A stretch of 64,000 nucleotides of DNA from Sulfurimonas sp. HSL1-2 (GTDB lineage: Bacteria; Campylobacterota; Campylobacteria; Campylobacterales; Sulfurimonadaceae), in assembly GCF_039645565.1 (NCBI RefSeq), contig NZ_CP147914.1, positions 803,573 through 867,572 of the forward strand. The letters are read 5' to 3'. The position numbers and the translations under genes are program-made. A model generated the notes under the pieces. The model had not been told where the DNA came from. It searched no databases and was given only the letters and a program-made list of their open reading frames with translations. Positions 1-64,000 of this stretch are shown one piece after another. Positions within the stretch are counted from its first letter, which is position 1, and each line of letters begins with the position of its first letter.

Positions 1-269
1 TGAAGGTTCTTCGCACGGGTGTAGTACCCCAGCCCTTCCCACTGTTTCAGTACGTCGTCAAGGGGCGCGGCGGCGAGGGAGGGGAGGGTAGGAAAACGTT
101 CGAGAAAAGGGAAATAAAAGCGTTCCAATACGGTCTTGACCTGGGTCTGCTGCAGCATGATCTCACTGACCCAGATACGGTAGGGGTCATCGGTGTTGCG
201 CCACGGAAGGGCATGCCGGCCGTGGGTTTCATACCACTGCAGCAGTCGGTTGTGCAGATCATCTTTCAT
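1..269 (-). CDS. mutY: A/G-specific adenine glycosylase MutY (N-terminal part, runs off the window)
   Basis: Base-excision repair enzyme that removes adenine mispaired with 8-oxoguanine or guanine. Only the first 89 codons are inside the window; the gene continues beyond base 1. The family signatures are clear: LPWR at residues 21-24 and EIMLQQTQV beginning at residue 36, whose Glu is the catalytic acid of the MutY family. The ATG at 269-267 is the natural start because the MutY alignment begins there. No Shine-Dalgarno sequence is present; a TATAAT hexamer (minus strand, 282-277) ends seven bases before the ATG, so the transcript is probably leaderless. The HhH motif and Fe-S cluster region are outside the window and cannot be checked. 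Confidence 0.93.
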   Translation of the reverse strand, partial: MKDDLHNRLLQWYETHGRHALPWRNTDDPYRIWVSEIMLQQTQVKTVLERFYFPFLERFPTLPSLAAAPLDDVLKQWEGLGYYTRAKNL

Positions 270-276
270 AGGGCGG

Positions 277-282
277 ATTATA
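277..282 (-). promoter_or_regulatory. -10 element of mutY, leaderless arrangement
   Basis: Perfect TATAAT on the minus strand followed by seven bases and then the mutY ATG. A start site at the usual distance from the hexamer would fall on or beside the start codon. No convincing -35 hexamer is seen. Confidence 0.6.
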
Positions 283-457
283 GCAGACGCCTGTCGCCGG
301 ATGCAATTGTGGGTGCAGGATTTATGTCTGCGATCAAATTGATTTTTCTTATATGAAATTAATTTATGCCGCTCTATACTGGGAGGTAATGAATAGCTGT
401 TTTTCTCACGGTTTTGTGCCAAAAGAGGAGAGGGGGGCTGTTCAAAGTTGTTTGATA

Positions 458-546
458 TTTTGTACTGCAAGAAAAGCCTAACCCGGTGCGAACCGGGGGC
501 GGAAAGCTACGGATCTTCTCGAAGATGGCCGGGTTGCCAAAAGTAG
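458..546 (+). ncRNA. Candidate cyclic-di-GMP-I (GEMM-type) riboswitch
   Basis: The leader of the large secreted protein gene contains a compact structure that matches the GEMM-I layout. It has a GC-rich helix closed by a GCGA (GNRA) tetraloop (CCCGGT-GCGA-ACCGGG, about 482-497), the joining segment GGCGGAAAGCTACGG like the family's GACGCAAAGCC-CGG, a second hairpin (ATCTT-CTCG-AAGAT, about 512-525), and the near-consensus 3' block ATGGCCGGGTTGCC (525-538). GNRA loop, receptor-side helix and 3' block come in the family's order. The 5' strand (AAAGCCTAACC) departs from the usual GGGCAAACC, which is the main doubt. GEMM-I RNAs often control extracellular or adhesion proteins, which fits the downstream gene. 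Covariance-model scoring was not possible here. Confidence 0.62.
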
Positions 547-595
547 GGTAACTCGGTTGAATATTTTTCACCATGGTTTCGTTACCCACTTTTTG
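546..595 (+). terminator. Terminator-like hairpin in the riboswitch leader (expression platform candidate)
   Basis: GGGTAAC (546-552) pairs perfectly with GTTACCC (581-587), and the stem is followed by ACTTTTTGATTTG. A stem plus T-tract immediately 3' of the riboswitch-like structure is the arrangement expected for a transcription-attenuating platform. The loop is long (28 nt) and the T-tract is imperfect, so termination efficiency is uncertain. A further hairpin (AACGT...ACGTT, 641-660) lies between it and the ribosome-binding site. Confidence 0.45.
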
Positions 596-684
596 ATTTG
601 AGTACTTCGCTGCCCGAACGTGTCATGCGGTCGGGTCTGGAACGTTCTTGAAAGAGACGTTCTTTGCAACAGGAGACTCTACAA

Positions 685-3600
685 ATGAAAGCTTCATTTC
701 GAGAAAAATGGGGGCTGACCAAGCGCATGCTGGGAGCGGGAGCACTGCTCTTTGCCGTGGCGGCGTCGGCCAACATCGGCTATACGCTGGAAGGATGCCG
801 CTCCACGTCTATCCCTGACGGATACGACCTGGCTGCGAACGATTATGTCTGCCCTGACGGGGCCTATACGACCGGTAACCTGAAAGGGTGGGCGGAACTC
901 GACCTTGTGCCGCACCGGGTGACGATCGAAAACAAGGGGAGTGATCCCCAGAAATTCACCTTCACCGTCGGTGGTGACTACCTCTACGCGGAAGGCGGTG
1001 ACCTGCGTGGATGGGACTATATCTCCGTTTTGGTCCTGGATGAGGACCTTTCCAATCAGATCTGTAAAGATTGGGCCTTTGCGAACCAGGATCAGCTGGT
1101 TGTCCAGGATCTTCTGATTACCCCTGATAATGAAGGTGCCGGCGGTGTCTTTACGACGATTTACCGTCAAATCGCTGTTGCAGGCGGCGGTCCGAGGGAC
1201 GGTGCGTATGCGGCCAACGGTCTTCCCGGTGGTTCAGTGTGTGTGGCGAACTACTATCAGCGTCTCGCCCTTGGTTCGCACCTTTACTCGGGTTCATCTC
1301 TTCAGTCAAACCTCTGGGATGCGAATCTCAGCTCTTCGGGCGGTCAGAAACGTGTCCAGCTCCCCGACGTCAGAGCGATTGAAACCAGCAAAGACATGAC
1401 GGCACGCCAGGCACAGTCATATGGCTGGGCCATCTCCAAAAGCGGCCCGGCGACGGTTGATTTCGGCGACACCTGTGCACCGAGTGCCGTTACCAATAAA
1501 CTGGTTGATGTCAACGTGACCTGGACGAGACTCCCTTCAACACCGGTCGGGACCGTCGGTGTACATACGAAGATCTATGTGACGAACACCTCTTCGCGTG
1601 AAATCTACGCCAATGTCTCCGATATTGTCTACTTCAGCGGCGGTATGACCAGTGTGCAGCCGGATGCGTGTCCTCCCTACCTGATGCCATCGAACTTTTC
1701 CGGGGTGGTCTGTGAACATGATATTATCGTCCCTGAAGGAGAGAGCGGCGGACTGAACGACATCGCGACGATCAGCTTCGATGACCCGTTCCTTCCGGAT
1801 GTGCCGATTACGGTCACGCTGGAAGCCAGCGCATCTGCTTCGGTCCAACCGGGCGATACCCTGAACGCCACGGCAACGGTCAGAGACCATGAGTGGATCG
1901 AAAGTACGAACGGGCTGATGAGTTTTGCGAGCGGGGACTTCACCCCTGCGGGCATCGGTAGCTACGATGCGCCGTACGTCGCGGGTACGCAGACGGTCGG
2001 TGACGTCAACTGGACCTCTTACACCGTCGAAGACAGCGGTGTGCTTGTCTTCCACAAGACCGTTTATATTACCGGACCGATGATCGCAACCGGTACACTG
2101 AGCGATACGGCAACACTGGTTGCGGATGGCGGTTTCACACCGGACGCGGCAACCCATGAAGTCGCGCTTTCTGCCGATGCGACGGTGTCACTCACGATCA
2201 ATAAAACCATGCCGGATATTCTTGACGGCAACGACAGTGTCGATGTCCTTTTCACTGTCTCCAAAGAGGGGATGGATGACATCAACAGGACCCTGACCTT
2301 CACGGCGCTGACTTCATTGACACAATCTGTGAAGATCGAGGGGCTGGAACCGGGTTCGTATACCGTGACGGAAACGGCTCCGACCGGGTTTGAGCCGGAA
2401 GTCAGTGCGATCAAGCCGGTCACCATCACGCTGCCGTCCTGCGGCGAGTCCGTCACCTTTAACAACCAGCTGGCCGGCCAACCGGCGGTCAAAGTCATCA
2501 AAGTAACCAAACCGGCCGAGATTGCGGGCGTACCACAAAAAGGCGACTGGAACATGACGCTTTACAAAGAGACTGCTCCGGATGTCTGGACAGCTGTGAC
2601 ATCGCTGCTGACCGATCCGAACAGCGCAACAAACGTGCTCGTGCCGGAAGGTGAACTGGCCGAAGGGCATTACAAAGTCGTCGAAATCATGAAAGACGGC
2701 TGGTATATGTCCGATCAGTCCGGCGATTGCGACTTCACCGTCGACTATCCGGAAGACCTCTATCGTGCGGACTACGAGTGCCAGTTTGAAAATACCAAAT
2801 ATGCCACGGTGATCATCAACAAGCTGACCGTGCCTGCGGGTATGCCGGATTATTTCCACTTTACCCAGGACCTCAACGGTTCGTATGATCTCAACCTGAC
2901 CCATCTGGGATCGCACACCTTCATGGATGTCATTCCGAAAACCTATACGGTGACGGAAGACGATCCGACACCGGAGTATGACCTGATCGGTCTCACCTGC
3001 GTCGAGCTTGACGGTGTGGAAAACAGTTCCACTTCCCTGAGTCAGCGCGAAGCAACGATCGTCGTCGATCCGGGTGAAACGGTCCAATGTACCTATACCA
3101 ACCGCAAACGCGGCAAGATCGAACTGATCAAGCATGAAAACGGCGGTACGGTCTATACGATGGATTGGACCTTCAAGCTCAGCGGAAACGGTCTGAACTT
3201 TACGGATACACCTGACGCAAACGGACTGGTGGACTTCAATAATGTCTGGCTGATCCCGGGTGCACAATACACTGTATGTGAAATGGGGATCCCGGTCGCC
3301 TGGGAAAACCTCTGGTACGTCGAAGGCTCGCCGGTCTCCTACGACAATCCTGACTCCGGGGAGGCATCGAACGAAAACCACTGTTATGACTTTACGGTTG
3401 AAGCGAATCAAACGATCCACTTTGTCGTAGAGAACAACTATACGCCTCCGGGCGGTGAACCGCGTACGATCGGCTACTGGAAAAACTGGACGACATGTGA
3501 CGGCCACGGCAACCAGCAGGAAAAAGCCGAAGCGGCGAACCTCCTGGCAGGTCAAACGGAGGTCTGGCTGGTCGATTATGTCCTGCCGATCACCCTCGGC

Positions 3601-3924
3601 AGCTATGTCGTCGATAACTGTGAAGACGCGGTATCCATCCTGGATAAACGCGATGTCTCCAGCGGTAAGAAACGTGCCGGGGATGCGGCCTATGGGCTGG
3701 CGGCGCAGTTGATGGCGGCCAAGGCCAACTATGCCGCCGGCGCGACACAGTGTAGTGCTGCGACCGATGCCATCAATGCCGGGGATGCACTGCTGACATC
3801 CATCGGCTTCGACGGTACGGGCGGCTACCTCAAAGGCGGCAAGAACGCCGCTGCCCAGAAATCGGAAGCGACCTCGATCGCAGGTACGCTTGACAGCTAC
3901 AACAACGGTGCGCTCTGTCCGTAA
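685..3924 (+). CDS. Large secreted protein with tandem prealbumin-like/SpaA-like modules
   Basis: Predicted export by the Sec pathway: basic N-terminus, hydrophobic core and a VAASA-N cleavage-type site near residue 29. The 1079-residue protein has an N-terminal beta-rich region with many Asp/Gly/Thr residues (about 30-490). Then come four consecutive modules (starting near 497, 600, 706 and 808) carrying the VxVxKxx...GLEPGSYTVTE pattern typical of prealbumin-like/SpaA folds in surface proteins. A C-terminal segment of about 150 residues opens with GEPRTIGYWKNW, a motif seen in secreted repeat proteins. There is no LPXTG, membrane anchor or autotransporter barrel, so release or attachment by another route is likely. 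The ATG at 685 is chosen because AGGAGA precedes it by 8 bases; an in-frame TTG 21 bases upstream is less plausible. The gene is alone, with a structured leader upstream and a terminator downstream. Role inferred: matrix or adhesion protein. Confidence 0.8.
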   Translation: MKASFREKWGLTKRMLGAGALLFAVAASANIGYTLEGCRSTSIPDGYDLAANDYVCPDGAYTTGNLKGWAELDLVPHRVTIENKGSDPQKFTFTVGGDYLYAEGGDLRGWDYISVLVLDEDLSNQICKDWAFANQDQLVVQDLLITPDNEGAGGVFTTIYRQIAVAGGGPRDGAYAANGLPGGSVCVANYYQRLALGSHLYSGSSLQSNLWDANLSSSGGQKRVQLPDVRAIETSKDMTARQAQSYGWAISKSGPATVDFGDTCAPSAVTNKLVDVNVTWTRLPSTPVGTVGVHTKIYVTNTSSREIYANVSDIVYFSGGMTSVQPDACPPYLMPSNFSGVVCEHDIIVPEGESGGLNDIATISFDDPFLPDVPITVTLEASASASVQPGDTLNATATVRDHEWIESTNGLMSFASGDFTPAGIGSYDAPYVAGTQTVGDVNWTSYTVEDSGVLVFHKTVYITGPMIATGTLSDTATLVADGGFTPDAATHEVALSADATVSLTINKTMPDILDGNDSVDVLFTVSKEGMDDINRTLTFTALTSLTQSVKIEGLEPGSYTVTETAPTGFEPEVSAIKPVTITLPSCGESVTFNNQLAGQPAVKVIKVTKPAEIAGVPQKGDWNMTLYKETAPDVWTAVTSLLTDPNSATNVLVPEGELAEGHYKVVEIMKDGWYMSDQSGDCDFTVDYPEDLYRADYECQFENTKYATVIINKLTVPAGMPDYFHFTQDLNGSYDLNLTHLGSHTFMDVIPKTYTVTEDDPTPEYDLIGLTCVELDGVENSSTSLSQREATIVVDPGETVQCTYTNRKRGKIELIKHENGGTVYTMDWTFKLSGNGLNFTDTPDANGLVDFNNVWLIPGAQYTVCEMGIPVAWENLWYVEGSPVSYDNPDSGEASNENHCYDFTVEANQTIHFVVENNYTPPGGEPRTIGYWKNWTTCDGHGNQQEKAEAANLLAGQTEVWLVDYVLPITLGSYVVDNCEDAVSILDKRDVSSGKKRAGDAAYGLAAQLMAAKANYAAGATQCSAATDAINAGDALLTSIGFDGTGGYLKGGKNAAAQKSEATSIAGTLDSYNNGALCP

Positions 3925-3930
3925 CCGTCA

Positions 3931-3961
3931 GGCAAAGGCTCCGCGCCTTTGCCCATTTTTT
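3931..3961 (+). terminator. Rho-independent terminator of the secreted protein gene
   Basis: A perfect 9-bp stem GGCAAAGGC / GCCTTTGCC with a TCCGC loop is followed by CATTTTTT. It lies just after the stop codon at 3924. Confidence 0.9.
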
Positions 3962-3970
3962 GCCTCAATC

Positions 3971-3988
3971 ATCACATTTCAATCACGT
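3971..3988 (+). promoter_or_regulatory. 11-bp-period direct repeat (ATCACAT-N4-ATCACGT), operator candidate
   Basis: Two ATCAC half-sites start exactly 11 bp apart (3971 and 3982), ending 87 bp before the start of the Spy-like gene. The same element, in the same orientation relative to the gene, precedes both multiheme cytochrome genes (see 20487-20504, 20559-20576 and 34221-34238). Repeats spaced by one helical turn are typical binding sites for OmpR/PhoB-family response regulators. The regulator is not identifiable from this window. Confidence 0.5.
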
Positions 3989-4075
3989 GACTTCCTATCT
4001 TCGCTTTTTGACGTTCGAAATAGAAAACTGTTTATCAACATTTATTATGATATGCCCGCTATTTAAAGGAGAAGT

Positions 4076-4399
4076 ATGAAAAAGATAACGATTCTCGCGG
4101 CAGCCGTCCTGGCATCGGCACTCTATGCGGCCCCCGCAGCCGATCAGCAGACCGAAGCGATGCAGGCGCGCCAGACGGAGATGCTCAAGCAGATCCAGAC
4201 GGAACTGGGCCTCAGCGACAAGCAGACGCAGGAGTGGGGGGAGATCCACGAACGCTATCTCAAGGCGCATATGAAACTGCGTGTCGAGCAGACCCATGAG
4301 ATCGAAGCGCTGCTCAACGACGAACAGCAGAAAAAGTTCGAGGCGATGCAGCACCGTTTCCGCGAACGTCTGAACCAGCGGATGGGCGCGCAGCAGTAA
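4076..4399 (+). CDS. Small periplasmic Spy/CpxP-like protein
   Basis: A 107-residue protein with a clear signal peptide (MKKITILAAAVLASALYA, cleavage near residue 19). The mature part is all-helical and charged, Gln/Glu-rich, with an LGLSDKQ...LLNDEQQKKFE pattern. This resembles the LTxxQ repeats of Spy/CpxP-type periplasmic chaperones, where two similar helices each carry a (L)(S/T)xxQ core. ATG at 4076 follows AAAGGAGAAGT, a good ribosome-binding site. It is monocistronic in appearance; the operator candidate at 3971-3988 lies in its upstream region. Homologues are usually induced by envelope stress or metal, which would suit response-regulator control. The family assignment is by pattern only. 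Confidence 0.6.
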   Translation: MKKITILAAAVLASALYAAPAADQQTEAMQARQTEMLKQIQTELGLSDKQTQEWGEIHERYLKAHMKLRVEQTHEIEALLNDEQQKKFEAMQHRFRERLNQRMGAQQ

Positions 4400-4418
4400 G
4401 CGCGTCCCCCGCTCCCGC

Positions 4419-4424
4419 TATAAT
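4419..4424 (+). promoter_or_regulatory. -10 element of yigZ, leaderless arrangement
   Basis: Perfect TATAAT followed by six bases (GGCGTC) and then the yigZ ATG, with no Shine-Dalgarno sequence. The predicted transcription start coincides with the start codon. Confidence 0.62.
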
Positions 4425-4430
4425 GGCGTC

Positions 4431-5009
4431 ATGCAAACCCTCAAGACGCCCGTTTCCGCCACCGTTGAAATCAAACAATCAAAATTCATCGCCCACCTTG
4501 TCCCCTACGGCGTATTCGATACAACGCTGCAACGTCTGAAAGAGGAGCATCCAAAGGGGCGCCATTTCGTGACGGCTTTCCGCTACCTGAATGAGCATAT
4601 GCAGGTCGTCGAGGGGAGCAGCGACGACGGCGAACCGAAGGGGACGTCGGGTAAACCGAGCCTTGCCGTTTTGGCAGGGCATGACCTGATCGACGTCGCT
4701 GTCATTACGGTGCGCTATTTCGGCGGCACGAAGCTGGGGACGGGGGGACTGGTCCGTGCCTATACGCAGGCGGTTTCCGATGCCGCGGCCCTGGCGGAAC
4801 TGACCGAGTACATCCCCCAGGTGGAAGCAGCGTTCAGCTGCGGTTACAGCGCAGTGTCGCAGATGGAGTATCTTCTTGGAGAGTGCGGTGTTGCCGATGT
4901 CGAGAAGTCGTTCGGTACCGCGGAGGTCCGCTGGCATGTGCGGGCGGGAAGGGAAGTCCTGGACGTCTTTTTCGAGCGTGCGGGACGGCGGCTGGAACGA
5001 CTGTACTGA
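4431..5009 (+). CDS. yigZ: YigZ/IMPACT family protein
   Basis: A 192-residue member of the UPF0029/IMPACT family. The N-terminal domain carries the family core: KQSKFIAHL near residue 15, the SSDDGEPKGTSGKP segment near residues 63-77, and VRYFGGTKLGTGGLVRAY near residues 93-110. A ferredoxin-like C-terminal domain completes the usual length. The bacterial function is not settled; eukaryotic IMPACT binds translation-control proteins, and nucleic-acid or ribosome association is often proposed. Start is the ATG directly after a -10 hexamer (leaderless candidate). It converges on the P-type ATPase gene, 9 bases apart. Confidence 0.92.
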   Translation: MQTLKTPVSATVEIKQSKFIAHLVPYGVFDTTLQRLKEEHPKGRHFVTAFRYLNEHMQVVEGSSDDGEPKGTSGKPSLAVLAGHDLIDVAVITVRYFGGTKLGTGGLVRAYTQAVSDAAALAELTEYIPQVEAAFSCGYSAVSQMEYLLGECGVADVEKSFGTAEVRWHVRAGREVLDVFFERAGRRLERLY

Positions 5010-5018
5010 GGGCCCGGC

Positions 5019-7706
5019 CTAGGTGAAAAGGCGAAGTCGCAGCTGTTTCTCCGCTTCGATGATGCCAAACAGCGCCATTCCCATCCCCAGCATTAGGAGC
5101 AGATCCGTCGGCGGCACGGCTTCGGTTCCGAAGATCCCCTGCAGGGCGGGCAGGTAGGTGATGCAAAGCTGCCCCAGCAGCACAACGCCGATGGCGCCCC
5201 AGACGATAGGGGTGCCCCGGAGCGCACTCCAGGAGAGGGCGGTTTCACGGAAGTTCCGGATGAAAAGCAGATGGAAGATTTCCAGTGTGACGAGCGTGTT
5301 CATCGCAAGGGTACGTGCCAGGGCTTCGGAGTCGCCGCGGGTGACGGCGTAGTCGTAGATGCCGAAAACGCCCGCGAGAAAGAGTGCCGCGACGAGGACA
5401 ATGTGCCACAGCAGCCCTCCGCCGAGCAGCGATTCGTCCCGGGAGCGCGGCGGACGCCGCATCGTATGGCGCTCGGTCGGCTCAAATGCGAGGGCGATCC
5501 CCAGTGTCACTGCGGTGATCATGTTGACCCAGAGAATCTGGACGGGGGTGATGGGCAGCGCCATCTGCAGCAAGAGGGCGGCAATGATGGTCAGCGCCTC
5601 GCCTGCGTTGGTCGGCAGCGTCCAGCTGATGACCTTCTTGATGTTGTCGTAGACTGTCCGTCCTTCGCGGACAGCGGCGACGATCGAGGCGAAATTGTCA
5701 TCGGCGAGCACGATTTCCGCCGCTTCCTTCGCCGCTTCGCTACCTGTTTTTCCCATCGCGATGCCGGCGCCGGCCCGCTTGAGCGCCGGGGCGTCGTTGA
5801 CGCCGTCGCCCGTCATGGCTACGGTCATGCCGTTGGCCTGGAGTGCCATAACCAGCCGGAGTTTGTGTTCGGGGCTTGTACGCGCAAAGATCCCCGTCGT
5901 GGTGACAGCTTTTTTGAGTGCGGCATCGTCGAGGGTATCCAGTTCCGGTCCGGTCAAAACCGCATCGGCATGCTCCAGGCCGAGCGCTTTGCCGATGGCC
6001 AGTGCCGTAGTGGCATGGTCTCCGGTGATCATTTTTACCCCGATACCGGCGCGGCGGCATTCGGCCACGGCGTCGACGGCTTCGGGGCGCGGGGGATCGA
6101 TGAAGCCTGCCAGCCCTAGGAAGATGAGAGCGCCTTCCAGATCGGAACGTTCCAGTACGGAGTGCTCCGGTGGCACGGGCCTAAGGGCAAAGGCCAGCAC
6201 CCGCTGCCCCTGCGATGCGACCGCTTCGGCCTGTTCTTGCCAGTATTCCCGATCCAGCGGAGCGGTGCCGTTGTCTCTCTCCCTTTGCCTGTCGCAAAGT
6301 CCGAGGAGCGCTTCCGGCGCACCCTTGACGAAGATAACGGCTCGGTTTTCATGATCATGGTTGAGGGTTGCCATGAATTTGTGGGCGCTGTCGAAGGGGA
6401 TGGCGTCGCTCCTGACCCAGCGGCCGCGGGTCTGTGCAAGGTCGCCGCCCGCCTTGCCGTAAAAGGCGAGCAGTGCCCCTTCCATCGGGTCGCCCTCGAT
6501 CTCCCAAGCCTCTTCGTTATTCAGCAGTTCCGCGTCGTTGCACAATACGGCAGCTTCCCCCAGCTCCAGCAGTTCGGGGAAGCTGCCGGCGCCAATCTTT
6601 TCCCCCTCCGTTTCGATCTCCCCGGCGGGTTCGTAACCGGTACCGCCGACGGTGAAACGATTGCCGGCGGTGACGACCGTGGCGACGTTCATCTCGTTGC
6701 GCGTGAGCGTGCCGGTCTTGTCGGAGCAGATGACGGAGACCGCACCCAGTGTCTCGATGGCCGGCAGGCGGCGGACGATGGCGTTTCGCCTGGCCATTGC
6801 CTGGACACCGACGGCCAGGGTGATCGTCAACACGGCAGGCAGCCCTTCGGGGATGGCGGCGACAAAGATGCCGACGACGGCCATAAACAGTTCGTCGAAA
6901 GGATGCTCGAGAAGGCTATGGCCGACGGCGAGGATCAGGGCGGAGACGACAAGAATGAAGAGTGTCAGCACCTTGGCGAAGCGGGCCATCTGCAGGACCA
7001 GCGGCGTATTGAGGGTCTGCACTTCCGAGAGCAGGCTGCTGATACGCCCGATCTCGGTCCGGCCGCCGGTGGCGATAACGACGCCGGTGCCCTGGCCGCG
7101 GGTGACCGTCGTGCCGCTGTAGGCCATGCAGATACGGTCGCCGAGCGGGGCTGAGGCATCAACGTGCTCAGGCCGTTTTTCCACCGGGACCGATTCTCCG
7201 GTGAGAATAGCCTCCTGGACCTGGAGGCTGTTGGCCTTGAGCAGCCGCAGGTCTGCCGGGACCTTGTCTCCGGCCTCGAGGATGACGATGTCGCCGGGAA
7301 CCAGCGTTTCTCCTGCGACGGTGCTGCGCCGTCCGCTGCGTACGACGGAGGAGTGCAGCGCGAGCATGTGGCGGATCGCCTCGAGCGCTTTTTCGGCTTT
7401 GCCCTCCTGTAAAAAGCCGATCAGGGCGTTGATGAGAACGACGGCGAGGATGACTGCGGTATCGACGAGGTGTCCGAGCAGTGCCGTGATGAAGGCGGCG
7501 CCGAGCAGAACGTAGATGAGGATATTATGAAATTGTGCCAGGAAACGCAGCAGCGGATGGGGTTTCGGCGGTTCGGGCAGCCGGTTGGGGCCGTAGGTTT
7601 CAAGTCGTGCGGCCGCTTCATCCTCACTGAGGCCGTCGGGTGAGGTTTCCAGCGCCTCCAGAACTTTTTCGGCCTCTTCGGCATGCCAGTTCGGTACGTT
7701 TTCCAT
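5019..7706 (-). CDS. P2-type cation-transporting ATPase
   Basis: An 895-residue P-type ATPase that couples ATP hydrolysis to cation transport across the inner membrane. It has the N-terminal cation ATPase region (WHAEEAEKVLEAL), TM1-2 near residues 55-95, an actuator domain with the TGES loop, and the PEGL motif in TM4 (AIPEGLPAVLTI). The phosphorylated Asp is D329 in CSDKTGTLT, followed by the KGAPE nucleotide-binding motif, the TGDGVND hinge and six C-terminal membrane segments. PEGLPAV and overall length fit the Ca2+/Na+-type (PacL/PMA1-like) P2 branch rather than heavy-metal P1B pumps, since no CPx motif or metal-binding domain is present. The exact ion cannot be read from sequence. ATG at 7706 follows AGGAGG. 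A TACAAT hexamer lies upstream on the minus strand near 7742. It appears to be transcribed alone. Confidence 0.93.
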   Translation of the reverse strand: MENVPNWHAEEAEKVLEALETSPDGLSEDEAAARLETYGPNRLPEPPKPHPLLRFLAQFHNILIYVLLGAAFITALLGHLVDTAVILAVVLINALIGFLQEGKAEKALEAIRHMLALHSSVVRSGRRSTVAGETLVPGDIVILEAGDKVPADLRLLKANSLQVQEAILTGESVPVEKRPEHVDASAPLGDRICMAYSGTTVTRGQGTGVVIATGGRTEIGRISSLLSEVQTLNTPLVLQMARFAKVLTLFILVVSALILAVGHSLLEHPFDELFMAVVGIFVAAIPEGLPAVLTITLAVGVQAMARRNAIVRRLPAIETLGAVSVICSDKTGTLTRNEMNVATVVTAGNRFTVGGTGYEPAGEIETEGEKIGAGSFPELLELGEAAVLCNDAELLNNEEAWEIEGDPMEGALLAFYGKAGGDLAQTRGRWVRSDAIPFDSAHKFMATLNHDHENRAVIFVKGAPEALLGLCDRQRERDNGTAPLDREYWQEQAEAVASQGQRVLAFALRPVPPEHSVLERSDLEGALIFLGLAGFIDPPRPEAVDAVAECRRAGIGVKMITGDHATTALAIGKALGLEHADAVLTGPELDTLDDAALKKAVTTTGIFARTSPEHKLRLVMALQANGMTVAMTGDGVNDAPALKRAGAGIAMGKTGSEAAKEAAEIVLADDNFASIVAAVREGRTVYDNIKKVISWTLPTNAGEALTIIAALLLQMALPITPVQILWVNMITAVTLGIALAFEPTERHTMRRPPRSRDESLLGGGLLWHIVLVAALFLAGVFGIYDYAVTRGDSEALARTLAMNTLVTLEIFHLLFIRNFRETALSWSALRGTPIVWGAIGVVLLGQLCITYLPALQGIFGTEAVPPTDLLLMLGMGMALFGIIEAEKQLRLRLFT

Positions 7707-7808
7707 AGCGTTCCTCCTGAGAGTGCACGGGGATAAACGATTGTAGCAAAAAATGAGAAGGGTGCGGTGAGGTGAAGGTGCCGCCCGGACGGCGGCGTGG
7801 CGTGTAGA

Positions 7809-8510
7809 TCAGTGCTGGGCCAGAACGGTGTCGAACATCGTATAGGCTTTGCGCAGCCAGACTTTGGTACGCTGGCGCTCCATCAGATTCAGGTGGACCG
7901 TGCCGTTCTCTTTGGCGTTGGCGGCGGCCCAGAAGCTGAAGGTGTTTTTGTCGATCTTCTGCATCGTCGGCGTGTGCAGGGCGGGCAGGACGACCTCTTT
8001 GAGCGTCCCGTTCGCCGAACTCGTCACGGACGCGATGACGTCATCCACTTCGGAGAAGTCGCTGCCGCGCCCCTCGTTCTTGACGACGGCGCAGGTCATG
8101 ACGACGCTGTACTTGGGCAGGAACTTCTTGAGAAGCTGTACGGAATCCTTACCGCCGTCGACGAGGTACCAGTAGACGATCTCGATCCCCGTCTCTTCGC
8201 ACATGCCGAGGACGTCATTCTCCTCGATCCAGCGGTCTAGGAAGCGCTCGGACTGCGCGGGCAGGTCGACCAGGACGTTGGTGTCCTGTTCCAGCGCGAG
8301 CTCCATGATCTTGTCGGTGCTTTCGAAGGTGTCAAGGTTGATCGCATCGGTGAACTGTTCGTAGAAACGGGTGAGCGATGCGTGGGAACGGTCCGCGTCC
8401 AGGCCGACGAACGGAACGTCGTTGTCGATAAAATACTGCGAAAGCAGACGCGCGAAGACGGACTTCCCGACACCGCCTTTTTCCCCGCCGATAAAGTGAA
8501 TCATACTCAT
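7809..8510 (-). CDS. ParA/MinD-like P-loop ATPase (orphan, MobD-like)
   Basis: A 233-residue member of the SIMIBI P-loop class with the deviant Walker A KGGVGKS at residues 11-17 and a LDADRSHASLTRF segment in place of the usual DxDP. A VLVDLPAQ segment corresponds to Walker B. This architecture resembles plasmid/mobilisation ATPases annotated CobQ/CobB/MinD/ParA. No ParB, parS-like repeats, flagellar or septum genes are nearby, so its cargo is unknown. The start is placed at the ATG at 8510 preceded by GGAGAGAGA; an upstream in-frame ATG lacks a ribosome-binding site. An imperfect GC hairpin (7780-7797) follows the stop. Confidence 0.78.
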   Translation of the reverse strand: MSMIHFIGGEKGGVGKSVFARLLSQYFIDNDVPFVGLDADRSHASLTRFYEQFTDAINLDTFESTDKIMELALEQDTNVLVDLPAQSERFLDRWIEENDVLGMCEETGIEIVYWYLVDGGKDSVQLLKKFLPKYSVVMTCAVVKNEGRGSDFSEVDDVIASVTSSANGTLKEVVLPALHTPTMQKIDKNTFSFWAAANAKENGTVHLNLMERQRTKVWLRKAYTMFDTVLAQH

Positions 8511-8651
8511 GGGGTCTCTCTCCAATTCAAAAAATATATGCGTGGCATAGTATGCGCGTATAGTAGCCATGACGATCTAAAGACGGGCTGTAAAACAGCG
8601 GCCGGTGCGGAAAGTTTCTGAAGAATTACAGACGCACACTCTCCCGACGCG

Positions 8652-9458
8652 TCAGGCCGGCAGGGCTTTGCTTTGGTGGCGGAATATTTTGTATGCCGAC
8701 ACCATCAGCACGACGGCCAGCAGCAGGATCAGCATGTCGCTGGAAACAGCGCCGAGCAGTGCCGACCCCGCGGCGGCACCGATGATCGAACCGAGGGCCA
8801 GCGCGATGAAGAGAGGCTGCTCTTCACGCAAAACGACAAAAGCCTGGCTCCTGGTATAGCGGGCGAAGCCGACGAGCATGGTCGGCAGGCTGATGGCCAG
8901 CGAGAGACTGCCCGCCAGTTTCACGTCGATGCCGTAGAGCAGGACAATAACGGGAATAAGCAGCTCGCCGCCCGCGACGCCCAGCATCGACGCCACGACA
9001 CCGATGCCGAACCCCGCCGCGATGCCCGCGGCAATTTCCACCGGCAGGGAGTCGAAAAGGGCGCCGTTCTGCGTCGGGAGGAACCAGTGCTCCAGCAGCA
9101 GTACCGCCGCAAGAAACAGCAGCAGCACGAGCACAATACGGTCGAGTGTCTGTTCACTGATCTTCATCGCGATCCCTGCCGCGATCCACGCGCCCGCCAA
9201 GGAGCCCAAAAGCAGGTTGAAAATGATGCTTTTGTATTCCCATATCTGTTCGAAAGGAATCTCATGGGATCGGAAAATCAAGGCAAAGAAAACGACGATC
9301 AGCGAGGTCGCTTTATTGAGGATAACCGCCTGGAGGGTCGCCAGCCGAAAAAGCCCCTTGAGAATCGGCAGCCGGAACTCTGCGCCGCCCAGGCCGATAA
9401 GCCCGGCCAGCGTCGCAACGGCACCCCCGGCACCAAATCCCTGGAGAAAACGTTTCAT
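8652..9458 (-). CDS. Sulfite exporter TauE/SafE family membrane protein
   Basis: A 268-residue integral membrane protein with about eight hydrophobic segments and the two-fold pseudo-repeat of the TauE/SafE (DUF81) family, including the Gly-rich GFGIGVVASMLGVAGGELLIPV that marks the second repeat. The family exports sulfite, sulfoacetate or other small organic anions. In a sulfur-oxidising campylobacterotan, sulfite or sulfur-compound efflux is plausible, but the substrate is inferred. No Shine-Dalgarno sequence is obvious before the ATG at 9458. The neighbouring methyltransferase lies in the same direction about 60 bp upstream. Confidence 0.87.
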   Translation of the reverse strand: MKRFLQGFGAGGAVATLAGLIGLGGAEFRLPILKGLFRLATLQAVILNKATSLIVVFFALIFRSHEIPFEQIWEYKSIIFNLLLGSLAGAWIAAGIAMKISEQTLDRIVLVLLLFLAAVLLLEHWFLPTQNGALFDSLPVEIAAGIAAGFGIGVVASMLGVAGGELLIPVIVLLYGIDVKLAGSLSLAISLPTMLVGFARYTRSQAFVVLREEQPLFIALALGSIIGAAAGSALLGAVSSDMLILLLAVVLMVSAYKIFRHQSKALPA

Positions 9459-9518
9459 ATAGCTTCGAACCCGATTTGTTTTGCAGACATCAAAAACCTT
9501 TTTGGCGATAGGATAAGT

Positions 9519-10238
9519 TCAGTAGATCCCTGGAAACAGGTGATAGCGTACACGCTCTGCATAATCAGGGTAGCCCGGCAACTCTTCCTGGAGCGTTCTG
9601 TCTTCAAGCGCAGTTCGGATCACGGCGATGACCAGTGCCGCTGCGGCCGGGATAAGGGTCCACAGGGAGTCCAGTGCGACGATGATGCCGGCAAGGGCCA
9701 GGAGGTTCCCGGCATAGCCCGGATGCCGGACGAAGGTGTAAGGGCCGCTGTCGCAGACCGTATGCCCGCGCTCCGTCTGGATACGCACCGTCGTGGCAAA
9801 AAAGCGGTTCTCGACGATGGCCCAGGCGGCAAATGCGTACCCGAGCACGATGAGGACAAGCCCAAGAATATTAAGCCATACCGGCATCAGCGGCGTCCAC
9901 CCATAGCGGTGGTCAAGTCCCGCAACGATGACAAGAGGAAACGAGAGGCTCAGGGCCATCAGCGGTGCGAGAATTTTGTCCCACGGTTTCGCACTTTTGG
10001 CCTTCTCCATGCTGGCCCGTTCTGCGAGAATCCCGGGATGCCGCTTTTCTGCAAAGTAACGCCCGCCGATACCGGCGGCAAATATGAGCACGGAATAGAC
10101 CCAGCCCTGCCACCAGCCCCAATCGCCTCCGCAGAGCAGCAGTACCAGCGGGATGATGAGGTAGAGGAGAACCAGGTTAAGCCACAGTCGGCGGTTCGTA
10201 GCCTGATTTGTGTTTGGATCTATGGTATTCGTGCTCAT
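9519..10238 (-). CDS. Isoprenylcysteine carboxyl methyltransferase (ICMT)-family membrane protein
   Basis: A 239-residue membrane protein with five or six transmembrane segments. The C-terminal half carries the ICMT/PEMT-like signature: SGPYTFVRHPGYAGN near residues 160-175, followed by a conserved EExLxxxxGxxYxxY-type tail (QEELPGYPDYAERV) and HLFPGIY at the end. Family members methylate lipid-linked or hydrophobic substrates using S-adenosylmethionine. Bacteria lack prenylated CaaX proteins in general, so the substrate is unknown. The ATG at 10238 has GGAG about 8 bases upstream and is preferred over an in-frame ATG six codons earlier. Confidence 0.82.
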   Translation of the reverse strand: MSTNTIDPNTNQATNRRLWLNLVLLYLIIPLVLLLCGGDWGWWQGWVYSVLIFAAGIGGRYFAEKRHPGILAERASMEKAKSAKPWDKILAPLMALSLSFPLVIVAGLDHRYGWTPLMPVWLNILGLVLIVLGYAFAAWAIVENRFFATTVRIQTERGHTVCDSGPYTFVRHPGYAGNLLALAGIIVALDSLWTLIPAAAALVIAVIRTALEDRTLQEELPGYPDYAERVRYHLFPGIY

Positions 10239-10299
10239 CGTTTTACTCCGAAACAAAACATCTCTACTCCCTTGTCATGAAATAGACCGGTTTTGTGCT

Positions 10300-10527
10300 C
10301 TACTTCCCTCTGCTTTCAAATCTCGTGAGAGTGTCGCTGAGATATTTCCGTATCTCCTTTAACGACTCATGCGCCTGGACATATTTTTCTCTTATTTCCG
10401 GTTCATCAAAATAAAAATCGTCGCGATCGTACGTTCCGATCTGTTTGAGGTTTTCAAAAGCCATATCGATGTGCTGAATGCGCTGTTCGATGCTTCTGAT
10501 CAGTATCTTTTGATGATGTTGTGACAT
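10300..10527 (-). CDS. Small hypothetical helical protein (75 aa)
   Basis: Not recognised. The protein is hydrophilic with a high helical propensity (IRSIEQRIQHIDMAFENL and ESLKEIRKYLSDTLTRF), has no signal peptide, membrane segment or cysteine, and could form a short coiled coil. ATG at 10527 is preceded by AAGGAAAA at good spacing, supporting a real gene. It lies just downstream of the OXA cassette in the same direction and could be the chromosomal flank of the integron or a last degraded cassette; no attC is found on either side of it. Confidence 0.55.
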   Translation of the reverse strand: MSQHHQKILIRSIEQRIQHIDMAFENLKQIGTYDRDDFYFDEPEIREKYVQAHESLKEIRKYLSDTLTRFESRGK

Positions 10528-10685
10528 TAATTTTCCTTGTTTGGGTTGACTCTTTTAGGCTGTTCGACTGCATATTCGGCATGATGATTCTTCAGCGCTA
10601 TAGAGTCTATATGCATGATCCGCTCTTTTGCTTTTACTCATCTCTTTTCGTCATAGAACACGTGAAATGAGTAACTGGGAAACCA

Positions 10686-11492
10686 TTATATCAGGCCCAG
10701 AAGTTTCAAACTCGCTTTTGCCAGTTTGACGCGCTCCTTTGCATCAGAGGGTTTTTTGATGTCAATATTCAGGGCAAACACGTAAAAGTGCCCTTTTTTC
10801 TCCAGCCATCCCACCAGCCAGCCGACGCCGTTGTTCGGAGCGTTCTGCCATCCGGTTTTACCGTAGAGCTTCCAGTCTGCCCCCTCTTCGAGCAAGAGGA
10901 TCTCCCGCACGCTTTCTTGCACCTGTTTCGGAAGCGGCAGTCTGTTCTGAACGAGTCCGGTAAGGAACTCCACCTGTTCGAGTGCGCTGATCTTGAGCGG
11001 CCCGTCGAGCCAGAATCTGTCAACAACTTTTCCCGTCTCCTCGTTGCCGTAATGGAGTTTGACGAGGCCGGCACGCATACGTTCAAGACCGATGCGCCGT
11101 GCAAGTTCCTGGTAGATCGGTACGTTGGAGATGGCGATGGCCCTGCACAACCCCATATCATGTCCCCACTCCGGAATAAAAGGCTTGGCTGGGCCTTTGT
11201 AGGGCAGGGGCTCATCCACGCTTTTGACGACACCCGACGAGAGCCCGATGAGCGCGTTGGCAATTTTAAAAGTCGATGCGGGGATATAGCGTGTTTCAGT
11301 GCGGGTTTGGTTGTATCCAATGAACGCATTCCCAGTCATATCGTAGAGTATGAACGTTCCGTCGACATTCGCATTGTGAAAGAGCTCGGCAATCTTGGCA
11401 TTTTCTTCCCAGCCGAAACCTACCGTCGGAAAGAGCAGAAGGGCTACTATGATGAGCCTGAATCTTTTCCTACGTACGGGGTGCATGTACAT
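10686..11492 (-). CDS. Class D (OXA-type) beta-lactamase, integron cassette gene
   Basis: Serine beta-lactamase hydrolysing penicillin-type drugs in the periplasm. The 268-residue protein has a signal peptide (cleavage near residue 27) and every class D motif: STFK at 73-76 (acylated Ser73, carboxylatable Lys76), SNV at 122-124, YGN at 148-150, WLDG at 161-164 and KTG at 212-214, followed by GWLVGW. All catalytic residues are intact, so the enzyme should be active; spectrum cannot be predicted. Start codon 11492 lies only 10 bases from the attC core, with AAAGGT as ribosome-binding site, as usual for cassette genes. It is the last cassette of the array and has no attC of its own. Confidence 0.95.
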   Translation of the reverse strand: MYMHPVRRKRFRLIIVALLLFPTVGFGWEENAKIAELFHNANVDGTFILYDMTGNAFIGYNQTRTETRYIPASTFKIANALIGLSSGVVKSVDEPLPYKGPAKPFIPEWGHDMGLCRAIAISNVPIYQELARRIGLERMRAGLVKLHYGNEETGKVVDRFWLDGPLKISALEQVEFLTGLVQNRLPLPKQVQESVREILLLEEGADWKLYGKTGWQNAPNNGVGWLVGWLEKKGHFYVFALNIDIKKPSDAKERVKLAKASLKLLGLI

Positions 11493-11501
11493 TTATGTGA
11501 C

Positions 11502-11571
11502 CTTTAACGTTTAAAATGAGCAATCAAAAAGCAACCCGCGGGTTTTTGATTGGTCCCCTGTTTTGTTAGGT
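11502..11571 (-). other. attC site 1 (between LysE and OXA cassette genes)
   Basis: Read on the minus strand, the 70-bp site begins with ACCTAAC (matches RYYYAAC) and ends with GTTAAAG (GTTRRRY except the last base). Inside are perfect 10-bp inverted repeats CAATCAAAAA / TTTTTGATTG (11521-11530 and 11543-11552) around a GC-rich tip. The stop codon of the LysE gene (TAA, 11568-11566) lies inside the core, a typical cassette feature. The site is strikingly similar to attC site 2. Confidence 0.88.
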
Positions 11572-12168
11572 TCTATAAAGCAATAGAGACCCTGTGCCGA
11601 TCATTACACTCCCGGCAATTTCATTCATCTGCTTTTGCGTCCGTTCGTTTTTGAAAAGTTGTCTCGCACGGGATGCCGAATAGGCATAAAACGACATGAC
11701 CGCACCCAGAATGGAAGAGACGATAAAGGCTATGGAGAAAACATCCAAACTGCTCAGTGCATTCAAGTCTACAAATGTGGGTAGAAATCCCAGATAGAAC
11801 AAGATGACCTTTGGATTGCCGAGCGTTATGGAGAGGCCGCTTAAAAAGCGGTGCTTTTTTGAAGCGGTGATTTCCATTTTTTCCGGATGCGACCGCCACA
11901 ATTTAATCCCCAGCCAAATCAGGTACCCCGCGCCCAGATACTTGATAATAAGAAACATTGTTTCAAATGTTTCTGAGATGGCCGCAAGACCGAAAATCGC
12001 GAACAGAAGAAATATCAAATCACCCGTAACAATCCCTGCGATAACAGGCAACGTATTTCTGAATCCCGAAGCCAAAGCTTTGGATACGGTAATAAACACT
12101 CCGGGCCCCGGTGTCACGGCTAAAACAAACATGGCGGCAGATAAACCTGCAATACTGTAAAAAGTCAT
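11566..12168 (-). CDS. LysE/RhtB family amino-acid exporter, cassette gene
   Basis: A 200-residue inner-membrane protein of the LysE/RhtB superfamily with about six hydrophobic segments. The N-terminal family signature is present: VTPGPGVFITVSKALASG near residues 18-35 and a GLSITLGNPKVILFYLGF block near residues 110-127. Members export amino acids or their derivatives such as homoserine lactone or threonine. Its ATG overlaps the TGA of the cupin gene (ATGA), so the two are translationally coupled and form a two-gene cassette. Its TAA stop lies within the attC core. Confidence 0.88.
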   Translation of the reverse strand: MTFYSIAGLSAAMFVLAVTPGPGVFITVSKALASGFRNTLPVIAGIVTGDLIFLLFAIFGLAAISETFETMFLIIKYLGAGYLIWLGIKLWRSHPEKMEITASKKHRFLSGLSITLGNPKVILFYLGFLPTFVDLNALSSLDVFSIAFIVSSILGAVMSFYAYSASRARQLFKNERTQKQMNEIAGSVMIGTGSLLLYRT

Positions 12169-12527
12169 GGTTCTACTCTAATTTGTGGTACATTTTCTCG
12201 ATCACCATGGCTTGGTGGTGTGGATACCACTAAAAATTCCAAATCTTTTTCATGTTCATTGCTCAAGGTGTGTGCAATACCGGCAGGAATATGAAAGCCT
12301 TCATGCGGATGGAGGATGTGTATTTCGCCTGCCACTTCAAGCGTTGCAATACCGGAAAGAACGTAGAAGAATTGTTCCGCCTTCTTATGAAAGTGGCGAG
12401 TCTCACAGGAACCTTTGGGCACGCGTTCCTGAATCACGCTTAGGTTTTTAGAAGCAGCAAGGTGCCAACCTTCGCAGTTGGTAGCCCATACATAATGATC
12501 AGCATTTTTTACAGAAACGATTGGCAT
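12165..12527 (-). CDS. Cupin-domain protein, cassette gene
   Basis: A 120-residue single-domain cupin. Motif 1 is visible as the CETRHFHKKAEQFFYVLSG segment (HxH-like pair and Glu, near residues 40-58) and motif 2 as HPHEGFHIPAGIAHTL (near residues 73-88). His residues in both suggest a metal centre. Small cupins of this type bind sugars, amino-acid derivatives or act as isomerases/oxygenases; the substrate is unknown. Coupling to a LysE-type exporter hints at modification or sensing of an exported amine or amino acid. ATG at 12527 has GGGAG upstream and is 13 bases from the attC 2 core. Confidence 0.85.
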   Translation of the reverse strand: MPIVSVKNADHYVWATNCEGWHLAASKNLSVIQERVPKGSCETRHFHKKAEQFFYVLSGIATLEVAGEIHILHPHEGFHIPAGIAHTLSNEHEKDLEFLVVSTPPSHGDRENVPQIRVEP

Positions 12528-12540
12528 TTGATACTCCCAT

Positions 12541-12611
12541 GTCTAACGTTTAAAATGACAATCAAAAAGCCGCTCGCGGGTTTTTGATTGGTCTCCACTG
12601 ATTTGTTATGC
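12541..12611 (-). other. attC site 2 (between the membrane-protein and cupin/LysE cassettes)
   Basis: Read on the minus strand, the 71-bp site begins with GCATAAC and ends with GTTAGAC (a perfect GTTRRRY). It contains the same perfect 10-bp inverted repeats as attC 1 (12559-12568 and 12581-12590) around a CCGC-GA-GCGG tip. The GCATAAC core is the exact complement of the GTTATGC core at 13092-13086, as expected for the two ends of one circularised cassette. Inferred cassette 1 extent: 12547-13091. Confidence 0.9.
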
Positions 12612-12614
12612 ATC

Positions 12615-13067
12615 TTATTCAAAGGTGACGTATTTATTTTTTACCAAATATTCTAACGACGATAAGTTCTTTACTTTTGTTGTCAGTTCTGGAACTCTCG
12701 CGCAAATTCCCCATCCTTCTTTTGGTTTGAGAATTTTATCTTCTGAGTATTCATGATATCCGGATTGTGAAATATCTGTGCTAAAACCGGGTTTGAAAAC
12801 AGCTATATCCCATTCGACCTTTGTAACAACACTATCGCTAGCATTGCCAATAATTATATGAAGCGGATAAGGTTCCTTACATTCATCCGGTGAAAATTTA
12901 ATTATCACTGCTACTTTTTCTATTTCCTTTTCTTTTGTCCAATCTTGATAATAGAAATACGCTCCCAAAACTGCCACAATTGCTACTACAACTCCTGAGA
13001 GAATAAGCATCTTCCTAGTAAAGTATATAAATAATGCCAAAACTATTGCTGCAGCAACCCATTCCAC
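12615..13067 (-). CDS. Hypothetical small membrane-anchored protein, cassette gene
   Basis: Not recognised. The 150-residue product has two adjacent N-terminal hydrophobic segments (about residues 3-15 and 21-40). A soluble domain with beta-rich character follows, with CKEPYPLHIIIGNAS and EGWGICARVP segments containing two cysteines. This looks like a membrane-anchored domain of the kind common among integron cassette products. The start is a GTG at 13067 preceded by AAAGGAAT; the TAA stop is 4 bases from the attC core. Base composition is clearly AT-rich compared with flanking chromosomal genes. Confidence 0.7.
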   Translation of the reverse strand: MEWVAAAIVLALFIYFTRKMLILSGVVVAIVAVLGAYFYYQDWTKEKEIEKVAVIIKFSPDECKEPYPLHIIIGNASDSVVTKVEWDIAVFKPGFSTDISQSGYHEYSEDKILKPKEGWGICARVPELTTKVKNLSSLEYLVKNKYVTFE

Positions 13068-13085
13068 TGTTTATTCCTTTTTTAT

Positions 13086-13092
13086 GCATAAC
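13086..13092 (-). other. Integron attachment core (attI-side) GTTATGC
   Basis: On the minus strand GTTATGC marks the proximal boundary of the first cassette, between the cassette gene and the intI remnant. It is complementary to the GCATAAC core that opens attC 2, the pairing expected between the two ends of one cassette. The rest of an attI site cannot be recognised by eye because attI sequences are not conserved. Confidence 0.6.
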
Positions 13093-13112
13093 TATTTATT
13101 CATTTCCAAAAT

Positions 13113-13315
13113 ATGTCATATTGCTTGAATATCGATAGATACCTGGAAACGAAGAGTGTCCTAGTGTCAGCTAAATAATCGCAATATTAAACAAATTGAA
13201 ATATATCTGTTAATACTACGCTTTTTTTCTTAAAGCTGCAGAGACGTATATAATCTACACGCACGACGTGGTGGAGCTGAACAAGGAGAGCATCAAAAGC
13301 CCGCTGGACTTTTGA
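13113..13315 (+). pseudogene. intI: Integron integrase (intI) remnant with large internal deletion
   Basis: Both ends of an IntI-like tyrosine recombinase can be read. From the ATG at 13113 the plus strand encodes about 21 residues including IDRYLETKSV, similar to the FxRYLExK opening of many IntI proteins, before a stop at 13176. In a different frame, 13238-13315 encodes AETYIIYTHDVVEL...KSPLDF-stop, which matches the extreme C-terminus of IntI: the catalytic Tyr context xIYTH, then a gap and SPLD. The intact gene would be nearly 1 kb, so most of it, including the Arg-His-Arg residues and the IntI-specific insertion, is gone. The C-terminal match is strong; the N-terminal one is suggestive. 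The orientation, divergent from the cassettes, is canonical. Confidence 0.75.
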
Positions 13316-13328
13316 AATAGGAGGGAAG

Positions 13329-14186
13329 CTAGGAAGGCAGCACGTCTTGCGAACCGTTCGGGACTTTCTCTGTGGCGCTTTTTGCGGCAGATACGCTTTC
13401 GTGGTGCGCTTCGACTTCGACCGTCTTGCGGAACATGGAGTGCGTGAGGACGATGACGTTGAACACCGGGGTGATGTAGGCGGCGAAGGGGACCAGCGAG
13501 AGCAGGTAGAGCCCCAGCGTCGTCATCCTCACCTGCCCGCCGTGGAAGGCCATGATGAGCTTGAAGCGCTCCTTGGTCGTCGTTTCCGAGGCGACGTCGA
13601 GCAGGTAGAGCTTGTGGAACAGGTAGTAAAAGGGGAGATTGAAGGCCACGAGGTTCAGCAGCGGGACAAAATAGAAGGGCGTCAGCACCAAAAAGAGCAG
13701 AAGCATGATGAACACATGCTTCAGCGAGGCCAGGATGATGCCCGCGATGGAACCGTGGTGCTCCAGCGGCAGGTGGCTGTAGTGGCGCCGGTGTATCTCT
13801 TTGACGATGTAGGGGGTAAGGAAGCCGATGATGATCAGCGCGATGAACATGGCAAAGATGAATGTGATAAACCCGCCGACGGTAAAGACGATGAAGCTGA
13901 CCAGCCAAGAGGTGACGGTATGCTCCATCAAGAAGCGCAGGATGGCCGAGCCCCCTTCGACCGTCGTCGTTTCGTGCTGCGTCTCGACCACGCCGTTCTG
14001 CTGTGTCTGCTGGTGCTGCTCTATCTGAAGCGTACTCTCGCGCAGCGAGTCGATGCCAGCGTCGGCAATGCCGAAAAAGAGCGTGTACATGAGCAGGATG
14101 GTACCCAGGAAGGGGATCAGCGCGAACTGGAGCATCCGTTTGGAAAAGAAGTCGCGGATGCTGATGGAGAGGAGTGTTTCGTTCAC
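13329..14186 (-). CDS. EI24/CysZ-like multi-pass membrane protein
   Basis: A 285-residue inner-membrane protein with four to six long hydrophobic segments. The arrangement and the ALxxxxxxxPxxYFxPLLN...FNLPFYYLFHKLYLLD region resemble the EI24 (etoposide-induced 2.4) domain family, which includes the sulfate permease-like CysZ. Whether this one moves sulfate is not shown. The C-terminal 30 residues are hydrophilic. Its ATG overlaps the TGA of the upstream ytfJ-like gene (ATGA, 14183-14186), so the two are coupled. It ends 14 bases beyond the intI remnant, so the integron inserted immediately downstream of it. Confidence 0.7.
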   Translation of the reverse strand: MNETLLSISIRDFFSKRMLQFALIPFLGTILLMYTLFFGIADAGIDSLRESTLQIEQHQQTQQNGVVETQHETTTVEGGSAILRFLMEHTVTSWLVSFIVFTVGGFITFIFAMFIALIIIGFLTPYIVKEIHRRHYSHLPLEHHGSIAGIILASLKHVFIMLLLFLVLTPFYFVPLLNLVAFNLPFYYLFHKLYLLDVASETTTKERFKLIMAFHGGQVRMTTLGLYLLSLVPFAAYITPVFNVIVLTHSMFRKTVEVEAHHESVSAAKSATEKVPNGSQDVLPS

Positions 14187-14692
14187 ATATGTTCCTTGAT
14201 CAGTGAGATGATCTCGGCGAAGCTGCTTTCGGGGACCTGCCCCTCATGGAGATAGAGGACGTTGCCGCTTTTGTCCGTGATGATGATGTCGGAATTGTCG
14301 TCGGCGACCTTCCAGGCGGCGACCCCCTTCTTATGCATATCTTTGACGTAGATCGTATCGGGGAATTTCTCCTGCTTCGCCTTGAGCGATTTGGCGATGG
14401 CGAAATTGGGCAGCCAGGTTGCCTCCATGTTGATGACGGCGACGGAGGCGAAACGGCTTCGGTCGAAGTCTTCGGCCTTCAGGGCGTCGGAGAAGGGGTT
14501 GTTGAGGTCTTTCTCGTCCGGGTCGACGTAGAAGATGACGTGGACCTTCTCTTTGAGCTCGTCACTGCTCCAGGCGGTGCCGTCGACTTTGCCGCCTTCA
14601 TCGCCGTTGAGCGAGAGCGGGGGCAGGGGCTGGCCCGTCTGCAGGGCCATCAGGCTGAGCGTGAGTGCGAAAAGGGTCAGGATGATTTTCAT
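14183..14692 (-). CDS. ytfJ: YtfJ-like periplasmic thioredoxin-fold protein
   Basis: A 169-residue exported protein: signal peptide MKIILTLFALTLSLMA followed by a thioredoxin-like fold without a CxxC pair. The GQPLPPLSLNGDEGG opening, VHVIFYVDPDEKDLNNPFSDAL and the final SGNVLYLHEGQVP match the YtfJ family. Function is unknown; absence of cysteines argues against disulfide chemistry. ATG at 14692 follows AAGGATCC. A TAGAAT hexamer lies about 30 bases upstream. Coupled to the downstream EI24-like gene. Confidence 0.78.
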   Translation of the reverse strand: MKIILTLFALTLSLMALQTGQPLPPLSLNGDEGGKVDGTAWSSDELKEKVHVIFYVDPDEKDLNNPFSDALKAEDFDRSRFASVAVINMEATWLPNFAIAKSLKAKQEKFPDTIYVKDMHKKGVAAWKVADDNSDIIITDKSGNVLYLHEGQVPESSFAEIISLIKEHM

Positions 14693-14754
14693 AGGGATCC
14701 TTTGCGTGGTTTGGACGATTCTAGCATGGAAAGGCTTGGTTCCAGATGGCCCGG

Positions 14755-15720
14755 TCAGACTTTGCTCCAGAGCTTTTCATTGAGCTTCAGCTCCTCGACG
14801 ATGCCGATGGAGGAGCGCAGGGTGCGGATGTAGCCCATGGCCTGTTCGATGGAGAGCAGGGAGGCAAAGACCGTCGGTTCGAAGAGGTCCTTGTCGTAGT
14901 CGACGGCGATCATGATCTTCTCGCCGTTAAAGGAGACGTAGATCTTGCTGCCCGTATCGTTTTTCAGTTTGAGCAGCCGCTGCATCATCGTGTGCGTCAG
15001 GATATAGCGCGCTTCGATCTGGTCGGTGCCGTAGACGACGAAGGCCTTCTCGAAAGCGGGGTCGTCCATCTTGACGAGCTGGTCTTTGGTAAAGTTGCGC
15101 GACTGCAGCATCCCGCCGATATAGGAGCCGAAAAGGTTTTCGGCGAGGTCGGGAAGGATGAGGGTGCGCCCCTTGAAGTGTTTGTTGAAGTCCGCGACGA
15201 TGAAGAGCCCCTGGAAGATCGTCGACCAGTGGGTCCTGCCCTTGGAGTCGCGGCTGCGGTGTTCGGCATGAATGTCGGAGAACTGCAGTGAGATACCGTC
15301 GATCTGCCCCCGCACGAGGTCGTTGCCCCGGAAACGGTCGACACGCTTATCGAAGAGGTGGGAGAACTGGAAGAGCGACTGGGGGATGAAAGCGTCCGGG
15401 GCATAATGGAGCTCTTTTTCGATCGCCTCGATCAGCGGCCGGATGATCTTCTCCTTGAACCCGCTGCGATAACCGCTGACGAGCATCCGGTAGCCGAAGC
15501 CGCCGATGGTCGTCGCCCCGACACCGATCCAGATGAATGATTCGTTAAAGCAGTGGCAGCTGTTGTAGATGAAAGCGATGATCAGCAGCGACAGCGCCCC
15601 CAGGATGCCGAAGAGGGTCAGGACCTTCTTGCGGACCGCGTGGCGCTCCTGCTCCAGCTCCTGCAGGGAGTCGTAGAGTTCCGTATAGTAATAATCAGTA
15701 AGTTCAGAGGCGCTCTTCAT
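14755..15720 (-). CDS. DUF3137 family membrane protein
   Basis: A 321-residue protein with a charged N-terminal helix, two hydrophobic segments near residues 30-52 and 58-75, and a cytosolic domain containing QSHLF..., VDRFRGNDLV and FKGRTLILPD blocks typical of DUF3137. DUF3137 genes are habitually adjacent to lemA, as here (six bases downstream of lemA). The biochemical role is unknown. The pair probably forms a membrane-associated complex. Start ATG at 15720; the preceding stretch carries the lemA stop. Confidence 0.85.
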   Translation of the reverse strand: MKSASELTDYYYTELYDSLQELEQERHAVRKKVLTLFGILGALSLLIIAFIYNSCHCFNESFIWIGVGATTIGGFGYRMLVSGYRSGFKEKIIRPLIEAIEKELHYAPDAFIPQSLFQFSHLFDKRVDRFRGNDLVRGQIDGISLQFSDIHAEHRSRDSKGRTHWSTIFQGLFIVADFNKHFKGRTLILPDLAENLFGSYIGGMLQSRNFTKDQLVKMDDPAFEKAFVVYGTDQIEARYILTHTMMQRLLKLKNDTGSKIYVSFNGEKIMIAVDYDKDLFEPTVFASLLSIEQAMGYIRTLRSSIGIVEELKLNEKLWSKV

Positions 15721-15726
15721 CAGGGG

Positions 15727-16281
15727 TTACTGTTTGAAAAGGGCTCCGACATCGACGTTTTTACGTTCGTCCTCCGTGATCTCGAAGACCTGTTTGCGGG
15801 TATAGTGCATCATATTGGCGAGAATGTTCGTCGGGATCATCTCGATGGCGTTGTTGTAGTCCGTCACGGCCTGGTTGTAGGCGCGGCGGGCCGCGGCGAT
15901 CTGGGCTTCGATCTCGGAGAGGCTGCGCTGCAGGTGCATGACGTTTTCGTTGGCCTTGAGGTCCGGGTAGTTCTCCACCGCGACCATGATGCTGCCGAGC
16001 GCAGAGGTGATCTGCTTGTCCAGGACGATCTTCTGTTCATCGGAGATCCCCGGTTTCATCGCCTGGGAACGCAGTTCGGTGACCTTCTCCAGAATGCCGC
16101 GCTCGTGCTGCATATACTGCTGGACGGAGCTGACAAGGTTCGGGATGAGGTTGTAGCGTTTTTTGAGCACGGCATCGATGCCGGCGAAGATGTTGTCGAC
16201 CTGGTTCTTTTTGGCAACGAGGCTGTTGTACATCAGGACGATGATGACGACGATGACGGCAAGGATGATGAGTGCGGTCAT
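15727..16281 (-). CDS. lemA: LemA family protein
   Basis: A 184-residue protein with one N-terminal transmembrane helix (ALIILAVIVVIIVLMY) followed by the helical LemA domain: NQVDNIFAGIDAVLKKRYNLIPNLV, the family's most conserved stretch, and later YPDLKANENVMHLQ and RRAYNQAVTDYN. The domain is expected on the side opposite the short N-terminus. Function is unclear across bacteria. SD GGAG precedes the ATG at 16281. It is first in a two-gene unit with the DUF3137 gene. Confidence 0.95.
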   Translation of the reverse strand: MTALIILAVIVVIIVLMYNSLVAKKNQVDNIFAGIDAVLKKRYNLIPNLVSSVQQYMQHERGILEKVTELRSQAMKPGISDEQKIVLDKQITSALGSIMVAVENYPDLKANENVMHLQRSLSEIEAQIAAARRAYNQAVTDYNNAIEMIPTNILANMMHYTRKQVFEITEDERKNVDVGALFKQ

Positions 16282-16407
16282 GGGGATACTCCGGGGAAAT
16301 GATATGGTTTATTGTACTGAAAAAGGGTACGAATCCGTAAACGAGGGGGATAAGTAAAAAGCAACGCAAGGGCCGCTACAATTGGACATCAAGCACAAAG
16401 GGGCAGT

Positions 16408-16677
16408 ATGCAGAGCAGACGATATTCGGTCCGTGGCCGGGTGCAGGGGGTATGGTTCCGCGCGACCATCCAGCAGCATGCCCGGGAAATGGGGTTGTGC
16501 GGCTATATCCGCAACTGTTCCGACGGCAGCGTCGAAGCCGCCGTCAGCTGTCCCAATGACGACTGTTTCGACCAGTTCGAACGGCTGCTGTGGGAAGGAT
16601 CGCCGCTCAGCGTCGTCGACAATGTCTCCTACGACATCATCGAAGAAATTTTTGAAGGGGATTTCGAGCAGCGCTAG
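16408..16677 (+). CDS. acyP: Acylphosphatase
   Basis: An 89-residue cytoplasmic enzyme hydrolysing acylphosphates such as carbamoyl phosphate or 1,3-bisphosphoglycerate. The P-loop-like GRVQGVWFR (residues 10-18, Arg18 binding phosphate) and GYIRNCSDGSVE with catalytic Asn36 are intact, and length is typical. AAAGGGGCAGT provides the ribosome-binding site, and TACAAT about 35 bases upstream may be its -10 element. The last four bases overlap the end of the convergently transcribed flavoprotein gene. Confidence 0.95.
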   Translation: MQSRRYSVRGRVQGVWFRATIQQHAREMGLCGYIRNCSDGSVEAAVSCPNDDCFDQFERLLWEGSPLSVVDNVSYDIIEEIFEGDFEQR

Positions 16678-17906
16678 ACAGCGGGGGCTTTGGCGGCGTG
16701 CAGCCCTGCCAGGTAGCCGCTGCCCCAGGCAAAATGGAAGTTGAAGCCGCCGCGGTGCCCGGTAATGTCGATGACCTCCCCGGCAAAAAAGAGCCCCTCG
16801 ACGATCTGTGACGCCATTGTTTTGGGGTCGATCGCCTCCGTCGCCACGCCGCCGCCGGCGACTTCGGCATGCTGGTAGCCGTGGGTGTCGGTGACCGTGA
16901 AGGACCACTGCTTGATGATATAGGCCACCTTCTTTGCCGTCTTGGCATTAAGGGCGCTGCAGGGCAGGTCGGCCGCAATTTTCTGTGCCTGCAGCAGCGG
17001 ACGGATCAGTTTGCGCGGCAGCAGCCCGCAGAGCAGATCGTAGAGCGTATCATCGGGAATCGTTTTGGCCATCTGTTCGATCTGGGATGCGAGCGACTGC
17101 ACGGTAAAGCGGGGAAGCAGGTCGATCTTCACGGTGACGTAGGCATAGGCCTGCAGGGCACGCGACGTGGCATGGGAGAGGTCCAGGACGGCAAAACCCG
17201 AGACGCCGTAGCGTGTGAACAGCAGATCGCCTTCCTCCTCCTGTACAGTCGCGTTGTCAACGAGCAGCGTCACCCGCGCGGTCGTCTTGGTCCCGGCCAT
17301 CTTCTCCAGCTCCGCCGCATCGAGATGCAGCCCGACCAGCGAAGGGAAGGGGGGCACGATGCGGTGGCCGAGCGCTTCGGCCATCGCCATCCCGCTGTCG
17401 TTGCCGCCGAGCTGCGGTGCGGCGGGCGAGCCCGTCGCGATGATCAGCCGTTCATAGCGGCGTGTCTCCTCACCGGCCGCGACGGCAAAAATGTTTCCCT
17501 CCCCCGTGACTCCCGTGACATAGGCGCCGTTCTCAAAACGGACTCCCCGGTGCTGCGCGGCACGCAGCAGGACGCTCTGCACGCTGCGCGCCTCCTGGCT
17601 CATGGGGTAGCATTTGCCGTCCTCCCTGATCTCCAGCAGCAGGCCGAGACGTTTGCAGAAGCGCTCGAACGCGGTGAAGTTCATCGTCTCCAGCGCAAAA
17701 GCGGCGAAGTCCGTGGCTTCCCCTTCGAAATCATCCAGGTCCGAGGTCGTGTTGATAATGTTGCAGTGCCCGTTGCCCGAGGCAAGGATCTTTTTGCCGG
17801 GTTCGGCATTCTGCTCGTAAACGGTGACGCCGGCACCCGCTTCCGCTGCCGTGATGGCGGCCATAAGCCCTGCGGCACCGCCGCCGATAATTGCGATCGT
17901 ACTCAT
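16674..17906 (-). CDS. HI0933/YhiN-type FAD-dependent flavoprotein
   Basis: A 410-residue protein of the HI0933/YhiN (BaiN-like) flavoprotein family. The FAD-binding Rossmann motif IIGGGAAGLMAA is at residues 6-17, followed by EQNAEPGKKILASGNGHCNI, the family's hallmark block, and the C-terminal dinucleotide segment GLFFAGEVIDITGHRGGFNFHFAWGSGYLAG. Some homologues reduce flavin-linked substrates, but the cellular role is unknown. The start at 17906 has no Shine-Dalgarno sequence: TACAAT ends six bases before it. A duplicated 11-bp sequence lies just upstream of that element. Confidence 0.92.
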   Translation of the reverse strand: MSTIAIIGGGAAGLMAAITAAEAGAGVTVYEQNAEPGKKILASGNGHCNIINTTSDLDDFEGEATDFAAFALETMNFTAFERFCKRLGLLLEIREDGKCYPMSQEARSVQSVLLRAAQHRGVRFENGAYVTGVTGEGNIFAVAAGEETRRYERLIIATGSPAAPQLGGNDSGMAMAEALGHRIVPPFPSLVGLHLDAAELEKMAGTKTTARVTLLVDNATVQEEEGDLLFTRYGVSGFAVLDLSHATSRALQAYAYVTVKIDLLPRFTVQSLASQIEQMAKTIPDDTLYDLLCGLLPRKLIRPLLQAQKIAADLPCSALNAKTAKKVAYIIKQWSFTVTDTHGYQHAEVAGGGVATEAIDPKTMASQIVEGLFFAGEVIDITGHRGGFNFHFAWGSGYLAGLHAAKAPAV

Positions 17907-17912
17907 AATGGG

Positions 17913-17948
17913 ATTGTAGTGGCTGTCGGGTTAGTTTCGGGTTAGTTT
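17913..17948 (-). promoter_or_regulatory. Flavoprotein promoter: -10 TACAAT preceded by a tandem 11-bp repeat
   Basis: On the minus strand AAACTAACCCG is perfectly duplicated head-to-tail (17948-17927), followed by eight bases and TACAAT (17918-17913), then six bases to the ATG. A tandem repeat of one helical turn replacing the -35 region is the geometry of a PhoB/OmpR-type activator site. The start appears leaderless. Confidence 0.5.
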
Positions 17949-17964
17949 CGGAAAAGAATAGGGG

Positions 17965-17997
17965 GAGAAAAAAAGAAAAGGCACCCGGGGGTGCCCG
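17965..17997 (-). terminator. Rho-independent terminator of the heptaheme cytochrome gene
   Basis: On the minus strand GGGCACC...GGGTGCC forms a GC-rich stem directly followed by TTTTCTTTTTTT, a few bases after the cytochrome stop codon at 18010. Confidence 0.9.
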
Positions 17998-18009
17998 AAG
18001 GCGGCGGAA

Positions 18010-20403
18010 TTAATTCCAGCCGTCTTTGACGATCTGAGTCGATTTATCGTACGGATACTTCTCGACCAGTTCTTTGACAGAGAGTTTCTGATCGCCGCTT
18101 CTCATGAAGTGCGCCAGAGTAACGGATGCCCAGTAGTCGTCAGCATATGCTGTGCCTTCGAGCTGAACCGGAACACCTTTCTTGTTGACCGTGTGACATG
18201 CGGAACATGTGACCGGGCCTGCGTATTCGCCGTCCGGGCTGTACTGCAGCGCCTGCTCATGCGTCGTAATGTCAACCGTGCGGTTCGGTCCGTCATAGCG
18301 TGTCGTGTAGAGGCCGTGTGTGGACTCGTGACATGTCTGACAAGCCAGGTCGCCGTGCGCTTTGGAGTAGCGGAACAGAGACAGTTTGTTGTTCTGGTCG
18401 ATCGGGAAGTACTGACCGCCTTCACTTTCAACAAACGGAGCGATGTGACAGTCTGCACAATGCGGTTCTGCCGCTGCCAGCCACCAGTCGTTACCGCCGG
18501 ATGCCGCTGCATACGGTACTGCACCGCCAGTCGGGTGGTTCCACGGTTTCAGGTCAAGACCGTCTTTCGCGACGTTTTTGACGAGGACAGCAGATTCGTG
18601 CTCAGAGTAGTACTTCAGTACTTCGTTCCCGCCGGTCGTTTTCGGGTCGGCAATCGCTACGAATTTCTTCATGTCGCCGCCGGTAACCGCATTGACGATG
18701 TCTTTGAGAGACTTGTTACGGATGGATTTACCTTCGAGGGTCTGAACCGTTTTGAGGTCATCCAGTGCCTGCATTTTCTGTGCGACTTTCGTGTGACAGT
18801 TCGTACAGTACAGACCGCGCATTTTGGAAACACGCTCACCGTTCTCATCTTTGTGTGCGACTTCGTTGAGCTGGAACTTACCGTATTCGTTCAGGAAGAA
18901 CGGCGGTTTGGCATCCGGGTTGGAGTGCGCGTCACGGCGGACATAACAACCACCACCGCTTGTACGGACATCACCTTCGCTGAAACGGCCTTCACCGTAA
19001 CGGTCAGCAACACGGTACGGGTTCGTATCGTCGTTCATGCTCGGGTTCTGGAAGTGTGTCGGGTGACAGGACTGACATGCTTGTGAGCGGCCAGCGGCAT
19101 CCGGCATCGGAACCATAGAGAGGTGGAAGCTGTGGATCGCTTCGGTCAGCGTTTTAGCCTTGACAGTCTTGTAGCCTGTCGCACCCGGACGCGGTTCTTC
19201 GAGGTTACCGGAGACGTTGTCGCCGTGACAGTCGGCACAGTTGACCTCACCGGTCTGACCCAGACGGTTGGAAGACGCTTTGTCGTTGTAGTGCTTCAGG
19301 AACGTCGTGCCGTGGTGGGCGTCGTGGAGCGAGAGAATGTTGATGGATGCTTCACTGAGGCGTGCCATGTATTCACTCTCATCCGGGTAGGTTTTCCAGT
19401 AGGCGTACTCTTTGTCAGACTGCGTCAGACCTTCGTCGCGTGCCATCTGGGCTGCTTTACCCTGGCGGGAGTGACATGCATAACAGTTCGGAATGTCGAC
19501 CGGGTTGGTACCGAAGTATTCAACGATCTGACCGTTTTCATCCATGATCGGGCGACCGTTCTGGTCGTGTACCTGAACCGCGGATTTCTGGAACGGCTGG
19601 AAATCTTTCTCCGTGACGGAACGGATTGTCCCTCTACGTGTAGAGTCGTTGAACGCCGTCAGCGGCAGACCCAGTGCGTCCCAGAGGTGTGACGCCGTCA
19701 GAACGAGCGGGATGTTCTGGACCGGCGGAACCAGTGTGTTTGTGAAGACGACGTTGCTACCGTCTTTACCGGAATACTCGAGGTAACCGCCGGCGATGTG
19801 CTTGCCTGTCGGGCCGGAGTCGATCGGTACCTTGATGTCTTTACCGACAAAGAGGCGGTCTTTCGCCGTGGCACCTGCAGGAATAGTACCTTCAAGGTCT
19901 TTATAGATAAAGAGGTGCTTCCAAACATAGTTGGCTACGTTGTCGCCCGGGTCGTCCATACGGCCGTTGCCGTCGACGTCTTTGGCGACAGACCAGTACT
20001 TCATCTTGTTGCCTTCACTGTACGAGTTGTCTTTCGTATAGTAGTAGAGCTTGACTTTGTCATCCGGTGTCAGCAGTTTCGGCAGTGCGCCGTCCGTACC
20101 GGATTTTACAGCCTGGGACTGAATTGAGTTGTAAGGCGGAATGACACAGCAGTAGCTCATCTCAAAACCGACACAGTGCATCCCCAACTCATAGTTGACG
20201 AACGCATTGATCTCGTTTTTGGGATTGTAAGCTTTTACTTTCTTTCCACCGATTTTCATTTCAGTCGGCTTGAGCAAAGTCATACTAAACGGCGGGTTCT
20301 TGTCATACTCTTTGACAGAAGCCGATGCAGTACTGGACAGTGCAGCCAGGGTGAGCGCCGCTGCCGTCATAACAGAAACGCCACGAAGTTTTCGATTCAT
20401 CAT
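18010..20403 (-). CDS. Periplasmic/exported heptaheme cytochrome c
   Basis: A 797-residue exported electron carrier with a signal peptide (about residues 1-29) and seven CxxCH haem-binding motifs: CYACH, CADCH, CQSCH, CTNCH, CADCH, CQTCH and CSACH. They are spread over the C-terminal two thirds, with several extra His for distal ligands. The N-terminal 250 residues are haem-free and include a Cys-rich GMHCVGFEMSYCCVIPP block. Such proteins transfer electrons at or beyond the outer membrane, or act as multihaem reductases; the partner is unknown. GAGGAG stands before two adjacent ATGs (20403, 20400). The second has the better spacing, the first is given here. Two operator-like repeats lie upstream. 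A strong terminator follows, so it is monocistronic. Confidence 0.88.
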   Translation of the reverse strand: MMNRKLRGVSVMTAAALTLAALSSTASASVKEYDKNPPFSMTLLKPTEMKIGGKKVKAYNPKNEINAFVNYELGMHCVGFEMSYCCVIPPYNSIQSQAVKSGTDGALPKLLTPDDKVKLYYYTKDNSYSEGNKMKYWSVAKDVDGNGRMDDPGDNVANYVWKHLFIYKDLEGTIPAGATAKDRLFVGKDIKVPIDSGPTGKHIAGGYLEYSGKDGSNVVFTNTLVPPVQNIPLVLTASHLWDALGLPLTAFNDSTRRGTIRSVTEKDFQPFQKSAVQVHDQNGRPIMDENGQIVEYFGTNPVDIPNCYACHSRQGKAAQMARDEGLTQSDKEYAYWKTYPDESEYMARLSEASINILSLHDAHHGTTFLKHYNDKASSNRLGQTGEVNCADCHGDNVSGNLEEPRPGATGYKTVKAKTLTEAIHSFHLSMVPMPDAAGRSQACQSCHPTHFQNPSMNDDTNPYRVADRYGEGRFSEGDVRTSGGGCYVRRDAHSNPDAKPPFFLNEYGKFQLNEVAHKDENGERVSKMRGLYCTNCHTKVAQKMQALDDLKTVQTLEGKSIRNKSLKDIVNAVTGGDMKKFVAIADPKTTGGNEVLKYYSEHESAVLVKNVAKDGLDLKPWNHPTGGAVPYAAASGGNDWWLAAAEPHCADCHIAPFVESEGGQYFPIDQNNKLSLFRYSKAHGDLACQTCHESTHGLYTTRYDGPNRTVDITTHEQALQYSPDGEYAGPVTCSACHTVNKKGVPVQLEGTAYADDYWASVTLAHFMRSGDQKLSVKELVEKYPYDKSTQIVKDGWN

Positions 20404-20486
20404 GTACTCCTCAGTGATAGAAATCCCGTTAGTTTTGCATTTGTTTTTTTAATCTATCTTTAAAGGGAAAAAACTTAAATGGGACT

Positions 20487-20504
20487 GTGATGAACGTGTG
20501 ATAA
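20487..20504 (-). promoter_or_regulatory. 11-bp-period direct repeat, proximal operator candidate of the heptaheme cytochrome
   Basis: Sense-strand reading TTATCACACGTTCATCAC: two ATCAC half-sites 11 bp apart, 84-101 bp upstream of the gene. It is 16/18 identical to the second copy at 20559-20576, and of the same type as the sites before the pentaheme cytochrome and Spy-like genes. Confidence 0.6.
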
Positions 20505-20558
20505 AAATAAGAAAATTCTATACTTGCAGCTTATGGTTCCGTTACGAAAAAATAATAC

Positions 20559-20576
20559 GTGATGATAGTGTGATAA
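20559..20576 (-). promoter_or_regulatory. 11-bp-period direct repeat, distal operator candidate of the heptaheme cytochrome
   Basis: Sense-strand reading TTATCACACTATCATCAC, exactly 72 bp upstream of the proximal copy. The surrounding 248-bp spacer (20404-20651) is AT-rich and otherwise contains only the promoter region of the cytochrome; no further gene is seen in it. Confidence 0.6.
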
Positions 20577-20651
20577 TTATTGCCTATTTTTAAATAGGTA
20601 TTTTTAAAAAATATTGATAAGTTTTGTTAAAAAAAAGTAAAGGTTGGCGCG

Positions 20652-21329
20652 TCAGCGCCCGGGGAAAAGAAGGGAACCGAGGCGAACCATCGTGGAGCCG
20701 CAGGCGATCGCCAGCTCGAAATCGCCGCTCATGCCCATGGAGCAGATCTGGGCTCCTTTGAGCCCGTCGAAGATCCTGCGGGTCGTCTCGAAGCTCTGCT
20801 TGATGTGGTCGTTGTTCTCGGTGTGGGCCCCGATGCTCATGACGCCGCGCAGGTCGATTCGGGGGCAGGTCTCCGCGATCTGCGCGTAGATATCGTGGGC
20901 TTCTTCGGGCATGACGCCGGACTTCGTATCCTCTTTGGCGCTGTTGATCTGCAGCAGGCACTCCATCGTTTTGCCCTTGGCTTCCAGGCGCTTGTCGAGG
21001 GCCTCGGCCAGCTCCAAGGAGTGCAGCGACTGCATCAGAAAGGGGTCGAGGTCGATCAGCTGGTTGATCTTGTTCTTCTGAAGGCTCCCGATAAAGTGCC
21101 ACTCCAGCGGGAGCTCTTCCAGCGTTTCCATCTTCGATTTGAGGTCCTGGACCTTGTTCTCGCCGAAGGCACGCTGCCCGATCTCGTAGAGGGAGTGGAC
21201 GGCATCGGCGTCGACATATTTGCTGACGGCGACCACTTTGACGATGTGGTGTTCGCTCACCAGAATGCGCGCCCGTTCGATCCGTTCGACGATCTTGTCG
21301 ATGTAGATTTTATACTCTGTCTGTGTCAT
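20652..21329 (-). CDS. yggS: YggS/PLPBP family pyridoxal-phosphate homeostasis protein
   Basis: A 225-residue single-domain alanine-racemase-fold protein that binds PLP and buffers vitamin B6 and amino-acid pools. The PLP lysine lies in VVAVSKYVDADAV (Lys37), with the GENKVQDL motif near residue 57 and WHFIGSLQKNKI near residue 78. CSMGMSGDFELAIACGSTMVRLGSLLF closes the protein, all diagnostic. Length is normal for the family. Its ATG overlaps the stop of rseP (ATGA). It is the last gene of the overlapping operon beginning with pyrD. Confidence 0.95.
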   Translation of the reverse strand: MTQTEYKIYIDKIVERIERARILVSEHHIVKVVAVSKYVDADAVHSLYEIGQRAFGENKVQDLKSKMETLEELPLEWHFIGSLQKNKINQLIDLDPFLMQSLHSLELAEALDKRLEAKGKTMECLLQINSAKEDTKSGVMPEEAHDIYAQIAETCPRIDLRGVMSIGAHTENNDHIKQSFETTRRIFDGLKGAQICSMGMSGDFELAIACGSTMVRLGSLLFPGR

Positions 21330-22378
21330 TGCATCAACCTGTTGATATCGTTATAGAGTCCGAGGCTCATCAGCCCGAGCAGAATCCCCCAGCCCGCGAT
21401 GGTGAGCTTGAACAGGATCGCTTCGCTCGGGGCGCGCCGCATCACCATCTCGTAGAGGTTGAACATGATGTGGCCGCCGTCGAGGGCCGGGATCGGCAGC
21501 AGGTTCAGGACGCCGAGGTTGACCGAAATGAGCGCTGCAAAGAAAAAGACGGCCATCCAGCCGCTCTCGCTGGCGTCGGCGGTGATCTTGACGATGGTGA
21601 CGACGCCGCCGAGTTCGGAGGTCGGCACGGCGCCGGTGATGAGTTTCTCCAGGCTGATGAAAATAAGCTTCGAGGCCTCCCAGGTCTCATCGACGGCGTA
21701 GCCGACGGCGCCGAGCAGACCGAGATCAAGCGCGTGGGTCTCCCCGGCGGAACCGATGCCGACCATCGGGCGGTAGACGGTCTCGCGGAACATGTTCTGG
21801 GTCTCGGTCATTTTCGGCGTAACGGCGATGTTCTCGACCATGCCGTCGCGCTCGATCTGCAGCGCAATCGTGCGTTCGGCCCGCTTGACGACATCGGACA
21901 TCTCATCCCAGGTGGTGACGGTTTTGCCGTCGATGGCCAGGATGCGGTCGCCTTCTTTGAGGCCCGCCGCCGCTGCCGGGGAATCCTCCACGACACTGCC
22001 GATGACGGGGGAGAGGACCTGCGGCCCGCCGAGGGCGATGAGGAAGTAGAGGACGAAGGCCAGTCCGAAGTTGGCCGCGGGGCCTGCCAGCAGGATCGCG
22101 ATGCGCTGCAGGGGCGTTTTACTGTTGTAGCTGTCCGGGTCGGGACTGGTCTTGGTCGGGTCGCTGTCATCCTGCCCCTTCATGCGGACGTAGCCGCCCA
22201 GGGGGATCGCCGCGATGCGCCACTCGGTGTTGAACGCCCGGAAGCTGGCCAGTTTTTTGCCGAAGCCGATGCTGAAGACCTCGACATAGACGCCGAGGCG
22301 GCGGGCCACGGCGAAGTGTCCGAGCTCATGGAAGAAGATCAGCGCCGAGAGGACGAGGAGGGAGATAAGCCAGCTCAT
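21326..22378 (-). CDS. rseP: RseP/site-2 intramembrane metalloprotease
   Basis: A 350-residue zinc intramembrane protease that cleaves membrane-anchored substrates such as anti-sigma factors and signal-peptide remnants. The HELGH zinc motif is at residues 17-21 in the first transmembrane helix, one PDZ domain is centred near residues 115-190 (DSPAAAAGLKEGDRILAIDGK), and the NLLPIPALDGGH motif (second metal ligand Asp) is near residue 290. The GTG/ATG choice is settled by overlap: ATG at 22378 overlaps the TGA of pgsA. Upstream in-frame codons belong to the pgsA region and have no protease similarity. Confidence 0.95.
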   Translation of the reverse strand: MSWLISLLVLSALIFFHELGHFAVARRLGVYVEVFSIGFGKKLASFRAFNTEWRIAAIPLGGYVRMKGQDDSDPTKTSPDPDSYNSKTPLQRIAILLAGPAANFGLAFVLYFLIALGGPQVLSPVIGSVVEDSPAAAAGLKEGDRILAIDGKTVTTWDEMSDVVKRAERTIALQIERDGMVENIAVTPKMTETQNMFRETVYRPMVGIGSAGETHALDLGLLGAVGYAVDETWEASKLIFISLEKLITGAVPTSELGGVVTIVKITADASESGWMAVFFFAALISVNLGVLNLLPIPALDGGHIMFNLYEMVMRRAPSEAILFKLTIAGWGILLGLMSLGLYNDINRLMQ

Positions 22379-22929
22379 GCCGCGTGGTGCCTTGCGTAGG
22401 TGCGGGCGAAGCCGACGACGTATTCGGCCCCGGAGTAGACGGTGAGGACGACGGCGATCCAGAGCAGGATGTCCCCGCCGGGCCAGTGCATCAGCAGGAA
22501 GCCGACGGCGAACATCTGCGCGACCGTCTTGACCTTGCCGGCCCAGGAGGCGGCAATGTCGATCCCCTCGGAGATGGAGACGGTGCGCAGCCCGGTGATG
22601 AAGAGTTCCCTGACGATAATAATATAGATGGCCCACGGCGAGGCGGCATCGGTCATCATCAGCCCCAGGAAGGCAGCGAGAATAAGCATCTTGTCCGCCA
22701 GCGGGTCGAGGATCTTGCCCGTCATGGTGATCTGGTCGAGCTCGCGTGCAATGTAGCCGTCAAAGAAGTCCGTGGCGCTGGCGAGGACGAAAAGGAGGGA
22801 CGCAACATAGTAGTTCCAGGTGATATCGATCCCCCGGTCCGTAAAGGTCTCCGGGTTCAGGATGATCCAGAACATCAGCGGCGCGATGATGATGCGCGAC
22901 AGTGCCAGGGAGTTGGGCAGGTTAAACAT
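22375..22929 (-). CDS. pgsA: CDP-diacylglycerol-glycerol-3-phosphate 3-phosphatidyltransferase
   Basis: A 184-residue inner-membrane enzyme making phosphatidylglycerol phosphate, the first committed step to acidic phospholipids. The CDP-alcohol phosphatidyltransferase signature DFFDGYIAR...GKILDPLADK, with its conserved Asp/Gly/Arg pattern, is intact near residues 58-82. Several hydrophobic segments complete the family fold. The start overlaps the stop of the SDR gene by one base. Association with dapA and rseP in one operon is conserved in this phylum. Confidence 0.95.
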   Translation of the reverse strand: MFNLPNSLALSRIIIAPLMFWIILNPETFTDRGIDITWNYYVASLLFVLASATDFFDGYIARELDQITMTGKILDPLADKMLILAAFLGLMMTDAASPWAIYIIIVRELFITGLRTVSISEGIDIAASWAGKVKTVAQMFAVGFLLMHWPGGDILLWIAVVLTVYSGAEYVVGFARTYARHHAA

Positions 22930-23705
22930 TATTTAAAGGTCGTCCCGCCGTCGACGACAATGGTCTGGCCGGTAATCCAGCTTGCCTCTTCCGTACAGAG
23001 GAAGTAGACGGCGCCGGCGATATCTTCGGGCTGTCCCATACGGCCGATCGCGGAGCGTCTGACCGTCTCTGCCTTGACCTCTTCGTAGTTGGTGAAGGCT
23101 TTGAGGGCGTCGGTGTCGATGGGGCCGCCGGAGACGGCATTGACACGGATGTTCATTTCACCCAGCTCCACGGCGGCGTAGCGGCTCATCGCCTCGACGG
23201 CAGCCTTGTTCGTGCCGTGGCCGGCATAGTTCTCGATGTAGACGAGGTTCCCGGTACTGGACATCGTGACGACGGCACCGCCGCCGATCTTTTCCATCCG
23301 CTTTGCCGCTTCCTGGGTGCCCATGACGAAGGCGTTGACCGTCGCGGTGTAGATGTTGTTCAGACCGCGGGGCTTGAGGCGCATGAACTTGCCGTAGCCG
23401 CCGACGACCGGGCGGCCGTAGATCATGGCGTTGGAGACAAAAAAGTCAATACGGTCGAAATCCTCGTCGATCTTGAGGAAGAGGGGCTTGAACTCGTCGG
23501 GTTCGAGAATGTTCAGCGCATAGGCGCGCGCCTTGATACCGTATTCAGCTTCCCAGGAGGCCGCCAGCTCGTTTGCGACGGCTTCGTTGCTGTTATAGGT
23601 AAAGGCGATATTGACGCCGTTGGCGGCAAACTTCTCGGCGATCGCTTTTCCGATCCCCTTGGTTGCCCCGGTGATGACCAGTGTTTTGCCTTTCATCTCT
23701 GACAT
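22929..23705 (-). CDS. SDR-family oxidoreductase, enoyl-ACP reductase-like
   Basis: A 258-residue short-chain dehydrogenase. The nucleotide-binding [10 protein letters not shown] is near residues 13-22, and a catalytic-type Ser/Tyr/Lys arrangement is seen as [22 protein letters not shown] (Tyr near 160, Lys near 167). The C-terminal [14 protein letters not shown] is typical of SDRs. The position between dapA and pgsA matches genes annotated 7-alpha-hydroxysteroid dehydrogenase or FabL-like enoyl reductase in related bacteria; fatty-acid metabolism is plausible but not proved. The ATG at 23705 abuts the dapA stop without a gap. Confidence 0.85.
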
Positions 23706-24602
23706 TTAGTTGACTCCTACGATGGTATAGTTTTTCATGACTTCTTCGATGCGCTTCATATTCGCCGCCGACGGCGGAACGAGCGGCAGGCGGTATTCGA
23801 GGGTGTCGATGAGCCCGGCGATATACATGGCCGCCTTGATCGGGATGGGGTTGGCCTCGCAGAAGAGGACCTGGTTGATCGGCAGCAGCTGCTCGTTGAG
23901 GGCGCGCGCCGTGGCGTAATCGCCTTCGAGCGCACTGCGGACGAGGGCACTTTTCATATCGGGCAGCAGGTTTGCCGTGACCGAGGTGATCCCCGCACCG
24001 CCGGCGGCGAGGATGGGGTAGTCGATGGCGTCGTCGCCGCTGAAGACCTTGAGCTCCGGACGGCGTGAAAGCAGGTCGACGGTGCGCTCCAGGCTGCCGG
24101 TGGCCTCTTTGATGCCGAAGATGTTCGGCAGGTCGTCAAAGAGTCGGATGACGGTGTCCGCGGAGATGTCGGACATGGTGCGTCCCGGGACGTTGTAGAG
24201 CATGAACGGCAGTTCCGGAACGGCTTCGGCGATCGCCTTGTAGTGCTGGTACAGTCCCTCCTGGGAGGGTTTGTTGTAGTAAGGCGCGACGGAGAAGATC
24301 GCGTCGACGCCGCACTCCCGGGCACGGATGGCTGTGGTGATGGCTTCGGCCGTGGCGTTGCTGCCGGCGCCGGCGAGGACTTTGGTCTGTGTCCCCTTGC
24401 AGACTTCGACGGCGATCTCCATACAGCGGATATCTTCGTCCGGTGTCAGCGTCGCACTCTCCCCGGTCGTGCCGACGGGACAGACGGCATCGATCCCGTT
24501 GTCGATCTGCCGCTGGATCAGCGCCGCGTAGGACTGTTCGTCGAGTTTGCCGTTTTTGAACGGGGTGATCAGCGCGGTACTTGAACCGGTGATAATGTTC
24601 AT
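23706..24602 (-). CDS. dapA: 4-hydroxy-tetrahydrodipicolinate synthase
   Basis: A 298-residue cytoplasmic aldolase that condenses pyruvate with aspartate semialdehyde, the first step of the lysine/meso-DAP branch. Family motifs: GTTGESATL near residue 43, a YNVPGRT block with the Tyr of the catalytic triad near residue 136, and IFGIKEATGSL containing the Schiff-base Lys near residue 164. GDDA near residue 188 and the length are normal. ATG overlaps the M16 peptidase stop (ATGA). It supplies DAP for the murein genes elsewhere in the window. Confidence 0.96.
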   Translation of the reverse strand: MNIITGSSTALITPFKNGKLDEQSYAALIQRQIDNGIDAVCPVGTTGESATLTPDEDIRCMEIAVEVCKGTQTKVLAGAGSNATAEAITTAIRARECGVDAIFSVAPYYNKPSQEGLYQHYKAIAEAVPELPFMLYNVPGRTMSDISADTVIRLFDDLPNIFGIKEATGSLERTVDLLSRRPELKVFSGDDAIDYPILAAGGAGITSVTANLLPDMKSALVRSALEGDYATARALNEQLLPINQVLFCEANPIPIKAAMYIAGLIDTLEYRLPLVPPSAANMKRIEEVMKNYTIVGVN

Positions 24603-25903
24603 TGGTCTGCCTTTCTCAAAATGATGGTCGTAGAGTGTTTGTCGTCAAAATAGGTCTGTGCCGTCTTCCGGATCTGCTCGGCCGTCAGCGCCGCGATGTT
24701 CTCCTCGTAGGTCTCCAGCGGTTTCAGGTCGCCGCGGGCGAGGTAGCCGCCGAAGAGGTCGGCGACGGAGCTGGCGCTCTCCAGGGAGAAGATGAAGTCG
24801 GCTCTTGTGTTGATCTTGACCTTTTCAAGCTCCGCCTTGGAGACGGGCTCGGCCTTGATACGGTTGATCTGCGCCTGCAGCTCCGCCTCGACGGTTTCGG
24901 CCTTGACGCCCGGGTTGCACGCCGCCAGGAAGATGAAGACGCCCGGGTCGATATTTTCCATGTTGTAGGCGTAGATCTGGTTGACCAGGCGTTTTTTGTC
25001 GACGAGCTCGCTGTAGAGCCGGCTGCTCTTGCCGGAGCTCAGCATCTCGGAGATGGCGGAGAGGGCCGGCTGGTCCGGGTGGCGGAAGTCGGGAATGTGG
25101 TAGACGATCGCGATCATCTCCACTTCGCTCTCTTTTTCGATGAAGACGCGCTTGGCGCCGTCCTGTACCGGCTCTTTCGCCAGGACCTTGGGGATGTCGC
25201 GGCTGTTCTTGACCGGTCCGAAGTGCTTCTTCGCGAGGGCGAAAACGGTCTCTGGCTCGATGTCGCCCGTGACGATGAGAATAGCGTTGCCCGGCTGGTA
25301 GTAGGTCGCATGGAAGTTGCGGATATCGTCGATGGTCCAGGTCTGGATGTCGTTCATGAAGCCGATCGGCGTCCAGTGGTAGGGGTGGTAGAGGTAGGCG
25401 TTGTTGAAGAGCCGGAAATAGAGGTAGCCCAGGGGGTTGTTGTCCGTGCGCCAGCGGCGCTCTTCGGCGACGACGTCACGCTCGGGCTGGAACTCCTCGT
25501 CCTTGAGGCTGAGGTTGGCCATCAGCTCCGCGAAAAGGGAGATGGATTTTTCCGCATTCCCCGTGGAGCTTTTGATGAAGTAGTGGGTGTAGTCGAAGCC
25601 GGTGGAGGCGTTGTTGACGCCGCCGACGCTCTTGACCTCTTCGTCGAACTGGCCCGCTTTGAGGTGCTCGGAGGATTTGAAGTTCATGTGTTCGAGCATG
25701 TGCGCGATGCCGCTTTTGCCCATTACTTCGTTGCGGCTTCCCACTTTGTAAAAGACATCGGTCGAGATGACCCCCGTGCCGTTGTGCATCGGGATGACAA
25801 CGACCTGCATCCCGTTTTCCAGTGTCTGCGTTTCATAAGGCGGCAGTGAATTTGCCATAAGCGTTCCTAAGGTGAAAAATAGTGCGACAACCGTTCTGAT
25901 CAT
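24599..25903 (-). CDS. M16 family zinc peptidase (processing-protease-like)
   Basis: A 434-residue exported protease: signal peptide MIRTVVALFFTLGTLMA, then the inverted zinc motif HMLEH at residues 68-72 with the downstream Glu in DVVAEERRWR. The second, inactive-type M16 half is present, giving the usual half-dimer architecture. Related genes in this phylum sit between pyrD and dapA exactly as here. Substrates are unknown; periplasmic peptide degradation is likely. Start overlaps the pyrD stop (ATGA). Confidence 0.92.
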   Translation of the reverse strand: MIRTVVALFFTLGTLMANSLPPYETQTLENGMQVVVIPMHNGTGVISTDVFYKVGSRNEVMGKSGIAHMLEHMNFKSSEHLKAGQFDEEVKSVGGVNNASTGFDYTHYFIKSSTGNAEKSISLFAELMANLSLKDEEFQPERDVVAEERRWRTDNNPLGYLYFRLFNNAYLYHPYHWTPIGFMNDIQTWTIDDIRNFHATYYQPGNAILIVTGDIEPETVFALAKKHFGPVKNSRDIPKVLAKEPVQDGAKRVFIEKESEVEMIAIVYHIPDFRHPDQPALSAISEMLSSGKSSRLYSELVDKKRLVNQIYAYNMENIDPGVFIFLAACNPGVKAETVEAELQAQINRIKAEPVSKAELEKVKINTRADFIFSLESASSVADLFGGYLARGDLKPLETYEENIAALTAEQIRKTAQTYFDDKHSTTIILRKADQ

Positions 25904-26958
25904 CGTCTGTCGGCTCCGATAGCCTCGGTGATATTGCTGTAACCGTCGCGCTTCAGCAGGTCGACGAGCCCGCGGTTGATCTCACCGATGAGCTCTGGTC
26001 CTTTGAAGATCAGGGCCGAATAGACCTGGACGAGGGAGGCACCCGCCTTGATACGGCGGTAGGCCTCTTCGGCGCTGTCGATCCCCCCGACGGAAATGAG
26101 CACCGTTTTACCGAAGAGTTCCTTCGCCACGGCTTCGAAGATCGTGAAACTCTTCTCCTTTAAGACTTTGCCGGAGAGCCCGCCGATTTCTTTGGGGTGG
26201 GCGACCAGGGAGTAGTCGACGGTCGTATTGGTCGCGATAATCCCGTCGGCCCCTTTTTCGACGGCCAGGGTCGCCAGCGCCACGGCCTGTTCGGGGGTCA
26301 TGTCCGGGGCGATCTTGAGCAGGATCGGCTTGTCGGTGAGCGCCTTGGCCTCGGCGAAGAGTTCGGCGATGAAGGTTTCGTTCTGCAGGTCGCGCAGGCC
26401 CGGGGTGTTCGGCGACGAGATATTGATGACGAGGTAGTCCCCCAGGTCGTGCAGGCCGCGGATGAGCTGGGTGTAGTCGCTGATCGCGTCCTGCTCGGGC
26501 GTGACCTTGTTCTTGCCGATGTTGACGCCGATGGGGGTCGTGAAGGGGTAGCGCGCTTTCAGACGCTGCTGCACTTTGTACATCCCCTCGTTGTTGAAGC
26601 CCATGGCGTTCTGGATCGTCTCTTCCTCCACGTGGCGGAACATCCGAGGTTTCGGATTGCCCGGCTGCGGCTGGGGCGTGACGGTGCCGATCTCGGTGTA
26701 GCCGAACCCGAGCGCCTGGATGCCGCGGATCATCGTCGCATTCTTGTCGAAGCCCGCGCCCAGGCCGACGGGGTTGGGGAAGGTACGCCCGAACAGCTCC
26801 TGGTTCAGGATCGGGTCGGCGACAAAGTGCTTTTCCAGCCAGCGGTTGAAGAGCGAAGGGCAGACGTTGGCCATGCGCAGCAGGGTTGCCACGACGTGGT
26901 GGGCCGTCTCCGGCTGCAGTTTGAAAAGCCACGGTTTGAGGGATTCGTAAGCGATCAT
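25900..26958 (-). CDS. pyrD: Dihydroorotate dehydrogenase (quinone), class 2
   Basis: A 352-residue enzyme oxidising dihydroorotate to orotate with membrane quinone as acceptor, in pyrimidine synthesis. Class 2 features are present: an N-terminal amphipathic extension, NPVGLGAGFDKNA near residue 67, GFGYTEIGTVTPQPQPGNPKPR, and NISSPNTPGLRDLQ with the catalytic Ser. ISVGGIDSAEEAYRRIKAGASLVQVYS occurs near the C-terminus. The ATG at 26958 is chosen; a GTG one codon earlier is possible. TATAAT lies about 27 bases upstream on the minus strand, giving the promoter of a seven-gene operon that runs to yggS. Confidence 0.96.
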   Translation of the reverse strand: MIAYESLKPWLFKLQPETAHHVVATLLRMANVCPSLFNRWLEKHFVADPILNQELFGRTFPNPVGLGAGFDKNATMIRGIQALGFGYTEIGTVTPQPQPGNPKPRMFRHVEEETIQNAMGFNNEGMYKVQQRLKARYPFTTPIGVNIGKNKVTPEQDAISDYTQLIRGLHDLGDYLVINISSPNTPGLRDLQNETFIAELFAEAKALTDKPILLKIAPDMTPEQAVALATLAVEKGADGIIATNTTVDYSLVAHPKEIGGLSGKVLKEKSFTIFEAVAKELFGKTVLISVGGIDSAEEAYRRIKAGASLVQVYSALIFKGPELIGEINRGLVDLLKRDGYSNITEAIGADRR

Positions 26959-27007
26959 CACGTACCTGTTTTTGGCAGGATTATACTTAATAATGATTTA
27001 CGGTCAG

Positions 27008-28357
27008 TTAAAGCAGGAAGGTTTGTGCCAGGAACAGGAAGATAAAAAAGCCGAAAACATCGGTTGTCGTCGTCAGGAAAATCGATGAAGCCAGGGCAGG
27101 GTCGATCCCCAGTCTATGCAGTCCCAGGGGGATGAGGGTCCCGGCCGTCCCGGCGACAAGCAGGTTGGAGAAGAGGGCCGCTGCGACGATGGTGCCCAGG
27201 CGGAGATCGCCGAACCAGAGGTAGACCACGAGCGCGGCGACGACGGCAACGGAGAGCCCGTTGGCGAGGACGATGAGCGCCTCCCGTCGCACGGCGGCGG
27301 AGACCCCCTCATACTCGATCTCCCCCAGGGCGATCTTGCGGATGGTGACGGTCAGCGCCTGCATTCCGGCATTGCCGCCGAGGGCGGCGATAACGGGCAG
27401 CAGGGCGGCAAGGGCGATGTAAGAGGCTATTGTCGCATCAAAGAGGTTGATGACGGCGGAGGCCGCGAGGATGGCAACGAGGTTGAACAGCAGCCAGATC
27501 AGCCGCTGGTGCGCCGCGCGGGAGACGGAACTCTCTTCGGCCTCGTCGTCGACCCCGGCCAGACCGTAGGCCTGGTCCGTTTCGATCTGGCGGATCATGT
27601 CGTAGATGTCGTCGTACACGATCCGGCCGATCAGTTTGCCTTCGCTGTTGACGACGGCGATGATGTTGAGGTCGTACTCCTCGAAAAGACGGACGACATC
27701 CGCAATCGGCGAGGCGGGACGGATGGAGAGGGGAGCTTTGCGGTCGCCGCGCTGCAGGATCTCCCCGATGGTCGTCGTGTCGTCAAAGAGGATGAGGTCG
27801 GTGAAGTGCAGGGTCCCGAGCAGCAGCCCCTCCGCATTGGTGACAAAGAGCTTGATGATCGGTGCGGCCGGTTCGTTCTGGCGGAAAAGACGGATGAGCG
27901 TTTTGACGTCGCCGACGGTGTCTTCGGGGTGGGCGGCCAGGAATTCGCGCTCCATGTAGGCACCCGCCTGGTCCTCTTCGTACTTGGAGAGTTCCAGGAC
28001 CTCCCGCCGCTCCTCATGGGCCATCAGCGAAAGGATCCGTTCGGCCAGCGTGGCATCGAGCTGGCGGATATCCTGGATGAGGTCGGTCGCCTCGTCACTC
28101 TCGATCGCTTCGGCGGCCCGGGCGAGCCGGTGCGGCGGGAGGCGTTCGGCGGCGGCAGCGAAGGCTTCGGCGGGGAGTTCGAGCAGCACTTCACCCAGGT
28201 GCTGATGGCTGAGTTTGCTCAGATTCGAAAAGAAGAGCCCGATGTCGTAGGCATGCAGCTTGACGAGGCTTTTGGCCATGTCGGTGGGGTTGAACCGTTC
28301 GTGCCCCCCGGCAACGGCATGGATAAGGTCGACATGCTTTTTGATCTTCGGCTTCAT
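27008..28357 (-). CDS. mgtE: Magnesium transporter MgtE
   Basis: A 449-residue Mg2+ channel. The order is typical: N-domain of helical repeats (about 30-130), tandem CBS domains (about 135-260) that act as the Mg2+ sensor, a linker helix, and five C-terminal membrane helices with PVIAALGGNAGMQALTVTIR, the MgtE pore signature. Length is normal. No Shine-Dalgarno sequence precedes the ATG at 28357; a TACGAT hexamer ends six bases before it, so a leaderless start is likely. No Mg2+ riboswitch is visible. Confidence 0.95.
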   Translation of the reverse strand: MKPKIKKHVDLIHAVAGGHERFNPTDMAKSLVKLHAYDIGLFFSNLSKLSHQHLGEVLLELPAEAFAAAAERLPPHRLARAAEAIESDEATDLIQDIRQLDATLAERILSLMAHEERREVLELSKYEEDQAGAYMEREFLAAHPEDTVGDVKTLIRLFRQNEPAAPIIKLFVTNAEGLLLGTLHFTDLILFDDTTTIGEILQRGDRKAPLSIRPASPIADVVRLFEEYDLNIIAVVNSEGKLIGRIVYDDIYDMIRQIETDQAYGLAGVDDEAEESSVSRAAHQRLIWLLFNLVAILAASAVINLFDATIASYIALAALLPVIAALGGNAGMQALTVTIRKIALGEIEYEGVSAAVRREALIVLANGLSVAVVAALVVYLWFGDLRLGTIVAAALFSNLLVAGTAGTLIPLGLHRLGIDPALASSIFLTTTTDVFGFFIFLFLAQTFLL

Positions 28358-28363
28358 ATGTTA

Positions 28364-28369
28364 ATCGTA
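28364..28369 (-). promoter_or_regulatory. -10-like element of mgtE, leaderless arrangement
   Basis: TACGAT on the minus strand is followed by six bases and the mgtE ATG. The hexamer departs from TATAAT at one core position, so this is weaker than the other examples. Confidence 0.4.
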
Positions 28370-28448
28370 GCAAGCGTTCCTGAAAAACAGGGCGGGTCGT
28401 GCCGGAAACTCAGGGGACTCTGCTGAAAAAGACCGAAATGTTGCGCAT

Positions 28449-28480
28449 GTAATGCCCCCGTAATGGGGGTGGGGAATAAT
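28449..28480 (+). promoter_or_regulatory. pitA promoter region: GTAATG-N5-GTAATG repeat and AATAAT -10
   Basis: Two GTAATG copies start 11 bp apart (28449 and 28460), followed nine bases later by AATAAT (28475-28480). The five C and five G spacer runs also form a small hairpin (CCCCC-GTAAT-GGGGG). The repeat-to--10 spacing resembles a Pho-box-type activator site, which would suit a phosphate permease, though the sequence is not the enterobacterial Pho box. Confidence 0.45.
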
Positions 28481-28506
28481 CAGACGTTCACGACGAAGGA
28501 GTGACC

Positions 28507-30069
28507 ATGCCGCACGCATCGAAAGAGAACCTCTTTTTTGCCACCCTTCTGGGCGCCGCCACCCTCTGGTTCGTCATCTGGGGGATGGACTATACCTACC
28601 AACACCATACGCTGACGTTTCTGCTCGCGACCCTCTTTATGATCTTTATGGCGTTCAATATCGGCGGGAACGATGTCGCCAACTCGTTCGGGACCAGTGT
28701 CGGCGCCGGCACGCTGTCGATGAAACAGGCGCTGATCGTCGCGGGGATTTTCGAAGTAAGCGGCGCGATGATCGCCGGGGGGCAGGTCACCGACACGATC
28801 CGCAAGGGGATCGTCGACCTGGGCGGGATCGATGTCTCGCCGATGGAGTTCGTCTATATCATGATGTCGGCGCTGCTCGCGGCGGCGGGGTGGCTGCTGA
28901 TCGCGACGCGGAAGGGGTGGCCCGTTTCGACGACCCATTCCATCGTCGGCGGGATCGTCGGCAGCTCCATCGCGCTGGGGATCGTCATCGACGGCGCGGA
29001 TACGGCGCTTGGCATGGTACACTGGCACAAGATCGGCCTGATCGCGTCGTCGTGGGTGATCTCGCCGCTGCTCGGCGGCCTGCTCGCCTACCTGCTCTAC
29101 GGCGCAATCAAAAAATTCATTCTCGGCTATAACGAGCGGGCGGCGGAGAAGCTCAAAGCGCTCAAACAGGAGAAGAGAGCACTACGCCGTGAGTATGAGC
29201 AGCAGTACATGGCGATGGCACCGGAAGCGCGGATGGCCGAGGATCTGAAGGTCGTCGAGGATTCCGAGGCGGAGCATGAGGATGACTTCTGCAGTGCGGA
29301 CATCGAATCGATCTACTACAAGAAGATGTATGCGCACCGAAAGCGCAAAGAGGAGATCAAAGCCTATCACGCCCTCCAGAACTGGGTACCGCTGATCGCC
29401 GCCTTCGGTTCCATGATCATTACCGGCATGGTCATCTTCAAAGGCCTCAAACACATTGAGCTCGATTTTTCCACTCTCAACAAGTACCTGATCATGTTCA
29501 TGATCGCGGCCCTGGTCTGGATGGCGGTCTTCATCTATGCCAAAACGATCAGGGGAAAAAACCTGGAAAAGTCCACCTTCCTGCTTTTCAGCTGGCTGCA
29601 GGTCTTTACGGCGTCGGGGTTTGCCTTCAGCCACGGGTCCAATGACATCGCCAACGCCATCGGGCCTTTTGCGGCGGTTTTGGATGTTCTGCGTTCGGGT
29701 TCGGTGGCCGGGCAGGCGGCCGTCCCGCCGCTGGCGATGCTGACGGCGGGGATCGCCATGGTGGGCGGGCTCTGGTTTGTCGGGCGCTTTGTCATCCAGA
29801 CTGTCGGGCATGATCTGACCACAATGCACCCCGCATCGGGCTTTGCCGCCGAACTCAGTGCGAGTGCCGTCATCCTGTTGGCGACGACCTTCGGGATCCC
29901 GGTATCGAGTACGCATATCCTGATCGGTGCGGTTTTGGGCATTGGCATCGTCAATCGGCAGACGAACTGGGCAATGATGAAGCCTATCGGCCTGGCGTGG
30001 GTCATAACGCTTCCCGTTGCGGCGCTGCTTTCAGCCCTGGTTTATGTTGTTCTGCGCAATGTATTGTAG
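28507..30069 (+). CDS. pitA: PiT family inorganic phosphate permease
   Basis: A 520-residue inner-membrane phosphate transporter driven by cation symport. Both PiT signatures are present: NIGGNDVANSFGTSVGAG near residues 47-64 and FSHGSNDIANAIGPFA near residues 373-388, one in each repeat. About ten transmembrane segments flank a long charged cytosolic loop (about 200-285) rich in Glu/Lys/Arg. The ATG at 28507 is preferred over GTG at 28501 because AAGGAG precedes it by seven bases. The gene is alone. Confidence 0.93.
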   Translation: MPHASKENLFFATLLGAATLWFVIWGMDYTYQHHTLTFLLATLFMIFMAFNIGGNDVANSFGTSVGAGTLSMKQALIVAGIFEVSGAMIAGGQVTDTIRKGIVDLGGIDVSPMEFVYIMMSALLAAAGWLLIATRKGWPVSTTHSIVGGIVGSSIALGIVIDGADTALGMVHWHKIGLIASSWVISPLLGGLLAYLLYGAIKKFILGYNERAAEKLKALKQEKRALRREYEQQYMAMAPEARMAEDLKVVEDSEAEHEDDFCSADIESIYYKKMYAHRKRKEEIKAYHALQNWVPLIAAFGSMIITGMVIFKGLKHIELDFSTLNKYLIMFMIAALVWMAVFIYAKTIRGKNLEKSTFLLFSWLQVFTASGFAFSHGSNDIANAIGPFAAVLDVLRSGSVAGQAAVPPLAMLTAGIAMVGGLWFVGRFVIQTVGHDLTTMHPASGFAAELSASAVILLATTFGIPVSSTHILIGAVLGIGIVNRQTNWAMMKPIGLAWVITLPVAALLSALVYVVLRNVL

Positions 30070-30167
30070 ACCGGGAGACGGCATCTTTGAATAGTGTGGG
30101 GAGGCGGATAGGGTGTAAAGCTCGCGCCGGGCGTCGTTGAGGGCGCCTGCGTGTGTGGACAGTCCGG

Positions 30168-30725
30168 TTACCCGAAAAGTTTTTTCATCGTCGTAAAGAA
30201 GATTTTGAAGAGGCCTTTGTTCCCGACCAGGTCATTGATAAATTCGTCGTAGCTTTTCCCTTTCTCTTCGAGGTAGCCGCGCAGGTATTTTTCCGAGCCT
30301 TCGATGCCGCTCTCGTTCTCGATTTCGACCAGTTTCTTATAGATCGGTTCGATGGCGTTGATGACGTTGTCAGGTGCTGCTTTGCGGTAAGCGGTGTAGT
30401 TGACGATCTCGTTGGTGATCTTGTCCGTTTTCGGCTCGAAATCGGTAATGACCCAGTAGTGACGGCCGTCTTTGGCACGGTTTTTAACAACGGCTAAAAT
30501 GTTGTGCTTACTTTTGATACGGTCCCACATCATTTTGAAGATGACCTTCGGCATATCAGGATGACGGATCATGTTGTGCGGATGCCCGATCAGCTCGCTC
30601 TCTTTGTAACCAGAAATTTCAACAAAATAATCATTGCCGTATTCGATGATCCCCTTGGGATCTGTTTTACTGACAATATATTTTTTTGGGTCCAGATCTA
30701 TACGATCTTTAACAGAACCTGACAT
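30168..30725 (-). CDS. PAS-domain signalling protein without output domain
   Basis: A 185-residue soluble protein with an N-terminal PAS domain (about 15-125) containing TDPKGIIEYGNDYFVEISGYKESELIGHPHNMIRHPDMP. This form is shared by Aer-like redox/oxygen taxis sensors of this phylum. The C-terminal 60 residues are helical and Lys/Glu-rich, with no methyl-accepting, kinase or GGDEF domain. Sensing by FAD or haem is possible but cannot be seen. It is transcribed divergently from the hypothetical gene at 30850, sharing a 124-bp AT-rich promoter region. Confidence 0.85.
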   Translation of the reverse strand: MSGSVKDRIDLDPKKYIVSKTDPKGIIEYGNDYFVEISGYKESELIGHPHNMIRHPDMPKVIFKMMWDRIKSKHNILAVVKNRAKDGRHYWVITDFEPKTDKITNEIVNYTAYRKAAPDNVINAIEPIYKKLVEIENESGIEGSEKYLRGYLEEKGKSYDEFINDLVGNKGLFKIFFTTMKKLFG

Positions 30726-30811
30726 AAATAAACCTTTTTGTTAATTTGTACCGTTATTTGCGGTTACTAAATTAGTTTAACAATCGTTAAATAAATTCAA
30801 CGTTAAGCTAG

Positions 30812-30817
30812 TATAAT
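30812..30817 (+). promoter_or_regulatory. -10 element of the 30850 gene
   Basis: TATAAT about 33 bases upstream of the start in an AT-rich divergent spacer. Two CGTTAA copies (30785 and 30801) lie upstream of it and could be regulatory. No clear -35. Confidence 0.5.
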
Positions 30818-30849
30818 TGTTTCTAATTTGAAACAGATGCTAAAGCGAG

Positions 30850-31290
30850 ATGAGAAACATGAAAAAAAATGATGCACTTCAAGTGGTCGCCAAGGCGAAA
30901 AAACTGCAGAACGGCGAAATGCAAAAAGTACTGTTGATGGTCAAAAAAATCCCGCTTGACGGGGACGCGATTGCGACGAGTTATCTGGAGTGCGGCGTCG
31001 ACAAGGCGCTGCGCGAAGATGAAGAGGGGCTGAAAAAACTGGTGGGCGCTTCACTCATCGAAGAGATCGAGGAACTGCATAAACAGTGGCATGAGGAGTA
31101 CTACAAGATTTATGAACTCTACCAGAAGGAGAAGGGGCTGGTCTCGAAGCTTTTCGGCAGCCAGCCGAAACTGACCGAACTGGACCAGGAGAAGGTGATG
31201 AATTACAGCAACGACCTCAAAGAGATGACGCGCAAGATCATCTACAAGCTCGAAGCGGCCGAGGGGCGTCTGAAACTGCTGCGGGGGTGA
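30850..31290 (+). CDS. Hypothetical cytoplasmic helical protein (146 aa)
   Basis: Not assigned to a known family. The sequence is soluble, charged and almost wholly helical, with Leu/Glu/Lys heptad-like stretches (LVGASLIEEIEELHKQWHEE and ELTELDQ region), suggesting coiled coils. No signal peptide or cysteine clusters except one Cys near residue 50. The start is either ATG 30850 or ATG 30859; neither has a strong ribosome-binding site. A TATAAT upstream supports expression. Its divergence from a PAS sensor gene may indicate a shared signalling role. Confidence 0.65.
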   Translation: MRNMKKNDALQVVAKAKKLQNGEMQKVLLMVKKIPLDGDAIATSYLECGVDKALREDEEGLKKLVGASLIEEIEELHKQWHEEYYKIYELYQKEKGLVSKLFGSQPKLTELDQEKVMNYSNDLKEMTRKIIYKLEAAEGRLKLLRG

Positions 31291-31309
31291 GTAGCGCCGT
31301 GTCGGGCCG

Positions 31310-32710
31310 TTATTCCGTTTTTTCCCAGAAGGTCCCCTGCGGGGTGTCCATCAGCTGAACCCCCAGGGCAGTGATCTCGCTGCGCAGCGCGTCAGAACGT
31401 TCAAAGTCCTTTGCCTGCTTGGCTTCGTTGCGTGCCGCGATCAGCCCCTCGATTTTTGCTTTCGTCTCCTCATCGATCCCGTGCTGGAAATACGCGTAGG
31501 GGTTCATCGTCCCGAAACCGAGCAGCGATTCGACATAGGCGAGGTCGGCCAGCACTTTGCGTTTGAAGCCTTTGTCTTTCGGGTTGGCGTCGAGCCCCTC
31601 GTTGGCCGCGGCCATCATCTCATCGAGCAGCGCCAGGGCTTTTGAGATGTTCAGGTCATCCCCCAGCGCTTCGAGCAGTGCCGCCTGGAACGGGGTCTTC
31701 TCCTCGACCGCTTTCATGCCGAAGAGGCGTTTTTTCAGGCGGTAGAGACGGTCGAGCCGTTTTTTTGCGGCCAGCAGGTCCTCTTCGTTGAAATTGAAGT
31801 CGCTGCGGTAGTGGGTGCCGAGCAGGAAGAAGCGGAGCACTTCGCCGCTGTAAGCCTTCAGCGCATCCTTGATGAAGAAGCTGTTGCCGAGGCTTTTGCT
31901 CATCTTCTCGCCGCCCACGGTGACAAAGCCGTTGTGCATCCAGTAGCGTGCCAGTTCGTGTCCCGTGGCGCAGCGGGTCTGTGCCGCCTCGTTCTCGTGG
32001 TGGGGGAAGAGCAGGTCGGCCCCGCCGCCGTGGATGTCAATGGCGTACTCCATGTGGGTGCTGAGGTGTTTTTCGATCATCGCCGAGCACTCGGTGTGCC
32101 ACCCCGGGCGCCCCTTGCCGAAAGGCGAATCGAAGGCGACGGCATCGCCCTGCACCCCTTTCCACAGCGCGAAATCCGCCGGATGGCGTTTCTCACCGAA
32201 GCTCTCGACGCGCTGCTGGGTATCGGCCTCGTCCTGGCGGCGGTTGGAGATGCTGAGATACCCGTTGTCGCTCCCCGTATCGAAATAGACGTCGCCATTG
32301 CTCGTCTGGTAGGCGTGGCCGGTGTCGAGCAGTTTCTGGATGAGGTCGAACATCGCCTCGAGGGATTCGGTCGCCTTGGGTTCCAGGGTGGGGCGCTGTA
32401 CGCCCAGCGCGCTCATATCGCGGTGGTAGGCCTCGGTATAGGTGTCGGTCAGTTCCGTGATGGAGATGCCCGCTTCGCGGGATTTGTTGATGATCTTGTC
32501 GTCGATGTCGGTGATGTTGCGGGCATAGGTGACATCGTAGCCTTCGGCTTCAAGCACGCGGCGCAGCAGGTCGAAGACGAGGGCGCTCTTGGCGTGGCCC
32601 AGGTGGGCGTCGTCGTAGACGGTCGGTCCGCAGACATAGAGCGATACTTTGCCCGGGATCAGCGGCTCGAAGCGGCGTTTGGTCTTGGTGACACTGTCAA
32701 ATATATGCAT
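31310..32710 (-). CDS. cysS: Cysteinyl-tRNA synthetase
   Basis: A 466-residue class I aminoacyl-tRNA synthetase charging tRNA-Cys. The HIGH-type motif is HLGH within YDDAHLGHAKSALVFD near residue 32, and the KMSKS motif appears as GGEKMSKSLGNS near residue 265. The Zn-binding Cys/His ligands are present, including Cys near residue 26 in LYVCGPTVYD. The start ATG at 32710 opens the conserved MHIFDSVTKTK sequence; it overlaps the end of murJ by 14 bases. A TATAAT inside murJ near 32790 could be an internal promoter. Confidence 0.97.
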   Translation of the reverse strand: MHIFDSVTKTKRRFEPLIPGKVSLYVCGPTVYDDAHLGHAKSALVFDLLRRVLEAEGYDVTYARNITDIDDKIINKSREAGISITELTDTYTEAYHRDMSALGVQRPTLEPKATESLEAMFDLIQKLLDTGHAYQTSNGDVYFDTGSDNGYLSISNRRQDEADTQQRVESFGEKRHPADFALWKGVQGDAVAFDSPFGKGRPGWHTECSAMIEKHLSTHMEYAIDIHGGGADLLFPHHENEAAQTRCATGHELARYWMHNGFVTVGGEKMSKSLGNSFFIKDALKAYSGEVLRFFLLGTHYRSDFNFNEEDLLAAKKRLDRLYRLKKRLFGMKAVEEKTPFQAALLEALGDDLNISKALALLDEMMAAANEGLDANPKDKGFKRKVLADLAYVESLLGFGTMNPYAYFQHGIDEETKAKIEGLIAARNEAKQAKDFERSDALRSEITALGVQLMDTPQGTFWEKTE

Positions 32711-34103
32711 GGAGCAGCTCCTTGAATGCGAGGACGGCCAGGGTGAAGAGTGCGACGGCAAACAGCCACCGGAGCCCGTTTTTCGGGCGAATTATAGCAG
32801 ATACGTGTGCCCGTCCCACGGCCCGCAGCGTGGCCGCGAGGGCGACGGTGCCGCCGAGCGACGAGGCCAGGGCCAGCCCCGCGCCGCCGAGGGGGGCGAT
32901 AAGCGCCAGAGAGAGCAGCACGTTCGTCCCCAGGCTCCAGGTCGCGATCTTCGCCGCTTCACCCTGCCGGCGCTGGGCGTAAAGCCACAGGGAAAAGAGC
33001 TTGCCGAGGCCGAAGGGGATGAGGCCGATGAGGTACATCTGCAGGATCAGGGCCGTGGCAGCCGTGTTGTCGGCCGTGAACGCCCCGCGTTCGAAGAGCA
33101 GCTGCGTGATCTCTGCGGCCAGGACGATCCCGCCGACCGCCGAAAAGCTGAGCAGGTAGAGCAGGAACCAGAACGCCTTGGCAAGCATGGCGTGCGCCTG
33201 CGCCTCGTTGTCGTGCTTGAGGTGGCGGGAGATCCTGGGGAAGAGGGCGATCGAGGTGGCGATGGCAAAGAGTGCCAGCGGCAGCTGGAAGACGCGGTTG
33301 GCGTAGTAGAGGTAGCTGATGACCCCGGCGCTGAGGAAACTGGCGAGCCAGGTGTCCAGGAAAGCGGCAATCTGCGCCGTCGAGTTTCCCCAGACCGCGG
33401 GGAAGAACTCCCGGGTGAAGCGGCGGGTCTCCTCCCTGATCCTGGCGGCTTTGCGGCCGTAGTAGCGGATGCCGCCGCTGAGGAGGCGGTGGAGGTTCAG
33501 GCCGCGGATGGCCAGCAGATGGACAAAGAGCTGGGCAAAGCCGCCGAGGACGACCCCGTAGCTCAGATAGAGCACCACGGTCTCATCGCTGCCGTCGCGG
33601 GCGAGCAGGAGGGCGATGATCAGGGCAATATTGAGCAGGCCGGTCGCAAAGGCCGTGGTGGCAAAGTGGTTTTTGTACTGCAAAAAGGTGCTCAGAAAGG
33701 TGACGGCAAAGATGAGCGGCAGGTAGAAGAAGTTGATGGCGACGTAGGGGGCGGCCATCTGCACCGTCTGCGCGTCAAACCCCAGGGCGATCACCTTGGC
33801 CGCAAGGGCGGGAAAGAGGTTGACCGCGAGGGTCATCAGCAAGATGATGCCCAGGAAGACAAGGAAGACGTGGACCGAAAAGACCGCCTTGTGCTTCGAA
33901 CGGGTAAAGGCGGGAAGGAAGGACTGGGTGAAGGCCCCCTCCGCAAAGATACGCCGGAAAAGGTTTGGGAGTTTGAAGGCGATAAAGAAGATGTCACTGT
34001 AGATGTTCGCGCCCAGTATCGACGCAGTGAGCAGGTCGCGGGCAAACCCGAGGATGCGCGAAAAGAGGATGCCGAAGCTGTTGGTAAAGATGGATTTAAA
34101 CAT
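32697..34103 (-). CDS. murJ: Lipid II flippase MurJ (MviN)
   Basis: A 468-residue polytopic MOP-superfamily transporter flipping lipid II across the inner membrane for murein synthesis. The N-terminal SFGILFSRILGFARDLL and the DIFFIAFKLPNLFRRIFAEGAF segment are diagnostic, and about 13 hydrophobic segments cover the rest. The start follows GGGGGGAACGGG. Downstream cysS overlaps, so the two are cotranscribed. Confidence 0.95.
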   Translation of the reverse strand: MFKSIFTNSFGILFSRILGFARDLLTASILGANIYSDIFFIAFKLPNLFRRIFAEGAFTQSFLPAFTRSKHKAVFSVHVFLVFLGIILLMTLAVNLFPALAAKVIALGFDAQTVQMAAPYVAINFFYLPLIFAVTFLSTFLQYKNHFATTAFATGLLNIALIIALLLARDGSDETVVLYLSYGVVLGGFAQLFVHLLAIRGLNLHRLLSGGIRYYGRKAARIREETRRFTREFFPAVWGNSTAQIAAFLDTWLASFLSAGVISYLYYANRVFQLPLALFAIATSIALFPRISRHLKHDNEAQAHAMLAKAFWFLLYLLSFSAVGGIVLAAEITQLLFERGAFTADNTAATALILQMYLIGLIPFGLGKLFSLWLYAQRRQGEAAKIATWSLGTNVLLSLALIAPLGGAGLALASSLGGTVALAATLRAVGRAHVSAIIRPKNGLRWLFAVALFTLAVLAFKELLHAYI

Positions 34104-34220
34104 CCCGTTCCCCCCGGCAGGTCTTAAGCGCGTATCGTCTGTTCATCATGGCTGGAACTCCCTTATAAGCAGGGATTCTAGCACAGGGGAACCCAAAAAT
34201 ATCTCCAGAGGAGCGGAAGG

Positions 34221-34238
34221 ATCACACAAATATCACAT
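34221..34238 (+). promoter_or_regulatory. 11-bp-period direct repeat, operator candidate of the pentaheme cytochrome
   Basis: ATCACACAAATATCACAT: half-sites start at 34221 and 34232, 71-88 bp upstream of the gene, the same orientation and similar distance as at the heptaheme cytochrome. A weaker second pair (TAACACAGAAGTAACACT, 34248-34265) also has an 11-bp period. Confidence 0.6.
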
Positions 34239-34308
34239 TAAACGGATTAACACAGAAGTAACACTTTTTTCTTAACATACGCTTCAATTTTGATATTAGG
34301 AGATGTTA

Positions 34309-36174
34309 GTGAATGTTATTTTAAGAAAGAGCCTGCTTTTGCTGGGGCTGCTGGTCACCCTTGCAGAGGCGGAAGATACCTATTTTACGTCCTATCACTT
34401 TATGGGTTCGGGCAACTGTATACGCTGCCATAACGGTATGACGGACAGTTACGGAAACGATATGTCGATCGAGACGGCGTGGTCCTCCACGATGATGGCC
34501 AACTCCTCCAAAGACCCGATGTGGCGCGCGAAAGTACGCAGCGAGATCAACCGCAACCCGCATCTCGAGGGGGTGATCAACGATAAATGTACGCGCTGCC
34601 ACGCCCCGATGGCGAACGTCGAGGCGCACAGCTCCGGCGACGAAATCGCGATCTTCGGCGACGGCTTCCTGAACCCAAGCAATGCGCACCACGACGAGGC
34701 CCTGAACGGGGTAAGCTGTACACTCTGCCACCAGGTCAAGGAGAGCAGCAAGCTTGGAACGCTTGCCGGCATGTCAGGCGGTTACGAAGTCGACGACAGC
34801 CGCAGCATCTACGGGCAGTACGGCGACGTCTTTGCCGGGCCGATGATGAACAACCTCAACTACACGATCCGCCAGAGCGACCACATCAGTGCTTCGAAGA
34901 TGTGTGCAAGCTGCCACAACCTGAAAACGCCCTACGTCGACGAGAACGGCAACGTGCTCAGCACGACGTCCGAGAGCGAGTTCCCGGAGCAGATGCCCTA
35001 CAGCGAGTGGGAACACAGCAGCTATGCCCAGAGCAAAAGCTGCCAGGATTGCCACATGAAGCGGGTCGACGGCGTGCGTATCTCGATGCGCCCGAACTGG
35101 GCGAATACACCGCGCGACGGCTTCGCGCAGCATATGTTCGTCGGCGGAAACGTGCTGCTGCTGGACATTCTGAAAAACAACAAAAGCGCGCTGGAGGTGA
35201 CGGCGGACAATTTTGATACGACGATCGCCAAGGCGGGCGAAATGCTTCAAAGCGCCGCCGCCATCGAGGTACTCCAGTCGTCACTGCAGCAGGGCACCCT
35301 GGACGTGGCGCTCAGGATCAGCAGCACGACGGGGCACAAGCTCCCGACCAGCTTCCCCTCCCGACGGGCGTTTGTACATTTCAAAGTGACGAATGCGGCG
35401 GGCAGTGTTGTCTTCGAATCGGGCCGGGTCAACGCCGACGGCAGCATCGAGGGCGCGGACGCGGACAGCGACGCTGCGGCCTATGAGCCGCATTACGATC
35501 TCATTGACTCGGCGGACCAGGTCCAGATCTACGAGACGATCATGCAGAACAACCTTGGTGACGTGACCTATACGCTGCTGCGCGGCATGGGGTATAAAAA
35601 AGACAACCGTATCCTGCCGGCAGGCTTTGACAAAGCGACGGCTTCTGCGGATATCCGCGTGCACGGCGGTGCCGAAAACGACACCGATTTCATCGGCGGG
35701 AGCGACACGCTCTCCTACCGTGTCAGCGGGCTGCCGGAGGGTAGCTACCGCGTGGAGGCGGAACTGCTCTACCAGCCGGTCTCCTATGCCTTTGCCCAGG
35801 ATATGTTCAGCGACAGCTCCGCGGAAGCGTCGGCATTCCGGTCGATGTACGATGCGTCGGCGATGAAAACGGCGCAGATCGCGGCGGCGACGTTCGATGT
35901 AGAGGGGAGCGGCGGCGCGCCGCTTCCGGCCTGCAGCGACGGTATCGACAACGACGGCGACGGCCTGGCGGACCTGGCCGACCCGGGGTGCGCCGACAGC
36001 GCGGACGATGACGAGACCGACGCGGTCACAACGGCGACGCCCGAACCGCTCCCGGAGTGCAGCGACGGCATCGACAACGACGGTGACGGCAAAACCGACC
36101 TGCAGGACCCCAGCTGTTCGGATGCCTCCGACAACGACGAAACCTATCCGCTCAAACGCCGCGGCGGGAAATAG
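34309..36174 (+). CDS. Exported pentaheme cytochrome c with C-terminal Asp-rich (DxDxDG) repeats
   Basis: A 621-residue exported protein: signal peptide ending LVTLAEA, then five CxxCH motifs (CIRCH, CTRCH, CTLCH, CASCH, CQDCH) in the first 260 residues, in a cytochrome c554-like arrangement (AWSSTMMANSSKDPMW, HHDEALNGVSC). A beta-rich central region (about 300-535) follows. The C-terminus has two copies of CSDGIDNDGDGxxDLxDPxC, resembling thrombospondin type 3-like Ca2+-binding loops. Multihaem plus calcium-loop architecture points to a cell-surface or periplasmic electron carrier. The GTG at 34309 has AGGAG at proper spacing; the ATG at 34303 abuts the SD and is the alternative. Alone, with an operator candidate upstream. 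Confidence 0.85.
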   Translation: MNVILRKSLLLLGLLVTLAEAEDTYFTSYHFMGSGNCIRCHNGMTDSYGNDMSIETAWSSTMMANSSKDPMWRAKVRSEINRNPHLEGVINDKCTRCHAPMANVEAHSSGDEIAIFGDGFLNPSNAHHDEALNGVSCTLCHQVKESSKLGTLAGMSGGYEVDDSRSIYGQYGDVFAGPMMNNLNYTIRQSDHISASKMCASCHNLKTPYVDENGNVLSTTSESEFPEQMPYSEWEHSSYAQSKSCQDCHMKRVDGVRISMRPNWANTPRDGFAQHMFVGGNVLLLDILKNNKSALEVTADNFDTTIAKAGEMLQSAAAIEVLQSSLQQGTLDVALRISSTTGHKLPTSFPSRRAFVHFKVTNAAGSVVFESGRVNADGSIEGADADSDAAAYEPHYDLIDSADQVQIYETIMQNNLGDVTYTLLRGMGYKKDNRILPAGFDKATASADIRVHGGAENDTDFIGGSDTLSYRVSGLPEGSYRVEAELLYQPVSYAFAQDMFSDSSAEASAFRSMYDASAMKTAQIAAATFDVEGSGGAPLPACSDGIDNDGDGLADLADPGCADSADDDETDAVTTATPEPLPECSDGIDNDGDGKTDLQDPSCSDASDNDETYPLKRRGGK

Positions 36175-36194
36175 CGGCAGCGCAGCCTGACAAA

Positions 36195-36213
36195 GGGCGC
36201 CGCAGGGGCGCCC
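36195..36213 (+). terminator. Hairpin after the pentaheme cytochrome gene
   Basis: GGGCGCC-GCAGG-GGCGCCC forms a perfect 7-bp GC stem 20 bases after the stop codon. No T-tract follows, so it may act only weakly or protect the mRNA end. Confidence 0.4.
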
Positions 36214-36301
36214 GCAGACCCAGCGCATCCCTTGCGCGCTTTTACACAACTTTAACCCCCTTTGCATTACAATAACAACCAAATTGGCTGCAGGAGCGGG
36301 G

Positions 36302-36865
36302 ATGATCGTCGGGATTGAAGGCGCGGTAGAACACAAAGAACCAACACTGGTGCATCTGAATGTTTCGGGCCTGATCTACGAGGTTTTTATTTCACTTCAG
36401 ACCTACGGCGCCATCCGCGAACCCCGGGTCAAACTCCACACCTCCCACATTATCCGCGAAGACGCCCAGCTGCTGTTCGGTTTTTTCGAGAAGAGCGAAA
36501 AGGTGCTTTTCGAACGGCTCATCAAGATCAACGGCGTCGGCCCCAAGGTCGCGCAGGCGATCTGTTCGACCTTCACGCCGGCGCAGTTCGGGCAGGTGAT
36601 CGCGGCCGGCGACATCACCCAGCTCAAGCGCGTGCCCGGTATCGGTCCCAAGAGTGCGGGGCGGATTCTCGTGGAGCTGGCCGGTTTCGACATCGAACTG
36701 ACCGCCGGACATGCGGCCGTCCCGGCCGCCTCCGGCGAAGCGGCACAGGCCCTGGAGTCCCTGGGCTTCAAGAAAGAGGAAGTGGCCAGAGCCCTGGCCA
36801 AATGCGAAAGCACCGAGACCTCCGCCCTCGTCAAAGAGGCGCTCAAACTACTTCAGAAACTGTAA
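36302..36865 (+). CDS. ruvA: Holliday junction branch migration protein RuvA
   Basis: A 187-residue DNA-binding subunit that holds Holliday junctions for the RuvB motor. The N-terminal OB-fold begins MIVGIEGAVEHKEPT; the helix-hairpin-helix pair is visible as LIKINGVGPKVAQAICS and LKRVPGIGPKSAGRILVEL. Domain III (ALESLGFKKEEVARAL) closes the protein. ATG at 36302 follows GCAGGAG. A TACAAT upstream near 36267 may serve as -10. First of the ruvA-ddl-hydrolase-murF group. Confidence 0.96.
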   Translation: MIVGIEGAVEHKEPTLVHLNVSGLIYEVFISLQTYGAIREPRVKLHTSHIIREDAQLLFGFFEKSEKVLFERLIKINGVGPKVAQAICSTFTPAQFGQVIAAGDITQLKRVPGIGPKSAGRILVELAGFDIELTAGHAAVPAASGEAAQALESLGFKKEEVARALAKCESTETSALVKEALKLLQKL

Positions 36866-36873
36866 GGATCACC

Positions 36874-37911
36874 TTGAAATTAGCGATTGTATTCGGCGGC
36901 GCGAGTTACGAGCACGAGATCAGCATCGTCAGCGCCATCACCGTGATGGAGAAACTTTCCGGCTATGAGCTGACGTTCGTGTTCTGCGACCAGGACCACA
37001 CCTTCTACATGATCGACCGCGGTAACATGAAGGCGAAGTATTTTGCTTCCGGCGACTATAAAAAGGCCCCCGTGCTGACCCTGACCAAAGGGGCGTTCGT
37101 CCAGAAACGGCGCCTGGGCTCCACCGAGCATGCGATGCCGGTGCTGAACCTGATCCACGGCGCGGACGGCGAGGACGGGACGGTCGCGTCGCTGCTGTCG
37201 TTCTTCGATATCTCCTTCATCGGCCCGCGCACGGATGCCTCGGTACTCAGTTTCGACAAGCGCATGACCAAGTGGTTCGCCGCGGGCCGCGGCGTCAAGA
37301 CGGTGGCGTACGAGGAGCTGCATACGGCGGGGGCACGCAAGGTGTCTACGCCGATGCCCTGCATCGTCAAGCCTTCGCGCCTGGGGAGCTCCATCGGGGT
37401 CAGCGTCGTCAAAAGCGCATCGGAACTCGATTATGCCCTCGACGTCGCCTTCGAGTTCGATGACAGCGTTATCGTCGAGCCTTTTATCAACGGGGTCAAA
37501 GAGTACAACCTGGCCGGCTACCGTGGTGCAGAGGGGATCGTCTACTCCATCATCGAAGAGCCGCAGAAGAACGAGTTCCTCGATTTCGACAAGAAGTACC
37601 TTGACTTCGCCCGCAGCGGTGAGATCGGCAGCGCCGTTATCGAGGACGTTCTGGCCGTGAAGCTCAAAATGGCATTCGCCTCCATCTACGAAGGGCTCTT
37701 CGAAGGGGCCCTGATCCGCTGTGACTTCTTCGTCATCGACGGCGAGGTCTACCTCAACGAGATCAACCCCATCCCGGGCTCGATGGCGAACTACCTCTTC
37801 GCGGATTTCCCCGCGGCCATCAATGACCTGCTTTCAAACCTGCCGCAGTCGCGCCGTCCGCAGGTCGATTACAAATACATCCACTCCATCAACGCAGCCA
37901 AAGGAAAATAG
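36874..37911 (+). CDS. ddl: D-alanine-D-alanine ligase
   Basis: A 345-residue ATP-grasp enzyme making D-Ala-D-Ala for peptidoglycan. VFGGASYEHEISIVSA near residue 5 is the family N-terminus. VKPSRLGSSIGVSVV (ATP binding) is near residue 165 and INEINPIPGSMANYLF (Mg2+ ligands) near residue 295. The start is a TTG at 36874, eight bases after ruvA and preceded by AAGGATC. No ATG is available there. Part of the cell-wall/recombination gene group. Confidence 0.94.
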   Translation: MKLAIVFGGASYEHEISIVSAITVMEKLSGYELTFVFCDQDHTFYMIDRGNMKAKYFASGDYKKAPVLTLTKGAFVQKRRLGSTEHAMPVLNLIHGADGEDGTVASLLSFFDISFIGPRTDASVLSFDKRMTKWFAAGRGVKTVAYEELHTAGARKVSTPMPCIVKPSRLGSSIGVSVVKSASELDYALDVAFEFDDSVIVEPFINGVKEYNLAGYRGAEGIVYSIIEEPQKNEFLDFDKKYLDFARSGEIGSAVIEDVLAVKLKMAFASIYEGLFEGALIRCDFFVIDGEVYLNEINPIPGSMANYLFADFPAAINDLLSNLPQSRRPQVDYKYIHSINAAKGK

Positions 37912-38645
37912 TGGCCCTTAAGACCCTCCAATATGCACAGCACACCTTCTCGATCAGCTACGAGATCATCAACCCCGGGGCGAGGCACACGATCGTTTTC
38001 CTGCACGGGTGGGGATCGAACAAAGAGCTGATGAAGCAGGCGTTCGGCCAAACGCTCGACACCTTCCGCCACGTCTACGTCGACCTGCCGGGCTTCGGGA
38101 ACTCGACCGCGCCGATCGCGCTCGACAGCGAGAACTATGCCGACATCATGGAGCTTTTCCTGGCGCAGATCAACGCCAATGACAAAGAGGTGATCGTCGG
38201 TCACTCCTTCGGCGGGAAGGTCGCAACCCTGCTGCGCCCCCGCCTTCTGGTGCTGCTCTCCTCGGCGGGGATCGTCTGGCCGAAACCGCTGAAAGTGCGG
38301 GTAAAGATCGCCGCGTTCAAACTGCTCAAGACCCTGGGGCTGGCCAAACTGCGGTCGCGCTTCGTCGCCGAGGATGCCAAGAGCCTCAACAAGGTGATGT
38401 ACGAGACGTTCAAACGCGTCGTCAACGAAGATTTTTCCGGTACCTTCCGCCACTTCGGCGGGCGGGCGCTGCTGTGCTGGGGCCGTGACGATACGGCAAC
38501 GCCGATGAAAAGCGCGGAGAAGATCAGCACGCTCATCGAAAACAGCCGGCTTGTCGCGATGGAGGGGGACCACTACTTCTTCCTCAAACAGCCTGACGCG
38601 GTAGCGGCCGAGATCGCCGCCGAGATTACGCGGAGCGTGAAGTGA
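37911..38645 (+). CDS. Alpha/beta hydrolase
   Basis: A 244-residue serine hydrolase fold: oxyanion region FLHGWGSNKE near residue 31, nucleophile elbow GHSFGG near residue 97 (Ser), acidic residue near CWGRDDTATP and His in EGDHYFF near residue 223. All catalytic residues are in place. Substrate is unknown; conserved location between ddl and murF suggests a wall or envelope role or simple operon co-inheritance. GTG start at 37911 overlaps the ddl stop by one base; its own stop overlaps murF (GTGA). Confidence 0.88.
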   Translation: MALKTLQYAQHTFSISYEIINPGARHTIVFLHGWGSNKELMKQAFGQTLDTFRHVYVDLPGFGNSTAPIALDSENYADIMELFLAQINANDKEVIVGHSFGGKVATLLRPRLLVLLSSAGIVWPKPLKVRVKIAAFKLLKTLGLAKLRSRFVAEDAKSLNKVMYETFKRVVNEDFSGTFRHFGGRALLCWGRDDTATPMKSAEKISTLIENSRLVAMEGDHYFFLKQPDAVAAEIAAEITRSVK

Positions 38646-40084
38646 CCCCGGCGGCTCTGCAGACACTGGCGGTCGTAACCAACCTCGCGCTGGTGCTGGC
38701 GCTGGGGTGGTATCTCATCCTCAACCTGCAGTGGTACAGCTACAAGCTCGAGCGCGTCGTCCTCAACCACCACAAACGCAGCTGGCACCTTTTTTACTTC
38801 GTTACCCCTTTTCTCGCCTATTTCATCCTGGGCGAATTTTTCCCGCCCTTTTTCCTCCTCTACCTGGGAGCCTTCATCTGGTGGTACCGTCGTCTGGACA
38901 AGAAACTGGTCCTGACCTGGCGGGTCAAACGTTTTCTCATCCTGCTCGGCGCGCTGGCGCTCTTCGGTGATTTCCTCTGCCTCATCAAGAGCTGCGGCAT
39001 GCTGCCCCTTTTCCTCCCGCTGCTGCTGGCGTGGCTGCTCTCGACAGGCATAGAGAAGTTCCTTTTCCTTGCCTATAAGCGGGAGGCGCAGCGCAAACTG
39101 GCCCGGCTGGAAAACCTGACGGTCGTCGCCGTGACGGGGAGCTATGGCAAAACGAGCATGAAGAACTTTATCGCCCAGCTGCTCGGGACGCAGTTCGAGG
39201 TCTACATGACGCCGCGCAGCGTCAATACCCTGGGCGGAATCATCAAAGATATCAACGAAGCCCTTCCCGAAACGGCCCGGGTTTACGTCTGCGAGGCGGG
39301 CGCGCGCCGTCCCGGGGACATCCTCGAGATCGCGCAGCTCGTTGCACCGCACTATGCCGTCGTCGGCAAGGTCGGCCCGCAGCACCTGGAGTATTTCGGC
39401 GACCTGGAGACGATCGTGCGCACCAAGCTGGAACTGATCCAGTCACCCCGCCTGAAAGCGGCGTTCGTCCACTATGAAGCGACCGAAGAACCGCATGAGA
39501 AAGTGCGTTTCTTCGGGGCGGAGATCGAAAACATCGCCGCCGACCTTGAAGGGACGGCATTCGACCTCGCCCTCGGCGGGGCGCATCTGCACCTGCACGC
39601 CCCGGTGCTCGGAGGCTTCAATGCCGTCAATATCGAGGCCGCCGTGCTGATCGGACGGGCGATGGGGATGCAAGATGATGCCATCATCAGGGGCGTGGAA
39701 GCCCTGAAACCGGTCGAACACCGTCTGCAGCGCATCGATGCCGGCGGCAAGATCATCCTCGACGACGGCTACAACGGCAATATCGACGGGATGAAAGAGG
39801 GGATCCGCCTCTGTGCTTTGCACCCGGGGCGCAAAGTGATCGTCACCCCGGGCCTCGTGGAGAGCACGGAAGCCCTCAACCGCGAACTGATCGAGGCGAT
39901 CAACGGGGTGTTCAACCTCGTCATCGTGACCGGGAAGCTCAACGCGGCGCAGTTCAAGGCGGAACTCACCATCGCCGACGCTGTCTATCTCGAAGAGAAA
40001 AGCACCCTGACATCCGTCCTGGCCGAGAAGACCCGCCCCGGCGATATCATCTACTTCGCCAACGACGCTCCGAACTTTATCTAG
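38642..40084 (+). CDS. murF: UDP-N-acetylmuramoyl-tripeptide-D-alanyl-D-alanine ligase MurF, membrane-extended
   Basis: A 480-residue Mur ligase adding D-Ala-D-Ala to the UDP-MurNAc tripeptide. The ATP-binding GSYGKTSMKNF is near residue 164, and later blocks VNTLGGIIKDINEALPETA, PEHR-type VEHRLQRIDAGGKIILDDGYNGN are typical MurF. The N-terminal 140 residues hold about four hydrophobic segments not found in enterobacterial MurF, an extension also seen in relatives of this phylum. This would tether the reaction near MurJ/MraY. GTG start overlapping the hydrolase stop. Confidence 0.93.
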   Translation: MTPAALQTLAVVTNLALVLALGWYLILNLQWYSYKLERVVLNHHKRSWHLFYFVTPFLAYFILGEFFPPFFLLYLGAFIWWYRRLDKKLVLTWRVKRFLILLGALALFGDFLCLIKSCGMLPLFLPLLLAWLLSTGIEKFLFLAYKREAQRKLARLENLTVVAVTGSYGKTSMKNFIAQLLGTQFEVYMTPRSVNTLGGIIKDINEALPETARVYVCEAGARRPGDILEIAQLVAPHYAVVGKVGPQHLEYFGDLETIVRTKLELIQSPRLKAAFVHYEATEEPHEKVRFFGAEIENIAADLEGTAFDLALGGAHLHLHAPVLGGFNAVNIEAAVLIGRAMGMQDDAIIRGVEALKPVEHRLQRIDAGGKIILDDGYNGNIDGMKEGIRLCALHPGRKVIVTPGLVESTEALNRELIEAINGVFNLVIVTGKLNAAQFKAELTIADAVYLEEKSTLTSVLAEKTRPGDIIYFANDAPNFI

Positions 40085-40124
40085 GGCGTCTCCGCGGCGA
40101 AACCGACGGCTAATCATTTTGTAA

Positions 40125-40130
40125 TATAAT
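40125..40130 (+). promoter_or_regulatory. -10 element of the 40149 gene
   Basis: TATAAT 18 bases upstream of the start codon, with AAAGGAGC between them as ribosome-binding site. Confidence 0.5.
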
Positions 40131-40148
40131 ACAGCCAAAGGAGCCTCC

Positions 40149-42380
40149 ATGCAATTTCTTCTCAAGCTTTTCAAAGCCCTGAACTCCGCCCAAAGCCCCT
40201 GGCAGGTGACGCTGGCGATCACGCTCGGGATGATCGCGGGGCTGACGCCCATCAGCGGCCTGCAGAATGCGGTGATCCTTCTGATTGCCTTTCTGCTCAA
40301 TATCCACCTGGGGCTCTTCTTCGTCTCGGCGGCGCTTTTCGCAGGAGTAGGCTACCTCTTCGACCCCTGGTTCGAACAGCTCGGCTACGCTATTCTCAGC
40401 AGCGAAGGGCTTCAGGGGCTCTGGACGGGCTTCTACAACAACGGTTTTGTCCGCCTGACGCACTTCAACAACACCCTGGTCATGGGGGCGACGGTCGTCT
40501 CGCTGCTGCTGGCCGTACCGCTCTACCTGCTGCTGGGCTTTCTGATCGGGCGTTACCGTACGGTACTGGCGAGGTTCCTCGAACGCCGACCCGTCCTGGG
40601 AACCTTCGGTTTCCTCAAAGCGACGACGCACCTGGACCCGACGGTGCGCTGGTGGGGTGCGGGCCTCTACGTCGCCGGAGGGGGGATCGTCACCGCCGTC
40701 GCGCTGCTGGTCATCGACCCGCTGCTCAAATGGACGGTGGAAACGGGCGGCAGCCTGGCGCTGCAGCGTGATGTCCGTGTCGGCGCCGTCGATACCGATT
40801 TCAGCAAGGGCGCCGTCACGCTTCACCGCCTCGAAGTCGCGGGCAAAAAAGAGGGGGTCGATGCCGTTTCGGCGGACCTGATCAGTTTCGATGCGGATCT
40901 GACGGCACTGCTGATGGACAAAGTGCATATCGAGAAGATGATCATCAGCGGCGTCGGTTTCGACACCCCGGCGACACTGAAAAAATCCCCGGCGGAAGCA
41001 AAAGCGGCGACGTCGGCGGAGGGAGAAGGCAGCACATTCGCGCTCCCGACCTTTGAGTTCCCCGACCCCAAGACTCTGCTAGCCAAAGCAGACCTGCAGT
41101 CGGTCAAGGTCTACAACGATGCGCAAAAAGAGATCGGCGAGATCAAGGCGCGCTGGGAGAAGGCCTCGAAGGAGGAGCTGAACGCTGACGGCCTCGCGGA
41201 CCTGCAGGCGGACCTGGACAAGCTTAAGACGATGAGCCAGTCGAAGGACCCGCAGTCGATGATCAAACTGGCCCAGGAGGCCAAGGCGTTCAAAGCGAAA
41301 GTAGAGGCACGTAAAAAGGCGCTCGAGAAGCTCAAGGCGGACTTCGACAACGACCGCAAACGCATTGCCGCGCTGATGCAGCAGGTCAAAGACGCCCCGA
41401 TGGCAGATTACAACCGCCTCAAATCGACCTATACCCTCGACGGAAACGGCGCGCTGAATGTTATCGGCGGACTCTTCGGCGAGAAGATCAAAGGCTACCT
41501 GGCGCTGGCGCGCGAATACTACGCGATGGTCTCTCCCTACCTCGGCAGTGCCGGGGGTGAAAACCCGCCGGAGGAGGCGGTACCGCCGCGGGGTGAAGGG
41601 CGCTGGATGCGCTACCCGCAGACCGTGCCGAGCCCGGACATGCTGGTGGCCCTGACCCAGATCGACGGCCTCTTCAAAAGCCAGGCCTTCTCCGGCACCG
41701 TTAACGACATCTCCGACAACCAGAAGGCGCTGGGGCGCCCGCTGACGTTCAAGGCGACGAGTGACGGCCCGACGGTCAAGGGGCTCGTGCTTTCCGGTGA
41801 AGACAACCGCCTGGGCGACACGGTAAAGGACAGCGTCAACTTCAAAGCGCTGCAAATTCCGCTGGATGCGCTCGATATGAAACCGGTCATGCTGGACAAG
41901 AGCAACCTGGCCATGACGGGGACGCTCAGCCTCAGCGATGCCTCTGCGCTTGCCGGGAGCGGCAGCTTCGCGTTCAGCGATGCGGCCATTACGGCCGAGG
42001 GGCTCGGCGGCAAAACGGGTGAGATCGTCTCAGGCATTCTCAGCGGGATTTCCGCGTTCAAGCTGGAGACGACCCTGGGCGGGACACTGACGGCACCGAC
42101 CATCGGCGTCACGTCCGACCTGGACCGCCAGATCTCCCAGGGGCTCGGCAAAGCGATGGGCAAGGAGCTTGAAAAGTACCAGGGCGAGCTCAAGTCGCTG
42201 CTGGGCGGGGATACCGCGGCGCAGCTGGCGGATCTGAAATCGTCGGAGTCCGGCATTGCCGACGTCGACAAGCTCGTCGGCGACCAGAACACGATGCTAG
42301 GCAAGCTCGCCGAGGAAGCAGCCAAACTGGCCGGCGGCGGCGCGGTCAGCGACAAACTCAAAGGCGCGCTCCCGTTCTAG
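40149..42380 (+). CDS. TIGR03546-TIGR03545-like fusion envelope protein
   Basis: A 743-residue protein. The first 160-180 residues are hydrophobic with four membrane segments (SPWQVTLAITLGMIAGLTPISGLQNAVILLIAFLLNIHLGLF), of the TIGR03546 type. From about residue 170 a transmembrane helix leads into a long region with coiled-coil (about 310-425) and beta-rich blocks resembling TIGR03545, distantly AsmA-like (GNGALNVIGGLFGEKIKG...). These families are normally encoded as a two-gene pair in outer-membrane bacteria; here one reading frame covers both. No frameshift or internal start with a ribosome-binding site is evident near the junction. Function unknown; an inter-membrane role is a reasonable guess. 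Confidence 0.78.
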   Translation: MQFLLKLFKALNSAQSPWQVTLAITLGMIAGLTPISGLQNAVILLIAFLLNIHLGLFFVSAALFAGVGYLFDPWFEQLGYAILSSEGLQGLWTGFYNNGFVRLTHFNNTLVMGATVVSLLLAVPLYLLLGFLIGRYRTVLARFLERRPVLGTFGFLKATTHLDPTVRWWGAGLYVAGGGIVTAVALLVIDPLLKWTVETGGSLALQRDVRVGAVDTDFSKGAVTLHRLEVAGKKEGVDAVSADLISFDADLTALLMDKVHIEKMIISGVGFDTPATLKKSPAEAKAATSAEGEGSTFALPTFEFPDPKTLLAKADLQSVKVYNDAQKEIGEIKARWEKASKEELNADGLADLQADLDKLKTMSQSKDPQSMIKLAQEAKAFKAKVEARKKALEKLKADFDNDRKRIAALMQQVKDAPMADYNRLKSTYTLDGNGALNVIGGLFGEKIKGYLALAREYYAMVSPYLGSAGGENPPEEAVPPRGEGRWMRYPQTVPSPDMLVALTQIDGLFKSQAFSGTVNDISDNQKALGRPLTFKATSDGPTVKGLVLSGEDNRLGDTVKDSVNFKALQIPLDALDMKPVMLDKSNLAMTGTLSLSDASALAGSGSFAFSDAAITAEGLGGKTGEIVSGILSGISAFKLETTLGGTLTAPTIGVTSDLDRQISQGLGKAMGKELEKYQGELKSLLGGDTAAQLADLKSSESGIADVDKLVGDQNTMLGKLAEEAAKLAGGGAVSDKLKGALPF

Positions 42381-42419
42381 GAGTGCAGCCCGGGTAGACT
42401 ACAGGAAAATAGGAGAACA

Positions 42420-42932
42420 ATGAAAAGAGTAATCATGATGGCGGCGGCGCTGCTGCTGATGTTCGGGGCGGCGGATGCCGCGGAGATGTTTACGCTCAAA
42501 GCGGCGGGCGAGAAGACGATCGTCGCGACGGAACTGCCCAACGGCATGCGTTTCAAAGGCTACGAGGGCAAACCGGTGCTGGTAAACTTTTTCGGGAAAC
42601 AGTGCCGCTACTGCAAGAAGGAGATCCCGCATCTCGTTGCGATGGAAAAACGCTACGGAGATAAAGTCGGTATTTTCGGTATCCATATGCAGGGGCGCAT
42701 GATGCCGCAGGACCGCACGCATCTGGCAGGGGCCGCGGGGTTCAACTACCCCGTATTCGAATACGAGGACAATATGGCGATCGTCCGGCATATCGGTTCC
42801 CGGGCACAATTCAACGGCAGCATCCCATTCAATATCATCTTTAACGGCAAAGGCGAGGTTTCCGAGATTATCCCGGGCTATCTGAGCGATAAGGACCTTG
42901 AGATGATCTTCGACGAACTGCTCAAGAAGTGA
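42420..42932 (+). CDS. Periplasmic thioredoxin-like protein (TlpA/ResA type)
   Basis: A 170-residue exported thiol-disulfide protein: signal peptide MKRVIMMAAALLLMFGAADA, then a thioredoxin fold with CRYC at residues 62-65 (KQCRYCKKEIPHL). The cis-Pro segment is GSIPFNIIF near residue 138. The NFFGKQCRYC context matches TlpA-like reductases that keep cytochrome c haem cysteines reduced, which would serve the multihaem cytochromes encoded here, though the substrate is inferred. AGGAGAACA precedes the ATG. Eleven bases separate it from the TRAP dctQ gene, so they may be cotranscribed. Confidence 0.88.
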   Translation: MKRVIMMAAALLLMFGAADAAEMFTLKAAGEKTIVATELPNGMRFKGYEGKPVLVNFFGKQCRYCKKEIPHLVAMEKRYGDKVGIFGIHMQGRMMPQDRTHLAGAAGFNYPVFEYEDNMAIVRHIGSRAQFNGSIPFNIIFNGKGEVSEIIPGYLSDKDLEMIFDELLKK

Positions 42933-42942
42933 TCTGCCGGAC

Positions 42943-43449
42943 ATGACAGAGCAGGGGAAGTTTGCCTTTATCCGGCTGCTGATCCGTTCGGTAGGCGCCC
43001 TGAGCGCGGCCGTCCTGGGCATGCTGGTGCTCCTGATCGTCTTTGACGCCACCCGCCGCTACCTCTTCCATGAGGGCTCCGTCGCGCTGCAGGAGCTGGA
43101 GTGGCACCTCTTCGACGTGGTCATCATGCTCGGCGTCGCCTATGCCATGCACCGGGGGGCGCATGTGCGCGTCGATATCTTCTACGACCGCTTCTCCGAA
43201 CGGACCAAGCATCTCGTCAACGTGGTGACGATGCTCTTTTTCGTGCTGCCGGTTTCCGTGCTGATCCTCTTTGTCAGTTTCGACTTCGTGATGATGAGTT
43301 TTACGCAGATGGAGGCCTCTTCCGACCCGGGCGGGCTTCCCTACCGTTTCCTCGTCAAGGCGCTGATCCCGCTGGCGTTCGCACTGCTGATCCTGCAGGC
43401 GCTGCGCGAACTGGCACATGCCTGGCAGGCGCTGAAGGAGAACGTGTGA
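42943..43449 (+). CDS. TRAP transporter small permease subunit (DctQ type)
   Basis: A 168-residue membrane protein with four transmembrane segments and the DctQ pattern: an E-x-E-W motif in ALQELEWHLFDVVIMLG and an MHRGAHVRVDIFYDRFSERTKH segment. It pairs with DctM to move organic acids driven by Na+. Its TGA overlaps the GTG of the large subunit. No periplasmic DctP-type binding protein is encoded next to it. Confidence 0.88.
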   Translation: MTEQGKFAFIRLLIRSVGALSAAVLGMLVLLIVFDATRRYLFHEGSVALQELEWHLFDVVIMLGVAYAMHRGAHVRVDIFYDRFSERTKHLVNVVTMLFFVLPVSVLILFVSFDFVMMSFTQMEASSDPGGLPYRFLVKALIPLAFALLILQALRELAHAWQALKENV

Positions 43450-44729
43450 TCGCACTGGCCATGTTCGTGATCGCGCTGGCGCTGCTGCTTTCGGGCATCC
43501 CCGTTGCCTTCGTCTTCGGCGGGGTCGCACTGCTTTTTGCGCTGCTGATCCCCGAGCTGGGGCTGCAGGTCTTCAGCCTGCTGCCGTTCCGCATCTACGG
43601 CATCATGGGCAATACGACCCTGATGGCCGTCCCGCTCTTCATCGCCATGGGGCTCATTCTGGAGAAGTCGAAAATGGCCGAGAAGCTTCTTGAGACCATG
43701 AGCGGCCTTTTCGGCGGCTTGCGCGGCGGGCTGGCCGTCAGCGTCGTGCTCGTCGGGACGATCCTTGCCGCCTCGACGGGCATCGTCAGCGCTTCGGTCG
43801 TGATGATGAGCATTATCGCCCTGCCGCTGATGCTGCAGGCCGGTTACAACAAGGGGCTGGCGTCGGGGACGGTCGCGGCCAGCGGCACGCTCGGACAGAT
43901 CATTCCGCCCTCTATCATCCTCATCATTCTCGGCGACGTCATGAACGTCAGCGTCGGGGAGCTCTTCATGGGGGCGGTGCTTCCGGGGCTGGTGCTTGTC
44001 GGCCTCTATATCGTCTATATCCTGGTGTACGCGGCGCTGAAACCCGAAGCGGCCCCGGCGGCGTCGCAGGGCGAACGTGTCGGCATTTTCAAAGCCCTCG
44101 CGGCGATCGCACCGCCGCTGCTGCTGATGGTCGCGGTCCTCGGCTCCATCTTCGCCGGGATCGCGTCGCCGACGGAGTCGGCGGCATTCGGCGTCGTCGG
44201 TGCGCTGCTGCTCAGCGCCTTCAACGGCACGTTCGGCCGCTCCATGGTCAGCTACGCACTGCTGGAGACGGTCAAGCTCAGCGGGATGATTTTTATGATC
44301 CTGATCGGGGCAACGGCCTTCAGCCTCGTATTCAACGAGCTCGGCGGCAGCGACCTCGTGCTGGAGTTTTTCAGTCATGATATCGGGAACGTATGGGTCT
44401 TTATCGGGGTGGCGATGCTGGCCATCTTTATCCTTGGCTTCTTCATCGACTTCATCGAGATCTCCTTTATCGTCGTACCGATCCTCGTACCCGTCATGCA
44501 CGCGTTCGGGATCGACCCCGTCTGGTTCGCGATCCTGATCGCGCTTAACCTGCAGGCCTCTTTCCTTACCCCGCCGTTCGGACTGGCGCTCTTTTTCCTC
44601 AAGGGGGCCGCCGGGACGATGGTGACGACGCTGCAGATCTACCGGGGAATCATCCCCTTTATCCTGCTGCAGCTGCTGGCGATCGTTATCGTCATCCTCT
44701 TTCCCGACCTCGTCTTCGCGTTCATATAG
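43446..44729 (+). CDS. TRAP transporter large permease subunit (DctM type)
   Basis: A 427-residue membrane protein with about 12 hydrophobic segments, of the DctM/YiaN family. Characteristic pieces are FRIYGIMGNTTLMAVPLFIAMG, ASTGIVSASVVMMSIIALPLML, SGTLGQIIPPSIILIILGDV and ATPTESAAFG-like SPTESAAFGVVGA. Substrate cannot be read, and the missing binding protein leaves specificity open. The GTG at 43446 has AAGGAG upstream and overlaps the dctQ stop. Confidence 0.92.
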   Translation: MIALAMFVIALALLLSGIPVAFVFGGVALLFALLIPELGLQVFSLLPFRIYGIMGNTTLMAVPLFIAMGLILEKSKMAEKLLETMSGLFGGLRGGLAVSVVLVGTILAASTGIVSASVVMMSIIALPLMLQAGYNKGLASGTVAASGTLGQIIPPSIILIILGDVMNVSVGELFMGAVLPGLVLVGLYIVYILVYAALKPEAAPAASQGERVGIFKALAAIAPPLLLMVAVLGSIFAGIASPTESAAFGVVGALLLSAFNGTFGRSMVSYALLETVKLSGMIFMILIGATAFSLVFNELGGSDLVLEFFSHDIGNVWVFIGVAMLAIFILGFFIDFIEISFIVVPILVPVMHAFGIDPVWFAILIALNLQASFLTPPFGLALFFLKGAAGTMVTTLQIYRGIIPFILLQLLAIVIVILFPDLVFAFI

Positions 44730-44742
44730 GCGGCATAGGTTG

Positions 44743-45336
44743 ATGTCTGCCAGAATCACAGCGCAAAGACGGTTCGGGAGATCAATACCGTCCATTGCTG
44801 GAGCAGGAACGCTGCTGTTCATTCTGTTGTCGGTTGTGCTGTTCCAGGGCTGTGCGAATGTCGTGCGTTTCGAGAAGCCCTCTCTGGTAGCGCATGCCGA
44901 AAAGCTTGACGGTTCGGACGACGTCCTTTATTATTCCATCGGAATCGACTTCACCGAGACGGTAGCACCCGACATTGCAAAAGTGCGCCTGAAATTTACT
45001 CCCGAAACAGCGTCGTATGCGTTGTACGAACTGACGCCGGCAGTGGCGTCGCGCTATCTCGAACGATATCAGCCGCCGCCGCAATGGCCCGAAGCGTGGA
45101 AGCAGAGGGCGGCAAAAGACGATGCTTACGAAGGCAAAGGGATTTACATGAAATTTGCAGCGGGGCGGCTGGAGCGTCTCGGGCTCTGTTCGCACTGTGC
45201 CGGAGGGAGGGCAGCACCCATTGTCGGCACAGCGGACGGCGGTGCCTTTTACGCGCTGCCGCTGACGGAGCGGCAGATGGTCGAACTTTTCGGCGCACCT
45301 CTCAAACGTATGAAGGTACGTGAAGTCTATTACTAA
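44743..45336 (+). CDS. Hypothetical lipoprotein
   Basis: Not recognised. The 197-residue product has a long basic N-terminus, a hydrophobic segment and a lipobox LFQGC with Cys37 as the lipidated residue, suggesting an outer-membrane or inner-membrane lipoprotein. The mature part contains DVLYYSIGIDFTETVAPDIAK and a CSHC pair near residue 150 (LGLCSHCAGG) that might bind a metal. ATG at 44743 is preferred over an adjacent TTG. It follows the TRAP genes by 13 bases and may be cotranscribed. Confidence 0.65.
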   Translation: MSARITAQRRFGRSIPSIAGAGTLLFILLSVVLFQGCANVVRFEKPSLVAHAEKLDGSDDVLYYSIGIDFTETVAPDIAKVRLKFTPETASYALYELTPAVASRYLERYQPPPQWPEAWKQRAAKDDAYEGKGIYMKFAAGRLERLGLCSHCAGGRAAPIVGTADGGAFYALPLTERQMVELFGAPLKRMKVREVYY

Positions 45337-45351
45337 GTCTGGGGAACAGTG

Positions 45352-46242
45352 ATGTCACATATTTTTTCAAGAACGTTCCGGGTCGACTGGTCCGATGCCA
45401 ATGCCAACGGAGAGGTGCACCTGCCCACCTATTTCCGCTACCTGATCGAAACGGCCTGGTCCTGGGGGGCGGCGGTCGGACTCGGGATCGAGGACAGCCG
45501 GAAGCTCGGGCTGGTCTGGGTGGTCCGTGAAACGCAGATCACCCTGCTGCGGCCGCTCCTCCCCGACGACGAATTCGAACTGACCATCTGGCTGGCCCAC
45601 TGGCGCAGGGTCCACGGGACGCGCTTTTTCGAAATTGTGCATAAGGCGAGCGGGGAGGTTGTCGCGCAGGGGGCACAGGAGGTCGTCACGCTCAACCCGG
45701 CGAACATGCGCCCCAAAGCGGTTCCCGATACCATTGTGGAACGTCTGACGGCGCCGGCACCCCGGACGGTTCCGCACCGTCCCTTTCCGACGCTTACCAT
45801 AGAGGGGAACCGGACGATTCAGCGCCGGCGGACCGTGGAGTGGCAGGACCTGGATTCGCTTGAGCATGTCAACAACACCCGTTACGTCGCCTTTGCCGAA
45901 GATGCCGTCGTCGCGGCATTGGCCGGTTTCGGGTGGGGCCCCGCGGAGCTCAAAGCACAGGGATTGGCGCTGCGGAACCGTCATGTCCATATCCAGTACC
46001 TGGTACCGGCGGTCTGGGGAGAGACACTGGAGTTGACGATGGCGCTGACGGCATTGGGCCCGGAGGGGGGTGAGTGGGCCGTCGCGATTGCGCGCGCATC
46101 CGATCATACCCCTGTTGCCCGGTGCGTCATCGCCTGGGAGATTTTCCAGACAGCCGAGGGGTCAATACGGCCGATGCCGGAGGCACTGTACCGGCAGCTG
46201 ACGGCGTACGTAGCCGTGCCTGCAACAGCACCGCAGGCATAG
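45352..46242 (+). CDS. Acyl-ACP/acyl-CoA thioesterase, tandem hotdog domains
   Basis: A 296-residue cytoplasmic thioesterase. Two hotdog folds are visible: the first around residues 1-130 (FRVDWSDANANGEVHLPTYFRYLIETAW, VWVVRETQITLLRPLLPDDEFEL) and the second around residues 150-290 (RRRTVEWQDLDSLEHVNNTRYVAFAEDA). The DxLxHVNNxxY pattern of the second is the classic acyl-thioesterase active-site motif. It resembles FatA-type acyl-ACP thioesterases that release fatty acids. The ATG at 45352 is used; an overlapping GTG lies one codon upstream. Confidence 0.85.
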   Translation: MSHIFSRTFRVDWSDANANGEVHLPTYFRYLIETAWSWGAAVGLGIEDSRKLGLVWVVRETQITLLRPLLPDDEFELTIWLAHWRRVHGTRFFEIVHKASGEVVAQGAQEVVTLNPANMRPKAVPDTIVERLTAPAPRTVPHRPFPTLTIEGNRTIQRRRTVEWQDLDSLEHVNNTRYVAFAEDAVVAALAGFGWGPAELKAQGLALRNRHVHIQYLVPAVWGETLELTMALTALGPEGGEWAVAIARASDHTPVARCVIAWEIFQTAEGSIRPMPEALYRQLTAYVAVPATAPQA

Positions 46243-46298
46243 GAGCGCTTGCGGGAAACCTTCCCTGGACGCTCTTCCATCTGCCGATGAGAATGCGC

Positions 46299-46304
46299 TA
46301 TACT
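46299..46304 (+). promoter_or_regulatory. -10 element of the HIT gene, leaderless arrangement
   Basis: TATACT followed by six bases (CCCCAC) and the ATG at 46311, with no Shine-Dalgarno sequence. Confidence 0.55.
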
Positions 46305-46310
46305 CCCCAC

Positions 46311-46805
46311 ATGAAAGAGATTCTTTATGCGCCGTGGCGCACGGACTATATCAGCGGGCAGACTATAGAAGGGTGCGTTTTCTGCCACATCAGCGAACAT
46401 GCCGAAGCCGACGCCGAACTGCATGTCCTCTATCGCGACGAACACTGTTTTGTCGTCATGAACCGCTACCCCTACACGCCCGGCCATTTCATGATCATCC
46501 CCCACGTCCATACGGATGCGCTTGAAACGCTGGAGCCCGAAGCGTGGCTGCGGATCAGCGCCCTGACGCAGCAGGGGGTACGCATGCTCAAAGAAGGGTT
46601 CGGCGCACAGGGCGTCAATATCGGCATGAACCTCGGAAAGGCCGGCGGAGCGGGGATTGCAGAGCATATCCACCTGCACCTCGTACCGCGCTGGGAGCGG
46701 GATACGAACTTTATTACCGCCGTGGCCGGGACCCGGGTCTATTCGACCGATTTCGAACGGATCTACCGCCGTCTGCTGGAACTGGCTCCGCGCTATTTCG
46801 TGTGA
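46311..46805 (+). CDS. HIT family nucleotide hydrolase/transferase
   Basis: A 164-residue histidine-triad protein. The Zn-type CVFCHI begins near residue 22, and the catalytic triad HIHLHLVPRW (His-x-His-x-His) is near residue 119. Family members hydrolyse nucleotide phosphoramidates, Ap3A/Ap4A or transfer nucleotides; here the YAPWRTDYI opening resembles the HIT group with Ap4A phosphorylase/FHIT-like architecture. The start is set by the protein alignment and by the -10 hexamer six bases upstream. Confidence 0.92.
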   Translation: MKEILYAPWRTDYISGQTIEGCVFCHISEHAEADAELHVLYRDEHCFVVMNRYPYTPGHFMIIPHVHTDALETLEPEAWLRISALTQQGVRMLKEGFGAQGVNIGMNLGKAGGAGIAEHIHLHLVPRWERDTNFITAVAGTRVYSTDFERIYRRLLELAPRYFV

Positions 46806-46895
46806 CATCCGGCGTGGCCATTTTTGTGAGATAAAAAAAGTTTGATTTCTTGTTTAATTTTATGTTCAATAGATATCAGATAGCATAGTGCAATC

Positions 46896-46901
46896 TATAA
46901 T
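46896..46901 (+). promoter_or_regulatory. -10 element of the Sel1 gene
   Basis: TATAAT 18 bases upstream of the start codon in an AT-rich spacer. Confidence 0.5.
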
Positions 46902-46919
46902 GTGAAAGTGGGTATATCC

Positions 46920-47429
46920 ATGAAAGCAGTAATCGCAGCCCTGACACTTCTGATGTGGACGGCGCTCTTCGCGGCCGAAGGGGAAGCGTCGACGAAGACG
47001 AGCACGGTCAACTGGTACAAAATGGCCGCCTCGCAGGGAAATGCGGAAGCGCAGTTCTACCTCGGCGTAATGTACAGCCGGGGTGCCGGCGTGACCAAGA
47101 ACGATGACCTTGCGGTCTACTGGTATAAAAAAGCAGCGTCGCAGGAACATGCGGAGGCGCAGCTGAACCTGGGCTACATGTATGAAACCGGCAAAGGGGT
47201 CAAAAAGAATTACGGCGAAGCGGTGCAGTGGTACCAGCGTGCGGCGGACAACGGCAGCACGGTGGCGATGAACAACCTGGGGATCATGCATATGATGGGT
47301 CTCGGGGTCAAAAAAGACAGTACCAAAGCCTACCGCTACTGGCGCAAGGCAGCCCAGAAAGGCAACAACAACGCCTGGGACAACATTGAAAAACTGCGCC
47401 GCCTCGACCCCCAGGCCTGCCTGGATTGA
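46920..47429 (+). CDS. Exported Sel1-like repeat protein
   Basis: A 169-residue protein with a signal peptide (MKAVIAALTLLMWTALFA) and three to four Sel1/TPR-like repeats of about 36 residues: AEAQFYLGVMYSRGAGVTKND, AEAQLNLGYMYETGKGVKKN and AMNNLGIMHMMGLGVKKDS. Such periplasmic repeats mediate protein-protein contacts and, in Helicobacter relatives (Hcp proteins), some bind penicillin-like molecules or murein fragments. Only 1 Cys is seen, near the C-terminus, so it lacks the disulfide-rich Hcp pattern. The ATG at 46920 begins the signal peptide; an upstream GTG is less likely. Confidence 0.85.
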   Translation: MKAVIAALTLLMWTALFAAEGEASTKTSTVNWYKMAASQGNAEAQFYLGVMYSRGAGVTKNDDLAVYWYKKAASQEHAEAQLNLGYMYETGKGVKKNYGEAVQWYQRAADNGSTVAMNNLGIMHMMGLGVKKDSTKAYRYWRKAAQKGNNNAWDNIEKLRRLDPQACLD

Positions 47430-47447
47430 GGCTTGAAGGAGTAACGC

Positions 47448-47777
47448 TTGACATCCGTATTGCTTGAATTTTCCATGTTTCCCACCAGCGGTGACTGCCG
47501 GGACGGCGCTTCCGTCTCTGCCTATGTCAGCCGCATCATCGATATGATCGACCGCAGTGGTCTGCCCTATCAGCTGACGCCGATGGGGACCATTGTTGAG
47601 ACGGGAAGCGTCAAAGAGGCGCTTGCCGTCGTAGAGAAAGCCTACGATGTCCTGGGCGAGGACTGCGAACGGGTCTACTCGTCGCTGAAACTTGATATAC
47701 GAAAAGGCAAGGCGGGGCGGTTAAAAGGGAAGATCGACTCCGTACAGCGGGAGTTGGGCCGGGACGTCAGCCACTGA
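47448..47777 (+). CDS. MTH1187-type thiamine-binding protein (DUF77)
   Basis: A 109-residue protein of the MTH1187/YqgV family. It begins VLLEFSMFPTSGDCRDGASVSAYVSRII and has the TPMGTIVETGSVKEALAVVEKAYD block, both typical. Some homologues bind thiamine and are linked to thiamine or HMP transport; no such transporter or TPP riboswitch is nearby. The start is TTG at 47448 preceded by GAAGGAG with proper spacing. It follows the Sel1 gene by 18 bases. Confidence 0.85.
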   Translation: MTSVLLEFSMFPTSGDCRDGASVSAYVSRIIDMIDRSGLPYQLTPMGTIVETGSVKEALAVVEKAYDVLGEDCERVYSSLKLDIRKGKAGRLKGKIDSVQRELGRDVSH

Positions 47778-47849
47778 TTGCTGCCGAAGCGCACCGGGTG
47801 CGAGTTCAGGTAGACGGGCTTTACCCGTATACCGTAACGTTCAAGGAAA

Positions 47850-48059
47850 TCAGCCGTTACCGTCGTGGTCGTGTTCGGCGTGGTGCGCGTGAAGCTCCAT
47901 CGTGATACCCGAATGGATAAAGAGTGCGAAAGCGATCACCGTATAGACCAGTTTACCGGTTGTGTCTCCCATCATGCTCCAGACAATCCCGAAAACGAAT
48001 GCGACTGAAAAGATGATAAACCAGTTGCGGTCGCGCTGAAACTGCGTTAAATCCTTCAT
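47850..48059 (-). CDS. Small membrane protein with two hydrophobic segments (69 aa)
   Basis: Not recognised. Two predicted transmembrane helices (about 14-29 and 34-50) and a His/Asp/Glu-rich C-terminus (ELHAHHAEHDHDGNG) that could bind a metal ion. GAGGAGG precedes the ATG at 48059, a strong sign of a real gene. It is last in a short operon after a cytochrome c lipoprotein and a 30-residue membrane peptide, so a role near a respiratory complex is plausible. Confidence 0.7.
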   Translation of the reverse strand: MKDLTQFQRDRNWFIIFSVAFVFGIVWSMMGDTTGKLVYTVIAFALFIHSGITMELHAHHAEHDHDGNG

Positions 48060-48099
48060 GTGAAAACCCTCCTCAGTGTGAAAGAAAAATAAGTATAAC

Positions 48100-48192
48100 C
48101 TATTTTTTCTTGCGGGTCAGCACGTAGAGGAAGATCGCGCCGATGACGAGAAAAATGACGAGTTTGATCTGGGTCTCTTCCATCGTCTGCAT
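48100..48192 (-). CDS. 30-residue single-span membrane peptide
   Basis: A short gene: the product opens MQTMEETQIK, has one hydrophobic helix (LVIFLVIGAIFLYVL) and ends in a basic TRKKK tail, so the N-terminus is expected outside and the tail in the cytoplasm. GAGGT stands seven bases before the ATG, and the gene sits tightly between the cytochrome c stop (48202) and the 69-residue protein gene. It resembles the tiny accessory subunits of respiratory complexes in size and placement, not in sequence. Confidence 0.65.
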   Translation of the reverse strand: MQTMEETQIKLVIFLVIGAIFLYVLTRKKK

Positions 48193-48201
48193 GGCCGGAC
48201 C

Positions 48202-48699
48202 TCAGTGCGTTTTGACGTAGAGGTTGGCGATGTATTCGGAGAGGGCTTCGACCTGGACCGGGGTCAGCTCTTTGACCTGGTTTTGCATCAGGGTCTTCAT
48301 GGCACCGCCGTAGGTGCCTTTCTGGTAGCCGATGATGGCGTCGGCGATGCGCTTGCTCTCCCATTCGCCGATGACGGCGGACTGGTTCAGTGCCATTTTT
48401 TCGGCGTGGTTGCCGTGGCAGGCGGCGCACTTCTGGAAGAGTTCAGCCGGAGCCGTTTCGGCGACGGGTGCGCTCTCCGCTGCCGGGGCCGCGGCAGGTG
48501 CCGTTTCGGCAACAGGCGTCGCCGGCGCGACAGAGGTGTTGTCCGCAACTTCCGCTACCGGCGCCGGTGTCGGTTCAGCTGCCGGTGCAGGAGTTTCAAC
48601 GGGGGCTGCGGCTTGGGATGTGGCCTCGGGCTGTGTCTTCGGTGAATCGTTACAGCCGGCGAGCAGGAGCAGGGCGGCTGTAAAAGCAAGGGTTCTCAT
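48202..48699 (-). CDS. Lipid-anchored monohaem cytochrome c
   Basis: A 165-residue lipoprotein: signal peptide with lipobox LLAGC (Cys16), a Pro/Ala/Glu/Thr-rich flexible linker (about 20-85), and one class I cytochrome c domain with CAACH at residues 91-95. Probable axial Met in GGAMKTLM. A tethered cytochrome with a long arm is suited to shuttle electrons between the membrane complex and other cytochromes. The start is at ATG 48699. It lies 97 bases downstream of a Crp/Fnr gene in the same direction. Confidence 0.92.
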   Translation of the reverse strand: MRTLAFTAALLLLAGCNDSPKTQPEATSQAAAPVETPAPAAEPTPAPVAEVADNTSVAPATPVAETAPAAAPAAESAPVAETAPAELFQKCAACHGNHAEKMALNQSAVIGEWESKRIADAIIGYQKGTYGGAMKTLMQNQVKELTPVQVEALSEYIANLYVKTH

Positions 48700-48792
48700 C
48701 AAAGGGAGCCTTTTTAAAAAGATGCCGCCATTGTACACTGTTAGAGCATTTGGGTCAAAGGTGCGGAAGAAGTTTGTTCCTCCATATAAATT

Positions 48793-48808
48793 CACTTTAA
48801 GTAAAGTG
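48793..48808. promoter_or_regulatory. 16-bp inverted repeat upstream of the cytochrome operon
   Basis: CACTTTAAGTAAAGTG contains 7-bp arms CACTTTA/TAAAGTG around a 2-base centre. It overlaps the last codon of the Crp/Fnr gene and lies about 95 bp upstream of the cytochrome start, so it could be an operator or a small terminator stem. It is not a classical FNR box (TTGAT-N4-ATCAA). Confidence 0.35.
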
Positions 48809-49429
48809 CGTAGCTTCGGGGCATTGGAGCAGTTCGATCATGCCCCGGTGAAGCGTGACGACCCCGTTGTGTTCGAACTCTTTGAGCAGGCGGCTGATCA
48901 CCTCCCTTGAAGAGCCGAGGTGCGCGGCGAGTTTTTCGTGGGTGATGGGGATGCAGCGCGCATTCTGGGCCTGCAGCCACTCCAGGAGGCGGTCGTCGAG
49001 TTTCTTGAAACGCACATCCTCGACCAGCCCCGCCATGCATTCGAGCCGCTTGGCAAAGAGAGCGAAAATATAGTCCTGGTAGACGGGTTCGGTTGTATAG
49101 AGCTGTTTGACGACGCCGGCGGGGAAAAGATAACCGCTGATCGGCCCGTCGGCGACGGCGGTTCCGATTGCGGGAGTGTCGGTAAAGGCGCTGTTGAGAT
49201 TCACGTTGCACTGTTCGCCGGCGCCGAGGAAATAGAGGGTGATCTCCTGTCCCGACTCATGCTGCCGGAAGACGCGGACGTTCCCCTCCGTGAGAAAAAG
49301 GATCTCCCTGCAGCGGTCCCCCTGGCGGAAGAGCTCCATGCCTCCCTCAAGCCGGATTCCCCCGGCGTGGGCGTCGATCAGTTTTCTGGAATCACGTCCG
49401 AGGCGGCGGTAGCAGGGGAAGCATTCCAT
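48797..49429 (-). CDS. Crp/Fnr family transcriptional regulator
   Basis: A 210-residue regulator with an N-terminal cyclic-nucleotide-like beta barrel (LFRQGDRCREILFLTEGNVRVFRQ) and a C-terminal helix-turn-helix (ITHEKLAAHLGSSREVISRLLKEFEHNGVV). Cysteines are few: MECFPCYR at the very N-terminus carries a CxxC-like pair, not the four-Cys cluster of Fnr, so it may sense NO, thiols or another signal. The ATG at 49429 follows AAAGGAACGAG. It may control the downstream cytochrome c operon. Confidence 0.9.
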   Translation of the reverse strand: MECFPCYRRLGRDSRKLIDAHAGGIRLEGGMELFRQGDRCREILFLTEGNVRVFRQHESGQEITLYFLGAGEQCNVNLNSAFTDTPAIGTAVADGPISGYLFPAGVVKQLYTTEPVYQDYIFALFAKRLECMAGLVEDVRFKKLDDRLLEWLQAQNARCIPITHEKLAAHLGSSREVISRLLKEFEHNGVVTLHRGMIELLQCPEATHFT

Positions 49430-49498
49430 CTCGTTCCTTTCGGGGGTTCGGGCCCCCCGGTGCTGCAAAAGTATAGCAGATTCTAATGGGCCGCAAAG

Positions 49499-49504
49499 TA
49501 TAAT
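49499..49504 (+). promoter_or_regulatory. -10 element of the aminotransferase operon
   Basis: TATAAT 24 bases upstream of the start in the divergent spacer between the crp-like gene and the aminotransferase gene. Confidence 0.5.
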
Positions 49505-49528
49505 AGAGCAAAAAAAATCAGGACGAGA

Positions 49529-50668
49529 ATGCAGTTTGAATCCTACCCGTTCGAAAAACTGAGTGCCCTGCTCGATCCCATCGAGCCCAACAGTGCCTAC
49601 GCCCCGCTGACACTGACCATCGGGGAGCCGCAGTTCGAGACCCCCGCCTTTATCCGCAACGCGCTGTGCGGCAGTGCCGATACGCTGCGCCGTTACCCGA
49701 AAACGGCGGGCGAAGAGACCCTCAACGGCGCCATGCGCGATTTCGTCGCCCGCCGTTTCGGGGTGACGCTGGCCAACGATCAGCTCGTCTCCAGCTTCGG
49801 CACCCGGGAAGTCCTTTTCAATTTCCCGCAGTACCTGCTGTTCGACAAGCCCGATCCGGTCATGACGTTTACGAACCCCTTCTACCAGATCTATGAGGGG
49901 GCCGCGATCGCGAGCCGTGCGAAGGTGAACTACCTCAACCTCGATGCTTCCAACGGGTTCAGACCGCAGGTCGACCCGGCGGTGCTGCGGGCCAGCGACC
50001 TGGTGATCCTCAATTTCCCGAACAACCCCACCAGCAGCTGTCTCTCCGTCGAAGAGCTCGGCGAATGGGTCAAACTGGCGCTGGAGTACGATTTCGTCCT
50101 CCTCAACGACGAGTGCTACAGCGAGATCTATCCGCATGAAGCCCCGGCAGGCATCCTCGAGGCGAGCGCGGCCGTCGGCAATACGGCGTTCAAGAATGTG
50201 CTCGCGCTCAACTCCATCTCCAAACGCTCAAGCGCACCGGGGCTGCGCAGCGGCTTCCTTGCCGGGGATGCGACGATCCTTGAAGGGTACCGCCAGTACC
50301 GCACCTATATCGGCTGCGCTTCGCCGCTGCCGCTGCAGACGGCCGCGGCGGCGGCCTGGGCGGACGAAGCCCATGTCGCAGAGGCCCGGGCCGTCTACCG
50401 CGAGAACTTCGAGATGGCACGGGAGATCCTCGGCACGGAGGTGCCGGAGGCGACCTTCTACCTCTGGCTGGAGGTGGACGATGCCATTGCCTTTACCGAA
50501 AAGCTCTACCGCGACTACAACCTGAAGGTTCTGCCGGGCGAATACCTGGCGCGCACCGACATCAACGGCAACAACCCGGGCAAAGGGCGTATCCGCATCG
50601 CCCTCGTCGAGAGCCCGGAACGCACGCGCATGGCGCTCGAACGCATCAAGGAGGCGATGAATGGATAA
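49529..50668 (+). CDS. Class I/II PLP aminotransferase, DapC-like
   Basis: A 379-residue fold-type I aminotransferase. PLP contacts are intact: NFPNNPTSS near residue 165, NDECYSEIY near residue 192 (Asp/Tyr contacts), and SKRSSAPGLRSGF with the Schiff-base Lys232. A final RIRIALVES supplies the substrate-carboxylate Arg. It is close to the succinyl-diaminopimelate transaminase group, which fits dapA in this window and the downstream murC, but other amino donors cannot be excluded. It begins an operon with the 161-residue protein, murC, a membrane protein and mutS2. Confidence 0.85.
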   Translation: MQFESYPFEKLSALLDPIEPNSAYAPLTLTIGEPQFETPAFIRNALCGSADTLRRYPKTAGEETLNGAMRDFVARRFGVTLANDQLVSSFGTREVLFNFPQYLLFDKPDPVMTFTNPFYQIYEGAAIASRAKVNYLNLDASNGFRPQVDPAVLRASDLVILNFPNNPTSSCLSVEELGEWVKLALEYDFVLLNDECYSEIYPHEAPAGILEASAAVGNTAFKNVLALNSISKRSSAPGLRSGFLAGDATILEGYRQYRTYIGCASPLPLQTAAAAAWADEAHVAEARAVYRENFEMAREILGTEVPEATFYLWLEVDDAIAFTEKLYRDYNLKVLPGEYLARTDINGNNPGKGRIRIALVESPERTRMALERIKEAMNG

Positions 50669-51146
50669 GGCCGAAGCCCTGAAAGAAAAAATCCTCAAGG
50701 CGCAGGAGGCGGCGGATATCGCCGGCCTCTACGTACTGGAGCAGGAAGCGAACGAGTGTTTTGACGAGCAGACGCTGATCGCCTATTACGCCAACATCCT
50801 CGACCTGGCCCTGGAAAACCTGACCGACGCACTGGGGACTGCTCGCCGTATGCAGATGACCGAGGTTAAGGACTTTGCCACGCTGCGGGCCCTTTACGAG
50901 TATGCCGTCGAACACTACAGCGCCGGCAAAGCGTCCGATGCGGCGGCGCTCTTCGAGATCCTCGCGGGCCTCAGCGACGACGCGCGTTTTTCCGAGGCGA
51001 TGACGCAGCACCAGAGCTTTGCAGAACGGCTCCCCGATTTCGGGCAGTTCCTGGATGACGCGGCCGACCTGGAAGCAACCCAGCGCAACGGGACCTTCTA
51101 CATCAGTGCGTTCCGCATGGACGGGAACGGGACGGACGAATCGTGA
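50661..51146 (+). CDS. Hypothetical cytosolic helical protein (161 aa)
   Basis: Not recognised. An all-helical, acidic protein with ALKEKILKAQEAADIAGLYVLEQEANECFD at the start and TPR-like helices (ALYEYAVEHYSAGKASDAAALFEILAGL), possibly a TPR-type scaffold. It overlaps the aminotransferase by eight bases and the murC start by four, both with good SD (AAGGAGG), so it belongs to the operon. Its conserved position before murC suggests a wall or division role, but function is unknown. Confidence 0.7.
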   Translation: MDKAEALKEKILKAQEAADIAGLYVLEQEANECFDEQTLIAYYANILDLALENLTDALGTARRMQMTEVKDFATLRALYEYAVEHYSAGKASDAAALFEILAGLSDDARFSEAMTQHQSFAERLPDFGQFLDDAADLEATQRNGTFYISAFRMDGNGTDES

Positions 51147-52450
51147 AGATCCATTTTATCGGCATCGGGGGGATCGGCATCTCCGGTCTCGCACAGTACA
51201 TGGACCACAAGGGCAACACGGTCAGCGGCAGCGACATCGCCGACAACCGGATCGTCAAACAGCTCCGCTCCAAAGGGATCGCCATTACCATTCCCCACGA
51301 CGCGAGCGCGATCACGGACCAGGACCTTGTGGTGCATTCGGCGATCATCAAACCGACCAATGTCGAAGTGGTGGCGGCGCAGGAGAAAGGGATCGAGGTG
51401 CTGCCGCGCCGTGAAGCGCTGCTGCGCATTCTCCAGGACAAAGAGGTCTACGCCGTCGCCGGTGCGCACGGCAAAAGTACGACCTCGGCGATTCTCGCGG
51501 CGATTATGGAAGGCTCCGCCATCATCGGGGCCGAGTCCAAGGCTTTCGGCTCCAACGTCCGGTACGACGATACGAACGAACGGCTCATTTTCGAAGCGGA
51601 TGAAAGTGACGGCAGTTTCCTCAACTCCAACCCCTACTGTGCCATCGTGACCAATGCCGAACCGGAGCACATGGAGTATTACGAGTACGATTACGAACGC
51701 TTCTATGACGCCTACCGCCGCTTTATCGCGTCGGCCGCGATCCGTGTCATCAACGCGGAAGACGAATTTCTCGGGACGATTGAGGGGGATGCGATCCGGC
51801 TTTATCCCAGCCGCGACATCTCCGAGGTCGAATACGTCCTGCACGACGGGGAGCCGCATACGCGTTTCCGCCTGAAAGAGCTGGGGACGTTCGACGTCTG
51901 GGGCTTCGGCGAGCATATCGCCCTGGATGCGGCGCTGGCGATCCTCGCCGCGGCAGAGACGATGCCGGTCGAGACGGTGCGTGAGCGCATTCTCGGATAC
52001 CGGGGGATCAAAAAGCGCTTCGATATCATCGAGAGTGCTAATGGCTGCGTGCTGATCGACGATTACGGCCACCATCCCACGGAGATCGCGGCGACGATGG
52101 CATCGGCACGGACCTACGCCCGCATGTTGGGCCTGGAGACGGTGACGGCCGTCTGGCAGCCGCACAAATACTCCCGCACCATCGATAACCTCGAGGCGTT
52201 CTCGCACTGCTTCGAAGGGGTGGACCGCCTGATCATCCTGCCGGTATGGGCGGCGGGCGAAGAGCCCCGCATCATCGATTTCGAAGGGGTGTTCGCCGCG
52301 TACAGCCCGCTGCTGGCCGACCGGGTCAAACGCCGGGGCTGCGGCTTGGAGGTCCTGAAAGAGGATACAATGGTGCAGCAGCTCGAATCGGGCCTGATCA
52401 TCGGGTTCGGTGCCGGCGATATCACCTACCAGCTCCGGGGAGAAAAATGA
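51143..52450 (+). CDS. murC: UDP-N-acetylmuramate-L-alanine ligase
   Basis: A 435-residue Mur ligase adding L-Ala to UDP-MurNAc. GIGGIGISGLAQYM (nucleotide fold) is at the start. The P-loop GAHGKSTTSAI is near residue 112, FEADESDGSF near residue 150, and DYGHHPTEIAATM near residue 312 gives the metal-binding His. Length is within the family. GTG start overlaps the previous stop (GTGA). Confidence 0.96.
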   Translation: MKIHFIGIGGIGISGLAQYMDHKGNTVSGSDIADNRIVKQLRSKGIAITIPHDASAITDQDLVVHSAIIKPTNVEVVAAQEKGIEVLPRREALLRILQDKEVYAVAGAHGKSTTSAILAAIMEGSAIIGAESKAFGSNVRYDDTNERLIFEADESDGSFLNSNPYCAIVTNAEPEHMEYYEYDYERFYDAYRRFIASAAIRVINAEDEFLGTIEGDAIRLYPSRDISEVEYVLHDGEPHTRFRLKELGTFDVWGFGEHIALDAALAILAAAETMPVETVRERILGYRGIKKRFDIIESANGCVLIDDYGHHPTEIAATMASARTYARMLGLETVTAVWQPHKYSRTIDNLEAFSHCFEGVDRLIILPVWAAGEEPRIIDFEGVFAAYSPLLADRVKRRGCGLEVLKEDTMVQQLESGLIIGFGAGDITYQLRGEK

Positions 52451-52776
52451 GTTACCTCTATATCGTCGCCGTCATCGCGCTGCTGTATGCGGGGATGCAC
52501 TTCTTTACCGAGCTCTCCCACCGGCAGAAGCTCTCAATGGCGGGTGTGCTGCTGCTGATCATCGCGGGGGCCGTGGCCTGGAACCAGTCGGTCGATGCGC
52601 AGCAGGAGCATGTCCGTGCCGTCATTTTGAAGTTCAACCAGCACCAGACACTTGAGTGTAGGGGGGTGGAAGTCAATGACCGTACCTTTACCCTCAGCGT
52701 CGGGACCCAGAGCTTTATCGCCCATGCAGGGACGCCCCATGCCGGGCAGATCTTCGACGCCGCAGGGTGCCGATGA
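52447..52776 (+). CDS. Small membrane protein of the murC-mutS2 operon (109 aa)
   Basis: Not recognised. Two N-terminal hydrophobic segments (about 3-20 and 30-46) and a short soluble domain with Cys near residues 70 and 108 (TLECRGVEVND, DAAGCR). ATG overlaps the TGA of murC, and its own TGA overlaps the ATG of mutS2, so translation is coupled at both ends. Confidence 0.72.
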   Translation: MSYLYIVAVIALLYAGMHFFTELSHRQKLSMAGVLLLIIAGAVAWNQSVDAQQEHVRAVILKFNQHQTLECRGVEVNDRTFTLSVGTQSFIAHAGTPHAGQIFDAAGCR

Positions 52777-54980
52777 GCGCATTCGGCCATCTGCTCGATC
52801 AGCTTGATCTGCAGGCCCACGTGGCCGAGATCGAGAGCTTTCTCAGCCGGAAAAAACCCCTCTATATCGAAGGCGACCAGGGACGCCACTACCAGTTCAT
52901 CCGTGCCCTCGACGCCCTCGAGTTTCCCGCCCCTCCCAAAACGACCGCTTTCGACACGATCCTGATCCACCTGAAAAAGCAGGGGGTGCTCAGCTTCGAA
53001 CAGATCTTCGAACTCATCAAGGTCGTGCGCTACTTCCGTACCCTGCGAAACCGCGGCTTCGAGGGGATCATCGGCGAATGGATGGCCTCCGTCGTCGTCC
53101 CGGATACGTTCAAAGAGGTCGAACGCCACTTTGACGAAAAGGGCCACTTCAAAGAGGAACTCGATGAGGAACTCTATGCCATCGCCGAGCGGATCAGGGC
53201 GCAGAAGAGCGATATCGCGGCACAGATGAAACGGCTGCTCTATGCGGACAATCTGCGTACATACCTCGTCGACACCCAGGTGCACTATGTCAACGACGAG
53301 GAGTGCCTCCTGGTGCGCGGCGGTTTCGGCGCCGTGTTCAAAGGGAGCGTCGTAGGCCGGACGGGGGCGGGCTTTTTCTATGTCACCCCCGACAGCCTGC
53401 TCAAAAGCAAAGAGCAGATCCGTGCCCTGTCCCAACAGCGCGATGCACGCTACTACGAGTACGCCAAAGGCTTCTCGGCACAGCTGCGCGAGCTGCAGCC
53501 CTTTATCGGTTTTATCGACAAGGAGTTCGACCGCCTGGACCACTACCAGGCCCGGGTGCTTTTCGCCCGAGCCAAAGGGCTGCATATCGTCGCGGCACAG
53601 CAGGGCGATGCCATCGTCCTGGAGTCGTTCGAGCATCCCGCCCTCTCCAACCCCAAACCCGTCAGCCTCGACTTCAGTGCCTCGGTGCTGATGATCACCG
53701 GGGTCAACGCAGGGGGGAAAACGATGCTGCTCAAATCGATCCTCTCCGCCGCGCTGATGGCCAAGTACCTGCTGCCGATGAAGCTCAATCCCCACCGTTC
53801 CCGCATCGGCTCCTTCAAACAGATCGAGGCGGTCATCGACGACCCCCAGAACGTCCGAAACGACATCTCCACCTTCGCCGGGCGGATACAGCAGTTCTCC
53901 CGGCTCTTCGAACGGAAATCGGCGCTGGTCGGGGTCGATGAGATCGAACTGGGAACGGACAGCGACGAGGCGGCGGCGCTGTTCAAGGTGATCCTCGACG
54001 ACCTGATCCGGCGCGGGCAGAAGATCGTCGTCACCACCCACCACAAGCGGCTCGCCTCCCTGATGGCCGACCGCGACGACGTCGAACTGGTCGCGGCCGT
54101 CTACGACGAGGAGCGCCGGGTCCCCACCTACGATTTCCTCCAGGGGATCATCGGCAAGAGCTACGCCTTTGAGACGGCCCTGCGCTACGGGATCGCCCAG
54201 GGGATCGTCAACAGGGCCAAAGAGGTCTACGGCGAGCAGCACGAGAAGCTCAATCTTCTCATCGAACGCGGGAGCGAACTGGAGCGGGAACTGCGACGCA
54301 AGCATGCCGAGGTGGACGAGCGTCTGGAACAGCTTGACGAACGGGAACGTTCACTCAAAGAGGAGCGCGAAACGCTGCGGCGCGAGTATGAAGGACTGGA
54401 GCGCCGGCTGCGGGGCGAGTTCCAGCAGGCGATCGAGAGCGCCAAGCAGGCGGCCAAGGCGGGGGATACGGCGGCGATCCACCGCGCGATGAACGAAGCG
54501 AACCGGCAGCTGCCGCAAAAGCAGGAGCCGCCGCAGAAGAGCACCCCGGTCGCGTTCAGCGTCGGGGACGCCGTCAAGTACCGCAAGCAGCGCGGCGTTA
54601 TCGTGGCACTGAAAGAGAAGGAGGCGACGATCGAAGTCGAGGGGATGCGGCTGCGCGTGAGACGCAACGAGCTCAAGCCCGCCGGAAAGGCGGCGGTTCC
54701 CAAACCGAAAGTGCAGGTGAGCAACAAGGTCGAAAAACGCGGCGGCCTCAAACTCGACCTGCACGGCATGCGGGCCGAACAGGCCCGTGAGAAGATGGAC
54801 GTCTTCATCTCCGACGCGCTGATCCAGGGGTGGGACGAGGTGATCATCTACCACGGCATCGGCACGGGCAAACTCTCCTACGCCGTCAAAGAGTTCCTCA
54901 AAGAGCACCCCAGCGTCAAAAGCTTCGAGGACGCCCCCCCGCAGCTGGGCGGTTTCGGGGCAAAAATCGTTCACCTCTGA
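52773..54980 (+). CDS. mutS2: Endonuclease MutS2
   Basis: A 735-residue MutS2-type ATPase. After an N-terminal region come the core and clamp segments and the Walker A GVNAGGKTMLLKS near residue 312. A Walker B/signature region (LVGVDEIELGTDSDEAAAL) and a long coiled coil (about 490-580) follow. The Smr nuclease domain at the C-terminus has LDLHGMRAEQAREK and the HGIGTGKL motif near residue 695. It lacks the MutS mismatch-recognition domain. Smr-containing MutS2 acts in suppression of recombination and ribosome rescue in other bacteria. ATGA overlap with the upstream gene. Confidence 0.95.
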   Translation: MSAFGHLLDQLDLQAHVAEIESFLSRKKPLYIEGDQGRHYQFIRALDALEFPAPPKTTAFDTILIHLKKQGVLSFEQIFELIKVVRYFRTLRNRGFEGIIGEWMASVVVPDTFKEVERHFDEKGHFKEELDEELYAIAERIRAQKSDIAAQMKRLLYADNLRTYLVDTQVHYVNDEECLLVRGGFGAVFKGSVVGRTGAGFFYVTPDSLLKSKEQIRALSQQRDARYYEYAKGFSAQLRELQPFIGFIDKEFDRLDHYQARVLFARAKGLHIVAAQQGDAIVLESFEHPALSNPKPVSLDFSASVLMITGVNAGGKTMLLKSILSAALMAKYLLPMKLNPHRSRIGSFKQIEAVIDDPQNVRNDISTFAGRIQQFSRLFERKSALVGVDEIELGTDSDEAAALFKVILDDLIRRGQKIVVTTHHKRLASLMADRDDVELVAAVYDEERRVPTYDFLQGIIGKSYAFETALRYGIAQGIVNRAKEVYGEQHEKLNLLIERGSELERELRRKHAEVDERLEQLDERERSLKEERETLRREYEGLERRLRGEFQQAIESAKQAAKAGDTAAIHRAMNEANRQLPQKQEPPQKSTPVAFSVGDAVKYRKQRGVIVALKEKEATIEVEGMRLRVRRNELKPAGKAAVPKPKVQVSNKVEKRGGLKLDLHGMRAEQAREKMDVFISDALIQGWDEVIIYHGIGTGKLSYAVKEFLKEHPSVKSFEDAPPQLGGFGAKIVHL

Positions 54981-54986
54981 TATAAT
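54981..54986 (+). promoter_or_regulatory. -10 element of the 55052 gene
   Basis: TATAAT immediately after the mutS2 stop codon, about 66 bases before the chosen start of the next gene. Confidence 0.4.
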
Positions 54987-55051
54987 ATCCTCTAATATTC
55001 TTGGCCCGGGAACGCCTTGCTGCCGGGCCGGATGGAGAGGTGACGTCTACC

Positions 55052-56416
55052 GTGAACCGTCTTGTTGCCGTGATGCTGACCTTGGGAGTGATAGGGGGGT
55101 GCACACTGCTGGACGGAAAAGAGATTTCCTCTTCGGCGACCGGCCTGCCCGGAAGCCTTACCCTCAAACAATCCTTTATCGTGCGGCAGCTCGACAACGG
55201 CGCTACCTACCCGGATACCCCCTATATCCTGACACTGAGCGAAGGGAATTACGAGGAGGGATCGTACCGCATCGACGGCGGGCTTCTGCTCTACAAAGGG
55301 CATGACGGCAGCGGCGTGACTCTCAACCAGGCGGCCCTGGTCTACTGGGGGGACGATTTCGACGTCAGAATCGGCAAATTCGTATCCAAAACGGGGGTAC
55401 TGGACTATCTGAGCGGGTTGGATACCCTCAACCCGGTACGGGTGGACTTTTTCGACGACACGAATATCAATCTCCGCAGGATACCCCAGTGGATGGCGGA
55501 GCTCTCCTACTTCGTCGGGAATGCCTCCCTGGTCAGGGTGACCGTCCAGCCCTACGACGGGCGCACACAGAGCTACCTCTCGACCTATGTGGGGTTTCTG
55601 CTTGACAGCTATCTCCCCGCCTATTTCGAAGAACTCAGCCGTAACAGCGCAGAAGGGGCAGCGGTCTACCAGGAGGTTTTCCTCCCGTTGTACCGTGACA
55701 GTATCAGTCCTGCGCTCAAAAGTGATATCGATTCACAATACAATGAACGTGCCCTGGCCATCGGGAAAAGCACGTTTCAGGCACTTTTTGAGCGCAGCAG
55801 CGATGGGGCGACGTTCGGTGCCGCTTGGACGAACCGCTATTCGGAAGTGCCCTATATCCGGGTTGACGAGCAGCTGCTGGCGGTGATCGACGCGCTTGCG
55901 GACGGCGAAAGTACCGGGGAAGCACTCAGAGCCTACCTGGATCAGCCGGACCTCAATCCCATCAAGGGGGTCAGAGGCTTTCGGTATAACCAGTTTGCCC
56001 TGTATGCCGAGGGGACGGTCAATAGTTACGGCGTTCGCGCCGAAGCGAGCGTACGCGACAGGGTACCGGTACTCAACAGCTTTACACCGCTTACCATGCT
56101 CGGTTTCGGATTGGATCGCCAGGCCGGGGATGCCTACTTCGACCTGGAAGTACAGTGGGGCTATCTCAAACAGTACCGCGAGAGTGTGTTGGCGACGATG
56201 CTGCTGAACAGGTTTGATCTGGCCGTGTACCGGGGCGTGGCCGTACGCTTCGACCATTACCTGATCACGGGGTGGTATGCGGGCAATGCCACCGCCGTGA
56301 TGCTCCCGAACCTTGTGTTGAGCCGGGGTGCCTTTGAGGTCGACCTTCACGCCCTTTACCACTCGGACGACAAAGCGTACAACACCCTCGGGTTCACGCT
56401 AAGGGCGACCTTTTGA
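55052..56416 (+). CDS. Outer-membrane barrel-like lipoprotein (DUF1302-like)
   Basis: A 454-residue exported protein with a signal peptide and lipobox VIGGC (Cys17). The body is rich in alternating aromatic/hydrophobic residues as in outer-membrane barrels, ends in a Phe (LGFTLRATF), and contains VYWGDDFDVRIGKFVSKTG, similar to the strand-turn motif of DUF1302-type barrels that accompany RND lipid pumps. The identification is by pattern and context: the next gene is an MMPL/RND protein. The GTG at 55052 begins the signal peptide; a GTG at 55040 is an alternative. Its TGA overlaps the TTG start of the RND gene. Confidence 0.6.
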   Translation: MNRLVAVMLTLGVIGGCTLLDGKEISSSATGLPGSLTLKQSFIVRQLDNGATYPDTPYILTLSEGNYEEGSYRIDGGLLLYKGHDGSGVTLNQAALVYWGDDFDVRIGKFVSKTGVLDYLSGLDTLNPVRVDFFDDTNINLRRIPQWMAELSYFVGNASLVRVTVQPYDGRTQSYLSTYVGFLLDSYLPAYFEELSRNSAEGAAVYQEVFLPLYRDSISPALKSDIDSQYNERALAIGKSTFQALFERSSDGATFGAAWTNRYSEVPYIRVDEQLLAVIDALADGESTGEALRAYLDQPDLNPIKGVRGFRYNQFALYAEGTVNSYGVRAEASVRDRVPVLNSFTPLTMLGFGLDRQAGDAYFDLEVQWGYLKQYRESVLATMLLNRFDLAVYRGVAVRFDHYLITGWYAGNATAVMLPNLVLSRGAFEVDLHALYHSDDKAYNTLGFTLRATF

Positions 56417-58257
56417 AGCTCGCGCAGAAAACGGGTGTGCTGCTGATACTGCTGCTGTTCGGCGCTGTCCTGATGCGGCAGGTTGAGGTCCGTACGGTGG
56501 ATTGGAGCCGTTTTTTTCCAGGTACGCCTGCTTCTGCGGTGCAGCAGCAGTGGTTCACGCCGGACCGGCAGTATCTTTTTACGGCACTCCCAGAGGAGTC
56601 GCCCCTACCCGTATGGCGTTCGGATGGGCTGATCACGGATTATTACCGCCTTGACGCCCAGGGACTCTACCTGATCACATTCAGCCGGGAAAACCAGAAT
56701 ACCATCCTCGAAAGGGTTGGGGCCTATCCGCACAGCGGCACCGCCGTCGTCGGCGCGCTGCTGTTGCAGGGCTTTTTCGATGACATGGTGTTTTATGTCT
56801 CTGCGATAGCCCCGTTCCTGCTTCTGCTGCTTTGGCTGTTGACATCGCTGGAATACCTGCTGAACATTCTGATCGAGATCGGGGCGTTTACGGTATCGCT
56901 GCTTGCTGTTTTGGTGGCCGTCGGAGTCGCCGTCGATCCCGCGGCACTGTTGGCGGTCGTTTTTCTCGTCATTTATGCGTTGACCCTTTTCAACTATCTT
57001 CATTCGGGGGAGATCAGCAAACATCAGCTGGCATTCGGCATTACCCTTTCGGTCGCCACGACCGCATTGAGCAGTCTCTTCCTCTATGGGTCTGAGTTTG
57101 GGCTCATCAGCACTTTCGGGAAGATGATGCTGCTCGGGCTCGGGGTGCTTTACGGCTATCTCATCGGCCGGATCTATCTGTTTGGGCCGGTGCGTTTCGT
57201 GTTCGGCTGGCGCAGGCGGTGGCAGGCAGAGGGTGCCTGGTTGAAAAAGGGGATGCTGCTTCTCGGCACTGCTGCCGTCGCCTGCGGTTTCGTCTGCGCA
57301 AAAACACCTTCGATAGATCTGAACCCTCTGAATCTTATGCAGCCGACAATGGCGATGTACAAGCGCATTGCGGCATTTGAGTCCGACTATCTGCCGACGC
57401 TGCCTTTTGTCGTCCGTTTACATGCGAAGCAGGGCGACTTTTCCGATGTCGAAAAGGCCCGGGCACTCGCCGGAGTGATGCAGCGCATTACCGAAGCGGT
57501 CCCCGGGAGGCTGCTTGGGAGCCTTCCGATGGGGTATGAGCGTTTTGCAGACGCACCGCTCGTTGATGCGACGCCCGATGCCTATGCCCAGTACCTGCTC
57601 GCCATGGAGTGGCTCGACGGCGGCCTGCCGCTGCTGAGCCCGGATCAGCGCGACACCTACATGACGCTGAGCATTCCGATCACGACCCCTTCGTATGCCA
57701 TCACCGCCATGGTCAAACGGCTCCGGGCGATCGGTGAGGCCTCGGACGATTTCTCGGTCAGTGTTCTGGGCAAGATCGCCGACTTTGAACATTTTTTGAA
57801 ACGGTTCGCCGGGGAGTTCTTTGCCGGTGTCGGCATCTCACTCGGTTTTGTCGTGCTCTTTTTTCTTTTTTACTGCCGGACATGGAAGAGTGTCATCGTC
57901 CTTGTGTCCCCGCTGCTTTCGCTCCTTCTGCTTGTGGGTGTGCACCGTCTTTTTGGGATGGACCTCACCATGATCACCCTGCTTGGCACCGTGTTGTTCG
58001 TCGGGCTGGTCACCGATTCGGTCATCCATCTCTTCATCTGTATCAAGCAGCAGGGACATGCGTGCATCGGCAGCGTCCTCCATCCGATCATCGTTTCGAA
58101 TATGACGATGCTGATCGGGCTGGCCGGGATGCTGTTCGGCGGCACGATGATTCGTCAGTTCGGCTTGGAGCTGGGGAGCCTGCTCGCGGCAAACCTTGCC
58201 GTCGTGGTCTACCTGCTGCCCATACTGCTGAAGCGCTACTTCACCCGCTGCGGGTGA
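56413..58257 (+). CDS. MMPL/RND-family transporter (reduced periplasmic loops)
   Basis: A 614-residue inner-membrane protein with 12 predicted transmembrane segments in the RND order: one N-terminal helix, a short periplasmic domain, a bundle of about five, a second periplasmic domain, then five more. The TDSVIHLFICIKQQG block near residues 535-549 resembles the conserved acidic segment of MMPL proteins. It is shorter than typical MMPL pumps (750-900 residues), as the periplasmic loops are small. Members move lipids or hydrophobic molecules. The start is TTG at 56413, overlapping the upstream stop. Confidence 0.78.
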   Translation: MKLAQKTGVLLILLLFGAVLMRQVEVRTVDWSRFFPGTPASAVQQQWFTPDRQYLFTALPEESPLPVWRSDGLITDYYRLDAQGLYLITFSRENQNTILERVGAYPHSGTAVVGALLLQGFFDDMVFYVSAIAPFLLLLLWLLTSLEYLLNILIEIGAFTVSLLAVLVAVGVAVDPAALLAVVFLVIYALTLFNYLHSGEISKHQLAFGITLSVATTALSSLFLYGSEFGLISTFGKMMLLGLGVLYGYLIGRIYLFGPVRFVFGWRRRWQAEGAWLKKGMLLLGTAAVACGFVCAKTPSIDLNPLNLMQPTMAMYKRIAAFESDYLPTLPFVVRLHAKQGDFSDVEKARALAGVMQRITEAVPGRLLGSLPMGYERFADAPLVDATPDAYAQYLLAMEWLDGGLPLLSPDQRDTYMTLSIPITTPSYAITAMVKRLRAIGEASDDFSVSVLGKIADFEHFLKRFAGEFFAGVGISLGFVVLFFLFYCRTWKSVIVLVSPLLSLLLLVGVHRLFGMDLTMITLLGTVLFVGLVTDSVIHLFICIKQQGHACIGSVLHPIIVSNMTMLIGLAGMLFGGTMIRQFGLELGSLLAANLAVVVYLLPILLKRYFTRCG

Positions 58258-58260
58258 AGT
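58238..58260. terminator. Hairpin at the convergent ends of the MMPL and LolA-like genes
   Basis: ACTTCACCCGC-T-GCGGGTGAAGT is a perfect 11-bp inverted repeat over the stop codons of both converging genes. It has no T-tract, so it may serve as a bidirectional mRNA end or pause. Confidence 0.5.
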
Positions 58261-58991
58261 CAGAAGGCGCAGCGGTGAAGACGGTTGTGATAAAAAAGCC
58301 CCTGTTGGATATCGCGCGAGACGCTTTGGGTGTCAACCCTGTAGGTCAGTGTCCGCGACTTGATGAGGTCGTTGACCTGCCAGCGGGTAATGAGCAGCTG
58401 TTCATCAAAGCGGTCTACTTCGTCGATATTGACGATCCGCTGCAGCTGAGCGCCTTTGAAAATCTCGACTTTTCTGATCACGGAGGTCACGGGGTCGATG
58501 TAGTAGACCGAGCGGTTCCCGTTTCGCTTCAGCGTCACCTTGTAACAGGCGCTGCCGTCAAACAGCGTTTCCTCCAGCGGTTCGAAGGTCCCTTTTTTCG
58601 CATCCAGTTCGGCGTAGGAGATCCCCATGCCGACGGCTTCGCTCTCCTCCTCCTGTTCGGGGATGATCCGCACGCGCTTCAGGGCTGGGAAATAGATGGC
58701 GTTGCTGCTGCTCTCCTCCTCCCGTTCGATGAGTATGGCCGTGCACTTGATGTTTTGCGGGGAGCGGAAGCGGATCAGGAGTGACGATGCGTCGCCCGTC
58801 TGCCGTTCGGCGACCATGAAAGAGCGTTCCTGACGGTTGCCCTCGTTTTCGACGGTCATCGCAACGTCGAAACGCAGGTTGCCGAACGAGAAGATTTTGG
58901 CGCTTTTCGCATAGATGGCTTCGGCGCTCTCCGAAGCGAACAGGCTGATTCCGGCCCAGGTCAGCAGGGCGGCTGTACGGTGCCACTGCAT
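58260..58991 (-). CDS. LolA-like outer-membrane lipoprotein-sorting protein
   Basis: A 243-residue periplasmic protein with a signal peptide ending near SLFASESAEA. The mature part shows the LolA/LolB-like half-barrel pattern: SLLIRFRSPQNIKCTAILIERE, IYFPALKRVRIIPEQE, GTFEPLEETLFDGSACYKVTLKR and YYIDPVTSVIRKVEIF. These match the COG2834 family often encoded beside MMPL pumps. It probably carries lipid or lipoprotein between membranes. ATG at 58991 sits one base after the Tat lipoprotein stop, so the two are cotranscribed; an upstream ATG at 59006 is possible but lacks a signal peptide start. Confidence 0.8.
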   Translation of the reverse strand: MQWHRTAALLTWAGISLFASESAEAIYAKSAKIFSFGNLRFDVAMTVENEGNRQERSFMVAERQTGDASSLLIRFRSPQNIKCTAILIEREEESSSNAIYFPALKRVRIIPEQEEESEAVGMGISYAELDAKKGTFEPLEETLFDGSACYKVTLKRNGNRSVYYIDPVTSVIRKVEIFKGAQLQRIVNIDEVDRFDEQLLITRWQVNDLIKSRTLTYRVDTQSVSRDIQQGLFYHNRLHRCAF

Positions 58992-58992
58992 G

Positions 58993-61092
58993 TCACACCG
59001 TCGCATTGGTATCTGCCGTCTGGCCGGTATGGCTGCCGACCCACTCCAGCGCGCTGAGGGTGATCTCGCGCAGGAGGCTCTGGTTCTCCAGCACCGCAAG
59101 GGCATACGCCTGCATGTTCGCCATCATCTGCTCCATCGTGCCCGCGACGACGGTGACGATCTGGTCCTCTGCCGCTGGCGTGTACCATTCGCGGTCGAGG
59201 ATGAGCGCCATCCCCGTCAGCATCAGGTTGGTGATCGTCTTCATCCCGTCATAGATCAGCAGCCCGAAATCGAGGATCAACATCTCCGTATAGACGATCA
59301 GCTGTTCGGTGTAGACGATCCGGTCCGCCATCTCGCCGATCCGGTCGGCCATCTGGCCGATCTGCACGGCCATCCAGAGGATCCGGTCGGCCATGACCCC
59401 CACCTCCTCGCCGCGGGAGGCGAAAAGGTAGCCGTACTCCATCCCTTTCATCGCGAACTGGTAGGCATCCTCCTCGATATCCATCGTAAAGCTGTAGGCG
59501 AGGTCGGCCATATGGGTGGCAAAGTCGTAGGCGTCGCTTGCCGTCTGGGCGGTAAAGCTGTAGGCGAGGTCCGCCAGGTGCGATGCAAAGGCAAAGGCAT
59601 CGGTTTCCGTCTGGGAGGCGAAATCGGCCGCCTGGGTCGAAAAGGTGACGGACATCGTGGCGATAAGGTCGAAGATGTCGCGCCAGGAGGCATTGCCGTC
59701 CAGAAGGTCACGGAGCTGATCGAAATAACCGGCGTTGTCCGTTGCAGAGAGGGTGCCTGTCGTCAACGCCCCCTGCATCTCACGGGTATAGACCGTGAAG
59801 GCATCCGTCTGCGGCAGGCCATCGGAACCGAAGAGGGTGACGAAGGTCTGGGCATCGCTCCCCACGGCAAACCCCTCCTGCACGACCCCCTCCGGCGTGA
59901 CCGCGTGCGCGCTCAGCATCGTGAAGAGCTGTCGTACTACGACGGAGATGACCGAGAGGGAAACGGAACGTTTTTTGAGGGTATCGATCGACGCCAGCTG
60001 CTCGGTGCTCAGCTTGTAGTGCTCGGTCGTAGGGTCATAGCCGTCCTGAAGCGACGCCAGCAGCACTTCGGTGTGCGTCTTTGTCGTACCGATGATCTCT
60101 CCGACGGCGCCGCCGACGGCCTTGAACATCAGCGTCACCAGGGCGCTTTGCACGGAAACCGATCCGAGGAACGCTTCCATCTGCAGGGTCTCATCGGGTG
60201 TCATCGTGCCGGTAGACGCAGGGGATGCCGCCGCCGCACCGGCTGAAGCCAGTTTATCGAGGGAAAAAAGCCCCATGAGGGCCACCGCCGCGATCGCCAT
60301 CTTTGCAAAGCTCAACAGGGTGTCGCTATTGCTTTCGAAGCTCAGATCGGCTGCCGTTTTTTCCGCAATGATCTTGAGCAGTTTGTCAATGGCGAAGTAG
60401 GTCAGGGTGGCGTAAAGGAGGGCTCGGGCGTCGTTGCTGTCAAAGAGGCTTTTGAGGTAGTTGAAAAAGCCGTTCATGGCGATCCGGATGGCATCGAAGA
60501 TATATTGGAGCGCATCGCCGGCCGCCGCTTTCAGTTTGGCGAGGAGGTTGTCGAAATCGCTGAATTCCGAGGGGGTGTCCGCCGCGGTACGATAATGCGC
60601 TGAAGCGACGGCAGCTGCCGGGGTACTCTGTGACGGTTCCTGCAGGCGGTTATTGTAGTCAAAAAGACGCATGGTCGCCAGCAGTTTGACATACTGGTGG
60701 CCGAACTGCTGGTGGGCGAGGCTGCCGTAGGTTTCGTATTTTCGCCACATCGATTCCGTCTCGTCGCTCTGGAAAAACAGCGCATTGAGCGGGGAGGAGG
60801 CCGGCAGGGTGGGAGCTGCCGCGGCGAAGAAACTGCTGATGTCGGCCGGGATGGGCTGGGCCGTTGTCAGTAATGGGGGGGTGTAGGTTCCCGTCAGGCT
60901 GCCCAGAAGGTTTTCGAACTCGGCCACGGTGCTGTCGTTCTGCATTTTGGCCGTTTGCAGCAGTGTGACACGCTCATCGATGGGGGAGAGCGCGGTGCCG
61001 CCGCCGGAACCGCCGCAGCCCGATAGGAGATTGATTGCAGGGAGCGAATAGAGCGCGATCGCGCTTGTAGAGAGAAACTTTCGTCTGTTCAT
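58993..61092 (-). CDS. Tat-type lipoprotein with helical 22-residue repeats
   Basis: Not recognised as a known family. The N-terminus MNRRKFLSTSAIALYSLPA has a Tat-like twin-arginine (RRKFL) and ends in a lipobox LLSGC (Cys26), so a folded lipoprotein is likely. A Gly-rich linker follows. The 699-residue product is largely helical. Residues about 465-540 contain repeats around DAFAFASHLADLAYSFTAQ and DAYDFATHMADLAYSFTMD, roughly 22 residues apart. A heptad-like segment IGQMADRIGEMADRIVYTEQ then follows. Such 11/22-residue repeats make extended amphipathic helices. The gene is directly upstream of the LolA-like gene. Confidence 0.65.
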   Translation of the reverse strand: MNRRKFLSTSAIALYSLPAINLLSGCGGSGGGTALSPIDERVTLLQTAKMQNDSTVAEFENLLGSLTGTYTPPLLTTAQPIPADISSFFAAAAPTLPASSPLNALFFQSDETESMWRKYETYGSLAHQQFGHQYVKLLATMRLFDYNNRLQEPSQSTPAAAVASAHYRTAADTPSEFSDFDNLLAKLKAAAGDALQYIFDAIRIAMNGFFNYLKSLFDSNDARALLYATLTYFAIDKLLKIIAEKTAADLSFESNSDTLLSFAKMAIAAVALMGLFSLDKLASAGAAAASPASTGTMTPDETLQMEAFLGSVSVQSALVTLMFKAVGGAVGEIIGTTKTHTEVLLASLQDGYDPTTEHYKLSTEQLASIDTLKKRSVSLSVISVVVRQLFTMLSAHAVTPEGVVQEGFAVGSDAQTFVTLFGSDGLPQTDAFTVYTREMQGALTTGTLSATDNAGYFDQLRDLLDGNASWRDIFDLIATMSVTFSTQAADFASQTETDAFAFASHLADLAYSFTAQTASDAYDFATHMADLAYSFTMDIEEDAYQFAMKGMEYGYLFASRGEEVGVMADRILWMAVQIGQMADRIGEMADRIVYTEQLIVYTEMLILDFGLLIYDGMKTITNLMLTGMALILDREWYTPAAEDQIVTVVAGTMEQMMANMQAYALAVLENQSLLREITLSALEWVGSHTGQTADTNATV

Positions 61093-61460
61093 GAGTCACC
61101 TTTCAGTTCCAGTAGGCCGCAGATCCGTGCAAAGCGTATGCGAATCTGCGACACGCAAGTACACTCTTCATCCAAGGAAAAACGTCAAGGGGGGGGTCGA
61201 ACTCCCGCCCCGTGCCATGGAAACGAAGAGAACTAGGATGCCGAGCACGGGAACAGCATAAAAGAAGATTACTTAATTTCCATTGGTAAAATAATAAAAA
61301 ATAATTATATTTAATGCCGTGGTATCGGCGCTGTGGTACGCGATATCGCAAAAGTGAATACCGTCATCTTGACGAAAGAGACCGGAAGCTGGGGAGATGT
61401 CAGAGGAGGGTGGCTATGAATGTACCCCGGATGATATCGGGGTACGGGGAGCTGTCGGGC
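61093..61460. other. 368-bp intergenic region between the Tat lipoprotein and hemerythrin genes
   Basis: The left half (61093-61260) shows no coding pattern or recognisable RNA. An AT-rich stretch (about 61260-61315) contains a minus-strand TATAAT near 61307, which would make a 5' leader of about 200 bases for the lipoprotein gene. GTACCCC (61422-61428) and GGGGTAC (61439-61445) form a perfect 7-bp hairpin that probably ends the hemerythrin transcript. Confidence 0.5.
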
Positions 61461-61838
61461 TCAGCCGGCTTCGTTCGCCGCCAGGAACTTCGCCAGGTCG
61501 AGGTCGTAGAACATCGTATGGCGGCGGAATTTGTCGTAGGCGTAGCCCTCGACAAAGGAGCGTGCCATCGGCGGCATCGTCGTGATCATGGCAAAAAAGG
61601 ACTCCATCTCGTCCACGAGCTGTTCATGGTCGCCGGTATGGGTTTCGCGTTCGGGGTAGAGGTGCTTCATCATCAGCTTCTCCTCTTCGGCGAAGTGGCG
61701 TTTCGTTTCGTCGATCCATTCCCTGAAAAGCGCCGTGTCGATCCCGCCCTCCGTCTTTTGAAGCTGCTCGAGCATCTCCAGGAAACGCTCGTGCGCCGTA
61801 TCCATCTCTTCAACATTCAGGCGAAGATCGTGTGTCAT
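61461..61838 (-). CDS. Hemerythrin-domain protein
   Basis: A 125-residue single-domain hemerythrin, a four-helix protein that binds a di-iron centre and oxygen. Iron ligands are recognisable: MDTAHERFLEM, the HFAEEEKLMMKH block and ETHTGDHEQLVDEM, with a final HTMFYDLDLAKF. Length is normal. ATG at 61838 is preceded by AGGAGG. Single-domain hemerythrins in Campylobacterota protect oxygen-sensitive enzymes or buffer O2. A hairpin at 61422-61445 is a possible terminator. Confidence 0.92.
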   Translation of the reverse strand: MTHDLRLNVEEMDTAHERFLEMLEQLQKTEGGIDTALFREWIDETKRHFAEEEKLMMKHLYPERETHTGDHEQLVDEMESFFAMITTMPPMARSFVEGYAYDKFRRHTMFYDLDLAKFLAANEAG

Positions 61839-61926
61839 ACCGCCTCCTTTGTAAACTTGCGTATCTCAATGCATATTGTATTCTTTTCGGCCTGCCTGTG
61901 ACCCCTTTTCTCTCAACAACCTTCGT

Positions 61927-61932
61927 TATAAT
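61927..61932 (+). promoter_or_regulatory. -10 element of ligA
   Basis: TATAAT 25 bases upstream of the ATG at 61958; an AAGAG sequence between them is a weak ribosome-binding site. Confidence 0.5.
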
Positions 61933-61939
61933 CCTGTAA

Positions 61940-63910
<1,971 letters not shown>

Positions 63911-63914
63911 ACGC

Positions 63915-64000
63915 ATGAAAAGCCCCACAGAAAATATTATCGTCGGTGATTACCAGGAGATCCTGGAACTCCAGAATGTCATCCTGGAAAAGGTGGCCGA
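63915..64000 (+). CDS. Start of an unidentified gene (runs off the window)
   Basis: Only 28 codons are visible (MKSPTENIIVGDYQEI, then LELQNVILEKVA). The LxLQNxxLExVA pattern is like the helix that precedes GAF domains in some diguanylate cyclase and sensor proteins, but this is too short to assign. A TACAAT hexamer six bases before the ATG and no SD suggest a leaderless start. Confidence 0.5.
   Translation, partial: MKSPTENIIVGDYQEILELQNVILEKVA

Follow-up and report, generated by a model that had tools for sequence, protein, structure and literature searches.

A class D beta-lactamase gene, probably a former cassette, at the far end of a Sulfurimonas chromosomal integron that has lost its integrase

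CALIN elements are defined as two or more attC sites without an integrase (PMC10295459) and are described as formed by loss of intI (PMC8618304). Campylobacterotan integrons and CALINs left by loss of intI have already been described (PMC8618304; PMC10295459; PMC2426708), and Sulfurimonas autotrophica is listed with an In0 plus a CALIN (PMC10295459); in Treponema, the chromosomal integron was lost in one clade (PMC3607928). Integron-associated genes from metagenomes include OXA-2, OXA-10 and an OXA-9-like gene (PMC7370490), and at least 27% of resistance cassettes were assigned to Xanthomonadales, Spirochaetes or Vibrionales via their attCs; Campylobacterota are not among the 11 taxon models as listed in that source (PMC8352920). 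In the literature covered, to which most subscription journals do not belong, no report of a campylobacterotan integron with an OXA gene was found.

The DNA analysed here (the window) is a stretch of 64,000 nucleotides (64 kb) from the chromosome of Sulfurimonas sp. HSL1-2. The locus resembles a CALIN element and fits the definition: its array has two attCs (16 in the genome), intact intI is absent, and a scar shows that it arose by intI loss. It differs from CALIN elements in that both an attI and the intI scar can still be seen, so that the route is documented and not assumed. The features, in window coordinates, are:

9519 to 10256, minus strand: ICMT-type methyltransferase, the distal flank of the array in all four complete genomes of the genus
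10293 to 10538, minus strand: ORF75 block (ORF 10300-10527), non-cassette DNA that bounds the OXA unit on its distal side
10655 to 10691, minus strand: possible but unestablished remnant of an attC belonging to OXA (ATATAAT at the stop codon, followed by TTACTCATTT...ACGTGTT)
10686 to 11492, minus strand: class D beta-lactamase gene (OXA-50-like; OXA), 268 aa, all catalytic motifs intact, signal peptide likely
11501 to 11505, minus strand: AAAGG, probable ribosome-binding site as read from the sequence, overlapping the end of the upstream attC
11502 to 11571, minus strand: attC of the cupin/LysE cassette, 85.9 bits, R'' ACCTAAC, R' GTTAAAG; the OXA unit is bounded at its 5' end by this R'
11566 to 12168, minus strand: LysE-type exporter, second gene of the cupin/LysE cassette (PF01810, 2.1e-40), 93.9% nucleotide identity in G191
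12165 to 12527, minus strand: cupin-domain protein, first gene of the cupin/LysE cassette (PF07883)
12541 to 12611, minus strand: attC of the ORF150 cassette, 90.8 bits, R'' GCATAAC, R' GTTAGAC
12615 to 13067, minus strand: ORF of 150 aa (ORF150) without family match, the cassette sitting in attI
13089 to 13234, no strand assigned: attI block, sharing 88% identity with the one before the intact intI of G305
13232 to 13312, plus strand: C-terminal scar of the integron integrase (KAAETYIIYTHDVVELNKESIKSPLDF), tblastn E 1.7e-7 to the IntI of G305
13329 to 14186, minus strand: EI24/CysZ-type membrane protein, the integrase-side flank of the array in all four complete genomes of the genus

Along the minus strand, with coordinates falling, the array runs from the intI scar and attI block through the ORF150 cassette and the cupin and LysE cassette to OXA, ORF75 and the ICMT-type gene. 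The identity between the attI blocks of the window and of G305, a genome of the same genus, ends at the GTT crossover, and the scar corresponds to the end of the intact IntI of G305 (325 aa). The locus is therefore a former chromosomal integron that has lost its integrase. Intact intI is absent from the single-contig genome, in which the best IntI match reached 58.8 bits against a curated cut-off of 265. Only one of the eight genomes of the genus holds an intact copy (G305, 420.6 bits), and it is carried by a second array elsewhere (L070 17354-18331). Remnants of intI lie at the locus studied here in G191 (start and end), in G305 (C-terminal scar) and in G288 (KSIKSPLDF, recognized by eye). 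The sequence-only reading had seen the attC and OXA and had proposed an environmental chromosomal integron array. The array is real (two attCs, attI block, intI scar), and what had been overlooked were the attI block, the scar and the genome-wide loss of intact intI.

Three observations concern the wider genus. A second integron platform is present in G305 (L070) and, as array B, in L061, L073 and L075; its intI is intact in G305, whereas the three remaining complete genomes have no intact intI at the equivalent site. At the place of the second array, G191 has retained the attI block and lost intI. A TauE/SafE-like permease gene (8652-9458, read from its translation) is present in the window and absent between the same neighbours in G191.

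The attC sites were detected with a covariance model (R1) built from 41 copies in four genomes of the genus; both attCs of the window are among these training copies, and their scores of 85.9 and 90.8 bits are partly so by construction. Only two sites were found in the window, two further listed matches being the same sites on the opposite strand, and 16 in the whole genome at E<=1.6e-7, most of them also in the training set. Evidence independent of R1 came from four genomes, with 24 pairs of adjacent attCs between them. Where IntI has built the array, a cassette should begin with letters complementary to the R'' of its attC. When the 3-base 5' ends were compared with their own R'', 54 of 72 letters agreed, while shuffling gave an expectation of 26.3 (p = 5e-5); R'' and R' of one same attC agreed in just 38 of 111. 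The junction of the ORF150 cassette, read from the sequence, is an exact match (5' end GTTATGC, R'' GCATAAC), and the cupin/LysE cassette contributes only 1 of 3 letters to the agreement. The strand complementary to the coding strand of the cassettes also folds more stably (-11.8 and -13.0 versus -9.0 and -9.5 kcal/mol), as is expected of an attC. By these signatures the repeats are attC sites proper. Of 397 campylobacterotan genomes, 61 have sites of the R1 type, many of them with several sites dispersed over the genome; by genus, the type occurs in 22 of 68.

The OXA frame was scored against the NCBIfam class D model NF012161 (equivalog) and passed with 274.8 bits (cut-off 250). The class D motifs follow in order (STFK 73-76, SNV 122-124, YGN 148-150, WLDG 161-164, KTG 212-214) and stand in register with those of OXA-10, OXA-48, OXA-23 and OXA-58 in an alignment that also included OXA-2 and OXA-1; the intact enzyme gene claimed beforehand is thereby borne out. 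The product is predicted to be a periplasmic serine beta-lactamase of class D. Its best-scoring NCBIfam subfamily is OXA-50-like, with 283.9 bits, which is far below the cut-off of 580 for the OXA-50 family proper (NF000432); by that cut-off the predicted protein is a relative of the OXA-50 group and not a member. Its best relative of solved structure is 4ied (224 bits). Four transpeptidase-family matches, OXA among them, were found in the 2.52-Mb genome; the other three are open frames of 611-649 aa and therefore PBP-like. The GC content of OXA is 52.9%, versus 58.2% for the window, which counts in favour of its entry as a cassette.

The R' box and the ATG of OXA are nine bases apart (11493-11501), close to the spacing of 10 bases noted beforehand, and the 5' boundary of OXA falls, as in a cassette, at a GTT crossover (GTTAAAG, 11502-11508). 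This clean R' junction, which also supplies the AAAGG, speaks against the account in which OXA arrived by another route (an ICE, or transformation and illegitimate recombination), came to lie merely beside the last attC and never was a cassette. So does the sister genome G191, where the same OXA (90% protein identity) lies in the same array and again starts immediately behind an attC, this one half deleted and belonging to another cassette. G191 carries three extra cassettes between LysE and OXA, and with a different attC upstream, the neighbour of OXA was therefore changed by cassette traffic.

The other end of the gene speaks for this alternative route, as the distal attC was not found. None was detected behind OXA by R1 at E<=5 in the window, no attC-like score in an unfiltered scan of 10200-10900 exceeded 6.1 bits, and no R'' was found for comparison with the 5' end; no recognizable attC lies directly behind OXA in G191 either. 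The earlier statement that the distal attC is missing stands, as does its corollary that the gene is fixed in place, for which deletion of the integrase is a second and larger cause that had been overlooked. A remnant of an attC of OXA's own behind the stop codon is possible from the letters at that point. For the corresponding stretch in G191 (TTACTCATTTTA), which was picked after the sequence had been seen, 0 of 3070 background windows scored as well as an attC remnant, but 13 of 2000 mono-nucleotide shuffles did. The copy in the window is weaker (112 of 3070 and 144 of 2000, respectively). The 5' half of the candidate did not exceed chance in either genome, and the covariance model called no attC there (E 5.9 in G191).

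Also in favour of a cassette, attCs occur beyond OXA on the distal side: in G191 one lies at L059 6936-7005 (37.5 bits), and in G288 the array extends to the ICMT gene (attC at L072 7731-7801, 32.4 bits). The ORF75 block lies elsewhere in the chromosome in G288 and G305, and the 7 kb covered there contain no attC of the R1 type. Being non-cassette DNA there, ORF75 implies that the array also takes in DNA by other routes, which favours a non-cassette arrival of OXA. The 75-aa protein of ORF75 was found in 4 of 151 genomes of the family, all of this genus, beside OXA in two and elsewhere in two.

The nearest relatives of OXA also lean towards a non-cassette arrival, as they lie in plain chromosome or in an ICE-like element. 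The nearest homologue (G500, 68% identical) is in an ordinary chromosome. Homologues from Sulfurimonas and G328 are 56-61% identical, and in G328 and Sulfurimonas STC_53 the gene is part of a shared ICE-like element that also carries tyrosine-recombinase and type I restriction genes (named from reading their translations); the two copies are colinear for about 8 kb. Against an ICE as the vehicle, such DNA is absent at the G191 locus (no match of L059 to L089 outside OXA). A contig labelled Woesearchaeota (L085) holds campylobacterotan ICE-like DNA that is 95% identical to G328 over 2.5 kb; the label is probably a binning error. Weighing both ends of the gene, we regard arrival by another route as a distinctly less probable explanation, and entry of OXA as a cassette whose own attC was later lost as the probable one, judged from the sequence. 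For the cassette capture proposed by the sequence-only reading, then, the R' junction is real; an attC belonging to OXA is absent and the nearest homologues are not cassettes, which leaves capture itself as deduction.

Trees of 120 and 53 rows were built, G500 being in the latter only. The OXA proteins of the window and of G191 grouped with those of G500, G328 and Sulfurimonas (97/91 support, 53-row tree), in a clade that lies inside the gammaproteobacterial OXA-50-like proteins and apart from Campylobacter-type and other campylobacterotan OXAs. The phylogenetic comparison suggested beforehand thus placed OXA among OXA-50-like proteins. Its likeness to this group (Pseudomonas, Azotobacter and other gammaproteobacteria) lies in the nesting and in the subfamily score, and it is 55.8% identical to an Azotobacter plasmid gene; it is unlike them in its score so far below the family cut-off, in its campylobacterotan host and in its setting in an integron remnant. 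Matches to OXA were found in 4730 plasmid records, none above 60% identity, and in no viral contig. The suggestion of an ancestral cassette of clinical OXAs is accordingly unsupported, no plasmid relative exceeding that identity.

That OXA could be an old vertical gene of the lineage, beside which an integron has grown, draws on the class D matches found in 79 of 397 campylobacterotan genomes (40 of 228 in the family). These matches are, however, spread over several distant OXA lineages. Within the genus only two of eight genomes, the one studied and one of the seven others (G191), have any class D match, the other genomes of the genus being without OXA, and in the two other complete genomes the array of attCs at this site lacks it. 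This explanation is largely refuted and is the least probable of those considered. The case named beforehand as decisive against capture, OXA in the same setting in relatives free of integron features, was not found; both copies in the genus lie in the array.

OXA loci were scanned with R1 for other OXA cassettes. An attC abutting OXA was found at 1 of 78 loci (G292); these 78 included 48 of the 80 genome-contig loci, the remaining 32 lying outside the scan. A further scan gave 2 of 27 (G282 and G474), with L201 (E 0.75) left uncounted. In three genomes of the phylum an attC thus adjoins the stop codon of OXA or lies close behind it:

L175, 10971-11812: OXA of G292
L187, 1417-2345: OXA of G282
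L189, 1433-2253: OXA of G474

The first is a textbook cassette (5' GTTATAT, R'' ATATAAC over the stop codon), and an intact intI (403.6 bits) lies on a different contig of its genome. The OXA of G282 has an attC on both sides, the one behind read by eye, and that of G474 an attC behind only; the nearest plasmid relative of the G282 gene is OXA-198 (44.7%). These three cassettes resemble the locus studied in phylum and in attCs recognized by the same model; in them OXA lies directly before an attC. They form a separate lineage, 34-38% identical to the OXA of the window and 69-91% among themselves, with distal attCs intact. The integrons of the phylum therefore do take up OXA genes as cassettes. 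For the lineage of the gene studied, the search for the same gene with an attC elsewhere, proposed beforehand, yielded no copy with its own attC in the phylum.

Genes of the OXA-10, OXA-2 and OXA-1 types are gene cassettes of class 1 integrons. With these, the gene studied shares a class D frame behind an attC and a short 5' leader; unlike them it is chromosomal, immobile and without its own attC, and the identity is only 30-37%. Closer is an OXA of Providencia rettgeri plasmid pPROV002-IMP (WP_172693599.1), of the same OXA-50-like group and 51-52% identical. It is a true class 1 integron cassette, its 5' GTTAGGG matching R'' CCCTAAC exactly, and differs in being mobile and plasmid-borne, with attC and intI1 intact. 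At L081 4995-5777 (NZ_MH882484.1), an OXA-50-like cassette in a class 1 integron with IMP-4, the gene table of the plasmid gives a CDS and no predicted resistance gene. A generic attC detector applied around 80 named OXA homologues gave 2 matches against 8 in shuffled sequence and proves nothing alone; an earlier, stricter version failed to find the class 1 positive control and was abandoned. One of the 2 matches is in Methylobacter sp. BlB1, where an attC-like site lies 7 bases behind the stop of an OXA-50-like gene (L094 5998-6862) and looks real by its position; its R'' did not match a cassette 5' end, and a further attC-like stretch, recognized by eye, lies about 400 bases upstream.

We favour the reading that the class D gene is the last gene of a chromosomal integron that has died. 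OXA would have entered the array as an integron cassette, and the R' of the attC before it (GTTAAAGG) would have become its 5' end and ribosome-binding site. Its own attC would have been lost later, perhaps on landing of the ORF75 block behind it, and deletion of intI would have frozen the array. Between the genome studied and G191, dN/dS of OXA is 0.34, nonsynonymous changes being below the neutral expectation (binomial p 3e-4); such continued purifying selection argues that the enzyme is probably still made and active, and that OXA is expressed we infer. That OXA may instead be decaying, or have another role with beta-lactamase activity gone, is suggested by the same value, which is several-fold above those of its neighbours (0.06-0.09 for three flanking chromosomal genes, Fisher p 6e-5; ORF75 0.08, LysE 0.10, cupin 0.14) and could mean relaxed constraint, and by promoter-like sites, which were not above chance (6 found versus 5.2 expected). 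The rarity of nonsynonymous changes and the reading frame and catalytic motifs, intact in both genomes, make such decay improbable.

On the favoured reading, the locus records the stepwise death of an integron, with attI left, the integrase reduced to a scar and a beta-lactamase gene stranded. More tentatively, the chromosomal integrons of the phylum may form a network that shares attCs and has taken up class D genes more than once (the cassette lineage of G292, G282 and G474, and the unrelated OXA-50-like gene described here), and so act as a natural pre-clinical workshop in which OXA genes are turned into cassettes. The campylobacterotan attC model can be used for scanning resistance cassettes. 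The finding bears on the source of cassette-borne OXA genes, for which this locus and the three OXA cassettes are a concrete place to look, and offers a wild example of how gene-capturing elements can hold resistance genes outside hospitals.

Follow-up and report, generated by a model that had tools for sequence, protein, structure and literature searches.

Evidence for a decayed resident integron that has lost its integrase gene in Sulfurimonas sp. HSL1-2

In a stretch of 64,000 nucleotides from the chromosome of Sulfurimonas sp. HSL1-2 (contig NZ_CP147914.1; hereafter the window), gene cassettes lie next to a short open reading frame that ends like an integron integrase. This raises the question whether the cassettes belong to a resident integron that has decayed, or came to lie at this position without an integrase of their own. 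We are highly confident that the locus is a sedentary chromosomal integron which lost intI in a deletion of some 1 kb and in which attI, a probable cassette promoter (Pc) and two cassettes were left behind. It is thus a CALIN (cluster of attC sites lacking an integron-integrase) that has kept attI. An earlier note on this DNA had proposed a decayed resident integron in the order intI-attI-cassettes, and this proposal is strongly supported by the intI relic, the attI site, the attC sites and the intact IntI of G007, a related genome. Four single-contig genomes of the genus were compared, namely that of the window (G000), G001, G006 and G007. All four carry integron remains at two loci about 120 kb apart, locus A, which is the one in the window, and locus B.

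The integrase relic lies on the + strand at 13232-13315 and comprises the last 27 codons of intI and the stop codon. Read directly in frame from 13232, it translates to KAAETYIIYTHDVVELNKESIKSPLDF followed by the stop. With a profile built from Campylobacterota IntIs and all filters off, the relic was the sole match among the 1830 six-frame segments of the window (E = 6.5e-7), and it covers profile positions 293-319 of 319. In a tblastn search with the G007 IntI as query, the same 27 amino acids were found at 78% identity (E = 7e-7), and at the DNA level 13241-13313 and the 3' end of G007 intI share 82% identity. The codon for the presumed catalytic tyrosine, in the motif IYTH, would be 13256-13258 and thus within the relic. 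NCBIfam and Pfam searches with relic fragments of 25-33 amino acids gave no match, because such a fragment is too short for these general libraries; their silence reflects length, not absence. The IntI C-terminus that had been suspected beside the cassettes, and for which a search against IntI profiles had been suggested, is therefore confirmed by the profile match, the tblastn match and the DNA identity.

Next to the relic, the attI site extends over 13086-13175 on the - strand, with the core GTTATGC at 13086-13092, where it had been noticed before. The core fits GTTRRRY except for the T at position 5. In the orientation of the cassettes, the leader terminates in ...AATAAATAG, and TTATGC follows. 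Five attI copies (locus A of G000, loci A and B of G006, locus B of G007 and of G001) share ...AATAG/TTA and then each run into a different first cassette, so that homology among them ends at G/TTA. With the relic on the + strand, the cassettes on the - strand and the attI core adjoining the first cassette, the layout is the divergent one of an integron. The part of the leader nearest the former intI, a block of 59 bp at 13176-13234, is identical at 59 of 59 positions in G000 locus A, G007 locus B and G006 locus B, while the neighbouring attI part is 77-79% identical among the same three copies (Fisher p = 3e-5 for G000 versus G007, sites treated as independent). On the cassette strand this block contains TTAACA (13213-13208), a spacer of 18 nt and TAATAT (13189-13184), a sigma-70-like match at 9 of 12 positions that reads into the cassettes and is a match to the consensus only. 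Direct reading of the equivalent bases of G001 gives TTGAAA-18-TAAAAT, which is still promoter-like. The block is therefore probably Pc. Its conservation in an array without integrase makes the question whether Pc is kept for cassette expression directly testable. This attI-type leader, over 145 bp, was also observed, at about 70% identity, in two draft genomes of another genus of the family (g6; L076 and L077); in neither was intI found within about 1.5 kb beside the leader, and in L077 a strong attC lies about 1.3 kb from it.

An intact reference for the deleted gene is provided by G007, which encodes an IntI of 321 amino acids beginning MSKKKLL (TIGR02249, 420.6 bits; curated cut-off 265 bits). 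Positions 13089-13234 of the window align at 88% identity with the leader preceding this gene, and the match in G007 ends about 130 bp before the intI start. The deletion junction is placed at 13234/13235; position 13234 aligns to G007:973252 and position 13241 to G007:974256, and relative to G007 about 997 bp are absent, from the remainder of the leader through intI codon ~294. Judged from this alignment, the deletion of about 1 kb would have taken approximately 92% of intI (294 of 321 codons), not about three quarters as formerly estimated. This length is deduced from a paralogue, as the intact G007 copy sits at locus B and not at locus A. The expectation that a relative would hold an intact intI between the two ends was thus borne out for the gene, with the same leader and C-terminus, but not for the position. 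G007 locus B and the window have in common the attI core, the 59-bp promoter block, the attC type and the IntI C-terminus; they differ in that the former has the full integrase at another chromosomal site about 120 kb away, whereas the latter has the relic only.

Two cassettes follow attI on the - strand. Cassette 1 (12547-13091) consists of a membrane-protein ORF of unknown function (12615-13067) and its own attC (12541-12611), which scores 91.7 bits with the covariance model R1 (E = 3.3e-18). It starts with TTATGC after the G of attI, and its 5' GTTATGC and the R'' GCATAAC of its attC are exact reverse complements. Exact complementarity of this kind is a hallmark of a circular cassette. Cassette 2 (11508-12546) encodes a cupin (12165-12527; Pfam Cupin_2) and a LysE-family exporter (11566-12168; Pfam LysE) and ends in an attC at 11502-11571 (R1, 83.1 bits, E = 2.2e-16); here the corresponding pair GTTAGAC/ACCTAAC has two mismatches. 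Both sites belong to the R1 training alignment and their scores are inflated by this, and the type is also found in other genera. They show RYYYAAC...GTTRRRY-like ends, an imperfect inverted repeat and R'' complementarity, with outer end bases that deviate in several sites, and are similar from cassette to cassette. The array is short, and with two attC sites and a mere intI relic it corresponds to a CALIN, the definition of which requires two or more attC sites spaced no more than 4 kb apart and no intI nearby. Cassette 2 recurs in G006 at 94%. Relatives of its cupin-exporter pair, at about 70%, were also seen at locus B of G007 and G001, i.e., at different loci in different species. Beyond cassette 2, an array-linked tail on the - strand (10300-11507) holds a class D beta-lactamase gene (10686-11492) and an ORF of 75 amino acids (10300-10527). 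The beta-lactamase scores 274.8 bits with NF012161 (cut-off 250), and the motifs STFK, YGN and KTG are visible. The R1 search with filters off found no further attC downstream, and the pair of genes also occurs at G006 locus A (94.6%). The beta-lactamase gene may be an old cassette stripped of its attC. It is a side observation of this study that a class D beta-lactamase gene is tied to an array in a free-living bacterium.

Locus A adjoins a gene of the CysZ/EI24 family (13329-14186), and this gene and an ICMT-family gene are its neighbours in all four genomes. The conserved chromosomal site and the alike attC sites indicate a sedentary chromosomal integron. At locus A, intI is broken in all four genomes, and at locus B it is intact in G007 only. 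The window has kept attI and the 27 codons at locus A. In G006, attI is kept at this locus and the intI start MSKKKLLDF... is fused to GHKSVETRMIYTH...SPLDF and a stop over an 8-bp direct repeat, TGCTCGGG, which is present in the intact G007 gene. In G001 and G007, attI is gone from locus A and of intI the last ~29 nt remain. At locus B, G006 still has the leader plus a few bases of the intI 3' end, G001 the leader plus the first codons, and the window's genome five attC sites, with both attI and intI absent there. Several close relatives thus appear, from these sequences, to have lost intI through deletions with other endpoints. The comparison of G001 with G007 at locus B is one clear case of independent loss; the total number depends on the species tree, and the deletions at locus A may represent successive erosion of one older loss. 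The two leaders of G006 (A, 843163-843396; B, 966228-966462) are 93.6% alike, whereas the A leader of G006 and that of the window reach 84%, beside flanks at 95%. Gene conversion between the two G006 integrons is a possible explanation.

Is cassette exchange at locus A a matter of the past? It could be argued that attI and the attC sites are still served in trans by an integrase located elsewhere, at locus B or on a plasmid, and that the loss of intI in cis was of no consequence. The attC sites of loci A and B are indeed nearly identical (up to 97%). The first cassette at attI of locus A differs between the window and G006, at the G/TT cores, and between G001 and G007 the cassettes located between two common ones at locus A differ, with boundaries at attC sites. 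However, the complete chromosome of the window is devoid of any IntI and its locus B has neither attI nor intI, and homologous recombination could also exchange cassettes bounded by attC, or attI together with the first cassette. For G006, a recombinational transfer from locus B to locus A is possible, since the similarity of its two leaders (93.6%) is unusually high next to that between its A leader and the one in the window (84%). For the cassette differences between G001 and G007, IntI in trans from locus B and homologous recombination between similar attC sites both fit. We therefore regard continued activity as rather unlikely. An equally tentative extension to the genus would be that intI loss is recurrent and tolerated, that selection maintains the attI-Pc leader as a platform for expression, and that arrays without an integrase continue to exchange cassettes by IntI acting in trans, from the second locus or from other cells. 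If so, the two-locus design would keep the recombinase apart from most of its cassettes.

A complete integron would include an intact intI (TIGR02249); 27 codons are left here, and no IntI above the cut-off was found in the complete genome of the window. As trans sources of IntI, the recombinases of this genome were rejected: they are of the Xer or phage type, and the best one reaches 58.8 bits against the cut-off of 265 and leaves profile positions 179-258 unmatched. Genome-wide, about 17 attC sites occur at 7 loci. Other sites or clusters on the chromosome (C1) were observed at 507 kb, 933-937 kb, 1185 kb, 1361-1364 kb, 1440 kb and 1686 kb, without an integrase. Such scattered sites could suggest that the array in the window never had an integrase either, that its cassettes were inserted off target in trans, and that the SPLDF peptide is a coincidence or stems from another tyrosine recombinase; neither the attI leader nor the intI 3' end has a match at the five further attC loci besides A and B. 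Yet locus A carries both, G006 retains the leader and both ends of intI at this position, the profile match is unique in the window, and none of the Xer-type proteins of the genome ends in SPLDF, so that this explanation is very improbable. The earlier reading that both halves of intI survive with an N-terminus at 13113 is even less probable and in effect refuted: a short open frame does begin with ATG there, but its peptide scores -2.3 bits against the Campylobacterota IntI profile, and its DNA is homologous to the non-coding attI/promoter leader that ends well before the start of intact intI, whose protein begins MSKKKLLDLAREQIRLRHYS. As only one of the two pieces is coding, the frame difference once seen between them is moot.

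An integron origin with subsequent loss of intI thus follows from the relic, the attI core, the attC sites (E <= 2.2e-16), the lack of an IntI elsewhere in the genome and the copies in relatives, which are either intact or broken in another way. When the integron was complete, its intI would have been transcribed away from the array, IntI would have inserted circular cassettes at the G/TT core of the attI site, and the cassettes would have been expressed from Pc in the leader. Pc presumably still transcribes the retained cassettes, and the array itself would now be changeable only by an IntI from outside or by homologous recombination.

Integrons had been called little documented in Campylobacterota. 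This holds for focused papers, as we found no focused study on integrons in Sulfurimonas, Sulfurovum or Campylobacterota; the phylum is, however, already named among integron carriers in a review (PMC8618304), and integrons are not rare in the family, since IntI above the curated cut-off occurs in 62 of 200 genomes (34 of 397 in the class). R1-type attC sites were detected in 51 of the 200 family genomes, of which 31 lack an IntI match at E <= 1e-40, a cross-count that includes many drafts and uses a genus-biased attC model. In a quick tree, 51 named Epsilonproteobacteria IntIs fall on one side of a branch with moderate support (89), adjoining IntIs of the Marinicella/Alcanivoracaceae type. 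Free-living Campylobacterota possess their own, widespread integrase lineage, for which no dedicated study was found in the literature searched.

Formation of CALINs through intI loss is one listed mechanism (PMC8618304, after Cury et al.), and the window locus resembles these elements as an attC array whose integrase was deleted. It differs in that attI and the promoter leader are retained along with 27 codons of intI, so that its origin is directly readable, and in the presence of two such loci per genome. Chromosomal integron loss was described in Treponema (PMC3607928), where attC sites likewise persist after intI is lost; there, intI reads towards attI, whereas that of the window reads away from it, as in the classical inverted layout, and attI has been kept. 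In Xanthomonas, intI of sedentary chromosomal integrons has been inactivated repeatedly (PMC12444791), and the ancestral fixed locus, the lineage-specific intI deletion and the kept cassettes are alike. Here another phylum and two loci are involved, and intI is intact at one of eight loci in the four single-contig genomes. Integrase loss is already accepted as a source of CALINs, and the window locus is an unusually legible further case: across both loci of the four close genomes, intI is seen whole, with an internal deletion or nearly erased, and these stages show step by step how a CALIN originates.

Follow-up and report, generated by a model that had tools for sequence, protein, structure and literature searches.

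Four genes of Sulfurimonas sp. HSL1-2, encoding a predicted outer-membrane barrel (P1), an RND-like pump (P2), a LolA-like periplasmic protein (P3) and a Tat-type lipoprotein of no named family (P4), form one co-inherited unit, and it appears probable that this unit is an Ame-type, RND-driven envelope transporter of a hydrophobic or amphiphilic substrate that employs P4 as a new fourth component. The genes lie in the window, as we refer here to the entire 64,000-nucleotide stretch of DNA that was analyzed, which is part of a 2.52-Mb single-contig genome. A first-pass annotation had placed a convergent four-gene cluster at 55052-61092, and all four open reading frames are indeed present there, with the following features (window coordinates):

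55052..56416, plus strand: P1, predicted outer-membrane beta-barrel of remote DUF1302 type, 454 aa, GTG start
56413..58257, plus strand: P2, short MMPL-like RND pump, 614 aa, TTG start
58015..58017, plus strand: Asp535 of P2, invariant acid in a TM10-like helix (10/10 sequences)
58260..58991, minus strand: P3, LolA_like periplasmic protein, 243 aa
58269..58271, minus strand: Cys241 of P3, invariant C-terminal cysteine (12/12 P3 sequences)
58993..61092, minus strand: P4, Tat-type lipoprotein of no named family, 699 aa
61015..61092, minus strand: Tat-type signal (RRKFLS), lipobox LLSGC and Gly-rich linker of P4
59398..59628, minus strand: eleven-residue repeats of P4, residues 489-565, seven units, DAYxFAxxxxx
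59251..59397, minus strand: seven-residue repeats of P4, residues 566-614, MADRIGE type
59173..59535, minus strand: P4 core, residues 520-640, 69-89% identity between phyla

The P1-P2 and P4-P3 pairs are arranged tail to tail. The genes for the barrel and the pump, which had been described as overlapping, share 4 bases, and the previously noted gap between the lipoprotein and LolA-like genes is, as reported, a single base. The complete convergent layout is intact in ten loci from Campylobacterota and the gammaproteobacterial Thiomicrospirales (the window, G006, G004, G039, G422, Sulfuricurvum L021, Thiomicrorhabdus L019, Thiotrichales L022, G459 at L103 and G486 at L104; L018 and L020, where contig ends cut the cluster, are outside this count), and the 4-base P1-P2 overlap is found in 11 of the 11 loci that hold both genes. 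Among the 397 Campylobacterota genomes scanned, P2 (strong matches, with E below 1e-230) and full-length P4 occur in the identical six genomes (6/6), the next-best P2 profile matches being ordinary RND pumps (E about 1e-14; 767-aa pumps in genomes match at E about 1e-13), and among 62 genomes from the order of Thiomicrorhabdus, P2 and P4 again occur in the identical five (5/5). Co-occurrence of the four genes, which the first-pass annotation had proposed as a check, is thus borne out. Full-length P4 homologs are encoded only beside P1-P3 and always adjoin P3; in the named genome collection, the P4 profile matches come from Sulfuricurvum, Sulfurimonas, Thiomicrorhabdus sp. 6S3-12 and a Thiotrichales bacterium, a distribution that is possibly undercounted given that the collection scans used short exact patterns. 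In each of the gene trees of P1, P2, P3 and P4, the sequences from Campylobacterota and those from gammaproteobacteria fall into two separate clades. Searches of viral contigs and phages yielded no relatives.

Several loci show local peculiarities. In one of the five genomes from the order of Thiomicrorhabdus (G473), the cluster is broken, with P4 divided between two frames, and the pieces lie on two contigs (L105:1-949 and L102:1495-2424) that both terminate in the same transposase-like sequence. In Sulfuricurvum-like genomes, two extra outer-membrane-type genes flank the cluster (L090:6423-8282, L021:5737-7629), the first of which overlaps P1 by 4 bases.

The family assignments of P1 and P2 are remote. 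For P1, PF06980 (DUF1302) matches one member of the alignment of homologs (A2; E=0.0018), and the P1 profile aligns with a 697-aa DUF1302-like barrel of another genome, G015, the gene for which neighbors that of an MMPL pump (hhalign 86%, E=4.7e-6). A DUF1302 search of the window's own genome gave no match, but as its control gave none either, this result carries no weight. The AlphaFold2 model of P1 (4 sequences, pLDDT 42) is too poor for a fold claim, which we dropped; when this weak model was compared with the PDB using Foldseek, nearly all of the 50 matches listed were outer-membrane barrels (best E=1.8e-3). P1 is thus probably an outer-membrane barrel of the DUF1302 type, if a distant one. 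The earlier description of this protein as an outer-membrane barrel lipoprotein holds for the barrel but not for the lipoprotein: the lipobox-type signal (window 55052-55105) is confined to the genus of the window, and the homologs elsewhere have no lipobox. With regard to P2, PF03176 (MMPL) matches one of its homologs (alignment A3; E=4.3e-4), and the window's own P2 has no Pfam match, scoring below the curated MMPL threshold. Its profile matches in the PDB are mostly RND pumps, including those of the AcrB type and HpnN (E=0.002-0.049), in agreement with the initial assignment to the MMPL/RND pumps. The transmembrane pattern suggests about 12 TM helices with small periplasmic domains, and P2 lacks the TM4 acid that the genome's canonical 764-aa pump has; given these two traits, proton coupling may be altered. 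P2 therefore is best viewed as a putative, divergent RND relative outside the curated MMPL membership.

The assignment of P3 is more direct, with a match to LolA_like (PF17131) at E=1.5e-16 (61 bits against a cut-off of 30) and profile matches to the PDB entries 3bk5 (E=7.7e-10) and 9tp6 (E=1.3e-8); the LolA model, as opposed to LolA_like, did not match P3. Furthermore, the partners of LolA in the Lol lipoprotein-sorting system are LolCDE and LolB, whereas P3 is accompanied by a barrel and an RND pump, which sets the cluster apart from that system. Taken together, the families of P1-P3 support the association of a barrel, an RND pump and a LolA-like protein that had been suggested for this cluster. 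The C-terminal Cys241, which lies outside the alignment with 3bk5, the chain of which stops just before this position, is missing from the two other LolA_like proteins compared (L097, L015) and, judging from these comparisons, appears to be a hallmark of the LolA-like protein of this system.

Could this cysteine betray the cargo? In principle, elemental sulfur or polysulfide might be transported, with a persulfide forming on the C-terminal cysteine of P3 and P4 coating or holding the hydrophobic sulfur. SoxY carries sulfur on its C-terminal arm, and every host of the full cluster for which a name is available belongs to a sulfur-oxidizing group. However, both host orders consist largely of sulfur oxidizers, so that the link between the hosts and sulfur is confounded; the cluster is present in just six of the 397 Campylobacterota genomes, no sulfur genes flank it, and the cysteine could serve other uses. 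Thus, we consider sulfur a quite unlikely cargo, notwithstanding the lack of experimental confirmation for the carrier that brings S0 across the envelope (PMC10045233).

Of the known systems, the closest is AmeABCD of Castellaniella defragrans, an HAE3 RND tetrapartite transporter that exports hydrophobic compounds and the deletion of which reduces monoterpene tolerance and increases the accumulation of Nile Red (PMC6394551). Like the cluster described here, it is a single conserved cassette that combines an outer-membrane protein (AmeA, of the DUF1302 family, to which P1 is a probable, remote counterpart), a LolA-superfamily protein (AmeB), an RND pump (AmeD) and a fourth partner. There are also differences: the fourth place is occupied by a COG4447 protein, AmeC, in one case and by the Tat helical lipoprotein P4 in the other; AmeB belongs to DUF1329 whereas P3 belongs to PF17131; P2, at 614 aa, is short and lacks the TM4 acid; and the four genes here form two convergent pairs without a surrounding catabolic island. 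Among the open reading frames around the loci, no AmeC/COG4447-type gene was recognized. Because no COG4447 component was found, P3 is of a different family and the pump is divergent, we regard the four-gene system as apparently Ame-like and yet do not file it as a member of AmeABCD. The first-pass annotation, which had singled out the cluster as a candidate for an undescribed system, overlooked this characterized relative (PMC6394551).

Three other systems invite comparison. In Thalassolituus oleivorans, an MMPL-LolA-like fusion (TOL_3187) is encoded beside a porin (TOL_3188) and is induced 42-fold on C28 alkane (PMC6304351); here again a pump, a LolA-like domain and an outer-membrane porin come together, but the pump and the LolA-like domain are fused, no P4 is reported, and there is a link to growth on alkanes. 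The genome of the window itself harbors a canonical trio (L097, G000:C1:264-269k) in which the same three kinds of proteins, MMPL pump, barrel and LolA_like, are adjacent, but this trio is one-directional, its 764-aa pump retains both TM acids, its LolA-like protein has no terminal cysteine and no P4 is found nearby; given that the genome possesses such an ordinary trio, the P4-bearing cluster is an addition rather than the house system. BstABC, the sterol transport proteins of Methylococcus capsulatus (PMC10942540), resemble our cluster in logic only, in that an RND inner-membrane protein works with periplasmic and outer-membrane-associated partners on a lipid; BstB is PhnD-like, BstC is a TRAP T-component, and neither a barrel nor a LolA_like protein is among the three.

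The family assignments, the fixed gene unit and the two precedents, AmeABCD and the Thalassolituus fusion, are the reasons why we favor an Ame-like conduit, and the existence of a second, separate type of locus in which the P4 core is paired with an MMPL pump counts in the same direction. In such a conduit, P2, presumably driven by protons, would extract a hydrophobic or amphiphilic cargo from the inner membrane, P3 would ferry it across the periplasm and P1 would serve as the outer-membrane gate; P4 would be exported in the folded state via Tat and anchored by its lipid, its helical rod holding or organizing the other parts or binding the cargo. The direction of transport, the substrate and the role of P4 are what we infer; the lipid export and the carrier or scaffold role of P4 put forward in the first-pass annotation are likewise conjectural. 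Among the open reading frames around the loci, no biosynthesis gene common to the flanks was found, so that nothing points to a lipid as the substrate, and neither was a common flanking gene of any other kind that would hint at one. Ame-type RND systems work with LolA-superfamily partners and do without a classical membrane-fusion protein, and it is the crossing of the periplasm by the cargo that is at issue; thanks to the striking conservation of its core, P4 could provide a good handle on the bridge between the pump and the barrel.

The outward direction deserves separate consideration: whether the related systems perform efflux or uptake is under debate, which counts against the outward reading. 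Conceivably, the barrel and the LolA-like protein import a hydrophobic compound from the environment while the pump loads or recycles the carrier, and both the induction of the Thalassolituus fusion and its porin neighbor in growth on the C28 alkane (PMC6304351) and the location of the AmeABCD cassette within a monoterpene catabolism island (PMC6394551) are compatible with such a scenario. RND pumps normally export, however, and wherever the host of the full cluster has a name, it is a chemolithoautotroph-type sulfur oxidizer, with no hydrocarbon pathway nearby. On balance, inward transport appears unlikely.

The fourth component of the proposed outward conduit is P4. It showed no significant match to any family in Pfam, NCBIfam or PHROG, so that the lack of a recognized family for this 699-residue protein, pointed out before, has withstood a family search. 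The RR motif of its signal is present in every homolog with a called N-terminus (the Sulfuricurvum protein at L021, as called, begins downstream of the motif), the lipobox cysteine is conserved in 10/10 homologs, and the genome of the window encodes TatC. Across the ten loci from two phyla, 95 of the 699 residues are invariant, with the majority falling within about 150 residues; the high identity of the core between phyla compares with 23-43% for the remainder of P4 and for P1-P3 (window versus distant loci). Since the four-fold degenerate sites are only 24-49% identical between distant loci, that is, near saturation, the core is under purifying selection, and recent transfer of DNA is ruled out as the cause of its conservation.

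The helical repeats previously discerned in P4 are far more regular than shuffled sequences: there are 26/70 identities at lag 11 in residues 486-566 (mean 6.1 and maximum 14 in 5000 shuffles) and 20/40 at lag 7 in residues 566-612 (mean 2.6 and maximum 10), the core switching from eleven-residue to seven-residue repeats. We take the core to be an undescribed, predicted helical domain that neither Pfam nor NCBIfam contains. For the repeats of P4, the hydrophobic moment has its maximum at 98.5 degrees, the angle expected for eleven-residue repeats, but does not rise above that of the shuffles, and we do not claim an amphipathic helix bound to a lipid surface. The AlphaFold2 model of P4 (8 sequences) is all helical with a pLDDT of 38, too poor for a fold claim, which was likewise dropped. 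Flk and DUF7162, to which P4 or its relatives showed weak Pfam matches, as well as perilipin for a small neighboring protein, fell below the cut-offs and were rejected.

Beyond full-length P4, the core recurs in other proteins and seems to belong to a wider, unannotated helical superfamily, a connection that had not been made in the first-pass annotation; family scans matched no named family to these relatives or to those sharing the MADRI repeat. In Sulfurimonas, relatives of the core that lack a signal peptide have an MMPL pump and an ABC-2 exporter as neighbors, joined in one genome by a barrel and a LolA_like gene; other relatives are cytoplasmic-looking gammaproteobacterial proteins away from pumps. 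Many small exported proteins, from Campylobacterota as well as from gammaproteobacteria, contain the shorter MADRI repeat, and so does a Tat-signal protein of the haloarchaeon Natribaculum, with 70-72% over 40 residues. Such relatives away from pumps, for instance beside trp genes or in haloarchaea, might be taken to indicate that P4 is a coiled-coil surface or scaffold protein acting in a different process and merely co-transcribed with P3; but full-length P4 always adjoins P3 and, in the 459 genomes of the two groups, is found only with P2, which makes this explanation highly improbable. Under a broader proposal, the core would be a new helical domain of exported bacterial and haloarchaeal proteins that builds a rod or coat whose interface is nearly fixed; in this RND system it would provide a carrier or bridge, anchored by a lipid, for a hydrophobic cargo that may be sulfur, and would differ from any known adaptor. 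We put this forward tentatively, as an idea that is unlikely to be correct.

Some of these relatives merit a brief description. The second type of locus (L023-L026 and L015, from Sulfurimonas and Sulfurimonadaceae) encodes a signal-less P4 core, an MMPL pump and small family-less proteins, joined in L023, L025 and L026 by an ABC-2 exporter, the ATPase of which has a long N-terminal extension. On the Natribaculum luteum plasmid NZ_CP095398.1, the Tat-signal protein (L121:3704-4189) terminates in the shared stretch MADRIGEMADRI..TEELIVETE, and a gammaproteobacterial protein (L116:8959-9618) seems to be homologous to it over most of its length. Elsewhere in the genome of the window (L009:7055-9424; G000:C1:1545054-1547423), two tandem signal-peptide proteins (397 and 388 aa) contain heptad repeats of the MADRI type; a MarR-MFP-RND-OMF efflux operon directly precedes their genes and nif genes follow downstream, and similar tandem pairs are present in other contexts in three further genomes (G031, G014, G021). 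Finally, a protein of 2341 aa that combines long Met-rich repeats with embedded MADRI units (L096:2987-10012) adjoins an NrfCD/polysulfide-reductase-like operon and an RTX-like ORF.
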